A DNA stretch of 64,000 bases from Methylomonas albis (GTDB lineage: Bacteria > Pseudomonadota > Gammaproteobacteria > Methylococcales > Methylomonadaceae), in assembly GCF_014850955.1 (NCBI RefSeq), contig NZ_JACXSS010000001.1, positions 3,906,001 through 3,970,000 of the forward strand, in the 5' to 3' direction. The notes under the pieces were generated by a model. It was given only the letters and a program-made list of their open reading frames with translations, did not search any database and was not told the origin of the DNA. Shown one piece after another: positions 1 to 64,000 of this stretch. Numbering within the stretch: the stretch's first letter is position 1; the number at the start of each line of letters is the position of its first letter. Position numbers and translations under genes: made by a program.

Positions 1-1
1 C

Positions 2-595
2 GGCGGCTTCGGCGGCTTGGTCAACGCCAGTTACGCTATGAATGCGATGGTGCACAACACCGCCTGGATTTCGGGACATTTCCATCTGATCTTCGGCGGC
101 ACCACCATCATCATGTACTTCGGCATCGCCTATTATTTATGGCCGATTTTGACCGGTAAACCGTTGTATTGCCCGTCAATGGCCATCGCCCAACTGTGGA
201 GCTGGTTCATCGGCATGATTATCATGACCACCCCATGGCATATATTGGGCTTGCTCGGTCAACCACGCCGCATCGATAGCGTCAATTACAACAATCTATT
301 AACCATTTCCTGGGAACCCTACGAAGTGACCATGATTTTTGGTGGTTTGATTTTGGTCGTTTCCGCCGGCATGCTGGTTTACAACCTTTATAAAACGCAT
401 CTCGGCAGCGAAAGCTATCAGGGTGAGGTGGAATATGCGGAACCGATTCATGCGGTCAAGGACTTGCCCGGCTATCTGAACAGCTTCACCTTATGGAATA
501 TCGTCATCGGCGTATTCATGCTGATTGCTTTCGGTTATCCAATCCTGCAATTCTTCTTGATGGAAACCTTTGGTTCAGGCAGATGGGGGGTCTGA
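2..595 (+). CDS. Haem-copper terminal oxidase subunit I, C-terminal part (probably B-type/ba3-like)
   Basis: The gene enters from the left edge with no start in the window; the frame is open from base 2. Subunit I is the membrane-embedded core that reduces O2 to water and pumps protons. The fragment shows helix X with its His-x-His haem ligands (SGHFHLIFGG, residues 24-33 of the fragment), then three or four more hydrophobic segments. The HNTAWISGHFH context resembles ba3-type (B-family) oxidases more than aa3 or cbb3 enzymes, but the discriminating N-terminal part is missing. The stop is 2 bases before a dihaem cytochrome c gene, so the two are probably co-transcribed and the cytochrome may feed the oxidase. 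Family is secure; subtype is an inference. Confidence 0.85.
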   Translation, partial: GGFGGLVNASYAMNAMVHNTAWISGHFHLIFGGTTIIMYFGIAYYLWPILTGKPLYCPSMAIAQLWSWFIGMIIMTTPWHILGLLGQPRRIDSVNYNNLLTISWEPYEVTMIFGGLILVVSAGMLVYNLYKTHLGSESYQGEVEYAEPIHAVKDLPGYLNSFTLWNIVIGVFMLIAFGYPILQFFLMETFGSGRWGV

Positions 596-597
596 TT

Positions 598-1245
598 ATG
601 AAAAAACTCATTCTAAGCGCAGCTTTATTGCTACCAAGCGCGGCATTTGCCCAGCCTTCCTCACAAGTCGCCTGGACCGCCGATCAGTTAAATTTCGTGA
701 AAGCCGGCAACCCGCAAAAAGGCGCGGAATTGGCCAAGACTTGCAGTGCCTGTCACGGCGAAAAAGGCATCAGTACCTCGGCGGCCTTCCCGTCGCTGGC
801 AGGGCAATTGCCGACTTATTTATACAAGCAATTGCAGGATTATGCAGATGGTAGTCGGGATAACGCGATGATGTCGGGTTTGGCTAAAACGCTCAGCAAG
901 CAAGATGCTGTCGATTTGGCGGCATGGTTTGGCTCACAACCGCCTGCGTTCCAATCGAGAACGGTGATGGTCTATGAAAACGCCGAAGCCTTGGTTAAAA
1001 ACGGTAGTCGCGAGCGGGTGCTACCACCTTGCGAAGTGTGCCATGGTGGTGCTGGCAAGGGCCAAGTGGTCGACATTCCAGCACTATCCGGCCAGAATGC
1101 CGATTACATTTCCGCCACACTGCATGCATTTAAGGACGGCGCAAGGCGCAACGACATCTATAGCCGGATGCGCATCATTGCTCAAGCCTTGACTGACAAC
1201 GAAATCAGCGAACTGGGTTATTACTACCAAAATATCAAAAAATAG
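598..1245 (+). CDS. Periplasmic dihaem cytochrome c (c4/c553-like)
   Basis: This 215-residue protein has a Sec signal peptide (MKKLILSAALLLPSAAFA, cleavage after residue 18) and two CxxCH haem c sites: CSACH at residues 49-53 and CEVCH at 145-149. The twofold domain layout resembles cytochrome c4 and related electron carriers. The start at 598 is chosen because a longer reading frame overlaps the oxidase gene and would bury the signal peptide. It begins 2 bases after the oxidase subunit I stop, so it is probably the periplasmic electron donor to that oxidase or an accessory subunit. The haem sites are seen directly; the electron-donor role is inferred from position. Confidence 0.88.
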   Translation: MKKLILSAALLLPSAAFAQPSSQVAWTADQLNFVKAGNPQKGAELAKTCSACHGEKGISTSAAFPSLAGQLPTYLYKQLQDYADGSRDNAMMSGLAKTLSKQDAVDLAAWFGSQPPAFQSRTVMVYENAEALVKNGSRERVLPPCEVCHGGAGKGQVVDIPALSGQNADYISATLHAFKDGARRNDIYSRMRIIAQALTDNEISELGYYYQNIKK

Positions 1246-1336
1246 TAATATGCTTGGCACGGGAGGCAGGACTTTTGCTTCCCGCTTAAAGTCTTGCGCT
1301 AAACGATACCATCCTCAATAACCCGGAATAGCATCT

Positions 1337-2128
1337 ATGTCTGATCGCAACGAAACACCCGTTAAATATGCCTATAAAGGCGCTAATCTGATCAGTTTCG
1401 GCCTCTCGATCAAACTCTTGTTCACCGGTTATTTAACCACGATAGCAGCCGGATACCTGATGGCGCTCATCCAGATCTTGTTTACCCACGGCATGGCCGA
1501 CGGCAAATTCGGTTTGTCGATGGACGATATTGTCTACAGCTACTACGGTGACCGCTCCGGCTCAGTATTGGAATCCAAACTAAACGGTTCGATGAAATAC
1601 AATGCGCCGGAACAGGAGCGTTTCAAAATCATTCAATGGGTCAGGGATGGTGCCGACGAAGTGGTTTACAACAAGGACATCAAACCTATTGTCGATCAAT
1701 TTTGCACGGGCTGTCATGGCGTTAATGCGGGTTCACTACCCGATTTCACTAAATTCGGAACACTAAAAAAACTCACCGAATCGAATGAAGGCGCCACGTT
1801 TCAATCGCTAACGCGACTCTCGCACATCCATTTGTTCGGCATCAGTTTTATTTTTATGTTTGTCGGCATTATTTTCAGCTTCAGTACCGGTGTGCCTTGC
1901 AAATATAAATACCCGGCTATCGTCATGCCATATTTGTTTCTACTGATCGACATCGCCTCGTGGTGGCTGACCAAACTTAATCCGCACTTTGCCTTATTGG
2001 TGTTCGTCGCCGGTGCCGGGTTAGGCGTTTCCTTTGCTTTTATGTGGACAGTATCGATGTATCAGATGTGGATACTGGGGGGCATTCTGAAACAATCGGA
2101 CCGACGCAATGCAATATTGCGCGACTAA
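1337..2128 (+). CDS. Membrane protein with a single haem c motif, oxidase-associated, function unknown
   Basis: This 263-residue protein has hydrophobic segments at about 22-50, 165-185, 190-210 and 220-245. Between the first and second lies a soluble loop with one CxxCH motif (CTGCH, residues 123-127), predicted to sit on the periplasmic side and to carry haem c. Histidines in LSHIHLFGIS (162-171), at the start of the second segment, could be further ligands. I do not recognise a named family. It lies 91 bases after the cytochrome c gene in the same direction, which suggests membrane-anchored electron transfer around the oxidase. Coding status is good; function is unknown. Confidence 0.75.
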   Translation: MSDRNETPVKYAYKGANLISFGLSIKLLFTGYLTTIAAGYLMALIQILFTHGMADGKFGLSMDDIVYSYYGDRSGSVLESKLNGSMKYNAPEQERFKIIQWVRDGADEVVYNKDIKPIVDQFCTGCHGVNAGSLPDFTKFGTLKKLTESNEGATFQSLTRLSHIHLFGISFIFMFVGIIFSFSTGVPCKYKYPAIVMPYLFLLIDIASWWLTKLNPHFALLVFVAGAGLGVSFAFMWTVSMYQMWILGGILKQSDRRNAILRD

Positions 2129-2144
2129 TACTAAATTGACTGAA

Positions 2145-2172
2145 GGGCGCTGGATAATTTAACTAAGCGCCC
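2145..2172. terminator. Hairpin between convergent genes, possible terminator
   Basis: A 7-bp perfect stem (GGGCGCT / AGCGCCC) encloses a 14-base AT-rich loop. It lies between the rightward cytochrome-type gene and the leftward HDOD gene. There is no clear T-run on either side, so Rho-independent termination is uncertain. Confidence 0.35.
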
Positions 2173-2214
2173 GCTTGAAACTAACAGCGGTAAGGCAAAC
2201 GCCGCTGCCTTAAT

Positions 2215-3141
2215 TTAATCGGTAAGTTGTTCGGCAGTCGCCAGAATTTTCACTAGCTCGTCATTCTGGCTGTCGAGTATTTCCAAACAAACCGTCTCAT
2301 CCAAACCCAGTAGTTCCGGCACGTCTTCAGGACAAACCTGGTTCGCCGCATCGCCTATTCCTAAGCGTCCCAGCAGACAATCGCTATAAAACGTCAACAG
2401 ATTAAGTTGATAGTTTTCGCCGCGATAGCACGGGTTGTGATGGTGATAGACTATGTCGGTAATCATGCGCGGCATGGACCACACATTCATTAGCCAAGCA
2501 CCAATTTCCGCATGATTAAGGCCAAAGGCGAAGGTTTCCAGATTGAAAATCGCCAGACTGGGGTTAGCGTTGATCAAGCCGCTCAAATAGCTAAATTCCT
2601 CAGGAAAACGATGCCCTAATAACGGGAAACCGATATTGTGCATCAAGCCGGCTAAAAACAAGGCTTGCGGCTCCGGCCGCGCGGCGGCTGGCATGGCAGC
2701 GGCCAACTGCCCCATCAAACGGGTACTGGCCAAAGCATGGGTCCAAAACATCCGCGTGCCAATCTGTCCTTCCTTGGGCGATTTCAGCGGCGCCAGCACC
2801 GCTAAACCCAACGCCAAATCCAATACAAAATCAAATCCCAGTACGCGGTTAATCGCATCGTGCACGGTCGTTATCTGGCCGCGATAACCATAGAGCGCGG
2901 AACTCGCCCAACGGGTAATTTGCGCGGTCAGTAAGGGGTCCAGCTCGATGATGTCCGCCAATTTACGGGCATCGGCGCTGGGGTCGGCGATCAGATTTAA
3001 TATGCGCAACGCGCTACCCGGCAAGGGCGGCAAGGCCTTAATCTGAGCAATGGTTTCGCGCATATCGCGCGGCGGGGTTAAACCATTCCGCTGCCGGCTG
3101 CCAATATTATCGAGCGTCCAGTTTATCAGGTTGGATTCCAT
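2215..3141 (-). CDS. HDOD domain protein
   Basis: HDOD proteins are catalytically degenerate HD-domain relatives that act as signalling or scaffold proteins. The ALPPLPGSALRILNLIADP stretch near residue 35 and the long helical region that follows are typical of the family. The HD-type residues are only partly kept (MHNIG near residue 167, LNHAEIG near 209). ATG codons sit at 3144 and 3141; the second is better spaced from the GGAG upstream. It follows the sigma-54 activator gene by only 11-14 bases on the same strand, so it is probably in one operon and may act downstream of that regulator. No catalytic domain is fused to it. Its target is unknown. Confidence 0.82.
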   Translation of the reverse strand: MESNLINWTLDNIGSRQRNGLTPPRDMRETIAQIKALPPLPGSALRILNLIADPSADARKLADIIELDPLLTAQITRWASSALYGYRGQITTVHDAINRVLGFDFVLDLALGLAVLAPLKSPKEGQIGTRMFWTHALASTRLMGQLAAAMPAAARPEPQALFLAGLMHNIGFPLLGHRFPEEFSYLSGLINANPSLAIFNLETFAFGLNHAEIGAWLMNVWSMPRMITDIVYHHHNPCYRGENYQLNLLTFYSDCLLGRLGIGDAANQVCPEDVPELLGLDETVCLEILDSQNDELVKILATAEQLTD

Positions 3142-3155
3142 CATTGCTCCGCCGC

Positions 3156-4460
3156 CTAAGTCAGATTAAGTCGGTTAAGTTTACGATACAGCGTGCGTTC
3201 GCTGATATTCATTTCCGCCGCAATCAATTTGCGATTCCCCTGGTACTTGCTAATCAAGCTATTGATGAACTCCGCCTCGAACTGCGCCATACTGTTAACC
3301 GGCAAGGGATGTGCGTCACCAGTAGGTCTACTGTCATCGGCAGGCTCAACATTACCCTGGCGCTGCATGAAATAAATGTCGGCTTCTTGAATGCTCTTAT
3401 CCTGGCACAATCCGGCCGCCAGTTGCAGACAGTTTCTCAGCTCGCGAATATTGCCCGGCCAACCATACTGGATAAGCTTAATCAAGGCCGATTGCGTGAT
3501 CGTATAGCCGCTATCAGCGTTAATGCTCAACTGCTCTAAAAAATGATCTATCAACAATGGCAGATCCTGTCTACGCTGCCGCAATGGCGGCACTTCGACC
3601 GGAAACACCGACAGCCGGTAAAACAAATCTTCGCGAAACCGACCGGTTTTGACCATATCGGCCAAATTTCTATGTGTGGCGCAAACCACCCTGACATTGG
3701 CTTTGTGCATCGACGTGCCGCCTACTCGTCGAAATTGACCGCTTTCCAAAGCTCGCAATAGTTTGGGCTGTTGCGATAGCGGTAGATCGCCTATCTCATC
3801 GAAGAACAAAGTGCCATTATTGGCTAATTCGAACAAGCCTTTTTTTGCGGTTATAGCGCCAGTGAAAGCCCCTTTTTCATGCCCAAACAATTCGCTTTCA
3901 AATAATTCTTCGCCGAGGATCGTACAATCGACAATCACAAAATCACCTTCTGCCTGCTTGGAATGGCGATGCACAAACTCGGCAGCCAGTTCCTTGCCCG
4001 TGCCGGTTTCGCCGAGCAATAGCACTGGCGCTTGCGTGTCGGCCGCCTGTTGCAGCCGGGCTTTGTACTGAGCAAATACCGTCGACTTACCAATCATAGC
4101 CGGTTCGTCGTCGCCTCTAGCCGAAGCCTTTTTCAACACTGTTAGCGTTTCGCCCAAGTATAAGGTCGCATCAGCATCCAGCAACGGAAAACCGCGCGCA
4201 CTGAATAAGCGCTGGGAACCTGAATCGATCTTGTCGGCAAAGATCCCGGCATAAGCCTCCAGGGTTTGAAACAGGCGTTGGTGGCGACAATCGCGACCGT
4301 CGACACAACAAGGTTGACCGACCATATTCTCTCGGATTACGCCAAAACTATTTTCCCAAGCACGATTCACCGCCACGATACGTAAGTCGGCGCCTATTAT
4401 AATCAGCGGTAGATCATGGGTTTCCAGCAATGATTCCAGCGTAAAAGCACTTTGCGGCAT
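3156..4460 (-). CDS. Sigma-54 activator with N-terminal PAS domain
   Basis: This 434-residue enhancer-binding protein opens sigma-54 promoters. A PAS domain spans about 10-110 and carries a cysteine-rich patch (PCCVDGRDCRH, 50-60) that could sense redox state or bind a metal or cofactor. The AAA+ domain spans about 125-355, with Walker A GETGTGKE (150-157), the sigma-54 contact motif GAFTGA (197-202) and Walker B FFDE near 220. A Fis-type helix-turn-helix closes the protein (ISERTLYRKLNRL). There is no receiver domain, so it is a one-component or partner-sensing regulator. It is divergent from a PEP-CTERM gene whose upstream region holds a near-consensus sigma-54 site, which makes that gene a likely target. 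Confidence 0.9.
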   Translation of the reverse strand: MPQSAFTLESLLETHDLPLIIIGADLRIVAVNRAWENSFGVIRENMVGQPCCVDGRDCRHQRLFQTLEAYAGIFADKIDSGSQRLFSARGFPLLDADATLYLGETLTVLKKASARGDDEPAMIGKSTVFAQYKARLQQAADTQAPVLLLGETGTGKELAAEFVHRHSKQAEGDFVIVDCTILGEELFESELFGHEKGAFTGAITAKKGLFELANNGTLFFDEIGDLPLSQQPKLLRALESGQFRRVGGTSMHKANVRVVCATHRNLADMVKTGRFREDLFYRLSVFPVEVPPLRQRRQDLPLLIDHFLEQLSINADSGYTITQSALIKLIQYGWPGNIRELRNCLQLAAGLCQDKSIQEADIYFMQRQGNVEPADDSRPTGDAHPLPVNSMAQFEAEFINSLISKYQGNRKLIAAEMNISERTLYRKLNRLNLT

Positions 4461-4608
4461 AAATTCCTATCAATGTTTTCTGAGTTGGAAACGTCTACTG
4501 ACAGCCCTTGTAAGTCACTATGCCAAAGTCGTCATGACTATTGCCAGTGTTGTCAGCATCTTAAAGGCCATTTTAACTAGAAACGGCGCAAACCAAGGCC
4601 TATAGCGC

Positions 4609-4624
4609 TTGGCATCAATCTTGT
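4609..4624 (+). promoter_or_regulatory. Candidate sigma-54 promoter of the PEP-CTERM gene at 4666
   Basis: The sequence TTGGCATCAATCTTGT keeps the -24 TGGCA and has GG-N10-GT, so the -12 element differs from consensus GC by one base. The predicted start is near 4636, about 30 bases before the ATG at 4666. The divergent neighbour is a sigma-54 activator, which supports the call. A near-palindrome AGTCGTCATGACT lies upstream at about 4527-4539 and could be an activator site. Confidence 0.5.
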
Positions 4625-4665
4625 TATACCGGTAAGGATAACCTATTCATCATCAAGGGACATCC

Positions 4666-5481
4666 ATGAAAGTTCGCCACCTACCGATACTAATGAGCAT
4701 TTGTTTTAGCTTTAATGCAAACGCAGCCAGCATAACCATAGACGGCGATCTCGCCGACTGGGGGTTACATAAAAATGGCAATAAGGCCGATTGGCTTCCC
4801 AATCCCTCGCTAGTACCCGCCTCACAATACACCGTGGAAGATCAAACCGGCCATTCCGGCGCGCGTTTATTTCCCGGCTACGGCGGTCAAGCTTACGATG
4901 CGGAAGCATTTTACATCGCAATGGACTCGACTAATTTGTATCTAGCGCTGGTTACCGGCCTATCTCCCAATACCGTAAACGACCCGGCCCATAATAGCTA
5001 TGGTGCAGGCGATTTTGCGTTCGATTTCGGTGGCGACGGAACATTTGAATTTGGCGTGGAAACAACAGGTAGCCAAGCCGGCAGTATCTACAGAGTCAGT
5101 GCCTGGGACTATGGACTTTGGGATACTAGTGGCAACTACAATCCCGGCAACCCCGACCCCAGCCATCCAACATCAATCAAGACCGGCACCCTGGTCAGTA
5201 ACCTTGGACAGCTGATATACACCAGCAACCCATTTAAGAACATGGGAATTTTTAACGATGACAAACACTATGTGATCGAAGCGTCGATACCACTAATTGC
5301 ATTTAGCGGATTTTCGGGAAAGTTTGACGTGCAGTGGACGATGAATTGCGCCAACGACGCGATAGCCGTTGACCCTATACTAAGTACCGTTCCTGAACCC
5401 AACTCTGTCCTACTGTTGTCGGCCGGCTTGCTGGGCTTTCTCTCTATGCGCAGGAACAACTACCTGCTCGCCAGGGCTTAA
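4666..5481 (+). CDS. PEP-CTERM sorted exported protein
   Basis: This 271-residue secreted protein has a Sec signal peptide (residues 1-20, ending NANA) and a C-terminal PEP-CTERM sorting tag: VPEP at 242-245, a hydrophobic helix, and the basic MRRN near 261-264. Such proteins are cut and anchored or released by an exosortase in strains that make exopolysaccharide. The mature protein begins ITIDGDLADWG, which resembles the opening of CBM9/DOMON-like beta-sandwich domains, so carbohydrate or surface binding is possible. The ATG has an AAGGGA ribosome site 6 bases upstream. It probably depends on sigma-54 and the divergent activator. The exosortase is not in this window. Confidence 0.85.
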   Translation: MKVRHLPILMSICFSFNANAASITIDGDLADWGLHKNGNKADWLPNPSLVPASQYTVEDQTGHSGARLFPGYGGQAYDAEAFYIAMDSTNLYLALVTGLSPNTVNDPAHNSYGAGDFAFDFGGDGTFEFGVETTGSQAGSIYRVSAWDYGLWDTSGNYNPGNPDPSHPTSIKTGTLVSNLGQLIYTSNPFKNMGIFNDDKHYVIEASIPLIAFSGFSGKFDVQWTMNCANDAIAVDPILSTVPEPNSVLLLSAGLLGFLSMRRNNYLLARA

Positions 5482-5510
5482 CTGATCTCTATTGTCTGAT
5501 TGGATCTAAA

Positions 5511-5542
5511 CGGGGCTGGCAATCGGCCCCGCTCAGTTTTTT
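5511..5542. terminator. Terminator between the PEP-CTERM gene and bfr, possibly bidirectional
   Basis: A CGGGGC / GCCCCG stem (5511-5516 with 5526-5531, 9-base loop) is followed by TTTTTT at 5537-5542. A second short stem (CTCAG...CTGAG, from 5532) overlaps the T-run. The genes on both sides converge here, so the structure may stop transcription from both directions. Confidence 0.6.
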
Positions 5543-5555
5543 GACTGAGGTGTAA

Positions 5556-6020
5556 TTACATCTGCGATTGCAGATAGTTTTGAATACCGACTTTTTCGAT
5601 CAGGTCCATCTGGGTTTCCAACCAATCGACATGCTCTTCTTCGTTTTCCAAAATGTGCTCGAACAATTCCCTGGTGACGTAGTCGTTAATGCTTTCACAA
5701 TAAGCGATCGCCTCTCTCAATAAAGGCAAAGCCAGATGTTCCAATTTAAGATCGCATTCCAGCATTTCTTTGGGATTTTCGCCTATCATCAATCTGCCCA
5801 GGCTTTGCAGATTGGGCAAACCTTCCAGAAATAAAATCCTTTCGATCAATTGATCCGCGTGTTTCATCTCGTCAATCGATTCGTGATATTCCTTTTCATT
5901 TAGCTTTTGAAAGCCCCAGTTTTTGAACATACGGGCGTGCAAAAAATATTGATTGATGGCCGTTAATTCATTTTCTAGTGCTTTATTTAAAAATTCGATA
6001 ACTTTTTTATCGCCTTGCAT
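5556..6020 (-). CDS. bfr: Bacterioferritin
   Basis: This is a 154-residue ferritin-like four-helix subunit of usual length. The iron ligands of the diiron site are visible: Glu in [11 protein letters not shown] near residue 18, and Glu and His around [11 protein letters not shown] near 46-56. The Met in the same stretch would bind the intersubunit haem. It oxidises Fe(II) and stores the iron in the cytoplasm. It is the last gene of a tight leftward series, one base after bfd. Position downstream of the Rnf genes suggests that iron storage is expressed together with nitrogen fixation functions. Confidence 0.93.
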
Positions 6021-6021
6021 G

Positions 6022-6243
6022 TCAAATCTCCCGGGTTTTAGTGATTAGTTGTGCGTCATTGGCAGCCTGCAATAGCCGACATGCATTTTTTCTATCCAAA
6101 ATTTGCGCAATATCCTTGTTGCATTTACCGCAATCGCCACCGACGCCGAAACATTGAAGCAACTGTTTTCGCGAGCATAACCCGCTATCTATAGCTGCAT
6201 CAAGCTGACTGTCGGTTACGGCTTTGCAGACACAAACGTACAT
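6022..6243 (-). CDS. bfd: Bacterioferritin-associated ferredoxin
   Basis: This 73-residue protein has the [2Fe-2S] pattern Cys4-x-Cys6 and Cys38-x2-Cys41 of the Bfd/BFD-like family. Bfd docks on bacterioferritin and delivers electrons that release stored iron as Fe(II). It sits one base upstream of bfr, its partner, and three bases after the RnfH-family gene. The C-terminal 20 residues beyond the BFD fold are unremarkable. Confidence 0.92.
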
Positions 6244-6246
6244 AGG

Positions 6247-6510
6247 CTAGGCCGCCCGCCTCCGCTGGACTTGCGCGGGATCGGCGGTGATTTTACGATA
6301 AATCTCCACTCGGTCGCCTTCCTTGACCGGCGCATCCAACTTAGCCAGTTTACCGAAAATCCCAACTTTTTGGCTTTCCAGATCGATCTCCGGATACTGT
6401 GTCAATACGCCGGACAATTCAATAGCTTCGGCGATGGTACTACCTTCCGGCACCTCTAATCTCAACCAGATTTGCCTATCTGCCTGCGCATAACATACAC
6501 CCACATTCAT
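6247..6510 (-). CDS. rnfH: RnfH family protein
   Basis: This 87-residue protein has a beta-grasp (ubiquitin-like) pattern with the RnfH signatures VEIYRKITADPAQVQRRRA near the C-terminus and GSTIAEAIELSG in the N-terminal half. RnfH proteins accompany rnf operons in nitrogen-fixing bacteria; their biochemical role is not settled. Spacing is 3 bases to rnfE upstream and 3 bases to bfd downstream, so it is translated from the same transcript. Confidence 0.9.
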   Translation of the reverse strand: MNVGVCYAQADRQIWLRLEVPEGSTIAEAIELSGVLTQYPEIDLESQKVGIFGKLAKLDAPVKEGDRVEIYRKITADPAQVQRRRAA

Positions 6511-6513
6511 GGT

Positions 6514-7224
6514 TTACGCTCCTTCTTCCAAGACAATCACATCAATCATGCTAGGTTCGGTACTCTTGGCGACGGCTTTCCGGTCAAACAACCGTTTCAG
6601 CGCCACCATGAAACCCAACATGATGAAACCGCCCGGCGGCAAAGCCATTAACAAAAAGCCTTTGTATTCCGGGATCAAGGTTGTTTCCAAAAACCGGAAA
6701 CTTTCACCCAGCAGCACCGACGCGTTTGCAAACAAAGTGCCGGCCGAGCTAATCTCCCGCATTGCCCCCAGCACCACCATCGCTGCAGTAAAACCCACGC
6801 CCATCATCAAACCGTCCCACATCGACGGCATCACCGGTTGCTTGGAGGCAAATGCTTCAGCACGGCCGAGAATAACGCAATTGGTGACGATTAGCGGAAT
6901 AAACAAGCCCAACACCTTATGCAGTTCGTGCATCCAGGCGTTCAGAAAAATATCCACTAAGGTGACCAATGCGGCAATCAACAACACAAAAATGGGGATA
7001 CGAATTTCCGAAGGTATCAGATGCCGGCTCACCGACACTGCGGCATTGGAGGCCACCATCACCACCATGGTTGCCAAGCCCATACCCAAGCCGTTGGTAG
7101 CTGTACCAGTCACCGCCAGCAAAGGACACAACGCCAGGTTCTGAGTCAGCACCACGTTGTTATCCCACAGGCCGTCGCGGGCGATTTTTCTATATTGCTC
7201 TGAAAACAGAATCGAAAGATTCAT
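6514..7224 (-). CDS. rnfE: Rnf electron transport complex subunit E
   Basis: This 236-residue integral membrane subunit has about six hydrophobic helices. It is homologous to RnfA and NqrD/NqrE, with the family NLALCPLLAVTGTA and PLIVTNCVILGRAEAFA stretches; their cysteines help hold an iron-sulfur centre at the RnfA/RnfE interface. Rnf couples electron flow between NADH and ferredoxin to ion movement across the membrane. It is separated from rnfG by 111 bases with hairpins, unlike the other tight junctions of the operon. Confidence 0.95.
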   Translation of the reverse strand: MNLSILFSEQYRKIARDGLWDNNVVLTQNLALCPLLAVTGTATNGLGMGLATMVVMVASNAAVSVSRHLIPSEIRIPIFVLLIAALVTLVDIFLNAWMHELHKVLGLFIPLIVTNCVILGRAEAFASKQPVMPSMWDGLMMGVGFTAAMVVLGAMREISSAGTLFANASVLLGESFRFLETTLIPEYKGFLLMALPPGGFIMLGFMVALKRLFDRKAVAKSTEPSMIDVIVLEEGA

Positions 7225-7269
7225 GATGGTTTCTCCAAAAACTCAGCAAACTTGGCATCGAGCGAGGTT

Positions 7270-7324
7270 GTGCTCGGAGTGCAGCACCGAGCACCGACTT
7301 CTAAATTTCCGTCGCCACGGCGAC
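7270..7324 (-). other. Two hairpins in the rnfG-rnfE spacer
   Basis: Stem 1 is GTGCTCGG / CCGAGCAC (7270-7277 with 7287-7294, 9-base loop). Stem 2 is GTCGCC / GGCGAC (7311-7316 with 7319-7324), which would fold as a 4-bp stem with a 6-base loop. There is no T-run, so this looks more like an mRNA processing or stability element inside the operon than a terminator. Confidence 0.4.
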
Positions 7325-7335
7325 ATATATCAAAA

Positions 7336-8088
7336 CTATGGACTGGAATTTCCAGCAGCCCCCAGCAACTCCGCCTGATGCACTTTATAAAAATCCAATC
7401 CCCGTTTGATGGCCTGCACGACCTTGCGCGGCGTAATCGTCGCCCCGCTAAACTGATCGAACACCCCGCCATCTTTTTTTACCGCCCATTGTTCGACGGC
7501 CAGGTTATTCAAAGATTTGCCGTTGAAGGACAGAACCCATTTGGATTTGGTCACCTCTATCTTATCGCCTAAGCCCGGCGTCTCGACATGAGCGATAACC
7601 CGCACGCCCAGGATTTCGCCTTTACTATCAACACCCATCACTAAGCTGATCGGCCCGGCGTAACCATCAGGTGCGACGAATTTAAAACAAACGGCATTAA
7701 CCGCACCTTGCTTTTTAGCCAGATAGACTTCGGTTTGTTCCGCGCCCAGATTGGCGTCGGCAGAAGGCAGCTGCACGCTGTCTTTCAGTAAATCGTTATC
7801 GTAAAGCTCTGCTGGAACGACTTGCTCCAGATTAGCCTTTAGATCTTCCTGCAAACGCTGCTCAATCACACCACGCGTCGCTAGATCCGCAACACCCAAT
7901 AAAATCGCAGCCAACAGTGCGAAGCCACCCAACACTCCGGCCTGATACTGTAATAGCGGTCGCAATTGTTCCAAATGCGCCGGCTCCAGCCACACAGCTA
8001 AATTTTGCTTAAAGCGTTTCAAGGTACGCACTGCGTACCCGACATATTGGTTCGCTTTTGGAGGAGTTTTAGCGGGTTCGGAATTCAT
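7336..8088 (-). CDS. rnfG: Rnf electron transport complex subunit G
   Basis: This 250-residue subunit has one N-terminal membrane anchor (about residues 50-70) and a periplasmic FMN-binding domain. The covalent flavin site SGAT is present (FSGATITP), with the attachment threonine at residue 217. The start ATG at 8088 gives a cytoplasmic leader of about 45 residues, slightly longer than in many homologues. It lies between rnfD (8 bases) and rnfE (111 bases). Confidence 0.95.
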   Translation of the reverse strand: MNSEPAKTPPKANQYVGYAVRTLKRFKQNLAVWLEPAHLEQLRPLLQYQAGVLGGFALLAAILLGVADLATRGVIEQRLQEDLKANLEQVVPAELYDNDLLKDSVQLPSADANLGAEQTEVYLAKKQGAVNAVCFKFVAPDGYAGPISLVMGVDSKGEILGVRVIAHVETPGLGDKIEVTKSKWVLSFNGKSLNNLAVEQWAVKKDGGVFDQFSGATITPRKVVQAIKRGLDFYKVHQAELLGAAGNSSP

Positions 8089-8096
8089 GGCCGATC

Positions 8097-9158
8097 TCAG
8101 GAATTGGAAATATCGAGCGGCTTGCCATTACGGTAGCGGCCATAAATTCTCGGACGAATATAATGATCGATCAATGGCGTGACTGCGTTCATCAATAAAA
8201 TCGCAAAACCGGTGCCTTCCGGATAACCGCCCCAGGACCGAATCACAAAAATCAACAAGCCACAGCCGGCACCAAAAATCACCTGGCCTAAAGGCGTATT
8301 CGGCGAAGTGACATAATCGGTGGCGATGAAAAACGCCACCAGCATCACTGCACCGGAATTCAAATGCACCCAGGGCCCCATATAGTGTTGACTATCCCAG
8401 GCCCGAAAAACCGTCGACAGCAATAAAATACTCAGTAACAAAGAGACTGGAATATGCCATTTGATGACGCCTTGCCGCATCAACCAGATACCGCCGCCCA
8501 ACAACAATAATGAGGACGTTTCGCCCAGACTGCCGCGCTCCCAACCAAGAAACGCCAAAAACCCGGAATACTCGATCAAACTGCCAGGCAACAAGCGGTT
8601 TTGCGAAAACTCGGTTTTAACCCAACCCAGCGTTGTCGCTCCGGTCACCGCATCGGGATTTTCCAAGCCACCAAAGGTTATCGCCAAGCTATCGATCACA
8701 CCTGGCCCGGTGAACAACGGCGATACGTTGGCCCACGTAGTCATTTCGATTGGAAAGGAAATCAACAAAGCCACCCTGGCCAGCATGGCCGGATTGAACA
8801 GGTTTTGCCCCAAGCCGCCGTATACATGCTTGCCCAGTACAATCGCCAGCGCCGAGCCAACCACGCCTATCCACCAAGGCGCCCAAGGCGGCAAGGTCAT
8901 CGCCACCAATAATCCGGTAACTATCGCCGAGCCGTCACGTAAATAAGGTCCCGCCGCCACACCTTTCATCTTCAGGCACAAGCCTTCGAAAGCCATGGCC
9001 GATAACACAGTCACCGCCAACAAATACAACGCCGGCCAGCCGAACAATAACACGCCGCAGGCCGTCGCCGGCGCCAGGGCGATAATGACCAAGCGCATGA
9101 TTTGGTCGACGCGACGGGTAGCCGCAACGTGCGGCCCGCTAATCGGTTTATTGCTCAT
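8097..9158 (-). CDS. rnfD: Rnf electron transport complex subunit D
   Basis: This 353-residue polytopic membrane subunit is homologous to NqrB, with about nine hydrophobic helices. The covalent FMN site is visible as VTGATT (171-176), with Thr175 the likely attachment residue. Its start overlaps the rnfC stop by 4 bases, a sign of translational coupling. Length and motifs match the family. Confidence 0.95.
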   Translation of the reverse strand: MSNKPISGPHVAATRRVDQIMRLVIIALAPATACGVLLFGWPALYLLAVTVLSAMAFEGLCLKMKGVAAGPYLRDGSAIVTGLLVAMTLPPWAPWWIGVVGSALAIVLGKHVYGGLGQNLFNPAMLARVALLISFPIEMTTWANVSPLFTGPGVIDSLAITFGGLENPDAVTGATTLGWVKTEFSQNRLLPGSLIEYSGFLAFLGWERGSLGETSSLLLLGGGIWLMRQGVIKWHIPVSLLLSILLLSTVFRAWDSQHYMGPWVHLNSGAVMLVAFFIATDYVTSPNTPLGQVIFGAGCGLLIFVIRSWGGYPEGTGFAILLMNAVTPLIDHYIRPRIYGRYRNGKPLDISNS

Positions 9159-10657
9159 ACTGTTTCCTCTGCTTTTGCTTGCTGCGCCTGTTGTGCGGCA
9201 GCCAGACGAGCCGCTCTGGCTTCCTGGGCGCGCAAAGCTTCGGCTTCGGCTTCCCGTTGCGCGCGTTCCATACGCTCATTACGATCTTCGATTAAACGCT
9301 TGGTTTGTTCGGACTTGTGTTCGGCCTGCTGACGCTTGACCAGCTCGCCGGAGGCGAATTTGAAGTAGTGCACCAGAGGAATATTCGAGGGACAGACATA
9401 AGAACAACTACCGCAGCTGATACAGTCTTTCAGGCCTAAGTCTACCGCAGAGTCCAATTGGTTGGCTTTGATGCGACTAGCCATTTCCAGCGGTAACAAA
9501 CCCACCGGGCAAGCTGTCACGCAACTGGAGCAACGGATACAGGGCTGTACCGGCGGTTCGTCAATATCCGCAGCGGACAAGGCTAAAATTCCGTTGCAGG
9601 CTTTGACGACCGGAACCTCGGCAATGGGTAATGCGTCGCCCATCATTGGTCCGCCCATCACCAAGCGGGCCATTTTCGACTTTTCCAAACCGCAAAACGC
9701 CAGTACTTCCGACATTAAGGTACCGATAGGCACTTCCACGTTTCTAGGTTTGGCCACTGCTGCGCCGGAGACAGTGACCACCCGACTAATTAAGGGCTGT
9801 CCTAGGCAAATTGCTTGATAGACTGCATAGGCTGTGGCGACGTTATGCACTACCACGCCAATATCCGTCGCGCGGCCATCGGCTGGAATCTCCTGGCCCG
9901 TCAGATAACGTAGCATTTGCCTGTCCCACCCCATCGGGTAGCGGGTCGGCACTTGAGCCACGACGATATTCGAAAAACCCTCACTGGCCGCCTGCATGGC
10001 CGCAAAAGCCTCGGGCTTATTATCTTCGATACCCACCAAGGCCTTGGGAGCATCCATACCGCGCAACATTAGCCGGATACCTGCAACGATTTGCGCGGCA
10101 CGTTCCTGCATCAAGCGGTCATCGCAAGTCAGATAGGGCTCGCATTCGCCGGCGTTGATCAGCAAGGTATGAATCTTGTTTTTACGGCCAAGACTAAGCT
10201 TGACCGCCGACGGAAATACCGCCCCCCCAAGACCCACCACGCCAGCGGCGCCGACGCGTTGGCAAATATCTTCCGCTTCCAGCTGAAAAGGGTCTTCCGG
10301 AACGATCAGCTCAGCCCATTGCTCTTTGCCATCGCTTTCAATCACCACCGTACGAATCGGCAAGGCTGACGGATGCGGCGCTGGAAAATCCTTCACATCG
10401 GCAATAACGCCCGATGTTGGTGCATGCACAGGCGCCGAAATGGTGCCTTGACTATAAGCCAGCAATTGTCCTTTCAAAACTTTCTCGCCGACCTTCACCA
10501 CCGGCTCGGCAGGCTTGCCAACATGTTGCTGCACCGGAATGTACAACTTCTTGGGCAAGGGAAAATCTGTGACAATGCTGAGCGGAGAGGTTTCGGATTT
10601 ATGCTCTTCGGCATGGATACCGCCGCGCAAACGGGGGTTCTCGAACAAGGCAAACAT
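9155..10657 (-). CDS. rnfC: Rnf electron transport complex subunit C
   Basis: This 500-residue peripheral subunit carries NADH/FMN-binding and iron-sulfur domains. It has a glycine-rich GAAGVVGLGGAVFPSAVKL stretch near residue 140 and two four-cysteine [4Fe-4S] sets (CIRCSSCVTACPVG and CISCGSCSYVCPSN) at about 375-425. A charged Ala/Glu/Gln-rich coiled tail ends the protein, as in many proteobacterial RnfC. It probably contacts NADH on the cytoplasmic side. It overlaps rnfD by 4 bases and follows rnfB by 13 bases. Confidence 0.95.
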   Translation of the reverse strand: MFALFENPRLRGGIHAEEHKSETSPLSIVTDFPLPKKLYIPVQQHVGKPAEPVVKVGEKVLKGQLLAYSQGTISAPVHAPTSGVIADVKDFPAPHPSALPIRTVVIESDGKEQWAELIVPEDPFQLEAEDICQRVGAAGVVGLGGAVFPSAVKLSLGRKNKIHTLLINAGECEPYLTCDDRLMQERAAQIVAGIRLMLRGMDAPKALVGIEDNKPEAFAAMQAASEGFSNIVVAQVPTRYPMGWDRQMLRYLTGQEIPADGRATDIGVVVHNVATAYAVYQAICLGQPLISRVVTVSGAAVAKPRNVEVPIGTLMSEVLAFCGLEKSKMARLVMGGPMMGDALPIAEVPVVKACNGILALSAADIDEPPVQPCIRCSSCVTACPVGLLPLEMASRIKANQLDSAVDLGLKDCISCGSCSYVCPSNIPLVHYFKFASGELVKRQQAEHKSEQTKRLIEDRNERMERAQREAEAEALRAQEARAARLAAAQQAQQAKAEETV

Positions 10658-10670
10658 AGGTGTCTCCGTC

Positions 10671-11204
10671 TCAGGCGGCCAGCGGTTTGGGCCAGCGCCA
10701 GTTGCGCAAGGTCACTTCAACAGGGTGCATTTGTAGACATTCGGTGGGACATACTTCCACACATTTTTTGCAACCGATGCAAGCATCCGCCACTACCGCG
10801 TGGATCTGTTTGGGTGCGCCGACGATAGCGTCGGTAGGACATACTTTGAAGCAACGGGTGCAGCCGGTACAAGTTTCTTCGCTAACTCGGGCGACTAGCG
10901 CTTCTTGATCCTGAGTTTGGCTTAAATCGACATCAACGCCCAATAATTTGGCAAGCTGTTCCACCAGAGACGTGCCGCCTGGCGGACATAATGTCACCGG
11001 GGCAGCACCGGATACCACCGCTTCGGCAGCCGGACGGCAACCGGGAAAACCGCATTGCCCGCATTGCGAACCGGGCATCAAGGCCTCGACCGTTTCTATC
11101 AACGGATCGGACTCCACCTTGAGATACTTGGCAGCAATCCCTAACGCCACGCCAAGCAATAATCCTAGCGATGTCAAAATAACGATGGCAGATAAAACGT
11201 ACAT
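10671..11204 (-). CDS. rnfB: Rnf electron transport complex subunit B
   Basis: This 177-residue ferredoxin-like subunit has an N-terminal membrane anchor (residues 1-25), a four-cysteine cluster around CGQCGFPGC near 48-56, and two [4Fe-4S] ferredoxin motifs (CTGCTRCFKVCP and CIGCKKCVEVCP) in the C-terminal half. RnfB is the likely docking point for soluble ferredoxin. It sits between rnfA (10 bases) and rnfC. Confidence 0.95.
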   Translation of the reverse strand: MYVLSAIVILTSLGLLLGVALGIAAKYLKVESDPLIETVEALMPGSQCGQCGFPGCRPAAEAVVSGAAPVTLCPPGGTSLVEQLAKLLGVDVDLSQTQDQEALVARVSEETCTGCTRCFKVCPTDAIVGAPKQIHAVVADACIGCKKCVEVCPTECLQMHPVEVTLRNWRWPKPLAA

Positions 11205-11214
11205 GATGTGCCTC

Positions 11215-11796
11215 TTATTTGCTGTAAAGCCCCGCGAATCCCATAAACGCCAGCGACAGAATGCCAGCAGTAATAAAAGCGATGGGGGTGCCGGAAAAAA
11301 GCGCCGGCACTGCCATGAGCGCTAAGCGTTCACGTAGACCGGCGAAGAGCACCATCACCAGGGTAAAACCCATTGCCGAACCAAAGCCAAACAGCAGGCT
11401 TTGCACGAAATTGTATTTCTCTTGGATGTTTAGCAGCGCCACACCCAAAACCGCGCAATTAGTCGTAATCAGCGGTAAAAAAATCCCCAAAACTTGGTAC
11501 ATGACCGGACTGGTTTTGTGTATCACCATCTCGGTAAACTGCACTACTGCGGCGATCACAAGAATGAATCCCAGCACTCGCAAAAACCCTATATCAAACG
11601 GTATCAATAAGCGATGCTCCAGCACCCAGCTGGCCGCAGAAGCCAGGGTTAATACGAACGTTGTCGCCAGCCCCATCCCCAGTGCAGTATCCAGCTTGTT
11701 GGAGACCCCCATGAACGGGCATAAGCCTAAGAACTTGACCAACACGACATTGTTGACCAAGGCCGTACCCAATATCAGAAGTAAGTATTCGCTCAT
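11215..11796 (-). CDS. rnfA: Rnf electron transport complex subunit A
   Basis: This 193-residue integral membrane subunit is paired with RnfE. The start is placed at [10 protein letters not shown] (11796): this matches the family N-terminus and lies downstream of the predicted transcription start near 11816. A longer frame reaches 11862 but would begin upstream of that start. The [14 protein letters not shown] and [11 protein letters not shown] stretches hold the conserved cysteines. It is the first gene of rnfABCDGE-rnfH-bfd-bfr, preceded by a sigma-54 promoter and NifA-type sites. Confidence 0.95.
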
Positions 11797-11826
11797 CGTT
11801 TTAGACCCGGTGTTTTGTAACAAGTC

Positions 11827-11843
11827 AGCATCATTTATGCCAA
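11827..11843 (-). promoter_or_regulatory. Sigma-54 promoter of the rnf operon
   Basis: On the minus strand the sequence TTGGCATAAATGATGCT gives TGGCA with an exact GG-N10-GC spacing (GG at 11841-11840, GC at 11829-11828). The predicted start is near 11816, 20 bases before the rnfA ATG. Two NifA-type sites lie about 100 and 141 bases upstream of that start. Confidence 0.72.
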
Positions 11844-11904
11844 TGTTGTAAAAACCCTGCAACTCCCCATTTCAGTGCAAATCCAAATGATTCACCCCCC
11901 ACAT

Positions 11905-11926
11905 CTCTGTCCTAAAAAACACAGAG
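11905..11926. promoter_or_regulatory. NifA upstream activator site 1
   Basis: CTCTGT and ACAGAG, perfect inverted hexamers, flank ten bases, giving the NifA consensus TGT-N10-ACA (TGT at 11908-11910, ACA at 11921-11923). It lies between the divergent rnf and nifLA operons, about 100 bases from the predicted rnf start and 117 from the predicted nifL start, within the usual enhancer range for both. Confidence 0.8.
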
Positions 11927-11945
11927 CCGGAACAAGTCCGCTAAA

Positions 11946-11967
11946 ATTTGTCGTAAACCATACAAAT
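11946..11967. promoter_or_regulatory. NifA upstream activator site 2
   Basis: ATTTGT and ACAAAT, perfect inverted hexamers, flank ten bases, again giving TGT-N10-ACA (11949-11951 and 11962-11964). Its centre is 41 bases, about four helical turns, from site 1. It is about 77 bases from the predicted nifL start and 141 from the predicted rnf start. Confidence 0.78.
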
Positions 11968-12005
11968 TACCTGGATTTACCGACAGCAGCTTGGCCGAAA
12001 CGCAT

Positions 12006-12023
12006 TTGGCTCTTTAATTGCAT
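12006..12023 (+). promoter_or_regulatory. Sigma-54 promoter of nifLA
   Basis: TTGGCTCTTTAATTGCAT has TGGC and TTGC with exact GG-N10-GC spacing (GG 12008-12009, GC 12020-12021). The predicted start is near 12033, giving a leader of about 39 bases to the nifL ATG. With the TGT-N10-ACA sites upstream, this implies that NifA activates its own operon. Confidence 0.72.
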
Positions 12024-12071
12024 GTATTTTTTCCAACTTAAGCCCAGAAAAACACGCGAGAACCATTTGCC

Positions 12072-13709
12072 ATGACCAAATCCACCCCTGACTACCTGCA
12101 AGGCCAGATTGAGATTGAAACGGCCGATATACTATCGCCAGCCCTCAACGTTAACGGGCAATTGCCAAAAAGCGGCAAAACCTCTAAAACGCTATCATTC
12201 TCTTTGTTTGTTAAGGCCGTGGAACAGGCGCCGGTGGCCATTTCTATTACTGATAAAAAAGCCAATATCCTCTATATCAACCAAGCCTTCACTGATGTGA
12301 CCGGCTACACTGCCGCTGAAATTCTAGGTCAGAACGAATCTGCACTATCCGATAAGTCCACGCCTAGACAAATCTATTACGATTTGTGGCACACCATTTC
12401 CCGCAAACAGGTTTGGCACGGCCAACTGGTCAATCGACAAAAAATGGGCCAACGTTACTTAGCCGATCTAACCATCGCGCCAATGTTCGACGACCGCGGC
12501 GCCATCAGTCATTACATAGGTATGCACCGCGATGTCACCCAGGCGCATTACGCGGAACAACAGGTTAACAACCAAAAACAATTGATTGAATCAGTACTAA
12601 ACGCTTCACCGGTGGCTATGGTCGTCCTGGACTCCGACAAACGAGTCGTGCTCGACAATCAGATGTACAAGATGCTGATCAGCGAGTTGGACAAAAAGGA
12701 ACCCGCCATATTCTTCCTTGAGGCTCTGGAACAAGACATGGGCGACTTGTGGGGTGAAAACATTGACCGGCAACGAGGTTTTACCAATCGCGAGGTACGG
12801 ATTGAAAGCGCGGGGCTTAAAGGCACACGCTGGTTTTCCTGCTCCGGCAACTGGTTCATCGAAAACGACGTCTGCGCCGACAGCTTCTTCGCCAGACAAA
12901 CCAAGGATTATTTGTTGTTGACCATTAACGACATTAGCCCACTGCGCCGGCAACAGGAAAAACTGCAGACTCAGACCTTGCGGACGATGCTGGCCGAAGA
13001 AGAACATATCCGCAGTATCCGCGAAACATTGCTGGGCGCGATGCATCAGATTCGCCAGCCCTTAAACCAAATCCACGCGGCGATCCAGATCATGACTCAA
13101 CGCAACGATGCCAGCAATAGTCCGATACGCGACTTATTGGGCCAAGTGCAAAAAATGGGTGAAGAAACACTTGCGACTTTGCAACGCTGCGTGCCGGAAA
13201 TCCCGGAGTCGGCGGTGGTGCCAGTGAATTTGAATCAGCTGCTGCACGAAGTCATGCTGCTCTATAGCACCAAATTTCTGGCCAACGGCATCGTGGTGGA
13301 TTGGCTGCCAAACCCGGTGCTGCCGAATATTCTGGGCTCCGAGAACAAGCTACGCATGTTGTTCAAGCAATTGATCGACAATGCCGTGAATGCGATGAAC
13401 AGAGCCAGCAGCCAGGAACGCGTCATCAAAATCAGCACGACTATCGAGCATGACTGGGTTTGCGTGTCCGTAGCGGATTCCGGCCCAGGAATTGCCGCCA
13501 ATCAACGGAGTAAGGTGTTCGAACCGTTTTTTACCACTAATCAAAGCACGGCTGGTGTTCAGGCCGGCATGGGACTGGTCATGAGTAAGGAAATCGTCAA
13601 TCAGCATAACGGCATGATAGAAATCGACCCGCAATATAAAAACGGCTGCAGCTTTAAAATCCGCTTTCCCTGCCAAAAAAACCTAGCCATGGTGAACATC
13701 CATGAGTGA
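12072..13709 (+). CDS. nifL: NifL, redox/nitrogen-sensing inhibitor of NifA
   Basis: This 545-residue protein has a PAS domain at about 45-160 (FVKAVEQAPVAISITDKKAN, the FAD-binding redox-sensing type in NifL), a second PAS-like region at about 170-290, a histidine-kinase-like dimerisation helix with His325 (HQIRQPLNQIH), and a GHKL ATPase domain with the DNAVNAM and DSGPGIA boxes. NifL holds NifA inactive when oxygen or fixed nitrogen is plentiful, by protein contact and not by phosphotransfer. The identification rests on the domain order and on nifA starting inside its last codons (8-base overlap). The ribosome site is weak. Confidence 0.93.
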   Translation: MTKSTPDYLQGQIEIETADILSPALNVNGQLPKSGKTSKTLSFSLFVKAVEQAPVAISITDKKANILYINQAFTDVTGYTAAEILGQNESALSDKSTPRQIYYDLWHTISRKQVWHGQLVNRQKMGQRYLADLTIAPMFDDRGAISHYIGMHRDVTQAHYAEQQVNNQKQLIESVLNASPVAMVVLDSDKRVVLDNQMYKMLISELDKKEPAIFFLEALEQDMGDLWGENIDRQRGFTNREVRIESAGLKGTRWFSCSGNWFIENDVCADSFFARQTKDYLLLTINDISPLRRQQEKLQTQTLRTMLAEEEHIRSIRETLLGAMHQIRQPLNQIHAAIQIMTQRNDASNSPIRDLLGQVQKMGEETLATLQRCVPEIPESAVVPVNLNQLLHEVMLLYSTKFLANGIVVDWLPNPVLPNILGSENKLRMLFKQLIDNAVNAMNRASSQERVIKISTTIEHDWVCVSVADSGPGIAANQRSKVFEPFFTTNQSTAGVQAGMGLVMSKEIVNQHNGMIEIDPQYKNGCSFKIRFPCQKNLAMVNIHE

Positions 13710-15228
13710 TCGTTTATTACTGGTTGAATCCGAGCTGGATACCCTGTTTCTGGTCAGTCAATTACTGAATAGCACACATGACTTACGTACCAAACTCAAG
13801 GGCATCCTGGAGATTTTGCACAAGCGTAACGGCCTGCATTTCGGCATGATCACTCTCCGCGACGTCGATGACGACAGTATGAGCATTTGCGAGATCTACG
13901 GTGACGGTATAGACCGCTCGGTGCGCTACCAACCGGGCGAAGGCCTGGTTGGCGCCATCCTTGACGAAGGTAGCACCATCGTCGTGGAGCGCATCGCCGA
14001 TGAACCGCGCTTCCTCAGCCGTTTAGGGGTATATAACCCGGATTTGCCGTTTATCGGCTCCCCGCTAGCCATCGAGCAAGGTGAAGTAGTCGGCATTTTG
14101 GCCGCGCAACCCTCTACTTCGACATTTTTGGGCGAACGCGCCCGTTTCATGGAAATGGTCGCCAACCTGATTGCCCAAAGCGTGAACATGCTGCGGGTGA
14201 TGGAACGCAAACAAAACGAGTTGGTCAGCGAACGTGACTATTTAAAACAAACACTGGTCAAAAACTACCGCTTCGAAAATATCATCGGTCATTCCGAGCC
14301 GATGCTAAAAGTATTCGACATCATCCGCCAGGTAGCCAAATGGCATACTACGGTGTTGATTCGCGGCGAATCCGGCACCGGTAAGGAAGTGGTCGCCAGC
14401 TCGATACACTTTAATTCGGCTTGCGCCAACGGCCCGTTTCTTAAACTAAACTGCGCCGCATTGCCCGACACCTTATTGGAATCGGAATTGTTCGGCCATG
14501 AGAAGGGCGCATTCAGCGGCGCGATCGGTCAGCGCAAGGGCCGTTTCGAACTGGCGGACAACGGCACGCTGTTTCTCGACGAAATCGGCGAGATTTCCGC
14601 GTCTTTTCAGGCCAAATTGTTGCGCGTGCTGCAAGAAGGCGAATTCGAGCGCGTCGGCGGTGTCCGCACCTTAAAAGTGAACGTCCGCATCATCGCCGCC
14701 ACCAACCGCAATCTGGAACAGGAAGTAGCCGAAGGCAATTTTCGCGAGGATTTGTATTACCGCTTGAATGTGATGCCCATCAATATGCCGCCACTACGGG
14801 AACGTATCGAAGACATTCCGGAACTGGCCAGCTTTCTACTTAACCGAATTTCCCGCCAACAGGGTGGCCGGCCTTTGGAACTCAAGGAAAGCGCGATTCG
14901 GATTTTGATGAAACACGACTGGCCAGGCAACGTCCGCGAACTGGAAAACCGCCTGGAACGCGCCGCAATTATGAGCCAGGAAGGCATTATCGACCGCGAC
15001 GTGATTGCCAGTACCGGTCTGGAAAACGAAATAGGCATCAGCCGAACCCCGCAATCGATCAAACACATCGATCTGCACGACGAGAACATGGACGAACGGG
15101 AGCGTGTGATCGCCGCTTTGGAGCAAAGCGGTTGGGTGCAAGCCAAAGCCGCCCGTTTGCTGGACATGACGCCTAGGCAGATTGCTTATCGGATTCAGAC
15201 GCTTAATATCAACGTTAAGCAGATATAG
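13702..15228 (+). CDS. nifA: NifA, sigma-54 activator of nitrogen fixation genes
   Basis: This 508-residue protein has a GAF domain at about 25-165, an AAA+ domain with Walker A GESGTGKE (222-229) and Walker B FLDE (291-294), and a C-terminal Fis-type helix-turn-helix (TPRQIAYRIQTL). The sigma-54 contact loop reads GAFSGA (269-274) in place of the usual GAFTGA, a conservative Thr-to-Ser change. The linker between AAA+ and the DNA-binding domain has no cysteines, as expected for NifA proteins whose oxygen control comes from NifL. It overlaps nifL by 8 bases. Likely targets in this window are its own operon and rnf. Confidence 0.95.
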   Translation: MSDRLLLVESELDTLFLVSQLLNSTHDLRTKLKGILEILHKRNGLHFGMITLRDVDDDSMSICEIYGDGIDRSVRYQPGEGLVGAILDEGSTIVVERIADEPRFLSRLGVYNPDLPFIGSPLAIEQGEVVGILAAQPSTSTFLGERARFMEMVANLIAQSVNMLRVMERKQNELVSERDYLKQTLVKNYRFENIIGHSEPMLKVFDIIRQVAKWHTTVLIRGESGTGKEVVASSIHFNSACANGPFLKLNCAALPDTLLESELFGHEKGAFSGAIGQRKGRFELADNGTLFLDEIGEISASFQAKLLRVLQEGEFERVGGVRTLKVNVRIIAATNRNLEQEVAEGNFREDLYYRLNVMPINMPPLRERIEDIPELASFLLNRISRQQGGRPLELKESAIRILMKHDWPGNVRELENRLERAAIMSQEGIIDRDVIASTGLENEIGISRTPQSIKHIDLHDENMDERERVIAALEQSGWVQAKAARLLDMTPRQIAYRIQTLNINVKQI

Positions 15229-15319
15229 AAAAGCGCCGTTCAGGTTAATTGCAGAGGGTTTAGTGTGGGCGACTTAACGTGCCCACTCACAATGCGGCCT
15301 TAGTTTTACCAAGGACGCT

Positions 15320-15949
15320 TTACAGCTTATCCCTGACTATCCGGTAAATCTGCTCAGCAACCTGTTCGCCAGCTTGCAATAAAGCATCCAACTCGCCGAG
15401 CTGGGCTTCGGCAAACGGCCGGTCCTTCAAACTCGCGGCGTTGATTTGCACATTTAGGGCCGCGCTTTTTAAGCCGGCATAGCCCGCCATCACCGCTACG
15501 CCGGCATCGCTGATCACACCTAGATTGCCGTGTTCGGCAGCCACCCGACTCAATTCGATAGCCTTGACGCAGGCTTTCGCGCATTCCAGTGGTACTAAGG
15601 TAGCCTCTCTCAGTACGGTTTGGATTTGCTCGGCACGCAAGGTTTTCTCTACGTCACTGCTTTTAGGTAGGCCATAACAAGCCATCAATTTGTCAAACAC
15701 ATCGACATCGGCTTTGATCATACCGATCAAGGCGTGGCGCAAGGCTTCGGATTCGGTTAGCAACGCATGCATTTTCGCTTCCACAGCCGCGTATTTGGGT
15801 TTGCCTATGGTCAGATTACAGACCATGCTGATCAGGGCTGCCGCTTGCGCGCCCATCACCGCCGCCGCACTGCCGCCGCCTGGGGTGGCTTGCTTGCTTG
15901 CCAATTCGTCCAGAAATGTCTCTACCGATTTATCTTTGATTTCGCTCAT
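15320..15949 (-). CDS. fchA: Cyclodeaminase/methenyl-tetrahydrofolate cyclohydrolase family protein
   Basis: This 209-residue protein is of the formiminotransferase-cyclodeaminase family, with the signature TPGGGSAAAVMGAQAAAL at about 20-37. Stand-alone members in methylotrophs (FchA) hydrolyse methenyl-H4F to formyl-H4F in one-carbon transfer; others act on formimino-H4F in histidine breakdown. The start ATG at 15949 has an AAGGGG site 7 bases upstream; a longer frame runs into cysS. It lies 10 bases after cysS, so it is co-transcribed. No histidine-utilisation gene is nearby, which favours the one-carbon role. Confidence 0.8.
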   Translation of the reverse strand: MSEIKDKSVETFLDELASKQATPGGGSAAAVMGAQAAALISMVCNLTIGKPKYAAVEAKMHALLTESEALRHALIGMIKADVDVFDKLMACYGLPKSSDVEKTLRAEQIQTVLREATLVPLECAKACVKAIELSRVAAEHGNLGVISDAGVAVMAGYAGLKSAALNVQINAASLKDRPFAEAQLGELDALLQAGEQVAEQIYRIVRDKL

Positions 15950-15959
15950 TGTCAGCCCC

Positions 15960-17333
15960 TTAATTTTCGCGACGCCAAATAGTGTTACCGCCAGCAACAT
16001 CTTCCAGCACGACACCTTGCGCTTTTAATTGATCGCGAATAGTATCGGCTTGCGCCCAGTCTTTGTTCGCTTTCGCGGCTTTTCGGTCGTAAATCAATTG
16101 CTCTATTTGCGTTTCGTTAAGACCGTCAGCCCCCACTCTGCCCTGCAGAAAACTATCGGGAGACTCTTGCAACAGACCCAAAATCGCTGCCAACTGCTTC
16201 AATGTCGCGGCAAGCAGGGTTTTATCATCGGCCTTGTTTAACTCACGCGCCAGATCGAACAACACTGCCAATGCCACCGGCGTATTGAAATCATCGTCCA
16301 TCGCCTGTTCAAATCGCTGCCGATATTCGGCGTCAATCATAGAATCGACAATCTCGACACATCGCAGAGCGGTGTATAGACGAGTCAGCGCCGCGCCGGC
16401 ATCGTCGAGTTGCTCGTCAGAATAATTGAGCGGACTGCGATAGTGGCTGGACAAAATAAAGAATCGAATCACTTCCGGCCGGTATTGCTTTAACACCTCT
16501 CGGACCGTGAAGAAATTGCCCAAGGATTTGGACATTTTTTCTTCGTTGACGCGCACGAAGCCGTTATGCATCCAGTAATTGACGAAGGGCTCACCGGTTG
16601 CGCCTTCCGATTGGGCAATTTCGTTTTCGTGATGCGGAAACTGTAAATCCATGCCGCCGCCGTGAATGTCAAAATGAGTACCCAGGCAGCAAGTGGACAT
16701 CGCCGAACATTCGATATGCCAACCCGGCCTACCCTGCCCCCACGGTGAATCCCAATAAGGCTCGCCGGGCTTGGCCATTTTCCACAGCACAAAATCCAGC
16801 GGATCGCGTTTGGCGGTATCGACATCGACCCGCTCACCCGCCTGCAAGTCTTCAATATTTTTACCGGACAGTTTGCCGTAGCCGGCAAACCGGCTCACCG
16901 CATAAAACACGTCACCATTACCGCCGACATAGGCAAAATCTCGCGCGATTAGGGTCGAAATCATAGTGATGATGTCGGCGATGGATTGAGTGGCCTTTGG
17001 CTCCACATCCGGCGGCAACACCGCCAAAGCGCGCTCGTCTTCGTGCATGGCATCGATAAAACGCTCGGTCAACGCGGCAAATGCCTCGCCGTTCTCATTG
17101 GCACGCTGGATGATTTTATCGTCGATGTCGGTAATATTTCTGACGTAGGTCAGCTGGTAACCGGCATACCGCAAATAACGGGCGACCGTATCGAAGACCA
17201 CCATTACCCGCGCATGGCCGATATGACAGTAGTCGTAAACCGTCATGCCACAGACATACATACCCACTTTACCGGGCTGTTTAGGAATGAACTCTTGCTT
17301 GCTTCGAGTTAGCGTGTTGTAGATTTTCAGCAT
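15960..17333 (-). CDS. cysS: Cysteinyl-tRNA synthetase
   Basis: This 457-residue class I synthetase charges tRNA-Cys. The HIGH motif (CHIGHARV near residue 35) and KMSKS motif ([10 protein letters not shown] near 265) are both present, with the zinc-binding Cys and His residues of the family. The start is set at [10 protein letters not shown] (17333), which matches the family; an upstream in-frame ATG at 17369 would add 12 residues without similarity. It is followed 10 bases later by the fchA-type gene. Confidence 0.97.
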
Positions 17334-17447
17334 GACGATGATAGATGGATGCAGCGAAACAGCTGGCAATCTATCAAGATTCCAGCTTCTCTTTCAAGAT
17401 AAAAACACATAGAATTCGCCACTTGCAGCGAGATTATGGAGCTTTTA

Positions 17448-18029
17448 ATGCGCACCACACTGGTTTACCTGATGCTGTTTTTATTCTCAACCCTTTCATT
17501 TGCAACAGAAAATAAAATGTCCAACACACATAGCAAAGTCAAATTAACCACTTCACTGGGCGACGTCGTCATTCAACTGGAAGACGAAAAATCGCCGGTT
17601 TCCGCTGCCAACTTTCTGGCTTATGTGAAACAGGGGTTTTATTCCGGCACCATTTTTCATCGGGTAATCCCAGGCTTTATGGCCCAAGGCGGCGGTTTCG
17701 ATGGCTCTTTTAATCAGAAAGAAACTAATGCACCCATCAAGAACGAAGCTGACAATGGCCTAAAAAACAAACGCGGCACTTTGGCCATGGCTCGCACCAA
17801 CGATCCGAATTCGGCTACCGCTCAATTTTTTATCAATTACAAAGATAACTCGTTTCTGGACCACACCAGCCCAAGCCCCAGCGGCTGGGGTTACGCGGTA
17901 TTCGGTGAAGTTGTCGAAGGCATGGACGTAGTAGATGCAATGGCCAAACAGGCCACCGCCAACCGCGGTCCGCATCAGGATGTACCTAAAACCGACATCG
18001 TGATCGAGAAAGCCGAAGTTATCGAATAA
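17448..18029 (+). CDS. Cyclophilin-type peptidyl-prolyl isomerase, exported
   Basis: This 193-residue protein has a signal peptide ([19 protein letters not shown]) and a cyclophilin domain. The active-site region [13 protein letters not shown] and the [18 protein letters not shown] stretch are both conserved. It speeds proline isomerisation, probably in the periplasm. The ATG at 17448 is preferred because GGAG lies 6 bases upstream; the ATG at 17436 overlaps that site. It is divergent from cysS and is followed 48 bases later by lpxH. Confidence 0.92.
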
Positions 18030-18077
18030 GGATTAGCGGTTTCCGCCGCATGCCGGCGGAAACCGCTGCTGCTAATC

Positions 18078-18803
18078 GTGAAACAAGACGTACTCTTCAT
18101 ATCCGACCTGCATCTGGCGCTGGAAAAACCGGAGATCACCCGGCGTTTCTTAAGCTTTTTGCAGCACCGCGCCATCAAAGCAAAATCGCTCTACATCCTT
18201 GGCGATTTGTTCGATGCCTGGATTGGCGACGACGACAATACTCGGCCTATTCCGGCCATCAAAAAAGCGCTCAAACAACTTGCCGACTCCGGTACTGATA
18301 TTTTTCTGCTGCAGGGCAACCGCGATTTTCTGCTCGGCCAAGATTTCTGTAAGGAAACCGGTATCCGCTTGCTGGACGAATATGCGCCGATTGAATTGGA
18401 CGGACAGCGGATCTTGCTGACCCACGGCGATTTGTTGTGTAGCGACGACTTAGCCTATCAAGCATTCCGGATCAAATCGCACAGTACGGCATGGCAACGA
18501 AATGTGCTGTCAAAACCCTTGTGGTTGCGGCTAATAGCGGCACGTTGGTACCGATTCCGCAGTTATTATCACAAACGCGGCAAAACCCTGGACATTATGG
18601 ATGTCAATCAAGATACGGTGTTCGAATCCCTACGAAAATATACCTGCCATACATTGATTCATGGACACACACATCGGCCAAATCTACACGAGTTCACGCT
18701 AGACGGCATGCCGGCAAAACGTTACGTACTGGCGGATTGGAAACAAGATGGGGCGGAAATTTTATGCTGGAAAAACAACAACTTTAAAACAGAAACGGTT
18801 TAG
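18078..18803 (+). CDS. lpxH: UDP-2,3-diacylglucosamine diphosphatase
   Basis: This 241-residue calcineurin-like phosphoesterase removes UMP from UDP-2,3-diacylglucosamine in lipid A synthesis at the inner membrane. The metal-binding motifs DLHL (near 10), GDLFDAW (near 40), GNRD (near 78), THGD (near 115) and HGHTH (near 196) are all present in order. The start is a GTG and the ribosome site is weak. It follows the cyclophilin gene, a pairing common in gammaproteobacteria. Confidence 0.95.
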   Translation: MKQDVLFISDLHLALEKPEITRRFLSFLQHRAIKAKSLYILGDLFDAWIGDDDNTRPIPAIKKALKQLADSGTDIFLLQGNRDFLLGQDFCKETGIRLLDEYAPIELDGQRILLTHGDLLCSDDLAYQAFRIKSHSTAWQRNVLSKPLWLRLIAARWYRFRSYYHKRGKTLDIMDVNQDTVFESLRKYTCHTLIHGHTHRPNLHEFTLDGMPAKRYVLADWKQDGAEILCWKNNNFKTETV

Positions 18804-19128
18804 TCTTACAGCCCTAAAAAAACCGGTAGCATTTTAACCGAGCCCGGTAATCAGCGATTTTTGATTGCAAACCACGCCACGCATCGCTATCAGACACTAC
18901 CGGAAATTGTATCTCTATCTCCGCTGATGCAGACAGAATAGAAACCAACTAGTTCACTCGGTATATAATTTCGCTCACTAACTACCATTCGAAATGTCCT
19001 AGATAAGCAAATACCGAGCAATTGCCAATGCATAGACAACCGTTAATTTACGATGCCCCCAGCATTCATGCTAAGTTAGGCTAAACTTTCCGAGTTGTGC
19101 CTATTAAGGCCCCATAACCCCACCAGCC
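18804..19128. other. Intergenic region with a possible sigma-70 promoter
   Basis: No coding frame is convincing here. A TATAAT hexamer inside GGTATATAATTTCG at about 18964 could be a -10 element for the protease gene at 19129, but no good -35 matches it. I see no strong hairpin with a T-run. Confidence 0.3.
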
Positions 19129-19905
19129 ATGAAAAACCAAACACTTTATCTCTTGGCGCTATTGATCGGATTATCCACCATCGCCACAAGCCATGCCGAT
19201 GAAGTTAACCTCCCCGACATTCTTGCTCGCATCAAGCCCGGAATTGTAGCCATCGGCACCTACATGCCGACACGGAACCCGCGCGCGGTTTTCTTGGGCA
19301 CTGGATTCGCTGTTGCCGATGGCAGAAAAGTGATCACCAACGCTCACGTGACGGCAAAAAAACTAGACGATGAACACCTCGAGCGTTATGCCGTGTTTTA
19401 TAGGCATGAGCACAAAGAGCAAATGCAAATTGCCGAACTGGCCGTGACAGACGACGACCACGATCTAGCACTGTTAAGGGTAGATGGGGGAGCATTACCA
19501 GCACTCGAAATCGGTGACTCATTGAGAGTACGGGAGGGCGAACAATATGCATTTACCGGCTATCCGATAGGCATGGTGCTAGGCTTGTATCCAGTCACTC
19601 ACCGCAGCATTATTGCGGCGATTTCACCCAACGCGATACCGGCAATCGCTACTCGACAGTTGAATGTCAACATGCTGAAACGGCTACAAACCCCTTTCGA
19701 TGTGTTCCAATTAGACGCTACCGCCTATCCCGGCAACAGCGGCAGCCCCTTGTACGACACCAATTCCGGAAAAGTTATAGGTATCATTAACAAGGTCTTT
19801 GTACAGGGCAGTAAAGAAAATGCAATATCCAATCCCAGCGGTATCACCTACGCAATACCCGCAGAACATATCAAGACGCTTCTAGACCAGAATATCGTCA
19901 AATAG
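19129..19905 (+). CDS. Trypsin-like serine protease, secreted
   Basis: This 258-residue S1-type protease has a signal peptide (residues 1-23). The catalytic triad is visible: His73 in TNAHV, Asp112 in DDHDLALL, and Ser204 in PGNSGSP. There is no PDZ domain, so it is shorter than DegP/DegS. It ends 31 bases before the EpsB-like sugar transferase gene in the same direction, so it is probably part of that operon and may process or check surface proteins. Substrate unknown. Confidence 0.87.
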   Translation: MKNQTLYLLALLIGLSTIATSHADEVNLPDILARIKPGIVAIGTYMPTRNPRAVFLGTGFAVADGRKVITNAHVTAKKLDDEHLERYAVFYRHEHKEQMQIAELAVTDDDHDLALLRVDGGALPALEIGDSLRVREGEQYAFTGYPIGMVLGLYPVTHRSIIAAISPNAIPAIATRQLNVNMLKRLQTPFDVFQLDATAYPGNSGSPLYDTNSGKVIGIINKVFVQGSKENAISNPSGITYAIPAEHIKTLLDQNIVK

Positions 19906-19936
19906 TTATTATTCAGGAGTTAAGCGGTAACCTTAT

Positions 19937-21325
19937 ATGATAAGAATTTTTCGACATTACATTTCCACTGCCTATCTTTGGCTGCTCATGGCGGAATCGC
20001 TAGTGTTTTATCTAGCGATGTATTGTGGAGCAGGCTTAAGGTTTTTATATACGGCATCCTGGTATACCCAAGCCGAGCTTGCAGCTTCTGCTGCGGTTTT
20101 TTCTATTACGTTAATTGCCAGCTGCTCCGGCTTAGGCTTATACAGAAAAACATTGGACAAAGAAGAATACAATATTTTACAACGTATTAGTTTCAGCTTT
20201 GCCCTCGCGGTTTTTATACTGGCTTTCATCTATTACATCATTCCAGACTTGATGCTAGCACGTAGCGTCTTGATTTCCGCGATTATCTTTTCTTTTGTTG
20301 GCTTGCTATTAACCCGCTATTTGTTTTATCGCTTCGTCAATCTGGATAATTTAAAACGCAGAGTATTAGTGGTTGGTTGTGGTCAAAGAGCGGGCGAACT
20401 CAGCGTTGTCAACTCCAGCTATATTTACAAAGGCTTTGAAATCGTCGGCTACATCACGCTGGAAGATGAACCGATTAGCGTACCGCATGCGATAGCACTC
20501 AACGAAAAAATTAGGCTTACCGACATTGTAGAAGCCGCTAATGTCGATGAAATAGTTATTGCTGTCGATGATCGTAGAAAAAAACTACCTGTGGAAGAAC
20601 TGCTGGACATCAAAATGTCCGGCGTGCAAATTATGGATTTGCAAACCTTCTATGAAAGAGAACAGCGCCTGGTTTTTCTGGAGGCACTAAGCCCGAGCTG
20701 GCTGATGTTTTCCGATGGCTTTGTGAGTGGCGGACTACGCCCCATCGTAAAGCGCAGCTTTGATATTGTTGCCAGCTTGTTACTGCTTTCCGTAAGTTGG
20801 TGGCTGATGATTATCACCACGCTGGCAATCTATATCGAAAGCGGCTTCGGCGCACCAGTTTTTTATCGGCAAAAACGTGTCGGCTATCGAGACATACCCT
20901 TTGATGTCATCAAGTTTCGCAGTATGCGTATCGATGCCGAAAAAAATGGCGCGCAGTGGGCTAGCCAAACGGATGATCGCGTGACTCGCGTCGGTAAAGT
21001 GATTCGTAAATACCGGATAGACGAGTTACCACAACTGCTAAATGTATTAAAAGGCGATATGAGCTTTGTCGGCCCGCGCCCGGAAAGACCCGAATTCGTT
21101 AAAGGTTTCGAAGAGAACATTCCGTACTACAAAGAACGACATAGGGTAAAACCCGGCATCACGGGATGGGCGCAGCTCTGTTATCCCTACGGCGCGAGCG
21201 AATACGATACCCGGCAAAAACTACAATTCGATTTGTATTACGTCAAAAATTATAGTTTGTTTCTGGACTTGACGATAATGCTTAGCACCGTGGAAGTAAT
21301 TTTGTGGGGCAAGGGAGCTAGATAA
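19937..21325 (+). CDS. Undecaprenyl-phosphate sugar transferase, EpsB-like, exosortase-associated type
   Basis: This 462-residue membrane enzyme starts exopolysaccharide repeat synthesis by loading a sugar phosphate on undecaprenyl phosphate. Four to five N-terminal hydrophobic helices (10-135) precede a CoA-binding-like Rossmann region (140-250, [12 protein letters not shown]), a reentrant hydrophobic helix (about 275-300), and the catalytic bacterial sugar transferase domain with [24 protein letters not shown] and RPERPEF. The overall layout fits the XrtA/PEP-CTERM-associated family (TIGR03013 by recollection). It is the first sugar-transfer step of the cluster. Confidence 0.9.
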
Positions 21326-21497
21326 CTTAGCACCTTAGCAAGCACAGAAACAGCTATGAGCATCACACCTTAAAACTCCATAGCTGGTCGCAGTTTTAAA
21401 CGTCGACAACACAGAAACATATCAAAAAACTGACTGGACCCCAGGCCAGCTGAATACCTCTGATCTGGCAAATTTACTAACATCTAGCGAGGTGCAC

Positions 21498-22565
21498 GTG
21501 GCCAACTGTAAGCAGTGCTTAATTTCCGATGCGGTACCCGATATCACGTTGGACGCAGATCGCGTTTGTAATCTTTGTCGTGATTTCAATCCTCAAGACC
21601 AAATACGAGAGGAAGAGAGCCGCAAAGAGCGAGAGCTTGACCTGGAAAAGGCGCTGCGAGAGTGCAGGAATCAAGCGGAATATGACTGCCTAGTGCCGGT
21701 TAGCGGCGGTAAGGATAGCCTTTATTTGGTCTACAAATTAAAAGTCGAATACGGCCTAAAAGTCCTGGCATTTACCACGGATATTAATATTCCCGCCATT
21801 GCCTGGGATAATATCCGACGCACACTCAGCAAACTGGATATCGACCACTTGGTATATCGCCCGTCGGATAAGTTCTACCAAAAGGCTTTTCGTTACCTCT
21901 TAAAAAATCAAGAACCGAGAGGCGCGGTCTATACAGTATCGTATGTCTATGCCCCCTTATTTGAAGGCGATGCGATCAAACTCGCCCTCCAAAAGAATAT
22001 ACCGTTAATTCTGGCAGGATACTCGCCTGGGCAACCTGAGCCGGAAAGAATGCTTTACGAATTCTCCAGAAAACTAATTTGCGAAGTTGACTGGACACCG
22101 CCGGCATTGAAAACGTGCGGCGAATTCGATGAACAAGAATTGTCGCGCTTCTTCAATCCTAATAATTATCCCAAAGGCACCGAATTTCCACGCTATTTAG
22201 CCCCTTATCATGCCTGGAAATATAACCAAGAAGAGGTGATGCGAAAAGTCGTCGAATTGGGCTTGGTTAAGTCAAATAAACACGCCAGCCCTATTTTCAG
22301 CAACTACCCAATCAATTGGTTGCTAATGTATTCCGACTTGAAGCACTTTGGCTACAATCCGTATTTACCAGAGTTCGCCGCTTTAATTCGCGAGGGTAAA
22401 GCCAATATTAAAGAATGGAAAATTTTGATCCCGCTAGTCGACTTTATGATCAAAAACAAGGTCTTGTTGGGTAAGGATGCAAGAAGTAGTCTAAATTGGT
22501 TGGAAATGTCCGAGCACGAACTGGCTATCACCCAGCCTAAAGGAGTTTACGACCCGCCTGTATGA
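21498..22565 (+). CDS. WbpG/WbuX-like PP-loop N-acetyl sugar amidotransferase
   Basis: This roughly 355-residue ATP pyrophosphatase has paired zinc-type cysteines at the N-terminus (CKQC and CNLC) and the PP-loop SGGKDS near residue 70. This architecture matches the N-acetyl sugar amidotransferase family that installs amidino groups on surface sugars. Those enzymes normally use ammonia from HisH/HisF homologues, and none is encoded here. The start is a GTG at 21498 with GAGG five bases upstream; another GTG at 21492 is in frame but overlaps that site. It lies 16 bases before the acyl-activating enzyme gene. Confidence 0.8.
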   Translation: MANCKQCLISDAVPDITLDADRVCNLCRDFNPQDQIREEESRKERELDLEKALRECRNQAEYDCLVPVSGGKDSLYLVYKLKVEYGLKVLAFTTDINIPAIAWDNIRRTLSKLDIDHLVYRPSDKFYQKAFRYLLKNQEPRGAVYTVSYVYAPLFEGDAIKLALQKNIPLILAGYSPGQPEPERMLYEFSRKLICEVDWTPPALKTCGEFDEQELSRFFNPNNYPKGTEFPRYLAPYHAWKYNQEEVMRKVVELGLVKSNKHASPIFSNYPINWLLMYSDLKHFGYNPYLPEFAALIREGKANIKEWKILIPLVDFMIKNKVLLGKDARSSLNWLEMSEHELAITQPKGVYDPPV

Positions 22566-22581
22566 CTGAAAAGGAAACTGT

Positions 22582-24369
22582 ATGAGTAGATATAAGACGC
22601 TTCCCGGTTTATTAAAACTCAAAGCGCACGAAAATCCGGATGACCTGGCGCATTGGTTTCACGATACTGAGGGCACCTGGCGCCCGGTAAGTAATTTAGA
22701 GTTTTATCGGGAAGTGCTGGATTTATCCTGGAAATTGAAAGCTCTTGGCGTAGAAAAAAACCAAGCCGTAGCGATTATGGCCACCACCTCGCACTATTGG
22801 GAATCGATACATCATGCCATTTTATCATTAGGCGGGATTGTGGTCGGCATCGATCCTAACGACAATCCAGAGCAATTAAGCACTATAGTAAAAATTGCAA
22901 ATATTAAAATCCTGGTGATAGACCGCGTTGAATATTGGCATAAGTTTAACAACCTAAGCCAATTCGAAACTATTATTGCGTTTAATTGTGCTCCAACTGA
23001 GAATCAGGCAAATACACTCAAATTTATAAGCACTCCCAACACAACAAACGGCACACTCAACGACACTCCGCAACCAGATATTCTTCAGCCTTCGGATGTT
23101 GCTACCATTATCTTCACTTCAGGCACCACGGGGATACCAAAAGGTATCGCCTATCGGCACGATCAAATTATTGCCGCTATAAATGCGCTGTTGTTGACGT
23201 ATCCAGAAGTAAGTCATCAGCCGTGTCATTTAGTTTGTTGGCTGCCTCTTTCCAATCTTTTTCAACGCATTGTGAACTTATGCGCATTAGCTGGCCAAGC
23301 CGAAGTGTACTTCGTGGAACAGCCACAAAAAATCATCGAATACCTGCCAATAATCAATCCGCATATTTTTGTAGCTGTACCACGTTTTTACGAAAAGCTT
23401 TATCAAGGATTTGAAGCTAAATTAAACCAACAACCTCGGTTCATTGCTCAATGTCTTCGCTATTGCCTAAAAAGGGGGGAAAGTCAAACGATTGTCGGCT
23501 CGTTCTTCAGGACAGCCAATCGCCAAATTTTTAAATCATTTACCGCCCTTTTTGGCAAAAATCTACGTTACATGGTGAGTGGCTCTGCAGCCATACCCCT
23601 ATGGCTGTTAAAGCGTTACCAAGCCATGGGACTCTTGATTTTAGAGGCTTATGGCCTAAGTGAAAACGTAGTGCCGATAGCCGCCAATCGATTTTCAGAG
23701 TATCGATTCGGCACAGTCGGCAAAGCTTTACCGAGCAATATTGTAACACTGGCGGAAGATGGGGAATTATTGGTGAAAGGACCCGGCGCTTTTGAAGGCT
23801 ACCTTGGCGACCAGCAAACCGAACGAAGTCTCGATATATCAAAACACCTTCAGACTGGAGACTACGCGAAAATCGATGCGAAAGGGTTTATAAGCCTAAC
23901 CGGACGCAAATCCGAGGTTTTTAAAACATCAACTGGTAGAAAAATAGCGCCCGTTGAAATCGAGAGCCTCCTTCAGAACGACCCTAGGATAGAGCAGGCC
24001 GTAATTTTTGGAGAAAGCCGAAAATTTTTAGTTGCCCTAACTACCATCGTAAACTCTCGGCCTGCCGATGATTCCGACGCCGTAAGCTATTCTCAGGGAT
24101 TGGCTATGGATTTGCCAAAATATTTGCGGGATTTACCTGAATACAAAAGGCCGGCAGGTGCAATTTTGAGTTTCAAGGCGTTCTCTATTGAGCACCTGGA
24201 GCTGACAGGCAACCTAAAACTAAGGCGTAAAAAAATCCAACAGAATTATGAGCAGTGGATAAATAGTCTCTACGAAGCATTAGCAGACCCTCAATCCGCG
24301 ATTCACAGCCAACCTCTAATGATTAGCCCGGACATTGTGTTAATCAAGCTTCAATGTCCGCAAGGTTAG
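22582..24369 (+). CDS. AMP-forming acyl-CoA synthetase (long-chain type)
   Basis: This 595-residue adenylate-forming ligase has the P-loop-like motif TSGTTGIPKG (179-188), the EAYGLSE motif near 355, and the TGDYAK...GRKSE hinge region near 430-450. It activates a carboxylic acid, probably a long-chain fatty acid, as acyl-AMP and then passes it to CoA or a carrier. Next is a thioester reductase-like SDR (33 bases away), so acyl-thioester reduction to an aldehyde or alcohol is possible. Nearby FeeM/LuxI-like acyltransferases could also use activated acyl groups. The substrate is not shown by the sequence. Confidence 0.88.
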   Translation: MSRYKTLPGLLKLKAHENPDDLAHWFHDTEGTWRPVSNLEFYREVLDLSWKLKALGVEKNQAVAIMATTSHYWESIHHAILSLGGIVVGIDPNDNPEQLSTIVKIANIKILVIDRVEYWHKFNNLSQFETIIAFNCAPTENQANTLKFISTPNTTNGTLNDTPQPDILQPSDVATIIFTSGTTGIPKGIAYRHDQIIAAINALLLTYPEVSHQPCHLVCWLPLSNLFQRIVNLCALAGQAEVYFVEQPQKIIEYLPIINPHIFVAVPRFYEKLYQGFEAKLNQQPRFIAQCLRYCLKRGESQTIVGSFFRTANRQIFKSFTALFGKNLRYMVSGSAAIPLWLLKRYQAMGLLILEAYGLSENVVPIAANRFSEYRFGTVGKALPSNIVTLAEDGELLVKGPGAFEGYLGDQQTERSLDISKHLQTGDYAKIDAKGFISLTGRKSEVFKTSTGRKIAPVEIESLLQNDPRIEQAVIFGESRKFLVALTTIVNSRPADDSDAVSYSQGLAMDLPKYLRDLPEYKRPAGAILSFKAFSIEHLELTGNLKLRRKKIQQNYEQWINSLYEALADPQSAIHSQPLMISPDIVLIKLQCPQG

Positions 24370-24402
24370 AGCACGATCACTACACTTACATAGGGTGTTT
24401 TA

Positions 24403-25524
24403 ATGGCAAAAAGATATTTCGTCACTGGAGCCACCGGTGCAATCGGCAGCGCACTGATTCCACTCTTACTCGAAGAACCTGACAGTCAAATTTGGCTATT
24501 AATACGCGGAAAGTCTTCCGAGCATTTAATGAAACGGCTAGAAGAGCTATTCGACTTTTGGGAAATGGCTGAGCCCCTGGCATTGGATGCGCGCAAACGA
24601 ATCTTCCCCTTACTTGGCGATACCGATCAAAACCAATTCGCTCTAGCTAACGAGCCGTATGCCAAGATCGCGCAACAATGCACGCATATTATTCATTGCG
24701 CCGGCGTAGTAAAAATGAATTTGCCGCTGGAGATAGCGAGACAACACGCGCTCGGTGCCGCCAAAAACATTGTCGAACTTGCGTTAGCTTGTAAGCAATC
24801 TGGCAACTTGCAAAAAATCGAATACGTCAGCACAGTTGGCGTCGGTGGAAAAATGCCGGGTATTTTGCCGGAAACGTGGATTACTAAACCCAGGGAATTT
24901 CATAACACTTACGAACAATCCAAGGCCGAAGCCGAAATCTATCTGCGAGACCAAATTGAGCAGCACCATTTACCGATTACCGTGCATAGGCCGAGCATGG
25001 TGGTAGGCGATTCAAAAACAGGCAAAATTATTCATCATCAGATTTTTTATCATATCTGTGAATTTTTGGCAGGACGTCGAACTTACGGTCTGTTGCCTAA
25101 TCTTGGCAACGCTAAATTAGATACGATACCGGTAGATTACGTCGCGAGCGTAATACAGTGGAGTTCGCTGCAACAAGATACCGCGGGGGAAATTTTCCAC
25201 CTTTGCTCCGGGCCGACTCAATCTATCCAGTTGGCCGAATTACAAACAATTGTCCGACATATGTTTAGATCACAGGGATTCAAAGTACCTGTGGTCATTC
25301 ACCTGCCAATCAGTTTATTTAACGCTGTGTTGAATTTCGTCGCACCCTGGTTCTCCGACAAACTGCAGCGCGCAGTGCGGGCCTTTCCATTTTTTCTCGA
25401 TTATTTAGCTGACGAAAACGGTTTCGATAATTCGCTAACGAATCAGACGTATAGTTGTCACCCACCTAGCCCTCTTGACTATCTCGCTACTGTGTTAACT
25501 GAATATCGACGGATTCAAAGGTAA
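24403..25524 (+). CDS. Thioester reductase-like SDR (fatty acyl reductase type)
   Basis: This 373-residue extended short-chain dehydrogenase has the NAD(P) motif TGATGAIG (8-15) and a Tyr-x3-Lys pair in TYEQSKAE near 170. The wide N-terminal spacing (LLIRGKSSEHLMKRLEEL) and overall form resemble the reductase domains of Lys2, carboxylic acid reductases and fatty acyl-CoA reductases. No carrier protein is encoded next to it. It is the last gene of the rightward series from the protease; the following 366 bases are non-coding. Confidence 0.82.
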   Translation: MAKRYFVTGATGAIGSALIPLLLEEPDSQIWLLIRGKSSEHLMKRLEELFDFWEMAEPLALDARKRIFPLLGDTDQNQFALANEPYAKIAQQCTHIIHCAGVVKMNLPLEIARQHALGAAKNIVELALACKQSGNLQKIEYVSTVGVGGKMPGILPETWITKPREFHNTYEQSKAEAEIYLRDQIEQHHLPITVHRPSMVVGDSKTGKIIHHQIFYHICEFLAGRRTYGLLPNLGNAKLDTIPVDYVASVIQWSSLQQDTAGEIFHLCSGPTQSIQLAELQTIVRHMFRSQGFKVPVVIHLPISLFNAVLNFVAPWFSDKLQRAVRAFPFFLDYLADENGFDNSLTNQTYSCHPPSPLDYLATVLTEYRRIQR

Positions 25525-25890
25525 TCCCCCTAAAAACAGCATTGCCTAAAAGTAGAATATTCTCGTAACAGACGGCGGAATAATGCTGAGTAGTTTTCTC
25601 TTTCATTGCTCCGTTCTCTCAAAAGTGAGAACCTCCAAGAAATCTGGGGCGATTCAGTGATGCGTAAAACAAAAAAAATGCCGCCCAATGCTTGTCAGCT
25701 TTTTTTACACTCAATAGTTCAATAAAGTTATGAAACACAACGCAACATATACAACCAACTGATTAGCATGAAAAATACATAAATGGCATTTTTTTTGCCT
25801 TCAATAATTTGTGTTAGCTTGAGTGATGATAAACACTCTTATCCTGACCATGCAATAATTTATTTCACTACTTTTTTTGAGAGATACGTC
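25525..25890. other. Intergenic region upstream of the PEP-CTERM gene
   Basis: AT-rich and without a convincing gene. It holds the sigma-54 promoter at 25784-25798 and a leader of about 80 bases. A small inverted repeat, GTTCTC-TCAAAAGT-GAGAAC at about 25613-25632, could be an activator site or part of a terminator for the upstream gene; it has no T-run. Confidence 0.4.
25784..25798 (+). promoter_or_regulatory. Sigma-54 promoter of the PEP-CTERM gene at 25891
   Basis: TGGCAT-N5-TTGC with exact GG-N10-GC spacing (GG 25785-25786, GC 25797-25798). The predicted start is near 25810, about 80 bases before the ATG. Exosortase-linked PEP-CTERM genes are often tied to the sigma-54-dependent PrsK/PrsR system, which fits. 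Confidence 0.7.
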
Positions 25891-26736
25891 ATGAAACTTA
25901 CTAAAACACAATTAGCAGGAATATTAACAGGGGCGCTTGCAATTTCGGGAGCAGCCTCTGCCGCTTCAGTCACTACAATTGATGGCATTACTACTGCAGT
26001 CGGTGGTTATTTAGACATTGGTACTCTTTATGAAGGCCAGGTCACTGGTGTGCCCGGCACAAATTATACGACTGCTATCTCAGCTGTTGGTCAGGAACTC
26101 GGGGGTATTGGCATTGTTGACGCACTAAAAACATCAGGAGGACAAACAGTTTGGTCGAATGGCCAGAATTCAATGGAATTGAGCATGCAATTTGGTGGAT
26201 TTAAAGTAGAAGCAATAAACACTATTGGTTCCGCTATCAATATCTTGTTCAGCGGCGGCTGGGCAAATTTCTACTCGCAAGCAGCAGGAACTTTTAATCC
26301 AAGTCTATTCCCAGCTGACCCGAATGCGGTGGCATCAGCTACAGCAGGAAACCTTTGGCTGAGCACAGTCGGGGCCACATCAAAACTTTGCGTAGCTGCT
26401 GACAACTGCGCCGGTGGCCTAGGTACTGCAATCACACTACAATCAACCATCCTTGCAGGAGACTTATTTAATATTGGCAGCGGCGTTGGTAATGGCTTTT
26501 TAGATATTTTTGGATCTGCACTAGCTAACTCATTATTCGATACCAACACCCAGCCAAGTGGTCAAGATATCGCTCTTGGATCCAGCTTCAATAGCCAAAG
26601 CAGCACCGGCTCTTTTTTTGCAAGCGGCAGTATGGACCTTAGAGGCACGGTTACTGTTCCCGAACCGACTTCAATAGCATTGTTAGGCATGGGAATATTA
26701 GCTTTTGGCTTAAACGGTCGTAAGCTTAAAGCTTAA
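25891..26736 (+). CDS. PEP-CTERM sorted exported protein
   Basis: This 281-residue protein has a signal peptide (MKLTKTQLAGILTGALAI..., ending ASA near residue 25) and a C-terminal sorting tag with VPEP, a hydrophobic helix (IALLGMGILAFGL) and a short basic tail (NGRKLKA). The mature part is rich in Gly, Ser, Asn and Thr with one Cys pair (LCVAADNCAG), typical of extracellular beta-rich proteins. The start at 25891 is chosen over an upstream frame start at 25783, which lies inside the promoter. It ends just before a strong terminator. It is probably anchored or released by an exosortase encoded elsewhere. Confidence 0.9.
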   Translation: MKLTKTQLAGILTGALAISGAASAASVTTIDGITTAVGGYLDIGTLYEGQVTGVPGTNYTTAISAVGQELGGIGIVDALKTSGGQTVWSNGQNSMELSMQFGGFKVEAINTIGSAINILFSGGWANFYSQAAGTFNPSLFPADPNAVASATAGNLWLSTVGATSKLCVAADNCAGGLGTAITLQSTILAGDLFNIGSGVGNGFLDIFGSALANSLFDTNTQPSGQDIALGSSFNSQSSTGSFFASGSMDLRGTVTVPEPTSIALLGMGILAFGLNGRKLKA

Positions 26737-26775
26737 AATACCACGCGCCATATTTAAATTCCAATATAACTAATG

Positions 26776-26808
26776 AGCCATTCAGTTTTTAAGCTGAATG
26801 GCTTTTTT
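26776..26808 (+). terminator. Rho-independent terminator of the PEP-CTERM gene
   Basis: A 10-bp perfect stem (AGCCATTCAG / CTGAATGGCT, 26776-26785 with 26794-26803) has an 8-base loop and runs into TTTTTT at 26803-26808. It ends 12 bases before the stop of the convergent ThiF-type gene; on the minus strand it lacks a T-run. Confidence 0.88.
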
Positions 26809-26819
26809 GCCATAAACAA

Positions 26820-27671
26820 CTATAATCTTGATCGCAAAATCATTTTTTTGATTCGCTGAAAAGGGCCTTTCATGCCAAATGGAAAACGGTGCTTCTTATA
26901 CACTTGAAGCAAAGCATCGTACTGCACCACCGTTGGCACAGCAAGCTGTACAGTCTTACCCAAAAGAATATTGCAAACATTTGTCGCAATGACGCCGGCA
27001 ATCATGAACGGCGCAGGCGCGACAGAAGGTAATTGATGATTGTCGATATCAAGACCGGAACGATTAAGATATTTGAACATGTAAGCCTTCGGGGCAATTC
27101 CAGCAATTAACGACACCGACAGATCAAACTCGCTGTCGGTAGGGCGAAAATTGAAATAGTCTTCAAAACGCATTCCACGGGGATTGAAACACAGCAACGT
27201 AAAACCAAAACCCAATGGTGGCGCGGTCAAAACCCACAAACCTTTGCTTCGCGCGGCCGCATAAAGCAGGAAACGTTCTTTAAAACAATAAAAATCCAGG
27301 GAGTCAACCACGATATCAACGTCTTCAAGAAACTGTTCAATCGTATCCTGCTGAACTCCAGTGTTGAAAATTTTTACATCGGCATCAGGGTTAATATTGT
27401 GGACTATTTGCTGAGCGACTAGTGTTTTCTTTTTGCCAATAGTCTCCATAGTCGCACCATATTGGCGGTTAAAGTTTTTCAACTCATACTCATCAATATC
27501 AGCAAGATTAAAACTGCCTATTCCAAGCCGACTAAGCGCTGCCACCTGAGCACTTCCAGTCCCCCCGAGCCCCGCAATAGCTACTCGAGACGCTTTAAGT
27601 TTTTTTTGCTCATCAAGACTAATAAACCCCTTATTTCGAAGGAAGGCTGTATCATAATCAAAGTTTGTCAT
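26820..27671 (-). CDS. ThiF/E1-like adenylyltransferase
   Basis: This 283-residue E1-superfamily protein has GLGGTG (34-39), the acidic LADID (56-60), NFNRQYG (66-72) with the E1 arginine, and Lys80/81, so ATP binding and carboxylate adenylation look possible. It lacks the paired CxxC zinc motifs usual in ThiF and MoeB, as well as any rhodanese domain. Family members activate the C-terminus of a beta-grasp protein or peptide, or a small carboxylate. No such peptide gene is adjacent. It follows a methyltransferase gene by 30 bases on the same strand, so the two form an operon. Confidence 0.8.
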   Translation of the reverse strand: MTNFDYDTAFLRNKGFISLDEQKKLKASRVAIAGLGGTGSAQVAALSRLGIGSFNLADIDEYELKNFNRQYGATMETIGKKKTLVAQQIVHNINPDADVKIFNTGVQQDTIEQFLEDVDIVVDSLDFYCFKERFLLYAAARSKGLWVLTAPPLGFGFTLLCFNPRGMRFEDYFNFRPTDSEFDLSVSLIAGIAPKAYMFKYLNRSGLDIDNHQLPSVAPAPFMIAGVIATNVCNILLGKTVQLAVPTVVQYDALLQVYKKHRFPFGMKGPFQRIKKMILRSRL

Positions 27672-27701
27672 CGGCTTTGTCCATTCGTTTACTACAGTAA
27701 T

Positions 27702-28748
27702 CTATTTCTTTCCAATCAAAATACCATGATCGAGCGGCAGGCCTTCAAGTCTTTTTGTGCTCGAGAAACCGACTTCTTTAAGCCAAGCTTCGTAATCGGA
27801 CCACGAATAGAGCATTCCATCACCCGTGGCAATAGCTTGAAAATAGGGAGAGCCCAGAGCCGTACTGATCGGACCATCATCGTTATCATTACCCATCATA
27901 TTAAAAATGACCACAATACCACCCTCAGGGAGAGCAGCGTAGGTACGCTTCAATAATGCAATATTAGTTTCTGGGGACCAAATAGTTAAAATGTGCGAGT
28001 ACAAAATTGCATCGATACCCGTCGGAAATGGGTCACTCAGAAAATTACCCGGCCATGTGTTTATTCTTGCAGCTAGCCCTTGCTCTTCAATATGTTGCCG
28101 AGCAATTTGACATACCGACTCAGAATCAAAAACACTGACTCTCATATTCGGGTAATTTTTACACAACAAAATTCCATTCGTACCGTCTCCGCCACCGGCA
28201 TCGACTAAATGATGGATATTTTCGAGCTCCACCAGATTTAACAACGACACATTAGCTTGACTCGACAAAGAACTCATCGCATCCTGAAAAACCCTCTCCT
28301 TGAAAGGATCGTTAACGAGTCGCTGGTAAAGCCTATCACCTTGACCAGGAAAGCGCCTCAGACCGACATTGTCGTTTTTTCTAAGTGACTCAACAAAATC
28401 AAGCAATCCTTCGTAGACGATATAACGCTGCCAACCCATGACTAAAGCAAACGAATCCGAGCTATCACTGACAAGTTTTTGCTCTGCAATGCTTGAATTG
28501 CTGTATTGATTTCCCTGTTTTTTTATGATGCGCAATGCGGTTAACCCCGTTAACAACACTCTTGTGGGTTGCGGTTGTAGCTCAAGCACCTTTGCAATGC
28601 CATCGAAGCTGCTTCCCGGATTTTGTGATAAATAATCATATAGACCCAACTCGATGCCTGCCCACAATAATTGAAAGGCCGTATGTCCTGCGGCGATTAA
28701 TAATAGCGAATCAAGGTCAAGTTCATTTGAACATTCTGTTTTTGTCAT
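27702..28748 (-). CDS. SAM-dependent methyltransferase of the O-methyltransferase (dimerising) type
   Basis: This 348-residue protein has an N-terminal winged-helix dimerisation region (about 10-100: AAGHTAFQLLWAGIELGLYD) and a class I SAM fold with the glycine motif VDAGGGDGTNG near 168-178. This layout is that of plant- and polyketide-type O-methyltransferases (hydroxyneurosporene methyltransferase group). The ATG at 28748 is chosen because AGGGGG lies 6 bases upstream; an in-frame start at 28766 overlaps it. It is divergent from the nitroreductase-like gene and operonic with the ThiF-type gene. Substrate unknown, likely a small metabolite. Confidence 0.82.
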   Translation of the reverse strand: MTKTECSNELDLDSLLLIAAGHTAFQLLWAGIELGLYDYLSQNPGSSFDGIAKVLELQPQPTRVLLTGLTALRIIKKQGNQYSNSSIAEQKLVSDSSDSFALVMGWQRYIVYEGLLDFVESLRKNDNVGLRRFPGQGDRLYQRLVNDPFKERVFQDAMSSLSSQANVSLLNLVELENIHHLVDAGGGDGTNGILLCKNYPNMRVSVFDSESVCQIARQHIEEQGLAARINTWPGNFLSDPFPTGIDAILYSHILTIWSPETNIALLKRTYAALPEGGIVVIFNMMGNDNDDGPISTALGSPYFQAIATGDGMLYSWSDYEAWLKEVGFSSTKRLEGLPLDHGILIGKK

Positions 28749-28831
28749 TGGGAAGCCCCCTTTCAAGCGTGATAAGTTTCGTTTTTAATTGTAGACTATG
28801 GATCTTTAATTTGTCATCCGGGCGGTATAGC

Positions 28832-29860
28832 ATGTTAGAAGTCTTCGAATATTTAGCAAATGCTGGACAGAGAGCACCCTCAGCTGACAATTCCCAGCCC
28901 TGGATTTTTGCACGACACGATCGAAGCCTCAAATTATTTATCGATTTAGGCAAAATTAAGCCAAGCTGCTTCGACGTCGAGCACCCAGCTATATTGTTAG
29001 CAATTGGCGCAGTAATTGAAAACGTGTTAGAGGCCGCCAATTGGATTGGGATCGAGATAACTTATGATAACTATGTAGACCTAAAAACAGGGTTGTGCGC
29101 CACTTTTCATGTTGCGCAACACCATTTAGCGCTTCCTGACAATGCCAATGAACATCCGCTATTTAAGAGGCATACGAATCGGTTGCCTTTCGAAAAAAGG
29201 CCGATATCAAAGGATATATTGACTAAAATCAAAAATATTTCAAATTCGAAAGATCAAATTCTGATTATTGAGGATGCCGAATCATTTAAACAATGGGCGG
29301 AATGGATAAAGACAGCATCGGAAGTTCGGTTTCAGACTCCTGACATACATGAATGGTTTGGTCAAAGCCTTAAATTTACCAACAACGAAGTATCCTCAAA
29401 CGAAGGACTTGATGTTGCGACGCTTGGACTTCCATTAATTGGAAAAATATTTTTAAAAGCTACACAAACCTGGGAACGAATGAATATTTTAAATAAAATT
29501 GGCATGCATAAACTAATTGCAAAACTTGAGAGTGCCAAAATTAAAGACTCAGCAGCATTGATAGGTATTACTGGCACACTGGACATAGACACAATTATTT
29601 CTTCAGGCCGACTTATGGAGAGAATCTGGATTACCCTGAATGCTGGGGGATTAAGCGTTCAGCCTTATTTTGTTATATCAGACCAGTTATACCGCTTTAA
29701 GCGACAAAAAATACCACATAATTTGACCGGTAAAATTGCGAATTTAGAAGCTAATTTACAACCATTACTTAAGGATAGTTTTCTATACATTTTATTGAGA
29801 GTTGGATATTGCAAACAACAGCCAAAAATGTCTTTGCGCAAAAAAATTAGCTTTAACTAG
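28832..29860 (+). CDS. Nitroreductase-like flavoprotein (Acg/Rv3131-like)
   Basis: This 342-residue protein has the FMN-contact stretch RAPSADNSQPW (14-24), followed by two nitroreductase-like halves; the second holds GLSVQPYF near residue 290. The length and duplicated form recall the Acg-type nitroreductase-like proteins, which often lack simple nitroreductase activity. The start at 28832 fits this motif; a longer frame runs back into the divergent methyltransferase. Its TAG stop is the end of a 4-base CTAG that was duplicated by insertion of the next element, so the protein was not truncated. Substrate unknown; oxidation or dehydrogenation is possible. Confidence 0.75.
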   Translation: MLEVFEYLANAGQRAPSADNSQPWIFARHDRSLKLFIDLGKIKPSCFDVEHPAILLAIGAVIENVLEAANWIGIEITYDNYVDLKTGLCATFHVAQHHLALPDNANEHPLFKRHTNRLPFEKRPISKDILTKIKNISNSKDQILIIEDAESFKQWAEWIKTASEVRFQTPDIHEWFGQSLKFTNNEVSSNEGLDVATLGLPLIGKIFLKATQTWERMNILNKIGMHKLIAKLESAKIKDSAALIGITGTLDIDTIISSGRLMERIWITLNAGGLSVQPYFVISDQLYRFKRQKIPHNLTGKIANLEANLQPLLKDSFLYILLRVGYCKQQPKMSLRKKISFN

Positions 29861-30186
29861 AGGCTGTTGCCGTTTTGGGCTGATAAACTCCCTTTGGCTG
29901 CCCACATGATTGCTGATAAAGGCTATGACAGTGAGTCTTTACGTATTCAAATTCGAGACAAAGGGAGTGTGCCTATCATTCCTAGAAAACAGAACTCAAC
30001 CATTGGGAATGACGAAACGGACTGGTGCCTCTACAAGTATCGCCACCTCGTTGAAAATGTATTTGCGCGACTGAAACATTTCAGAGCCATCGCGACGCGA
30101 TATGACAAATTGAAACGCAATTTTGAAAGTGTCGTCGCTTTGGCCTGCGCTTTCATTTGGTTACCCATGTAAAACGGCAACAGCCC
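29861..30186 (+). mobile_element. Internally deleted IS5-type element (MITE-like) with CTAG target duplication
   Basis: This 326-base element is bounded by inverted ends GGCTGTTGCCGTTTT (from 29862) and AAAACGGCAACAGCC (to 30185). It is flanked by CTAG at 29857-29860 and 30187-30190, which reads as a 4-base target duplication of the YTAR type known in the IS427/ISL2 group of IS5. Inside is only the C-terminal third of a transposase, fused directly to the left end, so it cannot move without a helper. Confidence 0.85.
29867..30172 (+). pseudogene. IS5-family transposase, C-terminal remnant
   Basis: About 100 residues of a DDE transposase remain, with the second catalytic Asp region (MIADKGYDS) and the catalytic Glu region (YRHLVENVFARLKHF). 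The N-terminal two thirds with the first catalytic Asp are gone, and the frame opens from a TTG inside the terminal repeat. Not functional by itself. Confidence 0.85.
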
Positions 30187-30343
30187 CTAGGCTCCTTCGA
30201 AAAATAATTGGGAAATAATGTGACAATTTGGATCAAAATTTACGCCTGGAGATATTCAACTTCCAAGAGAACAGTATATCTGACTCTTTCCCACCAATTA
30301 TTTCATTTATACTCTAATTAAGTTATCTTAACCGAGGTTGCCT

Positions 30344-31078
30344 ATGCCCACCATTATTGATGCTTTCGATGAATATTTTGAAATGTTACCGGCAATTTCA
30401 GATGACTTAAAGAAGGAAGTTTATAAGTTACGCTATCAAGTCTATTGCATAGAAACCGGATTTGAAGATCCTGCAAATCATCAAGATGAAGCCGAGTACG
30501 ATGATTTCGATGATAGCTCCATCCACTATCTGATTCGCCATAAACGATTCGATACTTACGCGGCAACAACACGCCTAATTCTACCAAACAAAAAAAATCC
30601 CGAGCGCTTGTTTCCGATTGAACTGCACAGTCAAATCCAAATTCCTGAAGCCTTTAAAGGCATCCCCCGGATGGCCCTAGGCGAAGTTTCAAGATTTTGT
30701 GTTTCCAAAGATTTTAAACGAAGGAAAAAAGAATCAGGCACTTTAACCGGTATAAGTCCGGACACTGATGCTTATTATAGCGAAGACGAACGCAGAACAT
30801 TTCCGCACATCACTATTGCATTAATTGCTTGTTTAGTGAAAATTAGTGCCGAGCATGGCATTGATTATTGGTATGCAGTAATGGAGCCAGCGTTACTGCG
30901 CTTTTTGTCGACACTCGGCATTCATTTTATCCACATTGGCCCACTAACCGACTACCATGGCAAACGTCAACCCGGCATCATCAAAGTGAGCGATCTCCTC
31001 GAAGGAGTAGCAAAAAAAAATCCAGAGCTGTTAGAAATGCTGACGTTTCGCGGTCAGTATTTGCAATCATTCAATTGA
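30344..31078 (+). CDS. Exosortase-associated acyltransferase (FeeM/LuxI-like GNAT), copy 1
   Basis: This 244-residue protein belongs to the GNAT-type family related to LuxI and to FeeM N-acyl amino acid synthases (TIGR03694-type by recollection). The landmark stretch LRYQVYCIETGFE spans 29-41, with an acidic YDDFDDSSIHYLIRH at about 52-66 and EVSRFCVS near 114-121. Family members move a long-chain acyl group from acyl carrier protein to an amino acid or similar amine. The ATG at 30344 has GAGG 6 bases upstream; a TTG at 30338 is in frame but less likely. It is convergent with a second copy. Confidence 0.85.
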   Translation: MPTIIDAFDEYFEMLPAISDDLKKEVYKLRYQVYCIETGFEDPANHQDEAEYDDFDDSSIHYLIRHKRFDTYAATTRLILPNKKNPERLFPIELHSQIQIPEAFKGIPRMALGEVSRFCVSKDFKRRKKESGTLTGISPDTDAYYSEDERRTFPHITIALIACLVKISAEHGIDYWYAVMEPALLRFLSTLGIHFIHIGPLTDYHGKRQPGIIKVSDLLEGVAKKNPELLEMLTFRGQYLQSFN

Positions 31079-31132
31079 TATTCAAAAGACCCCATAGTAA
31101 TAGAGTTTTTTGCGCTAATAGATACAAAACCA

Positions 31133-31187
31133 AGTTCGTAGATTCCCGGATAGCATTTTGAAAATGCTATCCGGGAATCTACGAACT
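31133..31187. repeat. 55-bp perfect palindrome (27-bp arms, 1-base centre)
   Basis: The left arm (31133-31159, beginning AGTTCGTAGATTCCCGG) and right arm (31161-31187) are exact reverse complements around a single G at 31160. It lies between two convergent acyltransferase genes. There is no T-run at either end, so it is not a standard terminator, although transcripts from both sides would form a very stable hairpin. Confidence 0.95.
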
Positions 31188-31204
31188 AATTCAGACCTGC
31201 TAAG

Positions 31205-31942
31205 TCAAGCTCGTTGAAGCCTGCTGGCTGGCACCTCTATCAAGTCTGAATACCGTCGAAACCCCCTTTTATAATCCATTGCCCACAACGGATTGCCGAG
31301 AACATTATCGACAGTCAATCGATAAGGGATTCGAAGCCCCCGATGTTCACACGAATCACCAATTCGCGCCAGATCAAGCCCTCCTTTGCCGAGAATCGAC
31401 GCTAACGCAGGCGCTACCACAAAATACCAATCTACAATATTACGCTCGGCTGAATACAGACAAGCTGCACGAATAAGCCCCCACATAAGACTTCGATTCT
31501 GGTTTTTGAAATCATAAAGGCTTCTCACATTTCCATTTTCTGCGCCTTGCAAATTAGGTGGCGCAAAACGCATGGAGGCAAACCTTTTAGCTTCTTTGAT
31601 TATGCATAATCTGGACATTTCAACCGAAACATTCCGATCTTTCGGGCAAATTTTTTGATACGGCTCGCTCCATTCTTCAAAAGGAAGTAAAGAATTTATT
31701 GGAAAGACAAGCCTCAGACCACCCAACCAATACCCGGATTTGATGTGTCTAACTAAAAAATGGACGGAATTATCATCCCATTTATCTAATTCCATTTGCT
31801 GCGGAAACTTGTCTTTGTCTTCAAAACCCCGCTCTTCGCAATAGACCTGGTATCTGAGATTGTAGTGAAGTTGTTTGCTTTCAGGCGTGTCAGCCAAAAA
31901 AACCTCAAAACAACTATCAAAGGTTTGCTTGTCAGAAATCAA
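31205..31942 (-). CDS. Exosortase-associated acyltransferase (FeeM/LuxI-like GNAT), copy 2
   Basis: This 245-residue paralogue of the convergent gene has the same landmarks: LRYQVYCEERGFE (29-41), DKWDDNSVHFLVRH (53-66) and VEMSRLCI (107-114). Outside these blocks it differs widely from copy 1, so it is not a recent duplicate and may prefer another acyl chain or amine. The start appears to be TTG, with GGAG 7 bases upstream; no ATG is available near the conserved N-terminus. The two copies end 126 bases apart with the palindrome between them. Confidence 0.83.
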   Translation of the reverse strand: MISDKQTFDSCFEVFLADTPESKQLHYNLRYQVYCEERGFEDKDKFPQQMELDKWDDNSVHFLVRHIKSGYWLGGLRLVFPINSLLPFEEWSEPYQKICPKDRNVSVEMSRLCIIKEAKRFASMRFAPPNLQGAENGNVRSLYDFKNQNRSLMWGLIRAACLYSAERNIVDWYFVVAPALASILGKGGLDLARIGDSCEHRGLRIPYRLTVDNVLGNPLWAMDYKRGFRRYSDLIEVPASRLQRA

Positions 31943-32469
31943 GATAAAACTCCGTAATTTAATGAATCAAATCACGCACAAATCCAGTTCGCGCACGAAT
32001 TCCTGGGCGCTAAACAAGCTTGGCCTAGCCTCCCAACACTGCTGGCCTGTTTCTCGGCAAAGCCCGGAAACAGGCCTGATCGTTCATTTTCAATTTGGAC
32101 AGCACACATTTCGCGTCAACTCAGCGTTGCATCTACACATGTAAAAAGGCGGACGTCTTTTATAAACACATCAATTCGCCAGACTGTATTAATAAGCCAC
32201 GAAAGACCGTACCGAGTTTACAAATACAAAATTAAAGACAGCCGGCTATTTTGATTAAGATCAGATGAGGATTAGATTAATTTTTTCTCACCCACCTATC
32301 AACGCAAAGAATTCTCAGCAGTAGGCACACACGCAGCGTGTCTAATAGGAATGGGCACTCCAATAGGTTGAGAACTTTGTAAGAGGCGGCCAAAACGTCA
32401 AAAGACTTAGAAAACTTTCCAAAACCATTCGGGAAAGATCGTCGAAAAGTTTCCAGTTACAGCGACGGG
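31943..32469. other. Non-coding stretch between acyltransferase copy 2 and the IstB remnant
   Basis: No supported gene. It holds a 10-bp perfect hairpin (GGCCTGTTTC / GAAACAGGCC, 32044-32053 with 32067-32076). Near the right end are two similar direct repeats, GAAAACTTTCC (32410-32420) and GAAAAGTTTCC (32444-32454), which resemble the repeated transposase-binding sites at IS21-type ends. Confidence 0.45.
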
Positions 32470-33219
32470 TTATGGGTTTTCTACCGCCTTTCTCCGTTTT
32501 TTAAATCGATAGCAATCATTGCCGGTTTCCAAAATATCGCAGTGGTGGGTAATACGATCTAACAGTGCGGCGGTCATCTTGGCATCGCCGAATACCTGAA
32601 CGCATTCGCCGAAATTGAGATTGGTGGTGATGATCAAGGATGTTTTTTCATAGAGCTGGCTGATCAGGTGGAATAGCAAGGCCCCACCGGATGCTGGAAA
32701 GGGTGGTAGATAACCTAATTCATCCAGAATGACGGCATCCATAGTGGTCAGTTGCTTGGCGAGATTACCGGCTTTGCCCTGCTGTTTTTCTTTATCCAAT
32801 TGATTGACAAGATCGACAGCGTTATAGAAGCGTATTCGCTTGTCTTGGTGAATGGCCGCCACGCCCAAGGCTGGCGCCAGATGGGTTTTGCCGGTGCCAG
32901 TACCGCCGACTAATATGAGGTTGTAGGCTTGATCCATGAAGCCAGCCGTCGCCAGCTGTTCGATTCTGGCTTTGGGTAACGGTGTTTCTACCCAATCAAA
33001 ATTCATCAAGTCACGATGAATGGGAAAGCGCGCCGCTTTGAATTGATAATTCAAGCTGCGTACCTGGCGATCCGCTTGCTCCGTGGCAATCAAGCGATCC
33101 AACCAGACTTCCGGCATGACGGTTTTTTGCTGAAGCCCATATTCGGCTTGCCACTTGTGCCCTGTGGGTATTCGCTCCAGGCAACAGCCATCCCGAACAG
33201 ATGCCAAGAGCGCCAGCAT
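32470..33219 (-). pseudogene. IstB-type IS21 helper ATPase, remnant
   Basis: The frame encodes an AAA+ ATPase with Walker [11 protein letters not shown] and Walker [11 protein letters not shown], followed by the typical [18 protein letters not shown] block. IstB assists the IS21 transposase IstA. Recognisable similarity begins near [17 protein letters not shown] (about residue 36); the 35 residues before it do not look like an IstB start, and no istA lies beside it. The element is therefore incomplete. The usual GTGKTHLA is kept, but this copy has probably been inactive since losing its partner. Confidence 0.8.
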
Positions 33220-33680
33220 TTTTCGGTAAAGCTGAAATGGGTCCCATCCGATTTCAGCGCGAAAAATTTGCTGGCAGTTTATGCCTTCGGCGGCCCCGAT
33301 TCGTCCGCGTCACCTCGTTTCGACCCAACAGGGGGTCGAAACATCGGCTCTCGCATGACTTGACGCCGTGTCGCGATGCCTTGCAGGTTTTCTCCGCTTC
33401 GCTGCGAAAACCCGCCCAGCGCTACGGCTATCGGGGACTAAAAATCTTCACTTCGCTATCGCTCCGTTTCCAAGATTTTCAGCGCCGGAAAATAAAATCA
33501 AATTAAAGAAATTCGTTCAATCCACCAGGCATCGGTTACAGAAGCTCCCGGATGTTGTTAAATCTTTCTTCAGACATCCAGAATGTCGATTTCCTTGTAA
33601 GTGTCAATACCTTCATTATGAGGAGTAATTTGCTATGCCTACCCAGTCAGACTAAGCACCGATTCATGTAACAAAACTAA
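33220..33680. repeat. Hairpin-rich non-coding stretch
   Basis: No supported gene. Two hairpins stand in a row: GTTTCGACCC / GGGTCGAAAC (33317-33326 with 33333-33342, 6-base loop) and GGTTTTC / GAAAACC (33386-33392 with 33406-33412). The arms AAAATCTT and AAGATTTT at about 33440-33480 make a possible third. At 33633 a ribosome-site-like AGGAG leads to a six-codon frame (MPTQSD) that stops at once, perhaps the broken start of a lost gene. Confidence 0.5.
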
Positions 33681-34565
33681 TCAACTAAGATCTTGCCTAA
33701 TGAAAAATCTAAACATACGCCAAACCATACCAGCTCCCATGAGACTCAAGAGGCTATAGATAATATTTTTAATAGTTAAATGCTTAAGAATATACTCAAA
33801 CCGACTGATATCAATTTCTTCTTTTTTAGCAAAACTACGTTGAGAAAAATCTAGGACCACTTTAGAGTTAGCACTTTTATTCGAATCTCTACCGTGGCCG
33901 CTCACTACTCCGTTTGTCCCTTCCATTGCTCCAATACTATTTCCAAAAACCATCATGGCACTAACCTGCTCATCGACTCCAATAAATCGTTGCAACCTTC
34001 CCAATATATCTGTGCCTCGTAAATCATAGCTAACCATATTGGCATAGATGCTATCGTCAAAGTCTTTAAGATCATAGTATGTCCAAACTAACTTACTATA
34101 GGCCTCGTCGCTCAATCCATTTAGAACTTCGTCGAGTAAGTTTTTATACGAGAACACATCTTCAGAATAATCGTATTTTTCTGTATTCACCCCGGGAATG
34201 GCGTAAAAGAACTCTTGAGCGCCCATAGAGATCTGAGCAGGCCTATTCATATATTCCCGCTCGCGCAATATAGCGTGCGAAATAGAAGGAATTTCGACGA
34301 TTGACTCGTGCGGAGCGACATTAACCATCGAGTTTTCTGAATTCAACTCTTGCCCGAGGATTTTATTTATATCTTTTTTAATTGCAACAGCATCTAAAGA
34401 ATCTTTGGCGATATCCTTGGTTAATTGATGCTTCTTTTTTTCATCTTTCTGCTCGCTATTGTCATAAATCGGCACAGACTGAATCTCTGCTGCGAAGGAT
34501 TCATCCGCCAAAATACCGAGAAAAAACATGCTTATCACTGCGAATCGTAAATTTCTAACTATCAC
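33681..34565 (-). CDS. Exported membrane-anchored protein of unknown function
   Basis: This 294-residue protein has a signal peptide (residues 1-26, ending SFAA), a lysine/aspartate-rich linker (40-70) and a C-terminal hydrophobic helix (about 262-285, IIYSLLSLMGAGMVWRMF) followed by a basic end. This tripartite C-terminus is like a sorting or anchor signal but has no PEP motif. I recognise no domain. The start is GTG. The region is AT-rich compared with the housekeeping genes. Position next to a VanZ-type gene in an exopolysaccharide block suggests an envelope role. Confidence 0.65.
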   Translation of the reverse strand: MIVRNLRFAVISMFFLGILADESFAAEIQSVPIYDNSEQKDEKKKHQLTKDIAKDSLDAVAIKKDINKILGQELNSENSMVNVAPHESIVEIPSISHAILREREYMNRPAQISMGAQEFFYAIPGVNTEKYDYSEDVFSYKNLLDEVLNGLSDEAYSKLVWTYYDLKDFDDSIYANMVSYDLRGTDILGRLQRFIGVDEQVSAMMVFGNSIGAMEGTNGVVSGHGRDSNKSANSKVVLDFSQRSFAKKEEIDISRFEYILKHLTIKNIIYSLLSLMGAGMVWRMFRFFIRQDLS

Positions 34566-34699
34566 ACAAACCGCCCATTCGCTAAATACGTACTGATTTA
34601 TAACCGTTATAAAAAACTAAAAATTTGCATCAAAGTTATCGAAAAAATAAACCTGCATATTCGAGAATATATACTTTATAGTAAATTTTCAAATAAGCT

Positions 34700-35161
34700 C
34701 TAGTTAGGGGTTTTTTGATTAACTGAGCTACTGAATGCCATATAAACAGGAGCTTGAGTCATAAAAATCAACAACAACAACCCGAAATGCATTATGAAAA
34801 AACGCATTCTTAAATCATCGCCAGAAATTAAATGACTTCTATCAGCACTTAACAAAAACTGCATAGCAGAAAACACTGCGTCATATTTAACAATAAACTG
34901 TTCAGAGCCCCAGTCGCATAATAGATAACCCAATGGAAAAGAAATCATGAACAAAAAAGCGACGACAATTACTCGACGAACGTCTTTTAAAGTCGTTAAA
35001 AGAGAAATTGACGACCCAAGCCAGCCAACCAAAAAAAAGTAAATGCCCAAGCAAACTACCGAGAGCGAATAACCGTTATTTACCATTAACTCAGTAAGAT
35101 TATCGGTCGCAGCTTCGACCACCACCCCCAATAACCAAGAGGTAATAACAAGGACGACCAA
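34700..35161 (-). CDS. Probable C-terminal part of the VanZ-type protein, out of frame
   Basis: This 153-residue frame with four or five hydrophobic helices overlaps the end of the VanZ-type gene in another frame. It has no ATG or ribosome site; the only early start is a TTG. Its first helix (VVLVITSWLLGVVVEA) continues naturally from the last helix of the upstream protein if one base is added in the six-A run at 35160-35165. It is therefore best read as the displaced C-terminus of one protein of about 800 residues. Confidence 0.6.
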   Translation of the reverse strand: MVVLVITSWLLGVVVEAATDNLTELMVNNGYSLSVVCLGIYFFLVGWLGSSISLLTTLKDVRRVIVVAFLFMISFPLGYLLCDWGSEQFIVKYDAVFSAMQFLLSADRSHLISGDDLRMRFFIMHFGLLLLIFMTQAPVYMAFSSSVNQKTPN

Positions 35162-37065
35162 AAAACATGCATAACAAACAGCCTAACCAATATCCGAGAC
35201 GAAACCACAAAAATAAGTGCAGTATGAGTAGCAGCCAGCATAATTAATGAGTAAATACCAAATAAAGCCAGAAACCGTAACACCAACTCTAGTTCAGCAG
35301 GAATACTCAATATTGGTGAGCCTAAAATATCATGTATGCTTTCTAGCGGAACAATAGCTCTTAACAATATCCAGGCAACCAACGAGTGCATTGCCAAAAA
35401 CTGAACACAACAAAAAACGTCAAATTTTTCTTTTTTCAGCATATTAAACAATGCGAGCAGCGGGTATGCAAAGACCCAATAAATCAATACAGTCAAACCC
35501 AACGCACTGATCGCAGGGTATTCTTTCGCAAATAATTCTCTTACATTGTAAGGCACGGATTCAGAGCTACTGATAAACAAAAACGATCCAAAAATCAAAA
35601 ATACAGCCCCTACCGTTGGCAAAAACCTGACACTCCAATTAGTGTCGCTCTGCAAAAGAAACTTTGGACCTGAATCTTTGGGAGAAATAGCCTTAAGTCT
35701 TGAACCTACAACAACAGCATCGTTTTTCGCATTATAATTTGACTCATTGAACGAAGATCTAGCAATGTTTAGATGCCTCGTTACAGCATAACCAAGGTAG
35801 CCACCTAAAACCTCCAAAATTACGTCTGTAACATCAACATTTTTGTTCGGCAAAAATAATTGCCCAAACTCAACACCTATCGCTGTGATGACTATTGGAG
35901 CGAGAGCAATAACGGTTTTGGGGCTATTTTTACTGCCAGACCAGAGAACATAGCCACATATCACTCCAAAAGGGATAAAGAATAACACCTTGTGAAAAAT
36001 TTCAGTAATAGCCCTATATTCGGTACCAAAATAATATGCATAAAATGGCACTATAAAAAATTTATCTCTCCATACTGAAAGTCTTGAATAACTCCATTCA
36101 AAATCATAAGGATATAAAAAAACGCAATAGACAACTACAGCCCAAAATAAAAAAATTATATATGGATATAAAATATTGGAGCTTTGATAGCCTTTCAAAT
36201 TACTATTTTTACCACCCACAGCAAATCCACTAGAACTTATAGCCATAAGTCGCACACCAATTAGACCGCCAACAAACGCCAAAAATATATCGGTAACATC
36301 AGTAACTCTGCTATACACAAATAATTGAAAAAACTCAATTACTCCTGCGGATAGAAAAACCCTTAACAATAACTCTCTATTACTCAATATCTTGAATTTA
36401 TGCCACAACCATGGAACTGGAAGCCACAACACAATATCCGACAAGCAGTCATAAACATCTCTGAAAATATCGCCCTTCAGGCCGGAAAAAGGCCACAGAA
36501 TAACGCGTCCTTCGTGCCATTTATGATAAAACTCAATAGGGCTTAAGCTTAAATCCAGCGGCATCACATTGTAAAAGAACATGCCACCTAAATAGATTTG
36601 CAAATACGAAATTGACCTGGTTTTATTTATTTGCCAAGCTTCCAGCCAAATGATAAATTTCCTACCAAAAATCCACCAAGCAAGAACACCTATAACGGCC
36701 CCTATACTTTCAGCAACTATGTCGTTTAGCGATGCGGTTCTTGGGGGGAAAAATAATTGGGTAAACTCGATAGTGGAGCAGAGCAAAAAACTGGCTATTA
36801 ACACTAAAATTGACGACAAACATCTTCCAACCAACTGTTGTTCAAAAGAAATAGCACTTAGCCAAAGAAAAGCTAGCGGTATAAATAGCAGAATATTAGT
36901 TGCCCAATCAGATTTTGATGAAATACCTTGGTTGTAATATTGAATATTTTGAAAACGATACCAAGCGTCACTCAGAGACAAACTGTTAAATTGCCACGGC
37001 ACCAAGCTACCGTAAACAACAAAAACGGTATAAATAACACAAGAAATTAATAACTTATTTTTCAC
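35086..37065 (-). CDS. Polytopic membrane protein with three VanZ-like modules
   Basis: This 659-residue protein repeats a VanZ-type pattern three times. Glu-x2-Gln before LF occurs at E100FTQ, E244FFQ and E399FGQ, each followed about 12 residues later by an aspartate in a TDV-like turn (D115, D259, D414) and a glycine-rich helix. VanZ-like proteins occur in glycopeptide resistance and in exopolysaccharide clusters; their chemistry is not well defined. The start is GTG. The last helix is cut by a stop soon after a six-A run (35160-35165), and a continuing frame lies downstream. It is followed on the same strand by the exported protein at 33681. Confidence 0.78.
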   Translation of the reverse strand: MKNKLLISCVIYTVFVVYGSLVPWQFNSLSLSDAWYRFQNIQYYNQGISSKSDWATNILLFIPLAFLWLSAISFEQQLVGRCLSSILVLIASFLLCSTIEFTQLFFPPRTASLNDIVAESIGAVIGVLAWWIFGRKFIIWLEAWQINKTRSISYLQIYLGGMFFYNVMPLDLSLSPIEFYHKWHEGRVILWPFSGLKGDIFRDVYDCLSDIVLWLPVPWLWHKFKILSNRELLLRVFLSAGVIEFFQLFVYSRVTDVTDIFLAFVGGLIGVRLMAISSSGFAVGGKNSNLKGYQSSNILYPYIIFLFWAVVVYCVFLYPYDFEWSYSRLSVWRDKFFIVPFYAYYFGTEYRAITEIFHKVLFFIPFGVICGYVLWSGSKNSPKTVIALAPIVITAIGVEFGQLFLPNKNVDVTDVILEVLGGYLGYAVTRHLNIARSSFNESNYNAKNDAVVVGSRLKAISPKDSGPKFLLQSDTNWSVRFLPTVGAVFLIFGSFLFISSSESVPYNVRELFAKEYPAISALGLTVLIYWVFAYPLLALFNMLKKEKFDVFCCVQFLAMHSLVAWILLRAIVPLESIHDILGSPILSIPAELELVLRFLALFGIYSLIMLAATHTALIFVVSSRILVRLFVMHVFWSSLLLPLGYWGWWSKLRPIILLS

Positions 37066-37081
37066 AAAATAAAAACTTGGC

Positions 37082-38035
37082 TCATTGATATTTATTTTGA
37101 AAAGCTGCTACAAAATTAGTTAATTGCTCATATTGAATATCATCAATACCTGCAGCCGCCTTGCGTCCGCCGCCGGAAAATAAGGCACACAACTCATCCG
37201 CACCGGCTTTATTGTTCAACGGGGCTCTGACACTAATCTGATAACAACCTCGTCGATTGTTGCTAACGATTGCATGCGCCCTATCCGGATATTGATTGAC
37301 CAATTCGTTCCCCCAAACCCCTGCTACCCGCCTTGCCCACTTTTCATCAGGCAAAATGAATACTGCAGTGGTGTTTGTCTTATATTCAGCCTTAATTTGT
37401 CTAGCTAGATTCATATCCTCACCATATCCGTTGAATAATTGCTGACAAATTTCCGTGTTATCTCTGATGAAGTCAAACGGCGAGACATAGCCTTCCAACT
37501 GCCTATATAGTGCATCAGGCGCAAAATACAGATCATCGATACATGTGCCATAAGCGTTGTAATTGATACAGATTCCTAGCTGCTTCAGCTTAAGCAATTC
37601 TTGGGCCGTTAAATTGATGGATTTAGCCACTGTCTGCGCAGCGGCGTCCAAATTGTCACCAAAAGCCCCCGTCACAGCCCATGCAGTAAAGCGTTGCTTT
37701 AAATATGTGTTCATCAACAAACTAGTGCACACATTCGCATCGGTGTTTATCCAAGGAGTTAATCCCGGATGAACAGGGATTTCACCGGAATAATGATGAT
37801 CCATGTAAAGAATACTGACACCGTCTTTTAAAAGCTCTGTTAGCGCCAATCGATTTTTGTCCAGCGAGACATCGAGCACAACCACTTGATCGCCCGTACC
37901 CGCGGAAACTCGACTTAACAAACCGATATCGCGTTTCACACCCGTAATGAGTGTAGATTCTTGAGGAAATGCCAAACGCAACTGCAACAACGCACAAATG
38001 CCATCTGCGTCACCATTAAATACGTCAATATTCAC
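37082..38035 (-). CDS. DHH family phosphoesterase
   Basis: This roughly 317-residue protein has the DHH-family metal motifs NGDADG at the N-terminus and MDHH in the middle of the catalytic half, plus a C-terminal DHHA1-like glycine patch (FSGGGRKAAAG). Relatives include nanoRNase/pAp phosphatases. The GTG at 38035 is chosen: it starts 1 base after the cysC stop, has an AGAGAG site, and begins directly with the conserved NIDVFNGDADG. An in-frame ATG at 38080 would overlap cysC by 44 bases. Pairing with APS kinase suggests removal of pAp, the by-product of PAPS use, but that is inference. Confidence 0.8.
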   Translation of the reverse strand: MNIDVFNGDADGICALLQLRLAFPQESTLITGVKRDIGLLSRVSAGTGDQVVVLDVSLDKNRLALTELLKDGVSILYMDHHYSGEIPVHPGLTPWINTDANVCTSLLMNTYLKQRFTAWAVTGAFGDNLDAAAQTVAKSINLTAQELLKLKQLGICINYNAYGTCIDDLYFAPDALYRQLEGYVSPFDFIRDNTEICQQLFNGYGEDMNLARQIKAEYKTNTTAVFILPDEKWARRVAGVWGNELVNQYPDRAHAIVSNNRRGCYQISVRAPLNNKAGADELCALFSGGGRKAAAGIDDIQYEQLTNFVAAFQNKYQ

Positions 38036-38036
38036 T

Positions 38037-38660
38037 TTATAGCTCTCTTTGGGAAGCGGTGATAACACCTCGTAGTTCAAGCATACTCATCACCTGATCG
38101 ATACAGGCATCCAACTCATAAATTCCGGTATCTATGTTTAACTCAGGCTTTTCCGGCTCTTCATACGGAGAAGATATGCCGGTAAATAATTTAATCTCAC
38201 CTTGCCGCGCTTTTTTGTATAAGCCTTTTACGTCCCGTTGCTCGCACACCGACAAATTACAGTTGCAGTAAATCTCGATAAAATCGCCATGCGGCACTAA
38301 ATTTCGCGCATACTGCCGCTCGGCTCGAAATGGCGAAATAAAGGCGGTTAAGGTTATGGTGCCGGCCTCGAGCATCAACTTGGCGACTTCGGCAATTCTA
38401 CGGATGTTCTCCTGCCGATCTTGATCGCTAAACCCCAAATCGCCGCACAAACCTTGGCGAACGTTATCGCCATCCAAAACAAACGTTCGACACTGCAACT
38501 GATGCAATCGCTCTTCAACTGCGTGAGCCAGTGTCGACTTACCCGCCCCGGACAAGCCGGTAAACCACAAAATTGTGGCTTTATGGCCGTTTAAAGCCTC
38601 TCGACGAGCGCGACTTACTGTGGCGTGATGCCAAACCGTATTTGTGCTTTGTTTTTCCAT
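38037..38660 (-). CDS. cysC: Adenylylsulfate (APS) kinase
   Basis: This 207-residue kinase phosphorylates APS to PAPS, the activated sulfate donor. The P-loop GLSGAGKST spans 35-43, followed by [17 protein letters not shown] and the [18 protein letters not shown] stretch of the family. No ATP sulfurylase (cysDN) or PAPS reductase (cysH) is nearby. In this exopolysaccharide setting PAPS could serve a sulfotransferase, though none is in the window. It is directly coupled to the DHH gene. Confidence 0.93.
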
Positions 38661-38900
38661 TTTGAATATATCCCATCATTGTCCAGTCAAGACTACTTCA
38701 TCAAAGGTAAACGATGCAATTCTCTTCGAAAAACGTGCAAAACAACGCCTATAGCTGTTTTTAACATATACGCGACAACTGTCATCAAGGATTTTCCCAG
38801 CCCAACACCATCAACTATTTTCGATTACCTTTTTCTAAGCATCGTTAATTGAGGCATTTTCGGGTATGATTTGCGGCCTTTTTCGACAAGCTTGGCTTTC

Positions 38901-39878
38901 ATGCGAATTGGCCCTTACCACCTTCTCAACAACTTATTGCTGGCGCCGATGGCCGGCATTACAGACGCGCCGTTTCGGCAGATCTGTAGCGAATTTGGAG
39001 CCGGCCTTACCGTATCGGAAATGGTGATTTCAAATCGCAGCTTGCAGTATCACCCACGCACCCTGAAAAAATTGGATTACAGTGGCAACAGCAGCCTGCG
39101 CTCGGTACAGATTTTGGGCACGGACCCACGGCAAATGGCTGAGGCCGCCAAACTAAATCAAGATCGTGGCGCACAAATTATCGACATCAATATGGGCTGT
39201 CCAGCAAAAAAAGTTTGCTCGGTGGCCGCTGGCTCCGCACTGCTAAAAGACGAGTCTTTGGTCGCTAGAATTTTAGATGCGGTAATCAATGCCGTGGAAA
39301 TCCCGGTAACGCTAAAAATCCGCACTGGCTGGGACTTAGCCAATCGAAACGCGCCGACCATTGCAAAGATCGCCGAGAGCTGCGGTATTCAAGCGCTCAC
39401 CATCCACGGTCGCAGCCGAGCCTGCAAATTTACCGGAACTGCCGAGTACGACACCATTAAACAAGTCAAACAAAGCGTCAGCATTCCGATTATCGCAAAC
39501 GGCGATATCGATAGCGCCGCAAAAGCCAGGCAAGTCCTGGAATATACCGGTGCGGATGCCGTAATGATAGGTAGAGCTGCACAAGGCAAACCCTGGATAT
39601 TTTACGAGCTAAACGCTAATCTTAATAACGGCACATTCTCACCGCTTTCCTTGACCGAGATCAAAGCCGTCATTAACCAGCATCTGGAAAATTTATACAG
39701 TTTTTATGGAAACGACAGTGGTGTTAGAATCGCCCGAAAGCACATCGGCTGGTATTTCGATCATCTCGGCACACTGCCTGCCGAACAAAAGACTGCCATT
39801 AACCAAGCCCTACACGCTGCGCGGCAACTCGCGCTAGTCAATGCCTCTTTCAATTTGATGCCACCACGAGCCGCCTAG
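38901..39878 (+). CDS. dusB: tRNA-dihydrouridine synthase B
   Basis: This 325-residue flavoenzyme reduces specific uridines in tRNA. It has the N-terminal APMAGITDAPFR, the active-site cysteine in NMGCPAKKV, and GRAAQGKPWIF in the C-terminal half. The start is set at MRIGPYHLLNN (38901); ten extra upstream codons in frame do not match the family. The stop abuts the fis start, the standard dusB-fis operon of gammaproteobacteria. A TATGAT hexamer at 38865-38870 may be the -10 element. Confidence 0.95.
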   Translation: MRIGPYHLLNNLLLAPMAGITDAPFRQICSEFGAGLTVSEMVISNRSLQYHPRTLKKLDYSGNSSLRSVQILGTDPRQMAEAAKLNQDRGAQIIDINMGCPAKKVCSVAAGSALLKDESLVARILDAVINAVEIPVTLKIRTGWDLANRNAPTIAKIAESCGIQALTIHGRSRACKFTGTAEYDTIKQVKQSVSIPIIANGDIDSAAKARQVLEYTGADAVMIGRAAQGKPWIFYELNANLNNGTFSPLSLTEIKAVINQHLENLYSFYGNDSGVRIARKHIGWYFDHLGTLPAEQKTAINQALHAARQLALVNASFNLMPPRAA

Positions 39879-40142
39879 ATGGGAACACACCTCACACATA
39901 AAGTCACCGACAGCGAACAAACGCTGTCTGACCATGTTCGTCATTGCGTCGAAGACTATTTTTCCCACCTAAACGGTCACGATTCCAGCGGCTTATATCA
40001 TTTGGTATTAGCGGAAGTGGAAAGACCCTTATTGGAAACAACTCTGAAACACTGCGATTACAATCAAAGCAAAGCCGCGATTATCCTGGGCCTCAGCCGC
40101 AGTACCCTACGCAAAAAACTGGAAAATTACGGCATAGGTTAA
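39879..40142 (+). CDS. fis: Nucleoid protein Fis
   Basis: This 87-residue DNA-bending protein has the C-terminal helix-turn-helix [20 protein letters not shown] that binds growth-phase and rRNA promoters. It starts directly after the dusB stop, so translation is probably coupled. Slightly shorter than E. coli Fis (98 residues) at the N-terminus, as in other methanotroph-type homologues. Confidence 0.94.
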
Positions 40143-40179
40143 TTTCCAACCATTCTCTTTACCCTTTCTTGAGGTTTGC

Positions 40180-41760
40180 ATGAATACCCCTTTGGGCATA
40201 AATAAAAAAGTGACCCGCGCGCTGATCAGCGTCTCCGACAAAACCGGTATTCTGGCGTTTTGTCGCGAACTGAGCCAGTTAGGCGTCGAACTCCTATCCA
40301 CAGGCGGCACGGCTAAACTGCTAGCCGAAAACAATATTGCCGTTACCGAAGTCTCCGATTACACCGGCTTTCCGGAAATGATGGACGGCCGGGTGAAAAC
40401 CCTACATCCAAAAGTTCACGGCGGCATTTTGGGCCGACGCGGCATCGACGATACAGTGATGGCCGAAAGCGGCATCAAGCCTATCGACATGGTGGTGGTC
40501 AACCTGTATCCCTTCGAACAAACCGTCGCCAAGCCGGATTGCGATCTGGAAACCGCAATCGAAAACATCGACATCGGCGGCCCGACCATGATCCGTGCCG
40601 CGGCCAAGAATCATAACGACGTTGCCATCGTAGTCGACCCAGCCGACTACCCGGCGATGTTGGCCGAACTACAAGCCAATACAGTAACATTGAGCCACGA
40701 CACCCGCTTCAAATTGGCACTGAAGAGTTTCGAACACACCGCCCGCTACGACACCATGATCGCCGCGTACCTGAGCAAGGTCGTCGACTCCGGCAGCTTC
40801 CCGGAAACCTTAAACTTGCAATTCCACCGCCTGCAAAGCATGCGCTACGGCGAAAACCCGCATCAAAATGCGGCGTTTTACGGCGAGAAAAATCCGCCGG
40901 CCGGCAGCATCGCCGCCGCCAAGCAACTGCAAGGCAAGGAACTGTCCTACAACAACATCGCCGACGCAGACGCGGCGCTGGAGTGCGTCAAAACCTTCAA
41001 CGAACAGCCAGCCTGCGTGATCGTCAAGCATGCCAATCCCTGCGGCGTTGCGATTAGCGACAGCATCCTGGACGCCTACAATCTGGCTTACGCTACCGAT
41101 CCGACCTCGGCCTTCGGCGGCATCATCGCCTTCAACCGCGAACTGGACGAAGCAACCGCCGCCGAAATCGCCGGCCGCCAGTTCGTCGAAGTCATTATTG
41201 CACCGAAAGTTTCCGATGGCGCCAAAGCGGTGTTCGCGAAAAAACAAAATGTTCGCGTACTGGAAACAGGTTCTTGGGCGGATAACAAAGCGGCGGCACT
41301 GGAGTTCAAACGCGTCGGCGGCGGCTTGTTGGTGCAGGACAAAGATACCGGCAGTATCACGGCCGCCGATTTGAAGGTGGTCACTAAGCGCGTCCCGACC
41401 GAGCAAGAACTGGCCGATCTGCTATTCGTCTGGAAAGTGGCGAAATTCGTCAAATCCAACGCCATCGTCTACGGCAAGAACGGCCGGACCATAGGCATAG
41501 GCGCCGGCCAGATGAGCCGGGTGTATTCGGCCAAGATTGCCGGCATCAAGGCCGCCGACGAAGGTTTGGTAGTATCCGGTTCAGCGATGGCTTCCGACGC
41601 CTTCTTCCCGTTCCGCGACGGCATCGACGCGGCGGCGGCGGCGGGCATCACCGCGGTAATACATCCTGGCGGCTCGATGCGCGACCAGGAAGTCATCGAT
41701 GCCGCCGACGAGCATAATATCGCGATGGTGTTGACAGGTATGCGCCATTTCAGACATTGA
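40180..41760 (+). CDS. purH: Bifunctional AICAR transformylase / IMP cyclohydrolase
   Basis: This 526-residue enzyme carries out the last two steps of IMP synthesis. The N-terminal cyclohydrolase (MGS-like) domain has STGGTAKLL near 40; the C-terminal transformylase domain has the catalytic [10 protein letters not shown] near 285. Length matches the family. It follows fis by 37 bases and precedes purD by 16, so a fis-purH-purD transcript is possible. Codon use is richer in G and C than in the exopolysaccharide genes. Confidence 0.97.
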
Positions 41761-41776
41761 TACAGGATTACGGAAA

Positions 41777-43063
41777 ATGAATATATTGATCGTGGGTAAT
41801 GGCGGCCGAGAACACGCCTTGGCCTGGAAAGTCAGGCAATCCGCAAAAGCTAACAATGTCTACGTCGCCCCCGGCAACGCCGGCACTGCATTGGAACCCA
41901 AGATAAACAATGTCGACATCCAAGCCGACGACATCGAAGGTTTACTAAGTTTCGCCCAAGCCCGAGATATAGAACTAACCATTATCGGACCGGAGGTGCC
42001 TTTAGTTAGGGGCATCGTTGACCGATTTTCCGCCGCCGGTTTGAAGTGCTTCGGCCCAACGGCTCAAGCCGCACAGTTGGAGGGTTCCAAATCGTTCTGC
42101 AAGGATTTCATGATCCGCCACAGCATTTCTACCGCTGCATATAAAAGCTTCACTGAAGTCGAACCGGCAATAGCCTATATTCGTGAAAATGGCGCGCCCA
42201 TTGTTGTTAAGGCCGATGGCCTGGCAGCTGGCAAAGGCGTGGTTGTCGCCCACACCGAACAGCAAGCCATCGACGCGGTAGAAGACATGTTATCCGGGAA
42301 TAGTTTCGGTACTGCAGGACATCGGGTGGTAATCGAAGAATTTTTAGACGGCGAGGAAGCCAGCTTCATTGTCATCGCCGACGGCTTGCATGCGTTGGCC
42401 ATGGCAACCTCTCAGGATCACAAAGCTCGCGACAACGGCGATCAAGGCCCCAACACCGGAGGCATGGGGGCGTATTCTCCAGCACCTATCGTCACACCGG
42501 AGATCCACCAGCGCGTCATGGACGAGGTAATCCTCCCCACCCTGCAAGGCATGCGTGAAGACGGTAACGAATATACCGGCTTTCTGTATGCAGGCCTGAT
42601 GATAAGCAAGAATGGCAACATCAAAGTATTGGAATATAACTGCCGTTTTGGTGACCCGGAAACACAGCCGATCATGATGCGCTTAAAAAGCGATCTAGTT
42701 GAACTTTGCCTGGCCGCTATAAACAAAAATCTTGATCAGACTGTTACAGAATGGGACGAACGCCCCGCATTGGGTGTAGTGCTGGCCGCAGGCGGCTACC
42801 CGGACGATTACGCCAAAGGCCATCCGATCAGCGGCTTACCAAGCGATATAAGTGGCGATTACAAAGTATTTCACGCCGGCACCAAACAAGTTGGCAATCA
42901 AGTAGTAACTGCAGGAGGCCGAGTACTATGCGCTTGTGCATTGGGCGACAGCATCGCTCAAGCCCAAGAAAAAGCCTACGAGCTAAGCCAACAAATTGCC
43001 TGGCAAGATGTTTACTTTCGAACCGACATTGGTTTCAAAGCGATCAAATCCCAAGCTGTTTAG
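41777..43063 (+). CDS. purD: Phosphoribosylamine-glycine ligase
   Basis: This 428-residue ATP-grasp enzyme joins glycine to phosphoribosylamine in purine synthesis. The N-terminal [18 protein letters not shown], the ATP-grasp [16 protein letters not shown] and the metal site [12 protein letters not shown] are all present. It is encoded 16 bases after purH, the common purHD order. Confidence 0.97.
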
Positions 43064-43092
43064 CTAAGTTTGAGGCGTATAGGAAAGAGGGG

Positions 43093-43124
43093 CCTATGTA
43101 TCCGATCATTAGACCGGATACATA
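43093..43124. terminator. 11-bp hairpin between convergent purD and the RlpA-like gene
   Basis: CTATGTATCCG / CGGATACATAG form a perfect 11-bp stem (43093-43103 with 43114-43124) with a 10-base loop. No strong T-run follows on either strand, so it may act as a weak bidirectional terminator or mRNA end-protecting structure. It shares the core CCGGATA with the 55-bp palindrome at 31133. Confidence 0.5.
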
Positions 43125-43138
43125 GTTAAATCCCACTC

Positions 43139-43543
43139 TTAGGCGTCGCCTACACGCAGGACTTCAAGTTTGACCGTGGCTAAGCCGGCTTGTATAAAAC
43201 CAAGTTCGCTGGCCGCCCTTTTGGACACATCAAGCAAGCGCTTGTTGGCTTTGTGAGCGCGGCTATTTATCCGCAACTCGACACTACGATTATTACTAAG
43301 ATTAACGACACGCACTAAAGAACCAAACGGCAAGCTCGCATGAGCCGCAGTCAGCGCGTTTTTATCATAAAATTCACCGTTTGCTGTCCGCTGACCATGC
43401 AATCTGTCGCTGTAGTAAGACGCGACTCCGCTTTGTTCAAGGGAAAGAAAACCGTTCCTTTCTGTTTTCGCTAAACCTACAGAGCTAAAAGACGCTAGAC
43501 TCCCTGAAAGCAATAAAATTGCCGTCAATTTCGTTTTTCGCAT
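43139..43543 (-). CDS. Divergent RlpA-like double-psi beta-barrel protein, exported
   Basis: This 134-residue protein has a signal peptide (residues 1-25) and a short RlpA-type double-psi beta-barrel (GVASYYSDRLHGQRTANGE...). In typical RlpA the barrel contains an NDRGP stretch with a key Asp; here that position reads NSRAHKANKR, so the Asp is absent and transglycosylase activity is doubtful. The ATG at 43543 has an ideal AAGGAGGG site; a longer frame to 43675 has none. No SPOR domain is present. It may be a structural or binding protein of the cell wall. Confidence 0.82.
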   Translation of the reverse strand: MRKTKLTAILLLSGSLASFSSVGLAKTERNGFLSLEQSGVASYYSDRLHGQRTANGEFYDKNALTAAHASLPFGSLVRVVNLSNNRSVELRINSRAHKANKRLLDVSKRAASELGFIQAGLATVKLEVLRVGDA

Positions 43544-43732
43544 CCTACCCTCCTTACGTTGAGTATTGACAGGAGGCTTGAGGTTATCCGAATAAAAACG
43601 CTTTGACAAGCCTTTTTCGTTAGTCCACAGGTTTTTAAGCCTGTCAATAATTATTTTTACACCGACCAAAACCATCTGAAAACGGCGAAAAACGGGGCCT
43701 GCGGCGTCAATTTCAATTTACCGATAACACAC

Positions 43733-44095
43733 TTAAAAAAAGAAAAAAACTTGTTTACTAACAGCAACCTTGGATATGTAATACAGGCAGAACAATGCGC
43801 CACCAAAAGCCAACCATCGCGCACGCCCCGATTCGCGAATTGCCAAAATCCCCAAGCCTATGTAAACCACCAACACCAATAGTTTGGCAATAATCCAAGC
43901 AAATTCGTTTGATAACCAGTGACCCTGAAAAACCAAGGCAAACCCGGTCAATAAGACCAAGCTCGCAATTATGTGCGGACTAATTTTTAGCCATTTCTGC
44001 TCCAATAGGGCTGGCTTTAATTCGGCGAGCACTACTCGACCGATAAAACTAATAACCAAAACTGCCACGAAAAGAAGATGCATATGTTTAAGCAT
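43733..44095 (-). CDS. SirB2-like small membrane protein
   Basis: This 120-residue protein has four hydrophobic helices (about 5-25, 42-62, 68-88, 95-115) and fits the SirB family (KHMHLLFVAVLVISF at the start; KISPHIIASLVLLTG in the middle). Function is not established in the family. It ends with a run of phenylalanines encoded by the A-rich stretch at 43736-43747. Confidence 0.82.
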   Translation of the reverse strand: MLKHMHLLFVAVLVISFIGRVVLAELKPALLEQKWLKISPHIIASLVLLTGFALVFQGHWLSNEFAWIIAKLLVLVVYIGLGILAIRESGRARWLAFGGALFCLYYISKVAVSKQVFFFF

Positions 44096-44211
44096 GAATA
44101 CCCCATTTATTAACGATTGTTTTTTTACACCCCACCAGCTAGAACCGAATTCTCCGCTAGACCAAACACGCTGTCAGAATTAAAACCCAATCCTATCATG
44201 CAACCTAGGCG

Positions 44212-44493
44212 ATGATCGAAGTTAACAATGAACAGCTTCCTCACCTCTCTCTGCCTAACATCCCAAAAAACTATTCGGATATTTCGCAACATACCTCGAT
44301 TTACGCCCGTTTCATCGACGCATGGCTTGCTGATATTTATGCCTTACAGACCACACAGAAACACATACCAGCCACCCACATCAAGCATGGACAGGTGAAT
44401 TTCAGCCTAAAACATTATCATAACCAATTGAATTTGTTAAAATTAAAAAACGAGCACTCGCCAACGAGCATAGCCTCAAAAATATTGTTTTGA
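44212..44493 (+). CDS. Small hypothetical protein
   Basis: This 93-residue frame starts at ATG 44212 with a weak AGG site. I recognise no domain, signal peptide or membrane helix. Composition is compatible with a real protein (scattered His, Asn and Leu) but there is no supporting context. It could be a chance frame. Confidence 0.35.
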   Translation: MIEVNNEQLPHLSLPNIPKNYSDISQHTSIYARFIDAWLADIYALQTTQKHIPATHIKHGQVNFSLKHYHNQLNLLKLKNEHSPTSIASKILF

Positions 44494-44615
44494 CACAAAA
44501 CAGTTTTAAGTGTAAAAAATGCACCGTCGACCAACAATAATACTAACTTCGACATACAACTCGAGTTGCCCCTTTTAGGGCTAAATATTACAACAACAAG
44601 ATGAGGATTATAAAA

Positions 44616-44813
44616 ATGGCTGAACAAGAAAAAGACAATACCTTTACTGTAGTTGCTATCGTTACTGCAATTGCTATTGCCGGCGTCGTTATGCTGAAAG
44701 CAGACGAAACCAAACATCTTCAATACGGCGGCGAAACTTCTTCTAAAGCTGAAGCTCAAGTTTTGGCGAAACACAAAGATTTTAATAACGACGTATTAAG
44801 CCAAGCAAAATAA
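44616..44813 (+). CDS. Small single-helix membrane protein, unknown
   Basis: This 65-residue protein has a charged N-terminus (MAEQEKDNTF), one membrane helix (about 11-27, VVAIVTAIAIAGVVMLK) and a hydrophilic Ala/Lys/Asp-rich tail. The ATG at 44616 has GAGGA 8 bases upstream, and a strong terminator follows the stop by 17 bases, so this is a monocistronic unit. Its compact signals suggest robust expression. I know no family for it. Confidence 0.7.
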   Translation: MAEQEKDNTFTVVAIVTAIAIAGVVMLKADETKHLQYGGETSSKAEAQVLAKHKDFNNDVLSQAK

Positions 44814-44830
44814 TTTTTGCTTAGCAACTT

Positions 44831-44865
44831 AGGCGCCTTCCGATATTTCGGTTGGCGCCTTTTTT
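44831..44865 (+). terminator. Rho-independent terminator of the small membrane protein gene
   Basis: AGGCGCC / GGCGCCT form a 7-bp outer stem (44831-44837 with 44854-44860), and CCG / CGG continue it beyond a TT/TT mismatch. A run of T follows at 44860-44865. Confidence 0.88.
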
Positions 44866-44964
44866 GTGCCTGCAAGTTTCTCACTACACTGCTGATAGTT
44901 CGCTTTTTCAACACCACGCCCTGCTGTAGAATTGACGCTTTTACCAATTCTAATTTACACACAG

Positions 44965-47241
44965 ATGGACGTTATCCAACGTATTGCCGAAGAACTTTCA
45001 GTTAAGCCCCAACAAGTCGCAGCTGCAGCTGCCCTACTTGACGACGGTGCCACGGTACCGTTTATTGCCCGTTATCGCAAAGAAGTAACTGGCGGCTTAG
45101 ACGACACGCAATTGCGAAACCTCGAGGAAAGATTGATTTATCTGCGAGAGCTTAATAACCGTCGCGATTCAATTCTCGACACCATTCGTTCGCAAGGAAA
45201 GCTCTCACCTGAGCTAGAACTAGCGATACTTGACGCCGATACCAAAACGCTGCTGGAAGATTTATATCTGCCGTATAAACCAAAACGCCGCACCAAAGCG
45301 CAAATTGCTCGTGAAGCCGGCCTGGAGCCGCTAGCCGACGCCATCCTCGATAACCCCGACCTAATCCCCGAACAAATCGCAGTTACCTATATTGATGCTG
45401 AAAAAGGTGTGGTGGATGTCGCGGCCGCTCTGGATGGCGCCCGACAAATCATCATGGAGCGCATTTCCGAAGATGCCGAACTACTAACTGAACTGCGTGA
45501 GCGTGTTTGGAATAAAGGCATCCTGCACTCTAGCGTAGCGACTGGCAAAGAGACGGAGGCGGTGAAATTCAAGGATTATTTCGACTACAGCGAAGCGATC
45601 AACAAAATCCCATCGCATCGCGCCTTGGCATTATTCCGCGGCCGTAACGAAGATTTACTGTCCCTAAGCCTGAAACCGGCAGAATTGGATCAGGAAGAAC
45701 ATCAGTTATGCGCCCAATTCGTCAGCCAACATCTGCAGGTTAAAGACACCGCCAAACCTGCCGACGCCTGGCTAGCCGAAACTGCCCGCTTCGCCTGGAA
45801 GATCAAGCTGTTTACTCGTATCGACATGGATCTAAAGCTGAGGCTACGCGAAGCCGCCGAGCTGGAAGCCATTCGAGTGTTTGCCAGCAATTTGCGCGAC
45901 TTGATGTTGGCTGCGCCAGCCGGTCCCAAAGCGACCATGGGCCTGGATCCCGGCATTCGCACAGGCGTCAAAGTTGCAGTGGTTGACGCAACCGGCAAGT
46001 TATTGGCCACAGAAACCATTTACCCGCATCAACCAAAGAACCAGTGGGATCACTCGATTGCGGTTCTGGCTAAATTGATTCAGCAATACCAGGTACAGTT
46101 GGTTAGCATAGGCAATGGCACCGCTTCTCGTGAGACGGACCAACTGGTTGCGGACTTAATGAAGCAACACAAAGAGCTGTATTTTCAAAAAATCACAGTT
46201 TCCGAGGCCGGCGCGTCGGTATATTCGGCATCGGAACTGGCCGCTAAGGAGTTTCCTGATCTCGACGTATCGTTACGCGGCGCGGTATCGATAGCCCGCA
46301 GACTACAAGACCCGCTGGCAGAGCTGGTAAAAATCGACCCCAAATCAATAGGCGTGGGCCAATATCAACACGACGTCAACCAAGTGCAATTGGCGCGTAT
46401 GCTGGATACCGTGGTGGAAGACTGCGTGAATGCGGTCGGAGTAGATGTGAATACAGCCTCGGTTGCCTTGCTGAAACAGGTATCCGGTCTGAGCAGCAGC
46501 ATCAGCGAAAACATTGTTGCGTTTCGCGATGCCAATGGCCCGTTCTCGAACCGCAACCAACTGAAAAAAGTGCCGCGATTGGGCGATAAGGCTTTCGAAC
46601 AAGCCGCAGGGTTTCTAAGAATCATGACCGGTGACAATCCGCTAGACGCCTCGTCCGTGCATCCGGAAGCCTACCCAGTGGTCAATGCTATCCTCGACGA
46701 CACCGGCAAATCCATCCGCGACCTAATAGGTCAAAGCCAGTTTTTACGGAGTCTAAATCCGGCAAATTATGCCAACACCAATTTCGGCGTACCCACCATC
46801 TCCGACATATTGCAAGAACTGGAAAAACCCGGCCGCGATCCGCGCCCGGAGTTTAAAAGCGTACAATTTAAGGATGGTGTAGAGAAAATTACCGATCTCG
46901 AACCTGGCATGATGTTAGATGGCGTAGTGACAAACGTCGCCAATTTCGGTGCTTTTGTCGATATTGGCGTTCATCAGGACGGCTTGGTGCATATCTCGCA
47001 TTTGGCGGACGATTTTGTTAAGGACCCGCGTAGCGTGGTAAAAACCGGCGATATGGTGAAAGTACGCGTATTGGAAGTCGATGTGGCGCGTCAACGTATT
47101 TCACTAAGCATGCGGAAAAACGTCGATACTGGCGATATCGTTCCAAAAGAAAAACCTCAAAAAACCGCCCATAAACCTAAACCGCAACCCGCACTACAGA
47201 ACAGCATGAGCAATGCATTTGCCAAGGCATTGAAAAAGTAA
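44965..47241 (+). CDS. tex: RNA-binding transcription accessory protein Tex
   Basis: This 758-residue protein has the Tex N-terminal region ([16 protein letters not shown]), a YqgF/RNase H-like domain ([15 protein letters not shown] near 325), a helix-hairpin-helix segment ([20 protein letters not shown] near 490-510) and a C-terminal S1 RNA-binding domain ([19 protein letters not shown] near 640-660). It interacts with RNA and RNA polymerase. The start at [11 protein letters not shown] (44965) fits the family. A TAGAAT hexamer at 44927-44932 may be its -10 element. Confidence 0.95.
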
Positions 47242-47344
47242 ACAGTTCAGGGCTCTGCTATACTTTTGACCGAATGTTGGCCGGGCCGGTTAATCCGCCT
47301 CGGCCAACAGATGCTAACATCCGTTCTCATATACAGGATAAGTC

Positions 47345-47722
47345 ATGAAACGACATACTCGCACCCTGGCCACTGTCTTTTTGGCAGCTTTCTTATTGAC
47401 CAGCCTCCCAACCCGGGCAGAAGAAGAAACTTATGGAGAAACCTTCGGACGAAAATTAGCTACCGGCTTGGCCAACATTACGACATCTTCTCTGGAAATC
47501 CCAAAAAACATTATTCTAATCAACAATCAAAGCAACGTTATTTACGGCTTTATCGGCGGCACTTTTAAAGGATTACTGAACATGGGAGGGAGAATCGGTG
47601 TCGGTGTGCTGGATTTGGTTTCCGCGCCAATCCCGACGCAACCCATCGTCCATCCGTTATACGTTTGGGATAATTTCAACGCCGAAACCACCTACGGCAA
47701 AGCTTTCCGTCCCAATAATTAA
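47345..47722 (+). CDS. Exosortase system-associated protein of the TIGR04073 type
   Basis: This 125-residue exported protein has a signal peptide (1-25, ending TRA). The mature part (YGETFGRKLATGLANIT, then NIILINNQSNVIYGFIGG, ending YVWDNF...TYGKAFRP) matches what I recall of a family found only with exosortase systems. It has an AGGAT ribosome site. It lies in the housekeeping block beside tex and sbcC, away from the two exopolysaccharide blocks. Function is not known. Confidence 0.78.
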   Translation: MKRHTRTLATVFLAAFLLTSLPTRAEEETYGETFGRKLATGLANITTSSLEIPKNIILINNQSNVIYGFIGGTFKGLLNMGGRIGVGVLDLVSAPIPTQPIVHPLYVWDNFNAETTYGKAFRPNN

Positions 47723-47766
47723 TCACGCAATTTAGTGGTGGAGCATTAACCGACTCCACCATTACA

Positions 47767-50700
47767 TCAAGCAACCATTTTCAGCTCGCTCATGCCGTTG
47801 GCTTTTTTGACCAATTCGACCTGGGTTTTAATGCGCTTTTTCACCGCTTCGACATGCGAAATTATGCCGACTGTTTTACCCTGAGTCTTCAAACCTTCTA
47901 ACGCACTCATTGCCAGATACAGGGCTTCCGCATCTAAATTACCAAAGCCCTCATCCAGAAACAGCGAATCGATAGCCTTACCGTTGTTGGCAATCTCAGA
48001 TAAAGCCAAAGCCAAACTCACCACAAAGCTCTCTCCACCAGACAAGGTTTTGGGTAATCGCCGCAGATTTTTTTGCTTAGTGTCTTCAATCTCCAGCGCC
48101 AAACCGTTATCGCTGGCTAAGCTACGGATATAGTAACGTCCGCTCAGCTTTTCCAAAATCTGATTGGCCTGGGACAACAAGTTATCCACCAATAACTGCT
48201 GAATCCGCCGCCGAAAACCGCCCTGTTCGTCATTGATCAACTTAATATCCGCTTCGGCTTGAACATGTATTGTTGATTGCTCAACCAATAGCGCTTGCAG
48301 ACTCTGATATTTTTCACGATACGCTAACTGCTTATCCAGCTTGGTATCCAAAGTAGCCACTTCTTGCTCAGCAATATCGACTTTCTGCGATAGCTGGCGT
48401 TGCATAGTTAAAATATCTGCCTGACTTAGCTTGGTTGGTGCAAACGCCAGCTCATTTTCTAAATCGATTGACACTTTCGCCAAGTCTGCGCCGATTGCCG
48501 CCGATTGTTGTTTTTGCTGCTCTAGGGTCTGATCAATCTCTGAGCGCCTATCAAGTAAACTTAAGGCCGATCGCAAACTATCGACATCTGCAAACACTCC
48601 GCCGGCGATTTTGTTAGTCAATACCCGCCGCATCGCATCCAATTCGAGTTGCTGGGTGGCTAATTGCCGCTCAAGTTCGACAATTAATTTTTGTTTCTCC
48701 AAAATAGCCAAATGCAAACCCAACGACTCTTCGCCTTGCAAGCGGTTCAAACCGACTGCCATCTGCTCCTGATAACTGACGATTTTTGCCTGACTAGCCT
48801 GCAACCTATCTTGCAAACTGACAATCTCGTCCAGCAAGCCTTTTTGACGTAACTCCCTGATTTGGTAGTCCTGCCGCCGACTATTAAGCTTGTCGAACAC
48901 TATATTTTCTTTGCCTTTTCCAGGCAGCTTCTCTCCCAACAAAGCCAACTGCTTTTCCAGCTTATCAACAAGCGCCTTTTCTTCCGCCGTCCGGCTAGCA
49001 AACTGTTGTTCGGATTCAATATATTCAGGCGGCCGATTGCGCCATGCTGCATCAAGCTGCTCGACAGACGCCGTTAGCTTTTCCACCAAGACTTGTTTAG
49101 CCTCTACCTCAGCCGTCCACTTAGCCACGTTACGCTGCAACTGCGCGTGATCGTTGACCAGGTTTTTGATTTTCTCCAGTTCCTGGCGTTCTGTATCCAA
49201 CAACCGTTTTTGCAAAGATAAATTGTCTATGTCCAATTCTGCACTAACTGCATTTAAACGGTTACTCAAAACCAACCATTGCGAACGCATCTGCTGCAAT
49301 CTTTGCTGCCTGGCGGACAATTGAGAGCCTTGTTTTTTTGCTACTGCCAACTGACTGGAGACACCATCTATCGCCACCTTTAAAGCCTGCATCTTCCCGC
49401 GTTGATCTACTAAAGCTTTTTTGGAGTTCGTTTCGATCGGCGGCTTGACTGTGTAAGGATGTTGCAAGGAGCCACATAGGTAACACGGCTTACCATCGAC
49501 CAATTTGCCGCGATCACCGCTAAATTTCTTCAACAACGCTTCATTGAGCACTGCCTGCTCCAGGGCTTTGCCAATATTCTCCTCGCGATCCCGTTCTTCC
49601 AGCAATACATCCAATCTGGCTTGCAAGCGAGTTTCATCGGGCAACTCTGGGGCTTTATTGCGAGAGAACCAACTAAAAAAACTTTTTTTGGTGAACTTGG
49701 CATTAACCGCAGCCAATGAGTGCAATTCCTGAAAGTCACTAACTCGAGCTTGCTGCTCGACTAGCAACTCCTTCAATTCCTCGAAACTTTTACCTTGCGC
49801 CAGCTCAAGCAGGGTTTTCTGCGCAACTTCAATACGCTCACTCAACTCAGCGACCGCTGATTTTGTGTCGCGCAACGCCGTCTGGCTTTTTTTCAACGTA
49901 GTTGACGTGCTTTTAGTCCAATTGGCTTGTGTTTTCTGCTTACCCGCCAATTCCACCAATTCTGTCCTGAGATTGCGTAACTGCACGACATCAGGGAAGT
50001 CAGACAGCAAGCCAGCATCGGCCTGATGATCTTGCAACCAGCTGTCTATTTCCGCTAGACTTAACTTTCTTTCAGCCAATTGCAGCTGCAGGGTCTGTAC
50101 CAGTTCGGCTTCACGCGGCAATTCCAGCTTAAGATCACTCACTTTCAACTTAAGCGCATCAATAGCCTGTTTTTGCTCATCTGGCGATTTGCCATCCAAG
50201 CTTGGCACTGCATTACTGATGTCTTCGCCAAGTTGGCGTTGCAGCGCATTCAGTTCCTGACGATAAGCATCCAGCGTCGCCTGACTTTGGACAATCTGCC
50301 CCTGCTTACCATCTAATAAAATCAATTCTTCGCGAAACTGTGTCGCTTGCTGAGTATCAGCAATTGTCTGCAGATCTTTTTGTAACAGTTCAACTTGTGC
50401 TTCAACCTTTCTCGCCTGTTCGAGAAGCTGTTTTTGACGCCCCTCTATCGCATTAATGTTTTCTGTCGTCAGCAGTTGCTGTTGCAACTGATTTTGTTGA
50501 TTTTTCAAGTCGACAACTTGATCTTTGAAATCCTGCAAGTCATGCTCAGCAGCTTGGACAGCTTCCGGACTGAGTAAGGGAAGCAACTCGATATCCTTCC
50601 CCAGTTGTGTCAAACGAGTGAGCGATTTCTGAAAGTTATCTTCGGCCTGTTGCCGATACTCGGCATAGATACTGGTCCCACTGATCTTTTCCAGAATGTC

Positions 50701-51204
50701 CATGCGCTCGCTGTCAAGCGCATTCAAAAAAGCCGCAAAGTCGCCTTGCGGTAAGACCATGGATTTGCTGAATTTATGAAAGTCCATGCCCGTCAGCTCG
50801 GCTATGCGAGTTCTTACCGTATTAGGTGTCCTAGCTAGCAACTCCTGCTCATCGTTTAGCCGAATCAAGCTCATTTCCGGCTGTAAAACCTGGTCTTTAT
50901 TTGCATCTGCAGGCCGTTTGACATGCCAAGTAGAACGAAATTTCTCACCATCCAAAGCAAATTCAACCTGAGCAAAACTATCGTTAGTCAGCTTGGTAAT
51001 GACATGCTCGGCAGGCTTATCGAAACGAAACGTTTCACCGTATAAACCCAGAGTGATGACATCGAGAATACTGGTTTTGCCGGAACCATTGGGCCCGGTA
51101 ATGGCAAACACACCACTATCGGCAATTGGCCCTTGGTCGAAATCGACCCGGCCTTCGCCTTCCAGTGAATTGATGTTTTTAAAGACTATATTGAGTATCC
51201 GCAT
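47767..51204 (-). CDS. sbcC: Nuclease subunit SbcC (SMC-like ATPase)
   Basis: This 1145-residue coiled-coil ATPase has Walker A GPNGSGKTS near residue 39, long coiled coils on both sides, the zinc-hook CYLC near 574, and the C-terminal LSGGESF signature and FLDEGFGNLD Walker B. With SbcD it cuts DNA hairpins and protein-blocked ends. The partner gene sbcD usually lies just upstream, but the 130 bases before this gene are non-coding and the next gene is a membrane protein, so sbcD must be elsewhere. Confidence 0.93.
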   Translation of the reverse strand: MRILNIVFKNINSLEGEGRVDFDQGPIADSGVFAITGPNGSGKTSILDVITLGLYGETFRFDKPAEHVITKLTNDSFAQVEFALDGEKFRSTWHVKRPADANKDQVLQPEMSLIRLNDEQELLARTPNTVRTRIAELTGMDFHKFSKSMVLPQGDFAAFLNALDSERMDILEKISGTSIYAEYRQQAEDNFQKSLTRLTQLGKDIELLPLLSPEAVQAAEHDLQDFKDQVVDLKNQQNQLQQQLLTTENINAIEGRQKQLLEQARKVEAQVELLQKDLQTIADTQQATQFREELILLDGKQGQIVQSQATLDAYRQELNALQRQLGEDISNAVPSLDGKSPDEQKQAIDALKLKVSDLKLELPREAELVQTLQLQLAERKLSLAEIDSWLQDHQADAGLLSDFPDVVQLRNLRTELVELAGKQKTQANWTKSTSTTLKKSQTALRDTKSAVAELSERIEVAQKTLLELAQGKSFEELKELLVEQQARVSDFQELHSLAAVNAKFTKKSFFSWFSRNKAPELPDETRLQARLDVLLEERDREENIGKALEQAVLNEALLKKFSGDRGKLVDGKPCYLCGSLQHPYTVKPPIETNSKKALVDQRGKMQALKVAIDGVSSQLAVAKKQGSQLSARQQRLQQMRSQWLVLSNRLNAVSAELDIDNLSLQKRLLDTERQELEKIKNLVNDHAQLQRNVAKWTAEVEAKQVLVEKLTASVEQLDAAWRNRPPEYIESEQQFASRTAEEKALVDKLEKQLALLGEKLPGKGKENIVFDKLNSRRQDYQIRELRQKGLLDEIVSLQDRLQASQAKIVSYQEQMAVGLNRLQGEESLGLHLAILEKQKLIVELERQLATQQLELDAMRRVLTNKIAGGVFADVDSLRSALSLLDRRSEIDQTLEQQKQQSAAIGADLAKVSIDLENELAFAPTKLSQADILTMQRQLSQKVDIAEQEVATLDTKLDKQLAYREKYQSLQALLVEQSTIHVQAEADIKLINDEQGGFRRRIQQLLVDNLLSQANQILEKLSGRYYIRSLASDNGLALEIEDTKQKNLRRLPKTLSGGESFVVSLALALSEIANNGKAIDSLFLDEGFGNLDAEALYLAMSALEGLKTQGKTVGIISHVEAVKKRIKTQVELVKKANGMSELKMVA

Positions 51205-51334
51205 AATCCCAGGCTTTCAGGGCTGTTGGTGGCAATTTGCTCAAACTCGAATAGCATTAAGCTAATCCCAGCAAATCAGATTGAAAATCTATGCAGGTAT
51301 TTTAGTGAATTTGATCTAGGGATGCTGAATAATA

Positions 51335-53377
51335 TCAAGGAGGAGAAATTATGGCTTTTGGAGTCTGGGCAATAGCTTTTTTATAAACAATCGCATCTCT
51401 GAGTTTTTGAAATTCCTTAGCATCAAAACCATTTGCCACGCCCAGCAGTTCAGCTTCACGGATTACATCCTCTGCCTTGGTGTATTCGTTTAACTCGATA
51501 AACAAGTAGGCTTTTTCGGCGCGGAAGTACATTCTGTTTGGATCCAGCGCAATAGCTTTATCCATTTCCTCAAATGTGCTTTCGGTTTGCCCCTGAGTGA
51601 AATAGACCTTTGCTTTGATAAGTTGCATCATCGGTTTATCGGTGAAGTTTGGCTGTATCAACGCAGCGTCTGACCATTCCAAAACATTTGCTGCAATCGT
51701 TTTGCATTCATAATCGCCATTGATCAAACAGGTAGCAGCAGTCCGTATCGAATCCATGGTACGCAACGGATGAGACTTATCCGATATTCTATGCAAAACT
51801 TCCTTGTGCACCAAATCTCTCAACGTTTCCATATACTTAACATCAAGCACCAAGGGTTCATCGTATCGCATAGGTAAAACCGAGTATTTTTGATCTTTAG
51901 CGACACCTTGAAAACCTATTAATCTGTTGAGTTCCATGAACATCTCAATCAAGGTTGACACTTCAAAAACGTTCAGTTTGGAAGCAGTTAGATAATACTG
52001 ATAGGTTTCTGCGTTGGGACCGCGTTTGAGTTCGAGATTATTGGCATAAGCGCTATTGGCCCGCACGGAGCCGGGATGATTACGCACCTCAAAGTAGCTA
52101 AAACTATCGAGATTTGACCAGATTGCGGCACGGGTATGCGTAGCCAAAGCCAGACTGCCAATGATACAGGCATACAATCCATTGAGTAGCCCACTGCTAA
52201 TTTGCTTCGTTAGTAGCTTGTACAACAAAGCCACTAGCGCTAAAACAATTCCGATACTGGGCAGATAATTACGATGTTCGTATATCAATTCCAAGGGAAA
52301 TATAGTGGACTCCATGGCATGTCCGACAAAAAACCAAAGAATCGCAAAATTCAAAAAACGAGTTTTTTTTTGACACGTATTATAAATCGCCACCACTATC
52401 AACACTGCGATACCGACAATCGACAGCACAGTACCAATAGGCTGAAACAAGCCTTTACTCAAAACAAAATCATCGTGCGCCAAACTGAGCTGAGTATTAT
52501 CCGGATAGAACAGCAATCCCAGATAGTAAAACAGTATTCTGGCTTCGGACATTAAACGCTCTGCCAGCGTAAACTCGCGCGTCAAATAACCGCCCAGCAC
52601 ATATTCCGGATGAGTCAGTAAGTACGCAAAGCCAAACAATACCGGCAATATGACGGTGACTAGATAATAGCTGTACACTTTAAAGCGGGACGCTATTGGG
52701 ATCGGCGGTAATAAGGTTACTTCACTGACAAAAATCAATAGCGGTAACAGCAACGCATTTTCCTTGAATAAAACACCTAATCCCGTACCAAGCACGCAGC
52801 CCAGCACCATAAATAGAACGGCAGCAGGCTTTTCTAGCTGTAACCTGCCTTTTAAAAATACTAAAAATCCGCTCAGCATAAACATACAGGCCATGCTATT
52901 CATGCGCTGCACGACATATAGCACTGAAGTAAGTTGCAGCGGATGTACCGCCCAAATTAGAGCGGAAAGGAAAGCTAGTTTTCGAACAGGAGAATCAGGC
53001 GAGGTAGTCTTAAACAATTGGCAACTTAGCAAGAACACCAGAAAGCTATTTATGACGTGGATGCCAATATTGGTCAGTTTGAATGGGACTGGATCAAATT
53101 GCTGTCCAGCGTAAAAATAATTTAGCGCAAAACTTAGACTGGCAAGAGGTCGTTTGAAAGGACCACTTGTATTCGCACTCCAAGCTGAAGACAAATCTTC
53201 CCAGCAAAACTGTTTGAATTGAATACCGGAGTTATCAAGAATGTTTGGGAAATCATCACCGATGAACGGGCCAGCTTTGCCCGGATAATAAACGACAAGT
53301 ATCAAACCCCATACCAATAAAAATATTATCCAATTTGACTGCGTTAACTTCCTTGTGAATTCACTATCTAAATTCAT
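51335..53377 (-). CDS. TMTC-like GT-C membrane glycosyltransferase with C-terminal TPR region
   Basis: This roughly 680-residue protein has about 11 hydrophobic helices followed by a soluble TPR-like C-terminus (about 560-670: YFTQGQTESTFEEMDKAIAL...). The first periplasmic loop has an acidic GDDFPN motif typical of GT-C enzymes, and WAVHPLQLTSVLYVVQRMN resembles the HPLHVESVAW stretch of the TMTC family. The ATG at 53377 is chosen because the longer frame starts with a TTG inside the pilA terminator. Lying directly after pilA, it could glycosylate pilin, though that is inference. Confidence 0.72.
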   Translation of the reverse strand: MNLDSEFTRKLTQSNWIIFLLVWGLILVVYYPGKAGPFIGDDFPNILDNSGIQFKQFCWEDLSSAWSANTSGPFKRPLASLSFALNYFYAGQQFDPVPFKLTNIGIHVINSFLVFLLSCQLFKTTSPDSPVRKLAFLSALIWAVHPLQLTSVLYVVQRMNSMACMFMLSGFLVFLKGRLQLEKPAAVLFMVLGCVLGTGLGVLFKENALLLPLLIFVSEVTLLPPIPIASRFKVYSYYLVTVILPVLFGFAYLLTHPEYVLGGYLTREFTLAERLMSEARILFYYLGLLFYPDNTQLSLAHDDFVLSKGLFQPIGTVLSIVGIAVLIVVAIYNTCQKKTRFLNFAILWFFVGHAMESTIFPLELIYEHRNYLPSIGIVLALVALLYKLLTKQISSGLLNGLYACIIGSLALATHTRAAIWSNLDSFSYFEVRNHPGSVRANSAYANNLELKRGPNAETYQYYLTASKLNVFEVSTLIEMFMELNRLIGFQGVAKDQKYSVLPMRYDEPLVLDVKYMETLRDLVHKEVLHRISDKSHPLRTMDSIRTAATCLINGDYECKTIAANVLEWSDAALIQPNFTDKPMMQLIKAKVYFTQGQTESTFEEMDKAIALDPNRMYFRAEKAYLFIELNEYTKAEDVIREAELLGVANGFDAKEFQKLRDAIVYKKAIAQTPKAIISPP

Positions 53378-53404
53378 TAAATGGATGCCATAAAATAACG
53401 CTGT

Positions 53405-53433
53405 AAAAACAAAAGGGGCTAAAAGCCCCTTTT
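53405..53433 (-). terminator. Rho-independent terminator of pilA
   Basis: On the minus strand AAAAGGGGCT / AGCCCCTTTT form a 10-bp stem with a 3-base loop, followed by GTTTTT. It lies 25 bases after the pilA stop and 28 bases before the ATG of the next gene, so most transcripts should end after pilA. Confidence 0.85.
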
Positions 53434-53457
53434 GCAACTGCTTTAGAACTTACCTAA

Positions 53458-53949
53458 TTACGATTTAGGCTGGTATTTTGCCGGAAGCGTGCTTGCACCT
53501 GTATTAACTGACCACGACATACCACTGCCGACAGTACAAGCACCTGTGTAGACTAACTTATTATTTGTAGAGACCACAGACGCGCCAATGGTGTTGTACA
53601 TAATCGTTACCGTTGCTCCTGTAGCAACGTTAGATGTAGTGGTAAGAGAAACAGACTTCACATATTTTCCAGAAATTGCGGTTGAAGTCGGCAAACCAAA
53701 CGAGCCATTCGTTTGAGCTTGTGCAGCTCCGTTAGCACCACCAAAGCCTAAAGACTGCTCACTACAAGCCACACCACCCGCGGTCAATGCTGGAGAGGCC
53801 AGACTTGGACCTTCAGATACTTTTGATTTGACAGTGTAATCTTGATAGGCCGGGATAGCGATGGCAGCCAAGATACCGATAATAGCGACCACAATCATTA
53901 ACTCAATCAAGGTAAAACCTTGTTGTACTTTTTGCATTTGCATATTCAT
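53458..53949 (-). CDS. pilA: Type IV pilin PilA
   Basis: This 163-residue prepilin has a short leader ending QQG and the mature start [17 protein letters not shown], with Phe1 for N-methylation and Glu5 for assembly. The rest has a C-terminal Cys pair (one in the middle at VACSEQ, one near the end at GACTVG) like the disulfide loop of type IVa pilins. The ATG at 53949 has AAGG 5 bases upstream; a GTG at 53955 is also in frame. A sigma-54-like promoter lies upstream and a strong terminator follows, typical of a highly expressed pilin gene. Confidence 0.94.
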
Positions 53950-54000
53950 AACCACCTTCTTTTTTATGATGAACGGAACTTAAAAACTCTCCGACTTTCT

Positions 54001-54017
54001 AACAATTAGCATGCCAA
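54001..54017 (-). promoter_or_regulatory. Candidate sigma-54 promoter of pilA
   Basis: On the minus strand TTGGCATGCTAATTGTT has TGGCA and GG-N10-GT spacing (GG 54015-54014), one base off the consensus GC at -12. The predicted start is near 53990, about 41 bases before the ATG. PilR/sigma-54 control of pilA is well known in gammaproteobacteria. Confidence 0.55.
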
Positions 54018-54219
54018 TTATATTTCAAACAGAATAGAACTATAAAATTAAGCCTATTCCACATACATTTCAAAGCCTTACACAACACCTTTTCAAATAA
54101 AAGATAGCACTATGGAAATATTCCTGCAGCCACAACCTTGTCAAAAAAATAGTTTTTGTTCATAACTGACGTTTTTTGTCACTCCCTATAAATCGCTAAA
54201 TAACTCGGGGCTTGGTTGA

Positions 54220-56004
54220 CTACAAACTCTTACCGGCAAACCAAAGCTCCAGCATCATCAACATCCATACTAAATCACCGTAATAGGCAGCATGCACGCT
54301 CTGATGCATTTCAATAGCATGATCCAAAAAATCAGGCTTAAAAAATTCACGCAGCTTCAAATCATTGATAGCGCCATAAGCCAGCTGTTTAAGAGGCTGA
54401 TGATCTTTTAACCAAACGCCGAACGGCAACCCAAACCCATGCTTGGGTTTGTTGATAATCCGCTCCGGCAGGAAATCTGCCATCGCTTGTTTGTAAAACC
54501 AGCGTAGTTTTTGTCCGCGTAATTTGTCGTTTGATGGAATTCGGCAAGACAGGTCGAGAATACGCCGGCCTAGCAAGGGATAGCACACCTCAACCCCAGC
54601 CATCTCGCACATTCTATTAACCTTGACCAAATCGTTGTCGTGGAGCGTATTTTTCCAATCCAAATACAACATGCGGTTCAAGGTACTAGCAGACTCCGGT
54701 CGCCAATAATCTTCCCTTAACTGACGCAAGGGTGCAGTGGTATCTATTTGCGCTAAGAAATCGGCCTGAAAAATATCCGCCGCAGCATGCCGATGCAGAA
54801 AATTGTAGTCCTGCAAACGATCAGGCATCGCTGCATTCGCTTGATCGATATAGCGTTTTGCTTTAAACGGCAGCTTCTGTTTAGCTATTACATCAGGCAA
54901 GGCATTTAATGTCGCTTCGAGGCCGCCGCTAAGAAATTTTGGTAAGCGGTGATAATTCTCAAACAGCATTTGCTTGGCGTAACGCTCGTTACCGGCAAAA
55001 ATCTCGTCGCCACCATCGCCGGCAAGCAAACGGTTTACGCCGTGATCCTTAGCCAACTTGGCACAATAATAGGCTGCCAATGCCGAGGCATTCCCAAAAG
55101 GTTCATCATAATAAGCCGCAATTGCAGGTACAGCATTAACGGTATCTTCTGGCGTGACGTAATACTGATGTTGCCGCGTATTGAAACGCTGGACGGCAAT
55201 ATTGGCATACTCAATTTCATCATAGCCATCGGCGTCAAAACCCATCGAAAAAGTTTTCGCCTTACCTGGAAATACCTTGGATAGCGCCCCCGCAACGCTG
55301 GAGCTATCCAACCCACCACTCAGAAACGCACCGGTATTATCTTCATTATCGGCCATGCTTTTAACGGCATCGATCAATTCCTGCTGCAATTCACGACCAG
55401 CTTGCTGCAAATCGCACGATTGCTCCTGAAACATCGGCAACCAGTAGTGTTTTAAGCTGACTCGTCCATTTTGATACACCAAACACTGCCCGCCCTCCAA
55501 CTTTTTAACTTGCCGATAAATCGTACTAGGACTAGGACAATGGGTGTGATAGATGTAATCGAACACCGCCTGCGGCGCAATGGCATTATGGACTTGAGGA
55601 TGACGCACAACAAAATCAGCGCTGGAGCCAAATACTAGGCCGTCGGCAATTTCTGCATAATAGATATTACTAAGGCCAATTGGATCGGTACCCAGTACCA
55701 GTCGTTGCTGATCGGCATCGATAAGCATCAATGTATCGGCCTCTGGCAGGCCTACTAAAAAATCGATGCCACGAGTTAAATAGGCATCCAACAAATGCTG
55801 CGAACGAGCTGTTCGCGAACCGGACTGAGGGGTAAGCAAGCACACCCCAGCGCGCTGCGCAATATCAGTGGCGCAAGTTGAAAAAGCGTAGCCGCGACCC
55901 TGCCGAAAACTGAATGTCGAATCAGCTGTCGTCATTTGCCCCAGCACGGCACTAGATTCATCTTTTTGGAGATCACTCCCCATCCATCCCGCAAATTTTG
56001 TCAT
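54220..56004 (-). CDS. Asparagine synthetase homologue with degenerate glutaminase domain
   Basis: This 594-residue AsnB-like protein keeps the synthetase PP-loop SGGLDSS (229-235) and the GDGGDEIFAG stretch near 330. The N-terminal glutamine amidotransferase half starts MTKFAGWMG and has no cysteine at position 2, the nucleophile of this class, so it cannot hydrolyse glutamine in the normal way. It may use free ammonia or form amide or adenylate bonds on another substrate, as seen in specialised AsnB relatives. It closes the exopolysaccharide operon, 10 bases after the PaaK-like gene. Confidence 0.87.
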   Translation of the reverse strand: MTKFAGWMGSDLQKDESSAVLGQMTTADSTFSFRQGRGYAFSTCATDIAQRAGVCLLTPQSGSRTARSQHLLDAYLTRGIDFLVGLPEADTLMLIDADQQRLVLGTDPIGLSNIYYAEIADGLVFGSSADFVVRHPQVHNAIAPQAVFDYIYHTHCPSPSTIYRQVKKLEGGQCLVYQNGRVSLKHYWLPMFQEQSCDLQQAGRELQQELIDAVKSMADNEDNTGAFLSGGLDSSSVAGALSKVFPGKAKTFSMGFDADGYDEIEYANIAVQRFNTRQHQYYVTPEDTVNAVPAIAAYYDEPFGNASALAAYYCAKLAKDHGVNRLLAGDGGDEIFAGNERYAKQMLFENYHRLPKFLSGGLEATLNALPDVIAKQKLPFKAKRYIDQANAAMPDRLQDYNFLHRHAAADIFQADFLAQIDTTAPLRQLREDYWRPESASTLNRMLYLDWKNTLHDNDLVKVNRMCEMAGVEVCYPLLGRRILDLSCRIPSNDKLRGQKLRWFYKQAMADFLPERIINKPKHGFGLPFGVWLKDHQPLKQLAYGAINDLKLREFFKPDFLDHAIEMHQSVHAAYYGDLVWMLMMLELWFAGKSL

Positions 56005-56014
56005 AGTGATTTCA

Positions 56015-57364
56015 TTAGGCCTTGACGTGACTGATCACATAACGGAACTTTCCTGAGCGCTCCTTGGGAATGTAATCGGTATATTCGATATTGATAGTAA
56101 CTGCTTGCCCTAAACGTTTTTTAAACTCGTCAACGATTTTTTGTTCGTAAGCAACTTGATATTTGAGGGTTTTAACAATTTGCACGGTCGTTTTATCCAA
56201 ACTATCCTGCGTAATTTTAAATGCATCAACGCCTTCTAAATCGCGCAGCACATAAATCAATGCCAATCCATGCAATACCGTTCCATCCTGAGCAACAACA
56301 AAATCGGTGGTCCGCCCTTGAATTTCCTCCAGCACGGGCAGCCCACGTCCACAAGCGCAGACTTTATCCGACAAAACCCCCATGTCACCGGTACGATACC
56401 GAATAAATGGAAAATCGCGCGTTGCCAGATGGGTTACCACAATTTCGCCGAGTTCTCCGTTAGGTAAGGTTTGGCCGTGCTTGTCCACAATCTCGACGAT
56501 AATGTCTTCAGCAGTAATATGCATGCTGCCTTCCGGACATTGATGAGCGATAAAACCAGCGTCCCGCCCACCGTAGCCGTTCGCAACCGGGCAAGCAAAC
56601 ACACTTTCTATTTTCGCCCTCTGGTGATCGTAAAGCCGCTCCGACGTGACGAATGCAACCTTAATACCCAAATTATTCAATGCCACACCCCTCTTCGCGG
56701 CATGACTGGCAATATGAGCCAATGCTGAAGGATAGCCAAATAGCATTTTCGGACGAATCTGCTGAATTTGCCGAATAAAGCCGTCCAGCTTTTCCGACGA
56801 CATTTCGAATGCCGGAATTAGATGTGTGCGCAGTAATTTATCGCGCAGCAAGCGAACTCTATCTTGCGCCCCCAGTTCAATCGGCGACCCCCAGATCACT
56901 GCTTCCGGATCGCCTATATCGACACCCCACCAACGGGTTGCTCGCCATTTTGCCGCGACATCGTGACTGACCCGACGGCTACCAATGTAAAAAATCAGTG
57001 GCTCACCACTTGAACCGCCAGTATTGAAACGCGCTAACTTTACGGCATCGTTTGCCTTTATTTCATCAAGATGTTGCCTGATTTCCGGCTTACTCAACAA
57101 AGGCAATCTTGCTAATCCTTGCAAGCTATCGATACTTGCAGGATCAAAGCTCAAGTTCGTAAACAACTGCCGGTAGTAGGGCACATGCGTTTGAACGTCA
57201 ATCAAGAAGGCGCGCAAATTTTGCAACTGCAATTGCCTGATTTCATCGGGCTTGAGCCATTGGCTTCGCTCCATGCCGCGCATAACCTTAACAGTCGTAT
57301 GCTTTTTTAACGCCTCATGAAGTGGAAAAATCACCGTTGCACAAAAAGTCGTATAAAAGCTCAT
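56015..57364 (-). CDS. PaaK/CapK-like adenylate-forming ligase
   Basis: This 449-residue protein has the FNTGGSSGEPLIFY nucleotide motif near 117-130 and the YRTGDMG motif of the phenylacetate-CoA ligase family. A CACGRGLP cysteine pair near 335 occurs in many capsule-linked members. In capsule and exopolysaccharide clusters such proteins are thought to activate an acid for attachment to the sugar chain. Its start overlaps the stop of the preceding glycosyltransferase by 4 bases (ATGA), showing translational coupling. Confidence 0.87.
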   Translation of the reverse strand: MSFYTTFCATVIFPLHEALKKHTTVKVMRGMERSQWLKPDEIRQLQLQNLRAFLIDVQTHVPYYRQLFTNLSFDPASIDSLQGLARLPLLSKPEIRQHLDEIKANDAVKLARFNTGGSSGEPLIFYIGSRRVSHDVAAKWRATRWWGVDIGDPEAVIWGSPIELGAQDRVRLLRDKLLRTHLIPAFEMSSEKLDGFIRQIQQIRPKMLFGYPSALAHIASHAAKRGVALNNLGIKVAFVTSERLYDHQRAKIESVFACPVANGYGGRDAGFIAHQCPEGSMHITAEDIIVEIVDKHGQTLPNGELGEIVVTHLATRDFPFIRYRTGDMGVLSDKVCACGRGLPVLEEIQGRTTDFVVAQDGTVLHGLALIYVLRDLEGVDAFKITQDSLDKTTVQIVKTLKYQVAYEQKIVDEFKKRLGQAVTINIEYTDYIPKERSGKFRYVISHVKA

Positions 57365-58566
57365 GACCCCACCAATTTTTTGAATTCAGCCAACAAAATA
57401 TCCACCCGCTTATCCCAAGAGTTATCAGCCGCATAGTTAATGATAGCTTGCTGGTCCCACTGTCGCTGCAAAGCATTCTCAAGCGCTAGCAATAAGGCAT
57501 CCGCATTCCCAAACGGCACGATACTGCCCAGCATTTCATCAGCAACCACCTCACGATTGCCGCCAACGTCGGTGCTAATCACCGGCAAGCCGCAAGCCAT
57601 GGCCTCCAAAAACACATTGGCCCAACCTTCGTTAGCAGTAGCCAGGACGAATAGATCCGCAGCCGATAATGGACCATGTAATTGCTCGGTAGGCAGAGCC
57701 CCAAGAAAACGAATATGTTGGCCAATATTCAGCGTTTCAACTTGCTGTTCCAGACGTCTGAGAATATTGCCTTCTGGGCTAGCGCCGCCGACAATCAAAT
57801 ATAGCAATCGTGGATATTTTTCGATTAATGCCGGTAGAATCTCGAGCACCCGATGGAAGCCTTTTCTATCGACCAATCCACCGACCGAAATCAATACCTG
57901 GGCGTCTTCGGGAATTTGCCAATGTTTCCGAGCTTGTTTCTTGTCCATAGGAAAAAACTTGGCAGTATCGATACCGTTGCCCACCACCCGGATTTTTTCG
58001 GCGTCGGCCCCCAAATTAACCACATGCCGCTTTAAGGAGTCCGATACCGAAAATACTTGAGCGGCATCGTTGAGGGCTTTCAATATTCGTTGGCGCCGAC
58101 TGGGAATATTAGACAACGGCACTTCCGTACCACGCAAAGTGATGGTGACCGGCACCTTAAACCATTTACCGAGCAAGGTGGCCGCATAGCCGTCTGGATA
58201 AGCAAAGTGGGAATCGATCAAATGAAATACAAAGTGCTTTTTTAATCGATAGCATATTGCCAAGCTGCCAAGCGCCATAAAAAAGCCGTCCCACGACCGC
58301 CCCACGCCAGGTATCGATAAAAAGCGCGGGAAATACACTGAGATACCGTCTTGATCTTCGTAATTGTCCGGTTGCAGCCGGTAATCGGGTTTAAACCATT
58401 GAATCAGGCTTTGTAGTGGAAACCAGGGAACCGGCGAAATGACGACCAAAGGGCAATGGCGAGCCACTTTAGACATACGCTCGCGAATAAAAACGCCAGC
58501 GTTAGGCCTGACCCGACTAGGATACAAAGAACTGAAAACAATCAGCCTCGGCGAGTTATCTGCCAT
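57361..58566 (-). CDS. GT4-type glycosyltransferase
   Basis: This 401-residue GT-B enzyme has N-terminal LIVFSSLYPSRVRPNAGVFI and the C-terminal donor-site stretch LFVLATANEGWANVFLEAMAC with ISTDVGGNREVV. It probably adds a sugar to the lipid-linked repeat unit on the cytoplasmic side. It overlaps the upstream glycosyltransferase gene by 11 bases and the PaaK-like gene by 4. Confidence 0.9.
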   Translation of the reverse strand: MADNSPRLIVFSSLYPSRVRPNAGVFIRERMSKVARHCPLVVISPVPWFPLQSLIQWFKPDYRLQPDNYEDQDGISVYFPRFLSIPGVGRSWDGFFMALGSLAICYRLKKHFVFHLIDSHFAYPDGYAATLLGKWFKVPVTITLRGTEVPLSNIPSRRQRILKALNDAAQVFSVSDSLKRHVVNLGADAEKIRVVGNGIDTAKFFPMDKKQARKHWQIPEDAQVLISVGGLVDRKGFHRVLEILPALIEKYPRLLYLIVGGASPEGNILRRLEQQVETLNIGQHIRFLGALPTEQLHGPLSAADLFVLATANEGWANVFLEAMACGLPVISTDVGGNREVVADEMLGSIVPFGNADALLLALENALQRQWDQQAIINYAADNSWDKRVDILLAEFKKLVGS

Positions 58567-59773
58567 CTTTACCTGCCATTATCCTGCTGTAAACAGCTTG
58601 ATAATGACTAACGCTTCGTTCCCAATTGCGCTCATCTTCGACATAGCGCCTGCCGGCTCGCCGAATTTGTTCCCATTGATCTTGCTGAACCAGGGCTGCT
58701 AACACCGTTTGCGCCAACTCGGTCTTATCTCCGGCTTTGAACAGATAGCCGGTTTCCCGGTCGCGAATCAATTCGTGATGCCCACCAACATCGGATGCCA
58801 CCAACAATCGACCTTGGGCCATGGCTTCAAGAGGTTTCAAAGGCGTCACCAGTTCGGTTAAGCGCATCGCCAAGCGCGGATAAACAAAGATATCGACTAG
58901 ATTGTAATAGCGCTGCACTTGCTCGTGAGCGACGCGTCCGGGAAGAATGACCCAATCCCGCAAGCCCAGCGCCTCAATTTTCTGCACGATATGTTGCTGT
59001 TGCGGCCCCCCGCCCACTAACAACAAGCGCACATCAGGCTGTTGCTGGATAATCGCCGGTAATGCATCCAGCAATAGCAACAACCCCTCATATGCATAAA
59101 AAGACCCGATAAAACCAAGTACAATTTTGCCGCTCAGACCTAATTCTGCCTGCAAAACGGGCTCGGCGGCCTCACCATAGGTAAACTTATCGATATCGAC
59201 GGCGTTGGGAATCACGGTAATTTTTTCCGCAGCGACTCCACGCCCGATAATATCCCGGCGCAGACCTTCGCAAATCGTCGTGACGGCGTCGGCATGCTTA
59301 AACACATATGTTTCCAGAGCCTTGGTCAATCGGTAACGTAAACTGCCTTCTTGGGTAGTGCCGTGATCGACCGCAGCGTCCTCCCAAAATGCCCGACATT
59401 CGTAAACCAAAGGCAACCCGTATTTTTTTGCCATTTTTAATGCGGCCAACCCATTCAATGCGGGGGAATGAGCATGCAGGATATCGGGCTTGATCTGCGG
59501 AATGATTTCATCCAACCGTTCCGCCAAAGACTTCACAATGGCCCATTGATTTAAAACAGGTAGTTTTGCCGCCAAACCTTGTGGGATGGCAGATCGATAA
59601 AAGGTCAGCCCGTCGACGGTTTCGATGGGAGCTTCCCCGACTTGATGTTTAGCCGATGTGACATGAAACGTCTCCCAGCCCAGTTTGCGTTGTTGTTCGA
59701 GAATGGCACGGGTGCGGAAGGTATAACCGCTATGAAGTGGTATAGAGTGATCGAGAATGTGCAGTATCTTCAT
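58556..59773 (-). CDS. GT4-type glycosyltransferase, exosortase A-associated type
   Basis: This 405-residue GT-B enzyme starts MKILHILDHSIPLHSGYTFR and continues FHVTSAKHQ, features I recall for the exosortase A-associated glycosyltransferase family (TIGR04063). The C-terminal domain has VYPRLAMRLTELVTPLKPLE and ASDVGGHHELI. It probably extends the polysaccharide repeat. It starts 64 bases after the nucleotidyltransferase gene and overlaps the next gene by 11 bases. Confidence 0.9.
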   Translation of the reverse strand: MKILHILDHSIPLHSGYTFRTRAILEQQRKLGWETFHVTSAKHQVGEAPIETVDGLTFYRSAIPQGLAAKLPVLNQWAIVKSLAERLDEIIPQIKPDILHAHSPALNGLAALKMAKKYGLPLVYECRAFWEDAAVDHGTTQEGSLRYRLTKALETYVFKHADAVTTICEGLRRDIIGRGVAAEKITVIPNAVDIDKFTYGEAAEPVLQAELGLSGKIVLGFIGSFYAYEGLLLLLDALPAIIQQQPDVRLLLVGGGPQQQHIVQKIEALGLRDWVILPGRVAHEQVQRYYNLVDIFVYPRLAMRLTELVTPLKPLEAMAQGRLLVASDVGGHHELIRDRETGYLFKAGDKTELAQTVLAALVQQDQWEQIRRAGRRYVEDERNWERSVSHYQAVYSRIMAGKDGR

Positions 59774-59837
59774 GTCAAAACAAATTTAGTTGCTTTACGG
59801 CCCGGTAGTTTGTCCTTTTAGGTATCACTATTCCAGG

Positions 59838-60923
59838 TTAATGTCGATCCTTCCCCAGCAATCGCATCCAGACTTTTCGCAACAAATGTGGGAACAGCAA
59901 GTGTAGCGGCATCCTTAGATAATGCGACCGAATATACAACATCCAGCGCGCCATGGGCGTCCATTTATCTTCGCAGCTCAGATGATCCGGCATTAATGCT
60001 CGTAAAAACAAAGCATCCATCAACCATACTCCGCTGATAACCGGCCCTGCATTTGTCATTTTACCCAGGGCTTCGGTCAAACCTTGCGCGTTTAAAATAA
60101 GCTGCAGATAGCGCATCCCATAATAAACCGGTTTTTGTAATCCCAGCATAAAAGCGCGGTCAACCAACTGTAACCGCTCTTGTTCATCGAAAGCACTAAT
60201 CAAAGCATCCAGATCAACCAGGTCACGCAAGCCGTGCTCCAACTCACCTTCATAAAACAGATGAGTAGCGCTATGGATTACTCTATCTAAGGGCGACAAT
60301 ACTTGCAAATTGCTATTTACGCCGGTCAGCGGTACCGCAGACTTAATCAATAAATCCGCATCCGGGCATGCCGTTGCGGTTCTGGGCAAAATGTTATGAT
60401 GCAGGTCGATAACGCTGCCACGCTTAATATGTGTGAGCGGCGGAATTTCATGCATCCACTGCCGATAATATTTTTGATCATACGCATCTTGCTTCGCGCT
60501 GACCCAACCATGTATTAGTAATTGCTGTTCAATGGCTGGTATAAACTCAAAAGGCACTAAAATATCGATGTCCGAGAACAGTCGGCCTTTATAGGGAGGA
60601 AACTCTCCAGCAGCATAAGCGGCGCCCTTCAATAAAATAGCGCCGCTAACTGCTTGGCTAAAGGCTTTTTTTAGACAATCTATTTCCCACAAGAAATCGC
60701 GATATTGCTTGTCGGCTTGCACTTTAGCCGATTGCAAATGCCTTAGAACACCATGAGACAAGGATGTAAGCAGGTTTTCACTCTCAGCCCTATAGTAAAT
60801 TTTAGCCGCTAATTGCGAGCGCTTGGCCTGCCGAATCAATAAATCCCACTCGGCTTGATTTAATGCCGCTAACGTCCGCTCTTTTCTTAGCACTAAAACC
60901 AACAACGGCCAACTAGATCGCAT
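59838..60923 (-). CDS. Nucleotidyltransferase family protein
   Basis: This 361-residue protein belongs to the uncharacterised nucleotidyltransferase group (NTP_transf_5-like). The metal-binding pair is in RLFSDIDILV (Asp118 and Asp120), preceded by AILLKGAAYAAG near 95-106. Such proteins transfer a nucleotide to an unknown acceptor and occur beside HprK-like kinases in peptide and exopolysaccharide clusters. It overlaps the HprK-like gene by 11 bases, so the two are translationally coupled. Confidence 0.83.
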   Translation of the reverse strand: MRSSWPLLVLVLRKERTLAALNQAEWDLLIRQAKRSQLAAKIYYRAESENLLTSLSHGVLRHLQSAKVQADKQYRDFLWEIDCLKKAFSQAVSGAILLKGAAYAAGEFPPYKGRLFSDIDILVPFEFIPAIEQQLLIHGWVSAKQDAYDQKYYRQWMHEIPPLTHIKRGSVIDLHHNILPRTATACPDADLLIKSAVPLTGVNSNLQVLSPLDRVIHSATHLFYEGELEHGLRDLVDLDALISAFDEQERLQLVDRAFMLGLQKPVYYGMRYLQLILNAQGLTEALGKMTNAGPVISGVWLMDALFLRALMPDHLSCEDKWTPMARWMLYIRSHYLRMPLHLLFPHLLRKVWMRLLGKDRH

Positions 60924-61827
60924 CTCTGGCTTCCAAACGATTAAAAACCGCTATTGCCTCATCTAGCTGACTATAAGTAAAGCCATGACAAGCTGCACGA
61001 TCAACAACCTGCTTTAAAATATCAAACGCCACGGTGCCCAGATGACTGTAATTGAACGCATTGTCAGCTAAGGCCATAAAGGACTCGCCTTTGGGTTTAT
61101 CACACAAATCGGTCTCCGCATCAGCAAGATATTGCGGAAAAACGATCCAAGCAATTGGACAAACCACTTTTTGCATGGCGATACTTTCAATCGGTGGTTT
61201 GAGATGACAAACACTACCTTTCAATGTATCAGAAGACAGCGCGCCGAAAACAGCTTGAGGATATCGATTAGCGAGAATTTGAATGGACTGATTTTTAAGC
61301 CCGATTGGTCGCGGCATGGGCACGGCATAGCCATTGCTTAAATCGATCAAGGTCAATTCGTCAGATAGCAGTCGCCATCCTTCCTGAACCAAAGCCGCAC
61401 AAAGCGTACTTTTCCCCGATCCCGGCGGTGCAGGCAAGACCGCAGCAAAGCCATCTCTCTCGATGACAGCCGCATGAATGATCAGATAGGTGTGAATTTG
61501 CGTTGAAATACACCAATTCATCCCCCATTCCAACATCGCAGTGGCATGATGTAGCGGAAAAGGATTAAAAATCACCCTATCGTCAAGATAAAACTGAGCT
61601 TGTTTGTGAAACAGACTCCTAATTCCGTTAGGAAGATCAATAGAAACAACAAAATCAAAAAAAACCGAGGGCACGTCTTTAGATGCAAATTCAGACTGCC
61701 CAGCATATAAGCAAGCTAGATTTTGAGCTATAGCCGGAATCGCACTCCGAATCAAAAACTTGAATGGGCCGGATTCAACAATTAAGCCTGAACACGCCAA
61801 CTGCTTAGCAAAATTCGCATCAGTCAC
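60913..61827 (-). CDS. HprK-related kinase
   Basis: This 304-residue protein resembles the C-terminal kinase domain of HPr kinase/phosphorylase. Walker A is APPGSGKST (133-141), with HAAV at 118-121 and SDELTLID near 155-162. There is no HPr protein in the window, and the group (HprK-related kinase A by recollection) is linked to exosortase clusters. It may phosphorylate a peptide, protein or sugar made by this operon. The start is GTG. It lies 7 bases after the PqqD-like gene. Confidence 0.87.
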   Translation of the reverse strand: MTDANFAKQLACSGLIVESGPFKFLIRSAIPAIAQNLACLYAGQSEFASKDVPSVFFDFVVSIDLPNGIRSLFHKQAQFYLDDRVIFNPFPLHHATAMLEWGMNWCISTQIHTYLIIHAAVIERDGFAAVLPAPPGSGKSTLCAALVQEGWRLLSDELTLIDLSNGYAVPMPRPIGLKNQSIQILANRYPQAVFGALSSDTLKGSVCHLKPPIESIAMQKVVCPIAWIVFPQYLADAETDLCDKPKGESFMALADNAFNYSHLGTVAFDILKQVVDRAACHGFTYSQLDEAIAVFNRLEARDAI

Positions 61828-61834
61828 AAGGCGA

Positions 61835-62101
61835 TCACTTTTCTATACTAATTAATTTTTTATGTATCAAGCTTTCCAATGTCGAAACAACAAAAGTTTC
61901 TGTTCCCTGTAAGTCTTCGAAACGTTCCTTTACGTTATCAATGAGGTTGGGAATGTTAAAACGCCGCTGGGATAAGCTAAAAGTCAAAATATCTTTTGAT
62001 GCTCCGCTAAACAAATGAGTTTCGCCCGACTGTCGGTCGTAAAGCACCAATTCATCACCCCAATCGGCCACAGAAACTAGAGCTTGCCACTGGTAAACCA
62101 C
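61835..62101 (-). CDS. PqqD-like peptide-binding protein (HPr-rel-A type)
   Basis: This 88-residue protein has the PqqD-like winged-helix pattern: an N-terminal strand with VLYDRQSGETHLFSG and a C-terminal helix with LIHKKLISIE. PqqD proteins hold a substrate peptide for a modifying enzyme. Here it lies between a Tat-like secreted protein gene (20 bases) and the HprK-like kinase gene (7 bases). The start is GTG. It suggests that the kinase acts on a peptide or protein substrate. Confidence 0.78.
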   Translation of the reverse strand: MVYQWQALVSVADWGDELVLYDRQSGETHLFSGASKDILTFSLSQRRFNIPNLIDNVKERFEDLQGTETFVVSTLESLIHKKLISIEK

Positions 62102-62121
62102 AATAGCAAACGGGGTTCAGA

Positions 62122-62733
62122 TTACACGCAATTAGAATAGAAGGTTGTAAATTCAGCCAAGGTTGCCTGACCACTTAGGAAATAGCTTGGTACGGTCTGC
62201 TGTACTCCGCCAACCACAACAGCATTGTTAAGCACTGTCGCTATCTGATATGCCAACAATTGATTAGAAGGATCAGTCAAAGCGGCCAACAACGTCGCAG
62301 TGGATGTACTTGACACCCCGCTAATCACAGAACTTGCCAAAACTTTGGCATTAGCGGCCTCCCAAGTTTTAACGGCAGCGAGGTCTTTGTTATTAGACCA
62401 AAGAGTGGAGGTAAACTTTAGATTAGTAGGACTATAAGTGGCCTTACCACAACCAGCCGGCCATGTTGCAGCTAAAGCCCAAGCTGCCGGTGTTTTCCAG
62501 TTAGTATTCTTAACATTAGCCACATTTGAGACGGCATGATTGGCATTAGAGAATGAAGTGAAACCCGATTGTGAACAGGTATCTGTAGCCCACGCCGACC
62601 GATTGGTCAAAGTCATTATAATCGGCGCCACGACAGCCCCAACCTTAGCAAACGATCTACGAGAACTATTTACCTGTTCAGGTGCTTTATGGCTTTCAGA
62701 CGCTGAATTTTGTTCATTATTTTTATATTCCAT
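62122..62733 (-). CDS. Secreted protein with a Tat-like signal, unknown
   Basis: This 203-residue protein has a twin-arginine-like signal (SSRRSFAKVGAVVAPIIM, with RR at 25-26, cleavage after AWA at 49). The mature part is rich in Ala, Thr, Ser and Asn, with a CSQSG motif at 53-57, a second Cys in PAGCG and a third next to the C-terminus (SNCV). I recognise no domain. The ATG at 62733 is chosen over a GTG at 62745. It starts the PqqD/HprK/nucleotidyltransferase series, so it may be the substrate of that module. Confidence 0.72.
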   Translation of the reverse strand: MEYKNNEQNSASESHKAPEQVNSSRRSFAKVGAVVAPIIMTLTNRSAWATDTCSQSGFTSFSNANHAVSNVANVKNTNWKTPAAWALAATWPAGCGKATYSPTNLKFTSTLWSNNKDLAAVKTWEAANAKVLASSVISGVSSTSTATLLAALTDPSNQLLAYQIATVLNNAVVVGGVQQTVPSYFLSGQATLAEFTTFYSNCV

Positions 62734-62833
62734 CGGACACACCACTGATTTATTTGAATTGGATCACACTTTAGCAAAACACCTTGTTTCTGTCTATCGC
62801 ACAAACGTACAGGCTAGCCAGCAAAACGGAGCA

Positions 62834-64000
62834 TTATTCAAGATTATTTCTGATAAATGCTTCAAACATGAGTAAGGACCAAATCGGCGCACTGTAATCA
62901 CGCAAACCTGCTTGATGCTGGCTAACTATATGCTGCAAATAGATTCCATCGAACCAGCCGGTGCTTCGTAATGTATCCCCCAATAAAGCCTGCTGCACCC
63001 GCTGCTTTAACGGCCCACGGAACCAACTGCTCAACGGCACTGCAAAACCCATTTTGGGTCGGTAAAGAATATCATTGGGCAAATAAGGTTCCAATGCTTT
63101 CTTAAAGAGATATTTGCCTTCCCGGCCATGTAGTTTCAAATCGGGCGGCAAAGTTGCCATCCATTCCACTAGCTTATGATCCAGCAACGGCACCCGCACT
63201 TCTAAGGCATGCGCCATGCTGGCCCGGTCGACTTTAGTCAAGATATCGCCAGCCAGATAAGTTTTCAAATCCAGATATTGCACCATCGATAATGGATGAT
63301 CCGGCGCTTGCTGACTATACCGACGGAACACTTCGATAGCCTGATACCCTTGCAACTCGCTTTTTAAACTATCACTAAATAATTGGCTGCGCATACCGTT
63401 GGAAAGTACCGATACGCTGTGAAAATAACCCTCCATCGAATCCCGGCCAATAGACTCAAGCGTCGTTTTCGCTCTTAATGCCTTGGGAGCCCAATCCAAC
63501 TTGGGATAGACCCTGCCAAAGGTCGAGAACAAAGGTACCCGTAAAGCATCGGGTAATAAAGCCCTCATCCGCTCTTCGTAAGTATGCCAGCGGTAGCGCC
63601 GGTAACCGGCCAGGTTCTCGTCGCCACCGTCGCCGGATAACACCACGGTCACCTGCTTCTTAGCCAGCTCGCAAACCCGATAAGTCGGTAATGCAGAACT
63701 GTCTGCATAAGGCTCGTCATACAAACCGGACAATTGATCAATCAGACTAAAGTCGTCCGGATCGACTTGCTCGACGCGGTGTGCAGTATGGTAGCGCTCG
63801 GCAACCTGAGCAGCGAATTGCGCTTCGTTAAATTTCGGGTCGCCGAACGAAATCGAACAAGTATTGACGGGCTCTTTAGACAAACCCGCCATCAATGCCA
63901 CTACACCACTGGAATCAACGCCGCCAGACAGAAATGCCCCCAAGGGCACATCAGCGACCATCCGAATTTTCACCGCCTCGCGTAAACGTTCGATTAGCTC
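62834..64000 (-). CDS. Asparagine synthase-type amidotransferase, exosortase A-associated, N-terminus beyond the window
   Basis: The last 388 or so residues of an AsnB-like enzyme are present, with SGGVDSS near the edge, LSGDGGDENLAGYRRYRW and the VDRASMAHALEVRVPLLDH stretch of the family. The frame is open to base 64000, so the glutaminase half and the start lie outside. It resembles the exosortase A system-associated amidotransferase group. It is transcribed toward the Tat-protein/PqqD/HprK genes, after a 100-base gap. It probably amidates a sugar acid in the polysaccharide. Confidence 0.88.
   Translation of the reverse strand, partial: ELIERLREAVKIRMVADVPLGAFLSGGVDSSGVVALMAGLSKEPVNTCSISFGDPKFNEAQFAAQVAERYHTAHRVEQVDPDDFSLIDQLSGLYDEPYADSSALPTYRVCELAKKQVTVVLSGDGGDENLAGYRRYRWHTYEERMRALLPDALRVPLFSTFGRVYPKLDWAPKALRAKTTLESIGRDSMEGYFHSVSVLSNGMRSQLFSDSLKSELQGYQAIEVFRRYSQQAPDHPLSMVQYLDLKTYLAGDILTKVDRASMAHALEVRVPLLDHKLVEWMATLPPDLKLHGREGKYLFKKALEPYLPNDILYRPKMGFAVPLSSWFRGPLKQRVQQALLGDTLRSTGWFDGIYLQHIVSQHQAGLRDYSAPIWSLLMFEAFIRNNLE

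Follow-up and report, generated by a model that had tools for sequence, protein, structure and literature searches.

A Methylomonas albis gene cluster of the predicted acyl-oxazolone/stieleriacine type and the association of its ThiF partner with exosortases

The gene set at the locus

The window, that is, the whole stretch of 64,000 nucleotides of Methylomonas albis DNA that was analysed, holds at 26820-31942 two intact TIGR03694 N-acyl amino acid synthases (NAS1 and NAS2; family cut-off 112 bits), a ThiF-type enzyme, a nitroreductase-superfamily flavin oxidase and a methyltransferase (MT). Domains were assigned with Pfam and NCBIfam profiles, and the open reading frames and domains bear out the gene inventory of an earlier sequence-only reading. 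The genes and features are as follows:

19937-21325, + strand: EpsB_2 XrtA/PEP-CTERM glycosyltransferase (TIGR03013 564 bits, cut-off 393)
21492-22565, + strand: WbuX-like protein (TIGR03573 122 bits, under the cut-off of 203)
22582-24369, + strand: AMP-binding acyl-CoA ligase (profile match)
24403-25524, + strand: thioester-reductase-like protein, NAD_binding_4 (profile match)
25783-26736, + strand: PEP-CTERM protein, weakly PepA-like (PF07589 23.8 bits; PepA family 32 bits, under the cut-off of 80)
26820-27671, - strand: ThiF (PF00899 144 bits; PRK08223 323 bits, cut-off 266)
about 27702-28748, - strand: MT, a SAM methyltransferase, predicted aromatic C-methyltransferase of the SibL/SfmM2 kind (PF00891 and Dimerisation)
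28832-29860, + strand: nitroreductase-superfamily flavin oxidase, predicted desaturase, 342 aa (PRK14851, Rv1355c and Acg families)
29857-30190, + strand: internally deleted IS5-family element of about 0.3 kb (transposase end 29867-30172; 20-nt terminal inverted repeats)
30344-31078, + strand: NAS1 (TIGR03694 256 bits)
31133-31187, no strand: perfect inverted repeat of 27 nt (repeat search)
31205-31942, - strand: NAS2 (TIGR03694 157 bits)
32470-33219: IS21 helper gene

The two synthases are arranged tail to tail, and the inverted repeat between them is probably a two-way terminator. Both are also above the cut-off of PF13444, and a FeeM/LuxI fold is expected from the family. Residues R30, E51, D53, D56, R77, E114, S116 and R117 are kept in 39 of 39 synthase rows, in NAS1 and NAS2 alike; the search of solved structures with the NAS1 sequence returned only 6wn0 (E 0.052). 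In the tree, the two have separate histories. NAS1 groups with the ThiF-linked synthases of genomes G041, G058, G052, G301, G182 and G228 (support 98/97) and, judged by this grouping, is the partner synthase of the ThiF/oxidase set. NAS2 falls inside the genus group (support 97/89), shares 48-52% identity with other synthases of the genome and genus, and by the same measure is a genus-type paralogue.

The ThiF protein keeps the glycine-rich loop G34-G36-G37-G39, D58, N68-R69-Q70, K82, D123 and D126, residues found in at least 90% of the 27 other alignment rows. By their roles in ThiF and MoeB, we take them to form an intact adenylation site, as in the ThiF-superfamily proteins of N-acyl oxazolone pathways. 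The closest solved relatives are ThiF and TcdA, followed by E1 enzymes and MoeB. In the tree, the protein shares a long branch with that of G182, and a single-sequence search of genome contigs returned one locus only, in an archaeal MAG. ThiF, the oxidase and NAS1 are all closer to genomes outside the genus than to the genus.

The oxidase is a predicted FDO-type member of the nitroreductase superfamily near ThiF, and the MT gene separates the two. Its reading frame is listed from 28535, where it would overlap the MT gene antisense, and the ATG at 28832 is the likely start. It scores 22.1 against the Pfam Nitroreductase profile, under the cut-off of 23.5, and the PRK14851 (162 bits), Rv1355c (127 bits) and Acg (107 bits) families match along most of the protein. 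None of these three scores reaches the curated cut-off of its family, which was set for other or fused proteins. The motif APSxDNxQPW is kept in no fewer than 22 of the 24 rows, and the nearest solved structure by sequence is Acg (2ymv, E 2e-8).

Neighbouring genes and mobile elements

The EpsB_2 gene is syntenic in the genus and constitutes conserved backbone outside the set. The spot beside it is variable, with 7 of 36 genus relatives carrying a different ThiF-oxidase pair there. A conserved neighbourhood had been expected in related genomes; the NAS-ThiF-oxidase arrangement does recur elsewhere, but the window's own version is absent from the other 36 genus genomes. A PEP-CTERM gene adjoins the set, although the title of the sequence-only reading did not name it. 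The PEP-CTERM motif is present in 8/8 BLAST-picked neighbours in other genomes, and such proteins recur near these sets. The window genes covered by the scan included no exporter gene, and a search of the window for sigma-54 promoters, as a sign of control shared with the PEP-CTERM regulator, gave nothing (43 sites vs 40.6 expected).

The acyl-CoA ligase and thioester reductase had also been placed in the pathway, where they would act on the N-acyl amino acid as well and, for example, reduce its carboxyl end. They make a plausible activate-and-reduce pair, both genes lie less than 5 kb from ThiF, and in G028 a genus-type ThiF-oxidase pair is found 3 kb away from them. In two further genomes, ThiF has a weak relative of WbuX (27%, G416) or of the ligase (23%, G042) in its vicinity. 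Nevertheless, the ligase and reductase are not co-conserved with the NAS, ThiF, oxidase and MT genes. The reductase is present in 8 of the 36 other genus genomes and in one order-mate. Seven of these nine relatives were read (G025 and G034 were left out, and the G024 stretch stops at the contig end); in all seven, WbuX, ligase and reductase stand in a row, and the window's MT-ThiF-oxidase-NAS1 set is found in none within the stretch read. In G041 and G182, where the set is present, the 18-19 kb read contain no relative of either the ligase or the reductase. Because the row is kept in 7/7 relatives without the window's set, the three genes were rejected as pathway members and are judged from these comparisons to be a separate module, and a larger pathway that includes them is highly improbable. 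It is likewise very unlikely that the locus is a decayed island of mobile-element debris and remnants of a disused pathway. The IS5 remnant (inverted repeat 29857-29876/30171-30190 in the repeat search), which lies between the oxidase gene and NAS1 and touches the end of the former, is 87% identical to the IS5 transposases of two Methylomonas plasmids and is outside the pathway; together with the IS21 helper gene and the G+C of the oxidase gene (0.381 vs 0.472 for the window), it gives some substance to decay. However, the five genes are open across their domains with key residues conserved, and a neighbouring backbone gene, VanZ, is also low (0.373), so low G+C is not distinctive of the oxidase gene.

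The methyltransferase, the predicted product and known systems

The MT protein was compared with solved relatives, among which SibL scores 216 bits in a match that spans almost all of the protein, RedM 117 and MfnG, a tyrosine O-methyltransferase, 53. Its Y141 and Y302 align with the catalytic Y134 and Y295 of SibL, and H335 is kept too. The His-Asp of the O-methyltransferase ASMT is replaced by T255-I256, with Thr-Ile in 3/3 relatives compared and Val-Ile in SibL. SibL, a 3-hydroxykynurenine C-methyltransferase (PMC4426599), is a full-length relative that has the tyrosines, H335 and the non-polar pair in common with MT, whereas its Y99, D132, Y288 and D292 are not retained (W106, R139, S295 and G299 in MT). 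The active site thus agrees with SibL in part. The likeness to SibL and the kept catalytic tyrosines lead us to expect ring C-methylation, and the lost residues make the substrate unsure; it is probably a phenol without a ring amine. The methyl group most likely goes to a ring carbon and not to the lipid carboxylate. The nearest relative of MT is in the genus mate G005 (56%). In G005 the same spot holds an MT relative, and ThiF and oxidase are absent from the 19 kb read; a strong MT relative (>300 bits) occurs in only 3 of 43 ThiF genomes searched, the window's included.

The cluster is best read as one for acyl-oxazolone/N-acyl dehydrotyrosine biosynthesis of the stieleriacine type, to which we assign a probability of about 0.72. 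On homology, MT would act first and methylate an aromatic amino acid on its ring, with C3 of tyrosine as the likeliest position. NAS1, perhaps with NAS2, would then acylate the methylated amino acid, with acyl-ACP or acyl-CoA as the source of the fatty acyl chain. ThiF would adenylate the carboxylate, and the amide oxygen could then close the oxazolone ring; the flavin oxidase would use O2 to introduce the alpha-beta double bond, either ahead of this cyclisation or following it. The pathway would end in N-acyl methyl-tyrosine oxazolone or, after hydrolysis, N-acyl dehydro-methyl-tyrosine, and its product is probably a fatty-acid-tagged, ring-methylated tyrosine lipid. The lipid would probably be exported and serve the exopolysaccharide/PEP-CTERM surface programme.

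This pathway is not new, although the sequence-only reading knew of no described pathway with this exact set; the methanotroph cluster belongs to a kind already characterised elsewhere. The chemistry of the same enzyme kinds has been tested for the acyl-oxazolones of TyzABC (Mycobacterium tuberculosis) and TrzAS (PMC10404671, PMC12856293), and the same kinds are proposed for stieleriacines (PMC7293339, PMC12479983). As in the window, tyzABC has its acyltransferase, ThiF cyclase and FDO desaturase on separate genes, but as described it is a three-gene pathway without a methyltransferase (PMC10404671). OxzAB of Pseudoalteromonas rubra, whose chemistry has likewise been tested, makes N-acyl oxazolones (via PMC10404671), and OxzAB and TrzAS (mycobacteria/rhodococci) share with the window acyltransferase, ThiF and FDO activities on aromatic amino acids (PMC10404671, PMC12856293); their ThiF and FDO are fused in one protein and the pathways as described have no methyltransferase, while the window has separate genes and MT. 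The proposed stieleriacine cluster of Stieleria maiorica Mal15 (Mal15_37240-37430; PMC7293339, PMC12479983), compared by description only, has NAS (four copies), a ThiF-family protein, a nitroreductase-family oxidase, an SfmM2-like C-methyltransferase (Mal15_37250) and a PEP-CTERM protein. Exopolysaccharide genes lie upstream of it, and the window set is also beside such a gene (EpsB). The window likewise encodes a predicted aromatic amino acid C-methyltransferase, to go by the full-length SibL score and the catalytic tyrosines. Stieleria differs in being a planctomycete with a fatty acid desaturase gene and four synthases, while the window comes from a methanotroph with two.

Two variations on this core can be considered. 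Methylation of an oxygen (phenol or carboxylate), which would give an O-methyl product, is unlikely, if by no means far-fetched. MT belongs to PF00891, a family of O-methyltransferase fold, carries a Dimerisation domain and lacks D132, Y288 and D292 of SibL, S. neptunia makes O-methylated stieleriacines, and an aromatic C-methyltransferase can be O-promiscuous, as in the case of NapB5 (PMC13109631). The ranking of solved relatives, with SibL by far the best, the Thr-Ile in place of the ASMT pair and both retained tyrosines speak for the ring carbon instead. A ThiF activation that serves to pass the acyl amino acid on to a partner (amine, sugar or protein), in place of ring closure, is quite unlikely. 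ThiF/E1 relatives include ligating and thiocarboxylating enzymes, and for 14 of the 40 ThiF genes no oxidase lies in the surrounding 5 kb. The stieleriacine, kyonggic and thalassotalic families have yielded no oxazolone despite the presence of ThiF. However, cyclisation is carried out by TyzB and by the ThiF domains in OxzB and TrzS (PMC10404671, PMC12856293), which favours ring closure by the window's ThiF.

Distribution and the exosortase association

A survey of co-occurrence with exosortases, suggested by the sequence-only reading, was run on 369 gammaproteobacterial genomes, 40 with this ThiF type and 329 without. Exosortase is present in 38 of the 40 ThiF genomes and in 79 of the 329 others, and an exosortase gene lies within 40 kb of ThiF in 13/40, against about 1.4 expected. 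The TIGR03694 synthase occurs in 30/40 ThiF genomes (27 of these 30 within 20 kb) vs 19/329 others, and the oxidase stands within 5 kb of ThiF in 26/40, none being detected there by the same profile in the rest. With TIGR03694 absent from 10/40 and no oxidase that close to ThiF in 14/40, the set is not fixed. Exosortase is found in 34 of 49 TIGR03694 genomes, so that the ThiF partner tracks exosortase more closely than the synthase does. The window genome itself has exosortase and XrtA exopolysaccharide genes: exosortase (PF09721) at C1:3712142 and C1:1682269, outside the cluster, and chain-length, FemAB, Stp1 and response regulator genes at C1:3970001-4002000.

The surroundings of ThiF were read in 14 of the 40 sample genomes (the window's own, G042 and 12 more) and in G041, G058 and G052 outside the sample. 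In G182, a stretch of about 7 kb encodes two synthases, oxidase, MT (54%), ThiF (63%) and a PEP-CTERM protein; in G041, MT, ThiF and oxidase are followed at a distance of 3 kb by a NAS1 relative. As the set is found again in genomes of other families, the association is more than chance, and the earlier view of NAS, ThiF, oxidase and MT as one set that acylates, activates or cyclises, oxidises and methylates is well supported. Two of the ten ThiF genomes that lack TIGR03694 were read: in G296 a FeeM-type protein nevertheless adjoins ThiF, and in G373 no FeeM or GNAT type was found among four neighbours tested. At several of the loci read, exporters of the MMPL or MacB type and PEP-CTERM genes lie nearby. 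Tests of six neighbouring proteins, each about 750-790 aa long, gave four MMPL, one MacB/FtsX-like and one with only SPOR. MacB-type trios beside genus ThiF-oxidase pairs were Pfam-tested in 2/8 (L102, L110) and are alike in size only in 6/8. On a Nitratidesulfovibrio vulgaris plasmid, FeeM, ThiF and oxidase are fused in one 989-aa protein inside an XrtA locus.

Craig et al. (2011) reportedly linked NasY/TIGR03694 exosortase-associated acyltransferases to PEP-CTERM systems. Both window synthases are above that family's cut-off, and here the ThiF partner shows the link to the PEP-CTERM system too. In the open literature, searched largely by listings with subscription papers outside the scope, no published statement of a systematic ThiF-exosortase link was found; pairings of oxazolone with exosortase, or of exosortase with ThiF, were unrelated mentions or expression-table rows, and exosortase occurs 0 times in the text of the tyzABC paper (PMC10404671). 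What makes the locus interesting is the systematic link to exosortases.

An oxidised, cyclised N-acyl aromatic amino acid might be a working part of the exosortase system, as a coupling lipid or a signal for the surface programme, although we regard this as rather improbable. If true, exosortase or its partners would, in the coupling version, join PEP-CTERM proteins or polysaccharide to a reactive lipid, an oxazolone being an activated acyl group that could pass to an amine; in the signal version, the lipid would turn the surface programme on. Such a role would explain the joint occurrence of ThiF and exosortase (38/40 vs 79/329) and their proximity (13/40), the nearby PEP-CTERM genes, the MMPL and MacB-type exporters and the fusion protein in the XrtA locus. 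In Methylomonas sp. LW13, disruption of an N-acyl amino acid synthase of the exosortase system led to the loss of a distinct polysaccharide band (PMC11072679), and the role of acyl oxazolones has been called a major unresolved question (PMC12856293). The survey joins this question with that of the synthase-exosortase association, and the product of the cluster is predictable closely enough that it may be searched for by mass.

The gene set and its known counterparts

The genes named in the sequence-only reading were all recovered in the window by ORF and domain searches. The set considered here is formed by four of them, with a second synthase alongside:

26820–27671, minus strand: ThiF-type enzyme
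27702–28748, minus strand: methyltransferase (MT)
28832–29860, plus strand: oxidase of the nitroreductase superfamily
30344–31078, plus strand: NAS1, N-acyl amino acid synthase of family TIGR03694
31205–31942, minus strand: NAS2, second synthase of the same family

The oxidase gene stood as described, except for its start: 28832 is likelier than the 28535 proposed, because the longer ORF crosses the MT gene start antisense. Its stop codon is abutted by an internally deleted IS5 element (29857–30190) that retains both ends and shares 87% identity with IS5 copies carried by two Methylomonas plasmids; the insertion may have altered the last residues of the protein. The NAS1 and NAS2 genes converge tail to tail, and a perfect inverted repeat of 27 nt lies between them. 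Residues conserved over 39 synthases are retained in both, and alignments of relatives show that the ATP-site residues of the ThiF enzyme and the motif of the oxidase are also kept. The ThiF-nitroreductase families PRK14851 and Rv1355c (NCBIfam) match the two proteins alike.

These enzyme kinds have been described together before. Acyl-tyrazolones are made by TyzA/B/C (PMC10404671), which comprise an acyltransferase, a ThiF cyclase and a flavin-dependent oxidase of the nitroreductase superfamily. TrzAS performs equivalent chemistry on tryptophan (PMC12856293), with ThiF and oxidase fused, whereas they are separate genes here. A synthase, ThiF, nitroreductase and methyltransferase have been proposed for the stieleriacines; the cluster of S. 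maiorica shares all four and a PEP-CTERM gene with the window and has exopolysaccharide genes upstream (PMC7293339, PMC12479983). No oxazolone has been observed in those families, so the end product may be either the ring or the open dehydro acid, and the main producer in S. neptunia is not the synthase located inside the cluster. The core of synthase, ThiF and oxidase is thus of an already known kind. The gene grouping that was first noticed is confirmed and its interpretation was partly right, but the suggestion that no such pathway had been described does not hold against the oxazolone and stieleriacine work.

The ligase and reductase had also been counted as pathway parts. The reductase is present in 8/36 other genomes of the genus and in one order-mate. 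It is preceded by WbuX-like and ligase genes, as in the window (21492–25524, plus strand), in all seven relatives read, and the set of the window occurs in none of the seven stretches. WbuX, ligase and reductase were therefore excluded from the pathway. In one of the seven (G028), a ThiF-oxidase pair of the genus type lies 3 kb away; in another (G005), the stretch read holds an MT relative.

The methyltransferase and the predicted product

METHYLTRANSFERASE 27702–28748, minus strand: predicted SibL-like aromatic C-methyltransferase

The best solved relative of the MT is the aromatic C-methyltransferase SibL (216 bits, residues 11–346 of 348), compared with 117 bits for RedM and 53 for the tyrosine O-methyltransferase MfnG. 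The published SibL active site (PMC4426599) was transferred by hand via the alignment. The catalytic Y134 and Y295 correspond to Y141 and Y302 of the MT, H335 to H341, and V248-I249, which replace the His-Asp of the O-methyltransferase ASMT, to T255-I256. These positions also hold in 3/3 relatives compared (G182, G041 and G005), and in the same mapping Y99, D132, Y288 and D292 of SibL are not conserved. Ring C-methylation is likely, as predicted from the alignment, with tyrosine as a candidate substrate. The related SfmM2 uses free phenolic amino acids (PMC13109631), so methylation would precede acylation. The nearest of the three relatives is that of G005 (56%), followed by G182 (55%) and G041 (47%). 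In G005, it adjoins genes for an FAD-binding and a TPR protein (L106:168–4382). This type of MT thus occurs in another setting too, since no ThiF or oxidase gene was found in the 19 kb read there.

By analogy, the best reading of the product is an N-acyl dehydrotyrosine with a methylated ring, or the corresponding oxazolone. With a C12:0 chain, taken as an example, the calculated masses would be 375.241 for the dehydro-methyl acid (C22H33NO4) and 357.230 for the oxazolone (C22H31NO3). The chemistry through cyclisation and desaturation would follow that of experimentally tested relatives.

Origin of the locus

The genome (5.4 Mb, two contigs, completeness rated 100%) carries two AMO/pMMO-A family genes, as well as NifL/NifA and Rnf genes. 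In 12 kb searched of the small contig, short pieces match Methylomonas plasmids, among others. The order cyclophilin-LpxH-HtrA-EpsB is common to several genus genomes, in some of which WbuX-ligase-reductase comes next; further downstream, an unknown-function gene, VanZ, DHH and APS kinase are shared. Between EpsB(-WbuX-ligase-reductase) and VanZ lies a variable spot (21492–34565 in the window), whose content differs between genomes: IS21, PEP-CTERM genes, ThiF and oxidase or, in G005, a relative of the MT. The oxidase has matches in 10/36 other genus genomes (24–29% identity). A ThiF gene (36–41%) is near in all ten, within 2 kb in nine and at 3.2 kb in one, and seven of these pairs sit at the variable spot, ~5 kb or less from EpsB or WbuX-ligase-reductase.

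In trees with long branches, the ThiF enzyme groups with that of G182 (100/100), outside the genus group, with a bootstrap that had not converged, and the oxidase groups with those of G041, G042 and G182 (100/100). NAS1 groups with ThiF-linked synthases from other families (98/97), and NAS2 falls inside the genus group (97/89). The simplest reading of these trees is that ThiF, oxidase and NAS1 were acquired from outside the genus, probably together as one set, and that NAS2 would be a home-grown paralogue. The MT, with its nearest compared relative in a genus mate, fits less neatly than the other three and may have arrived with them or separately. The genome has five TIGR03694 genes; 25/36 others of the genus have one to three, and 11/36 have none. 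Another of the five (L034:1593–9566, ~3989593–3997566 of the main contig) adjoins a 1103-aa DUF2126 amidoligase/transglutaminase protein and a circularly permuted ATP-grasp protein beside the XrtA locus, possibly a separate peptide-modifying set.

Association with exosortase systems

The neighbourhood is conserved elsewhere. In G182, from another family, ~7 kb hold ThiF (63%), MT (54%), oxidase (36%), a PEP-CTERM protein and a pair of synthases that are 45% and 37% identical to NAS1; ThiF and an exosortase gene are 16 kb apart. In G041, of the same order, MT (48%), ThiF (40%) and oxidase (36%) are accompanied by a NAS1 relative (46%) at 3 kb and a PEP-CTERM protein ~2 kb from the MT ORF. A ThiF-oxidase fusion adjoins a NAS1 relative in G058 and G052, which also belong to that order. 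On a Nitratidesulfovibrio vulgaris plasmid, a 989-aa FeeM-ThiF-nitroreductase protein has XrtA exopolysaccharide genes on one side and three PEP-CTERM genes on the other; ABC/adaptor genes are annotated at this locus. Four of the stretches read (L036, L081, L083, L088) contain MMPL transporters close to ThiF, and L091, L102 and L110 contain MacB-type parts; the scan of window genes revealed none of these transporter types. In G296, a genome without a TIGR03694 synthase, the gene beside ThiF (L086:10381–11613) combines a FeeM domain with one that binds cyclic nucleotides, which may control the synthesis of acyl amino acids there.

Co-occurrence was surveyed in 369 genomes drawn from the class (E thresholds: ThiF type 1e-40, TIGR03694 1e-15, exosortase 1e-10), of which 40, 49 and 117, respectively, were positive. 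Exosortases occur in 38/40 ThiF genomes versus 79/329 others (Fisher p ~4e-19), TIGR03694 synthases in 30/40 versus 19/329 (p ~8e-23), and exosortases in 34/49 TIGR03694 genomes versus 83/320 others (p ~7e-9), where the p values are not true probabilities because the genomes are related by descent. The 40 ThiF genomes are spread over 28 families. A synthase lies within 5, 10 and 20 kb of ThiF in 22, 26 and 27 of them, and an oxidase within 5 kb in 26. An exosortase shares the contig in 20/40 and lies within 40 kb in 13/40, against ~1.4 expected from random placement. The set is not fixed, since 10/40 lack a TIGR03694 synthase and 14/40 a nearby oxidase. The two exosortase genes of the M. albis genome (main contig, 3712142 and 1682269) lie outside both the window and the XrtA exopolysaccharide locus stretch read after it.

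In Methylomonas sp. LW13, disruption of an N-acyl amino acid synthase of the exosortase system led to the loss of a distinct polysaccharide band (PMC11072679). On the best reading, the lipid is produced alongside the exopolysaccharide/PEP-CTERM programme and would serve it. No statement of a systematic ThiF-exosortase association was found in the literature searched, and it is this association that is added to an already known kind of pathway.
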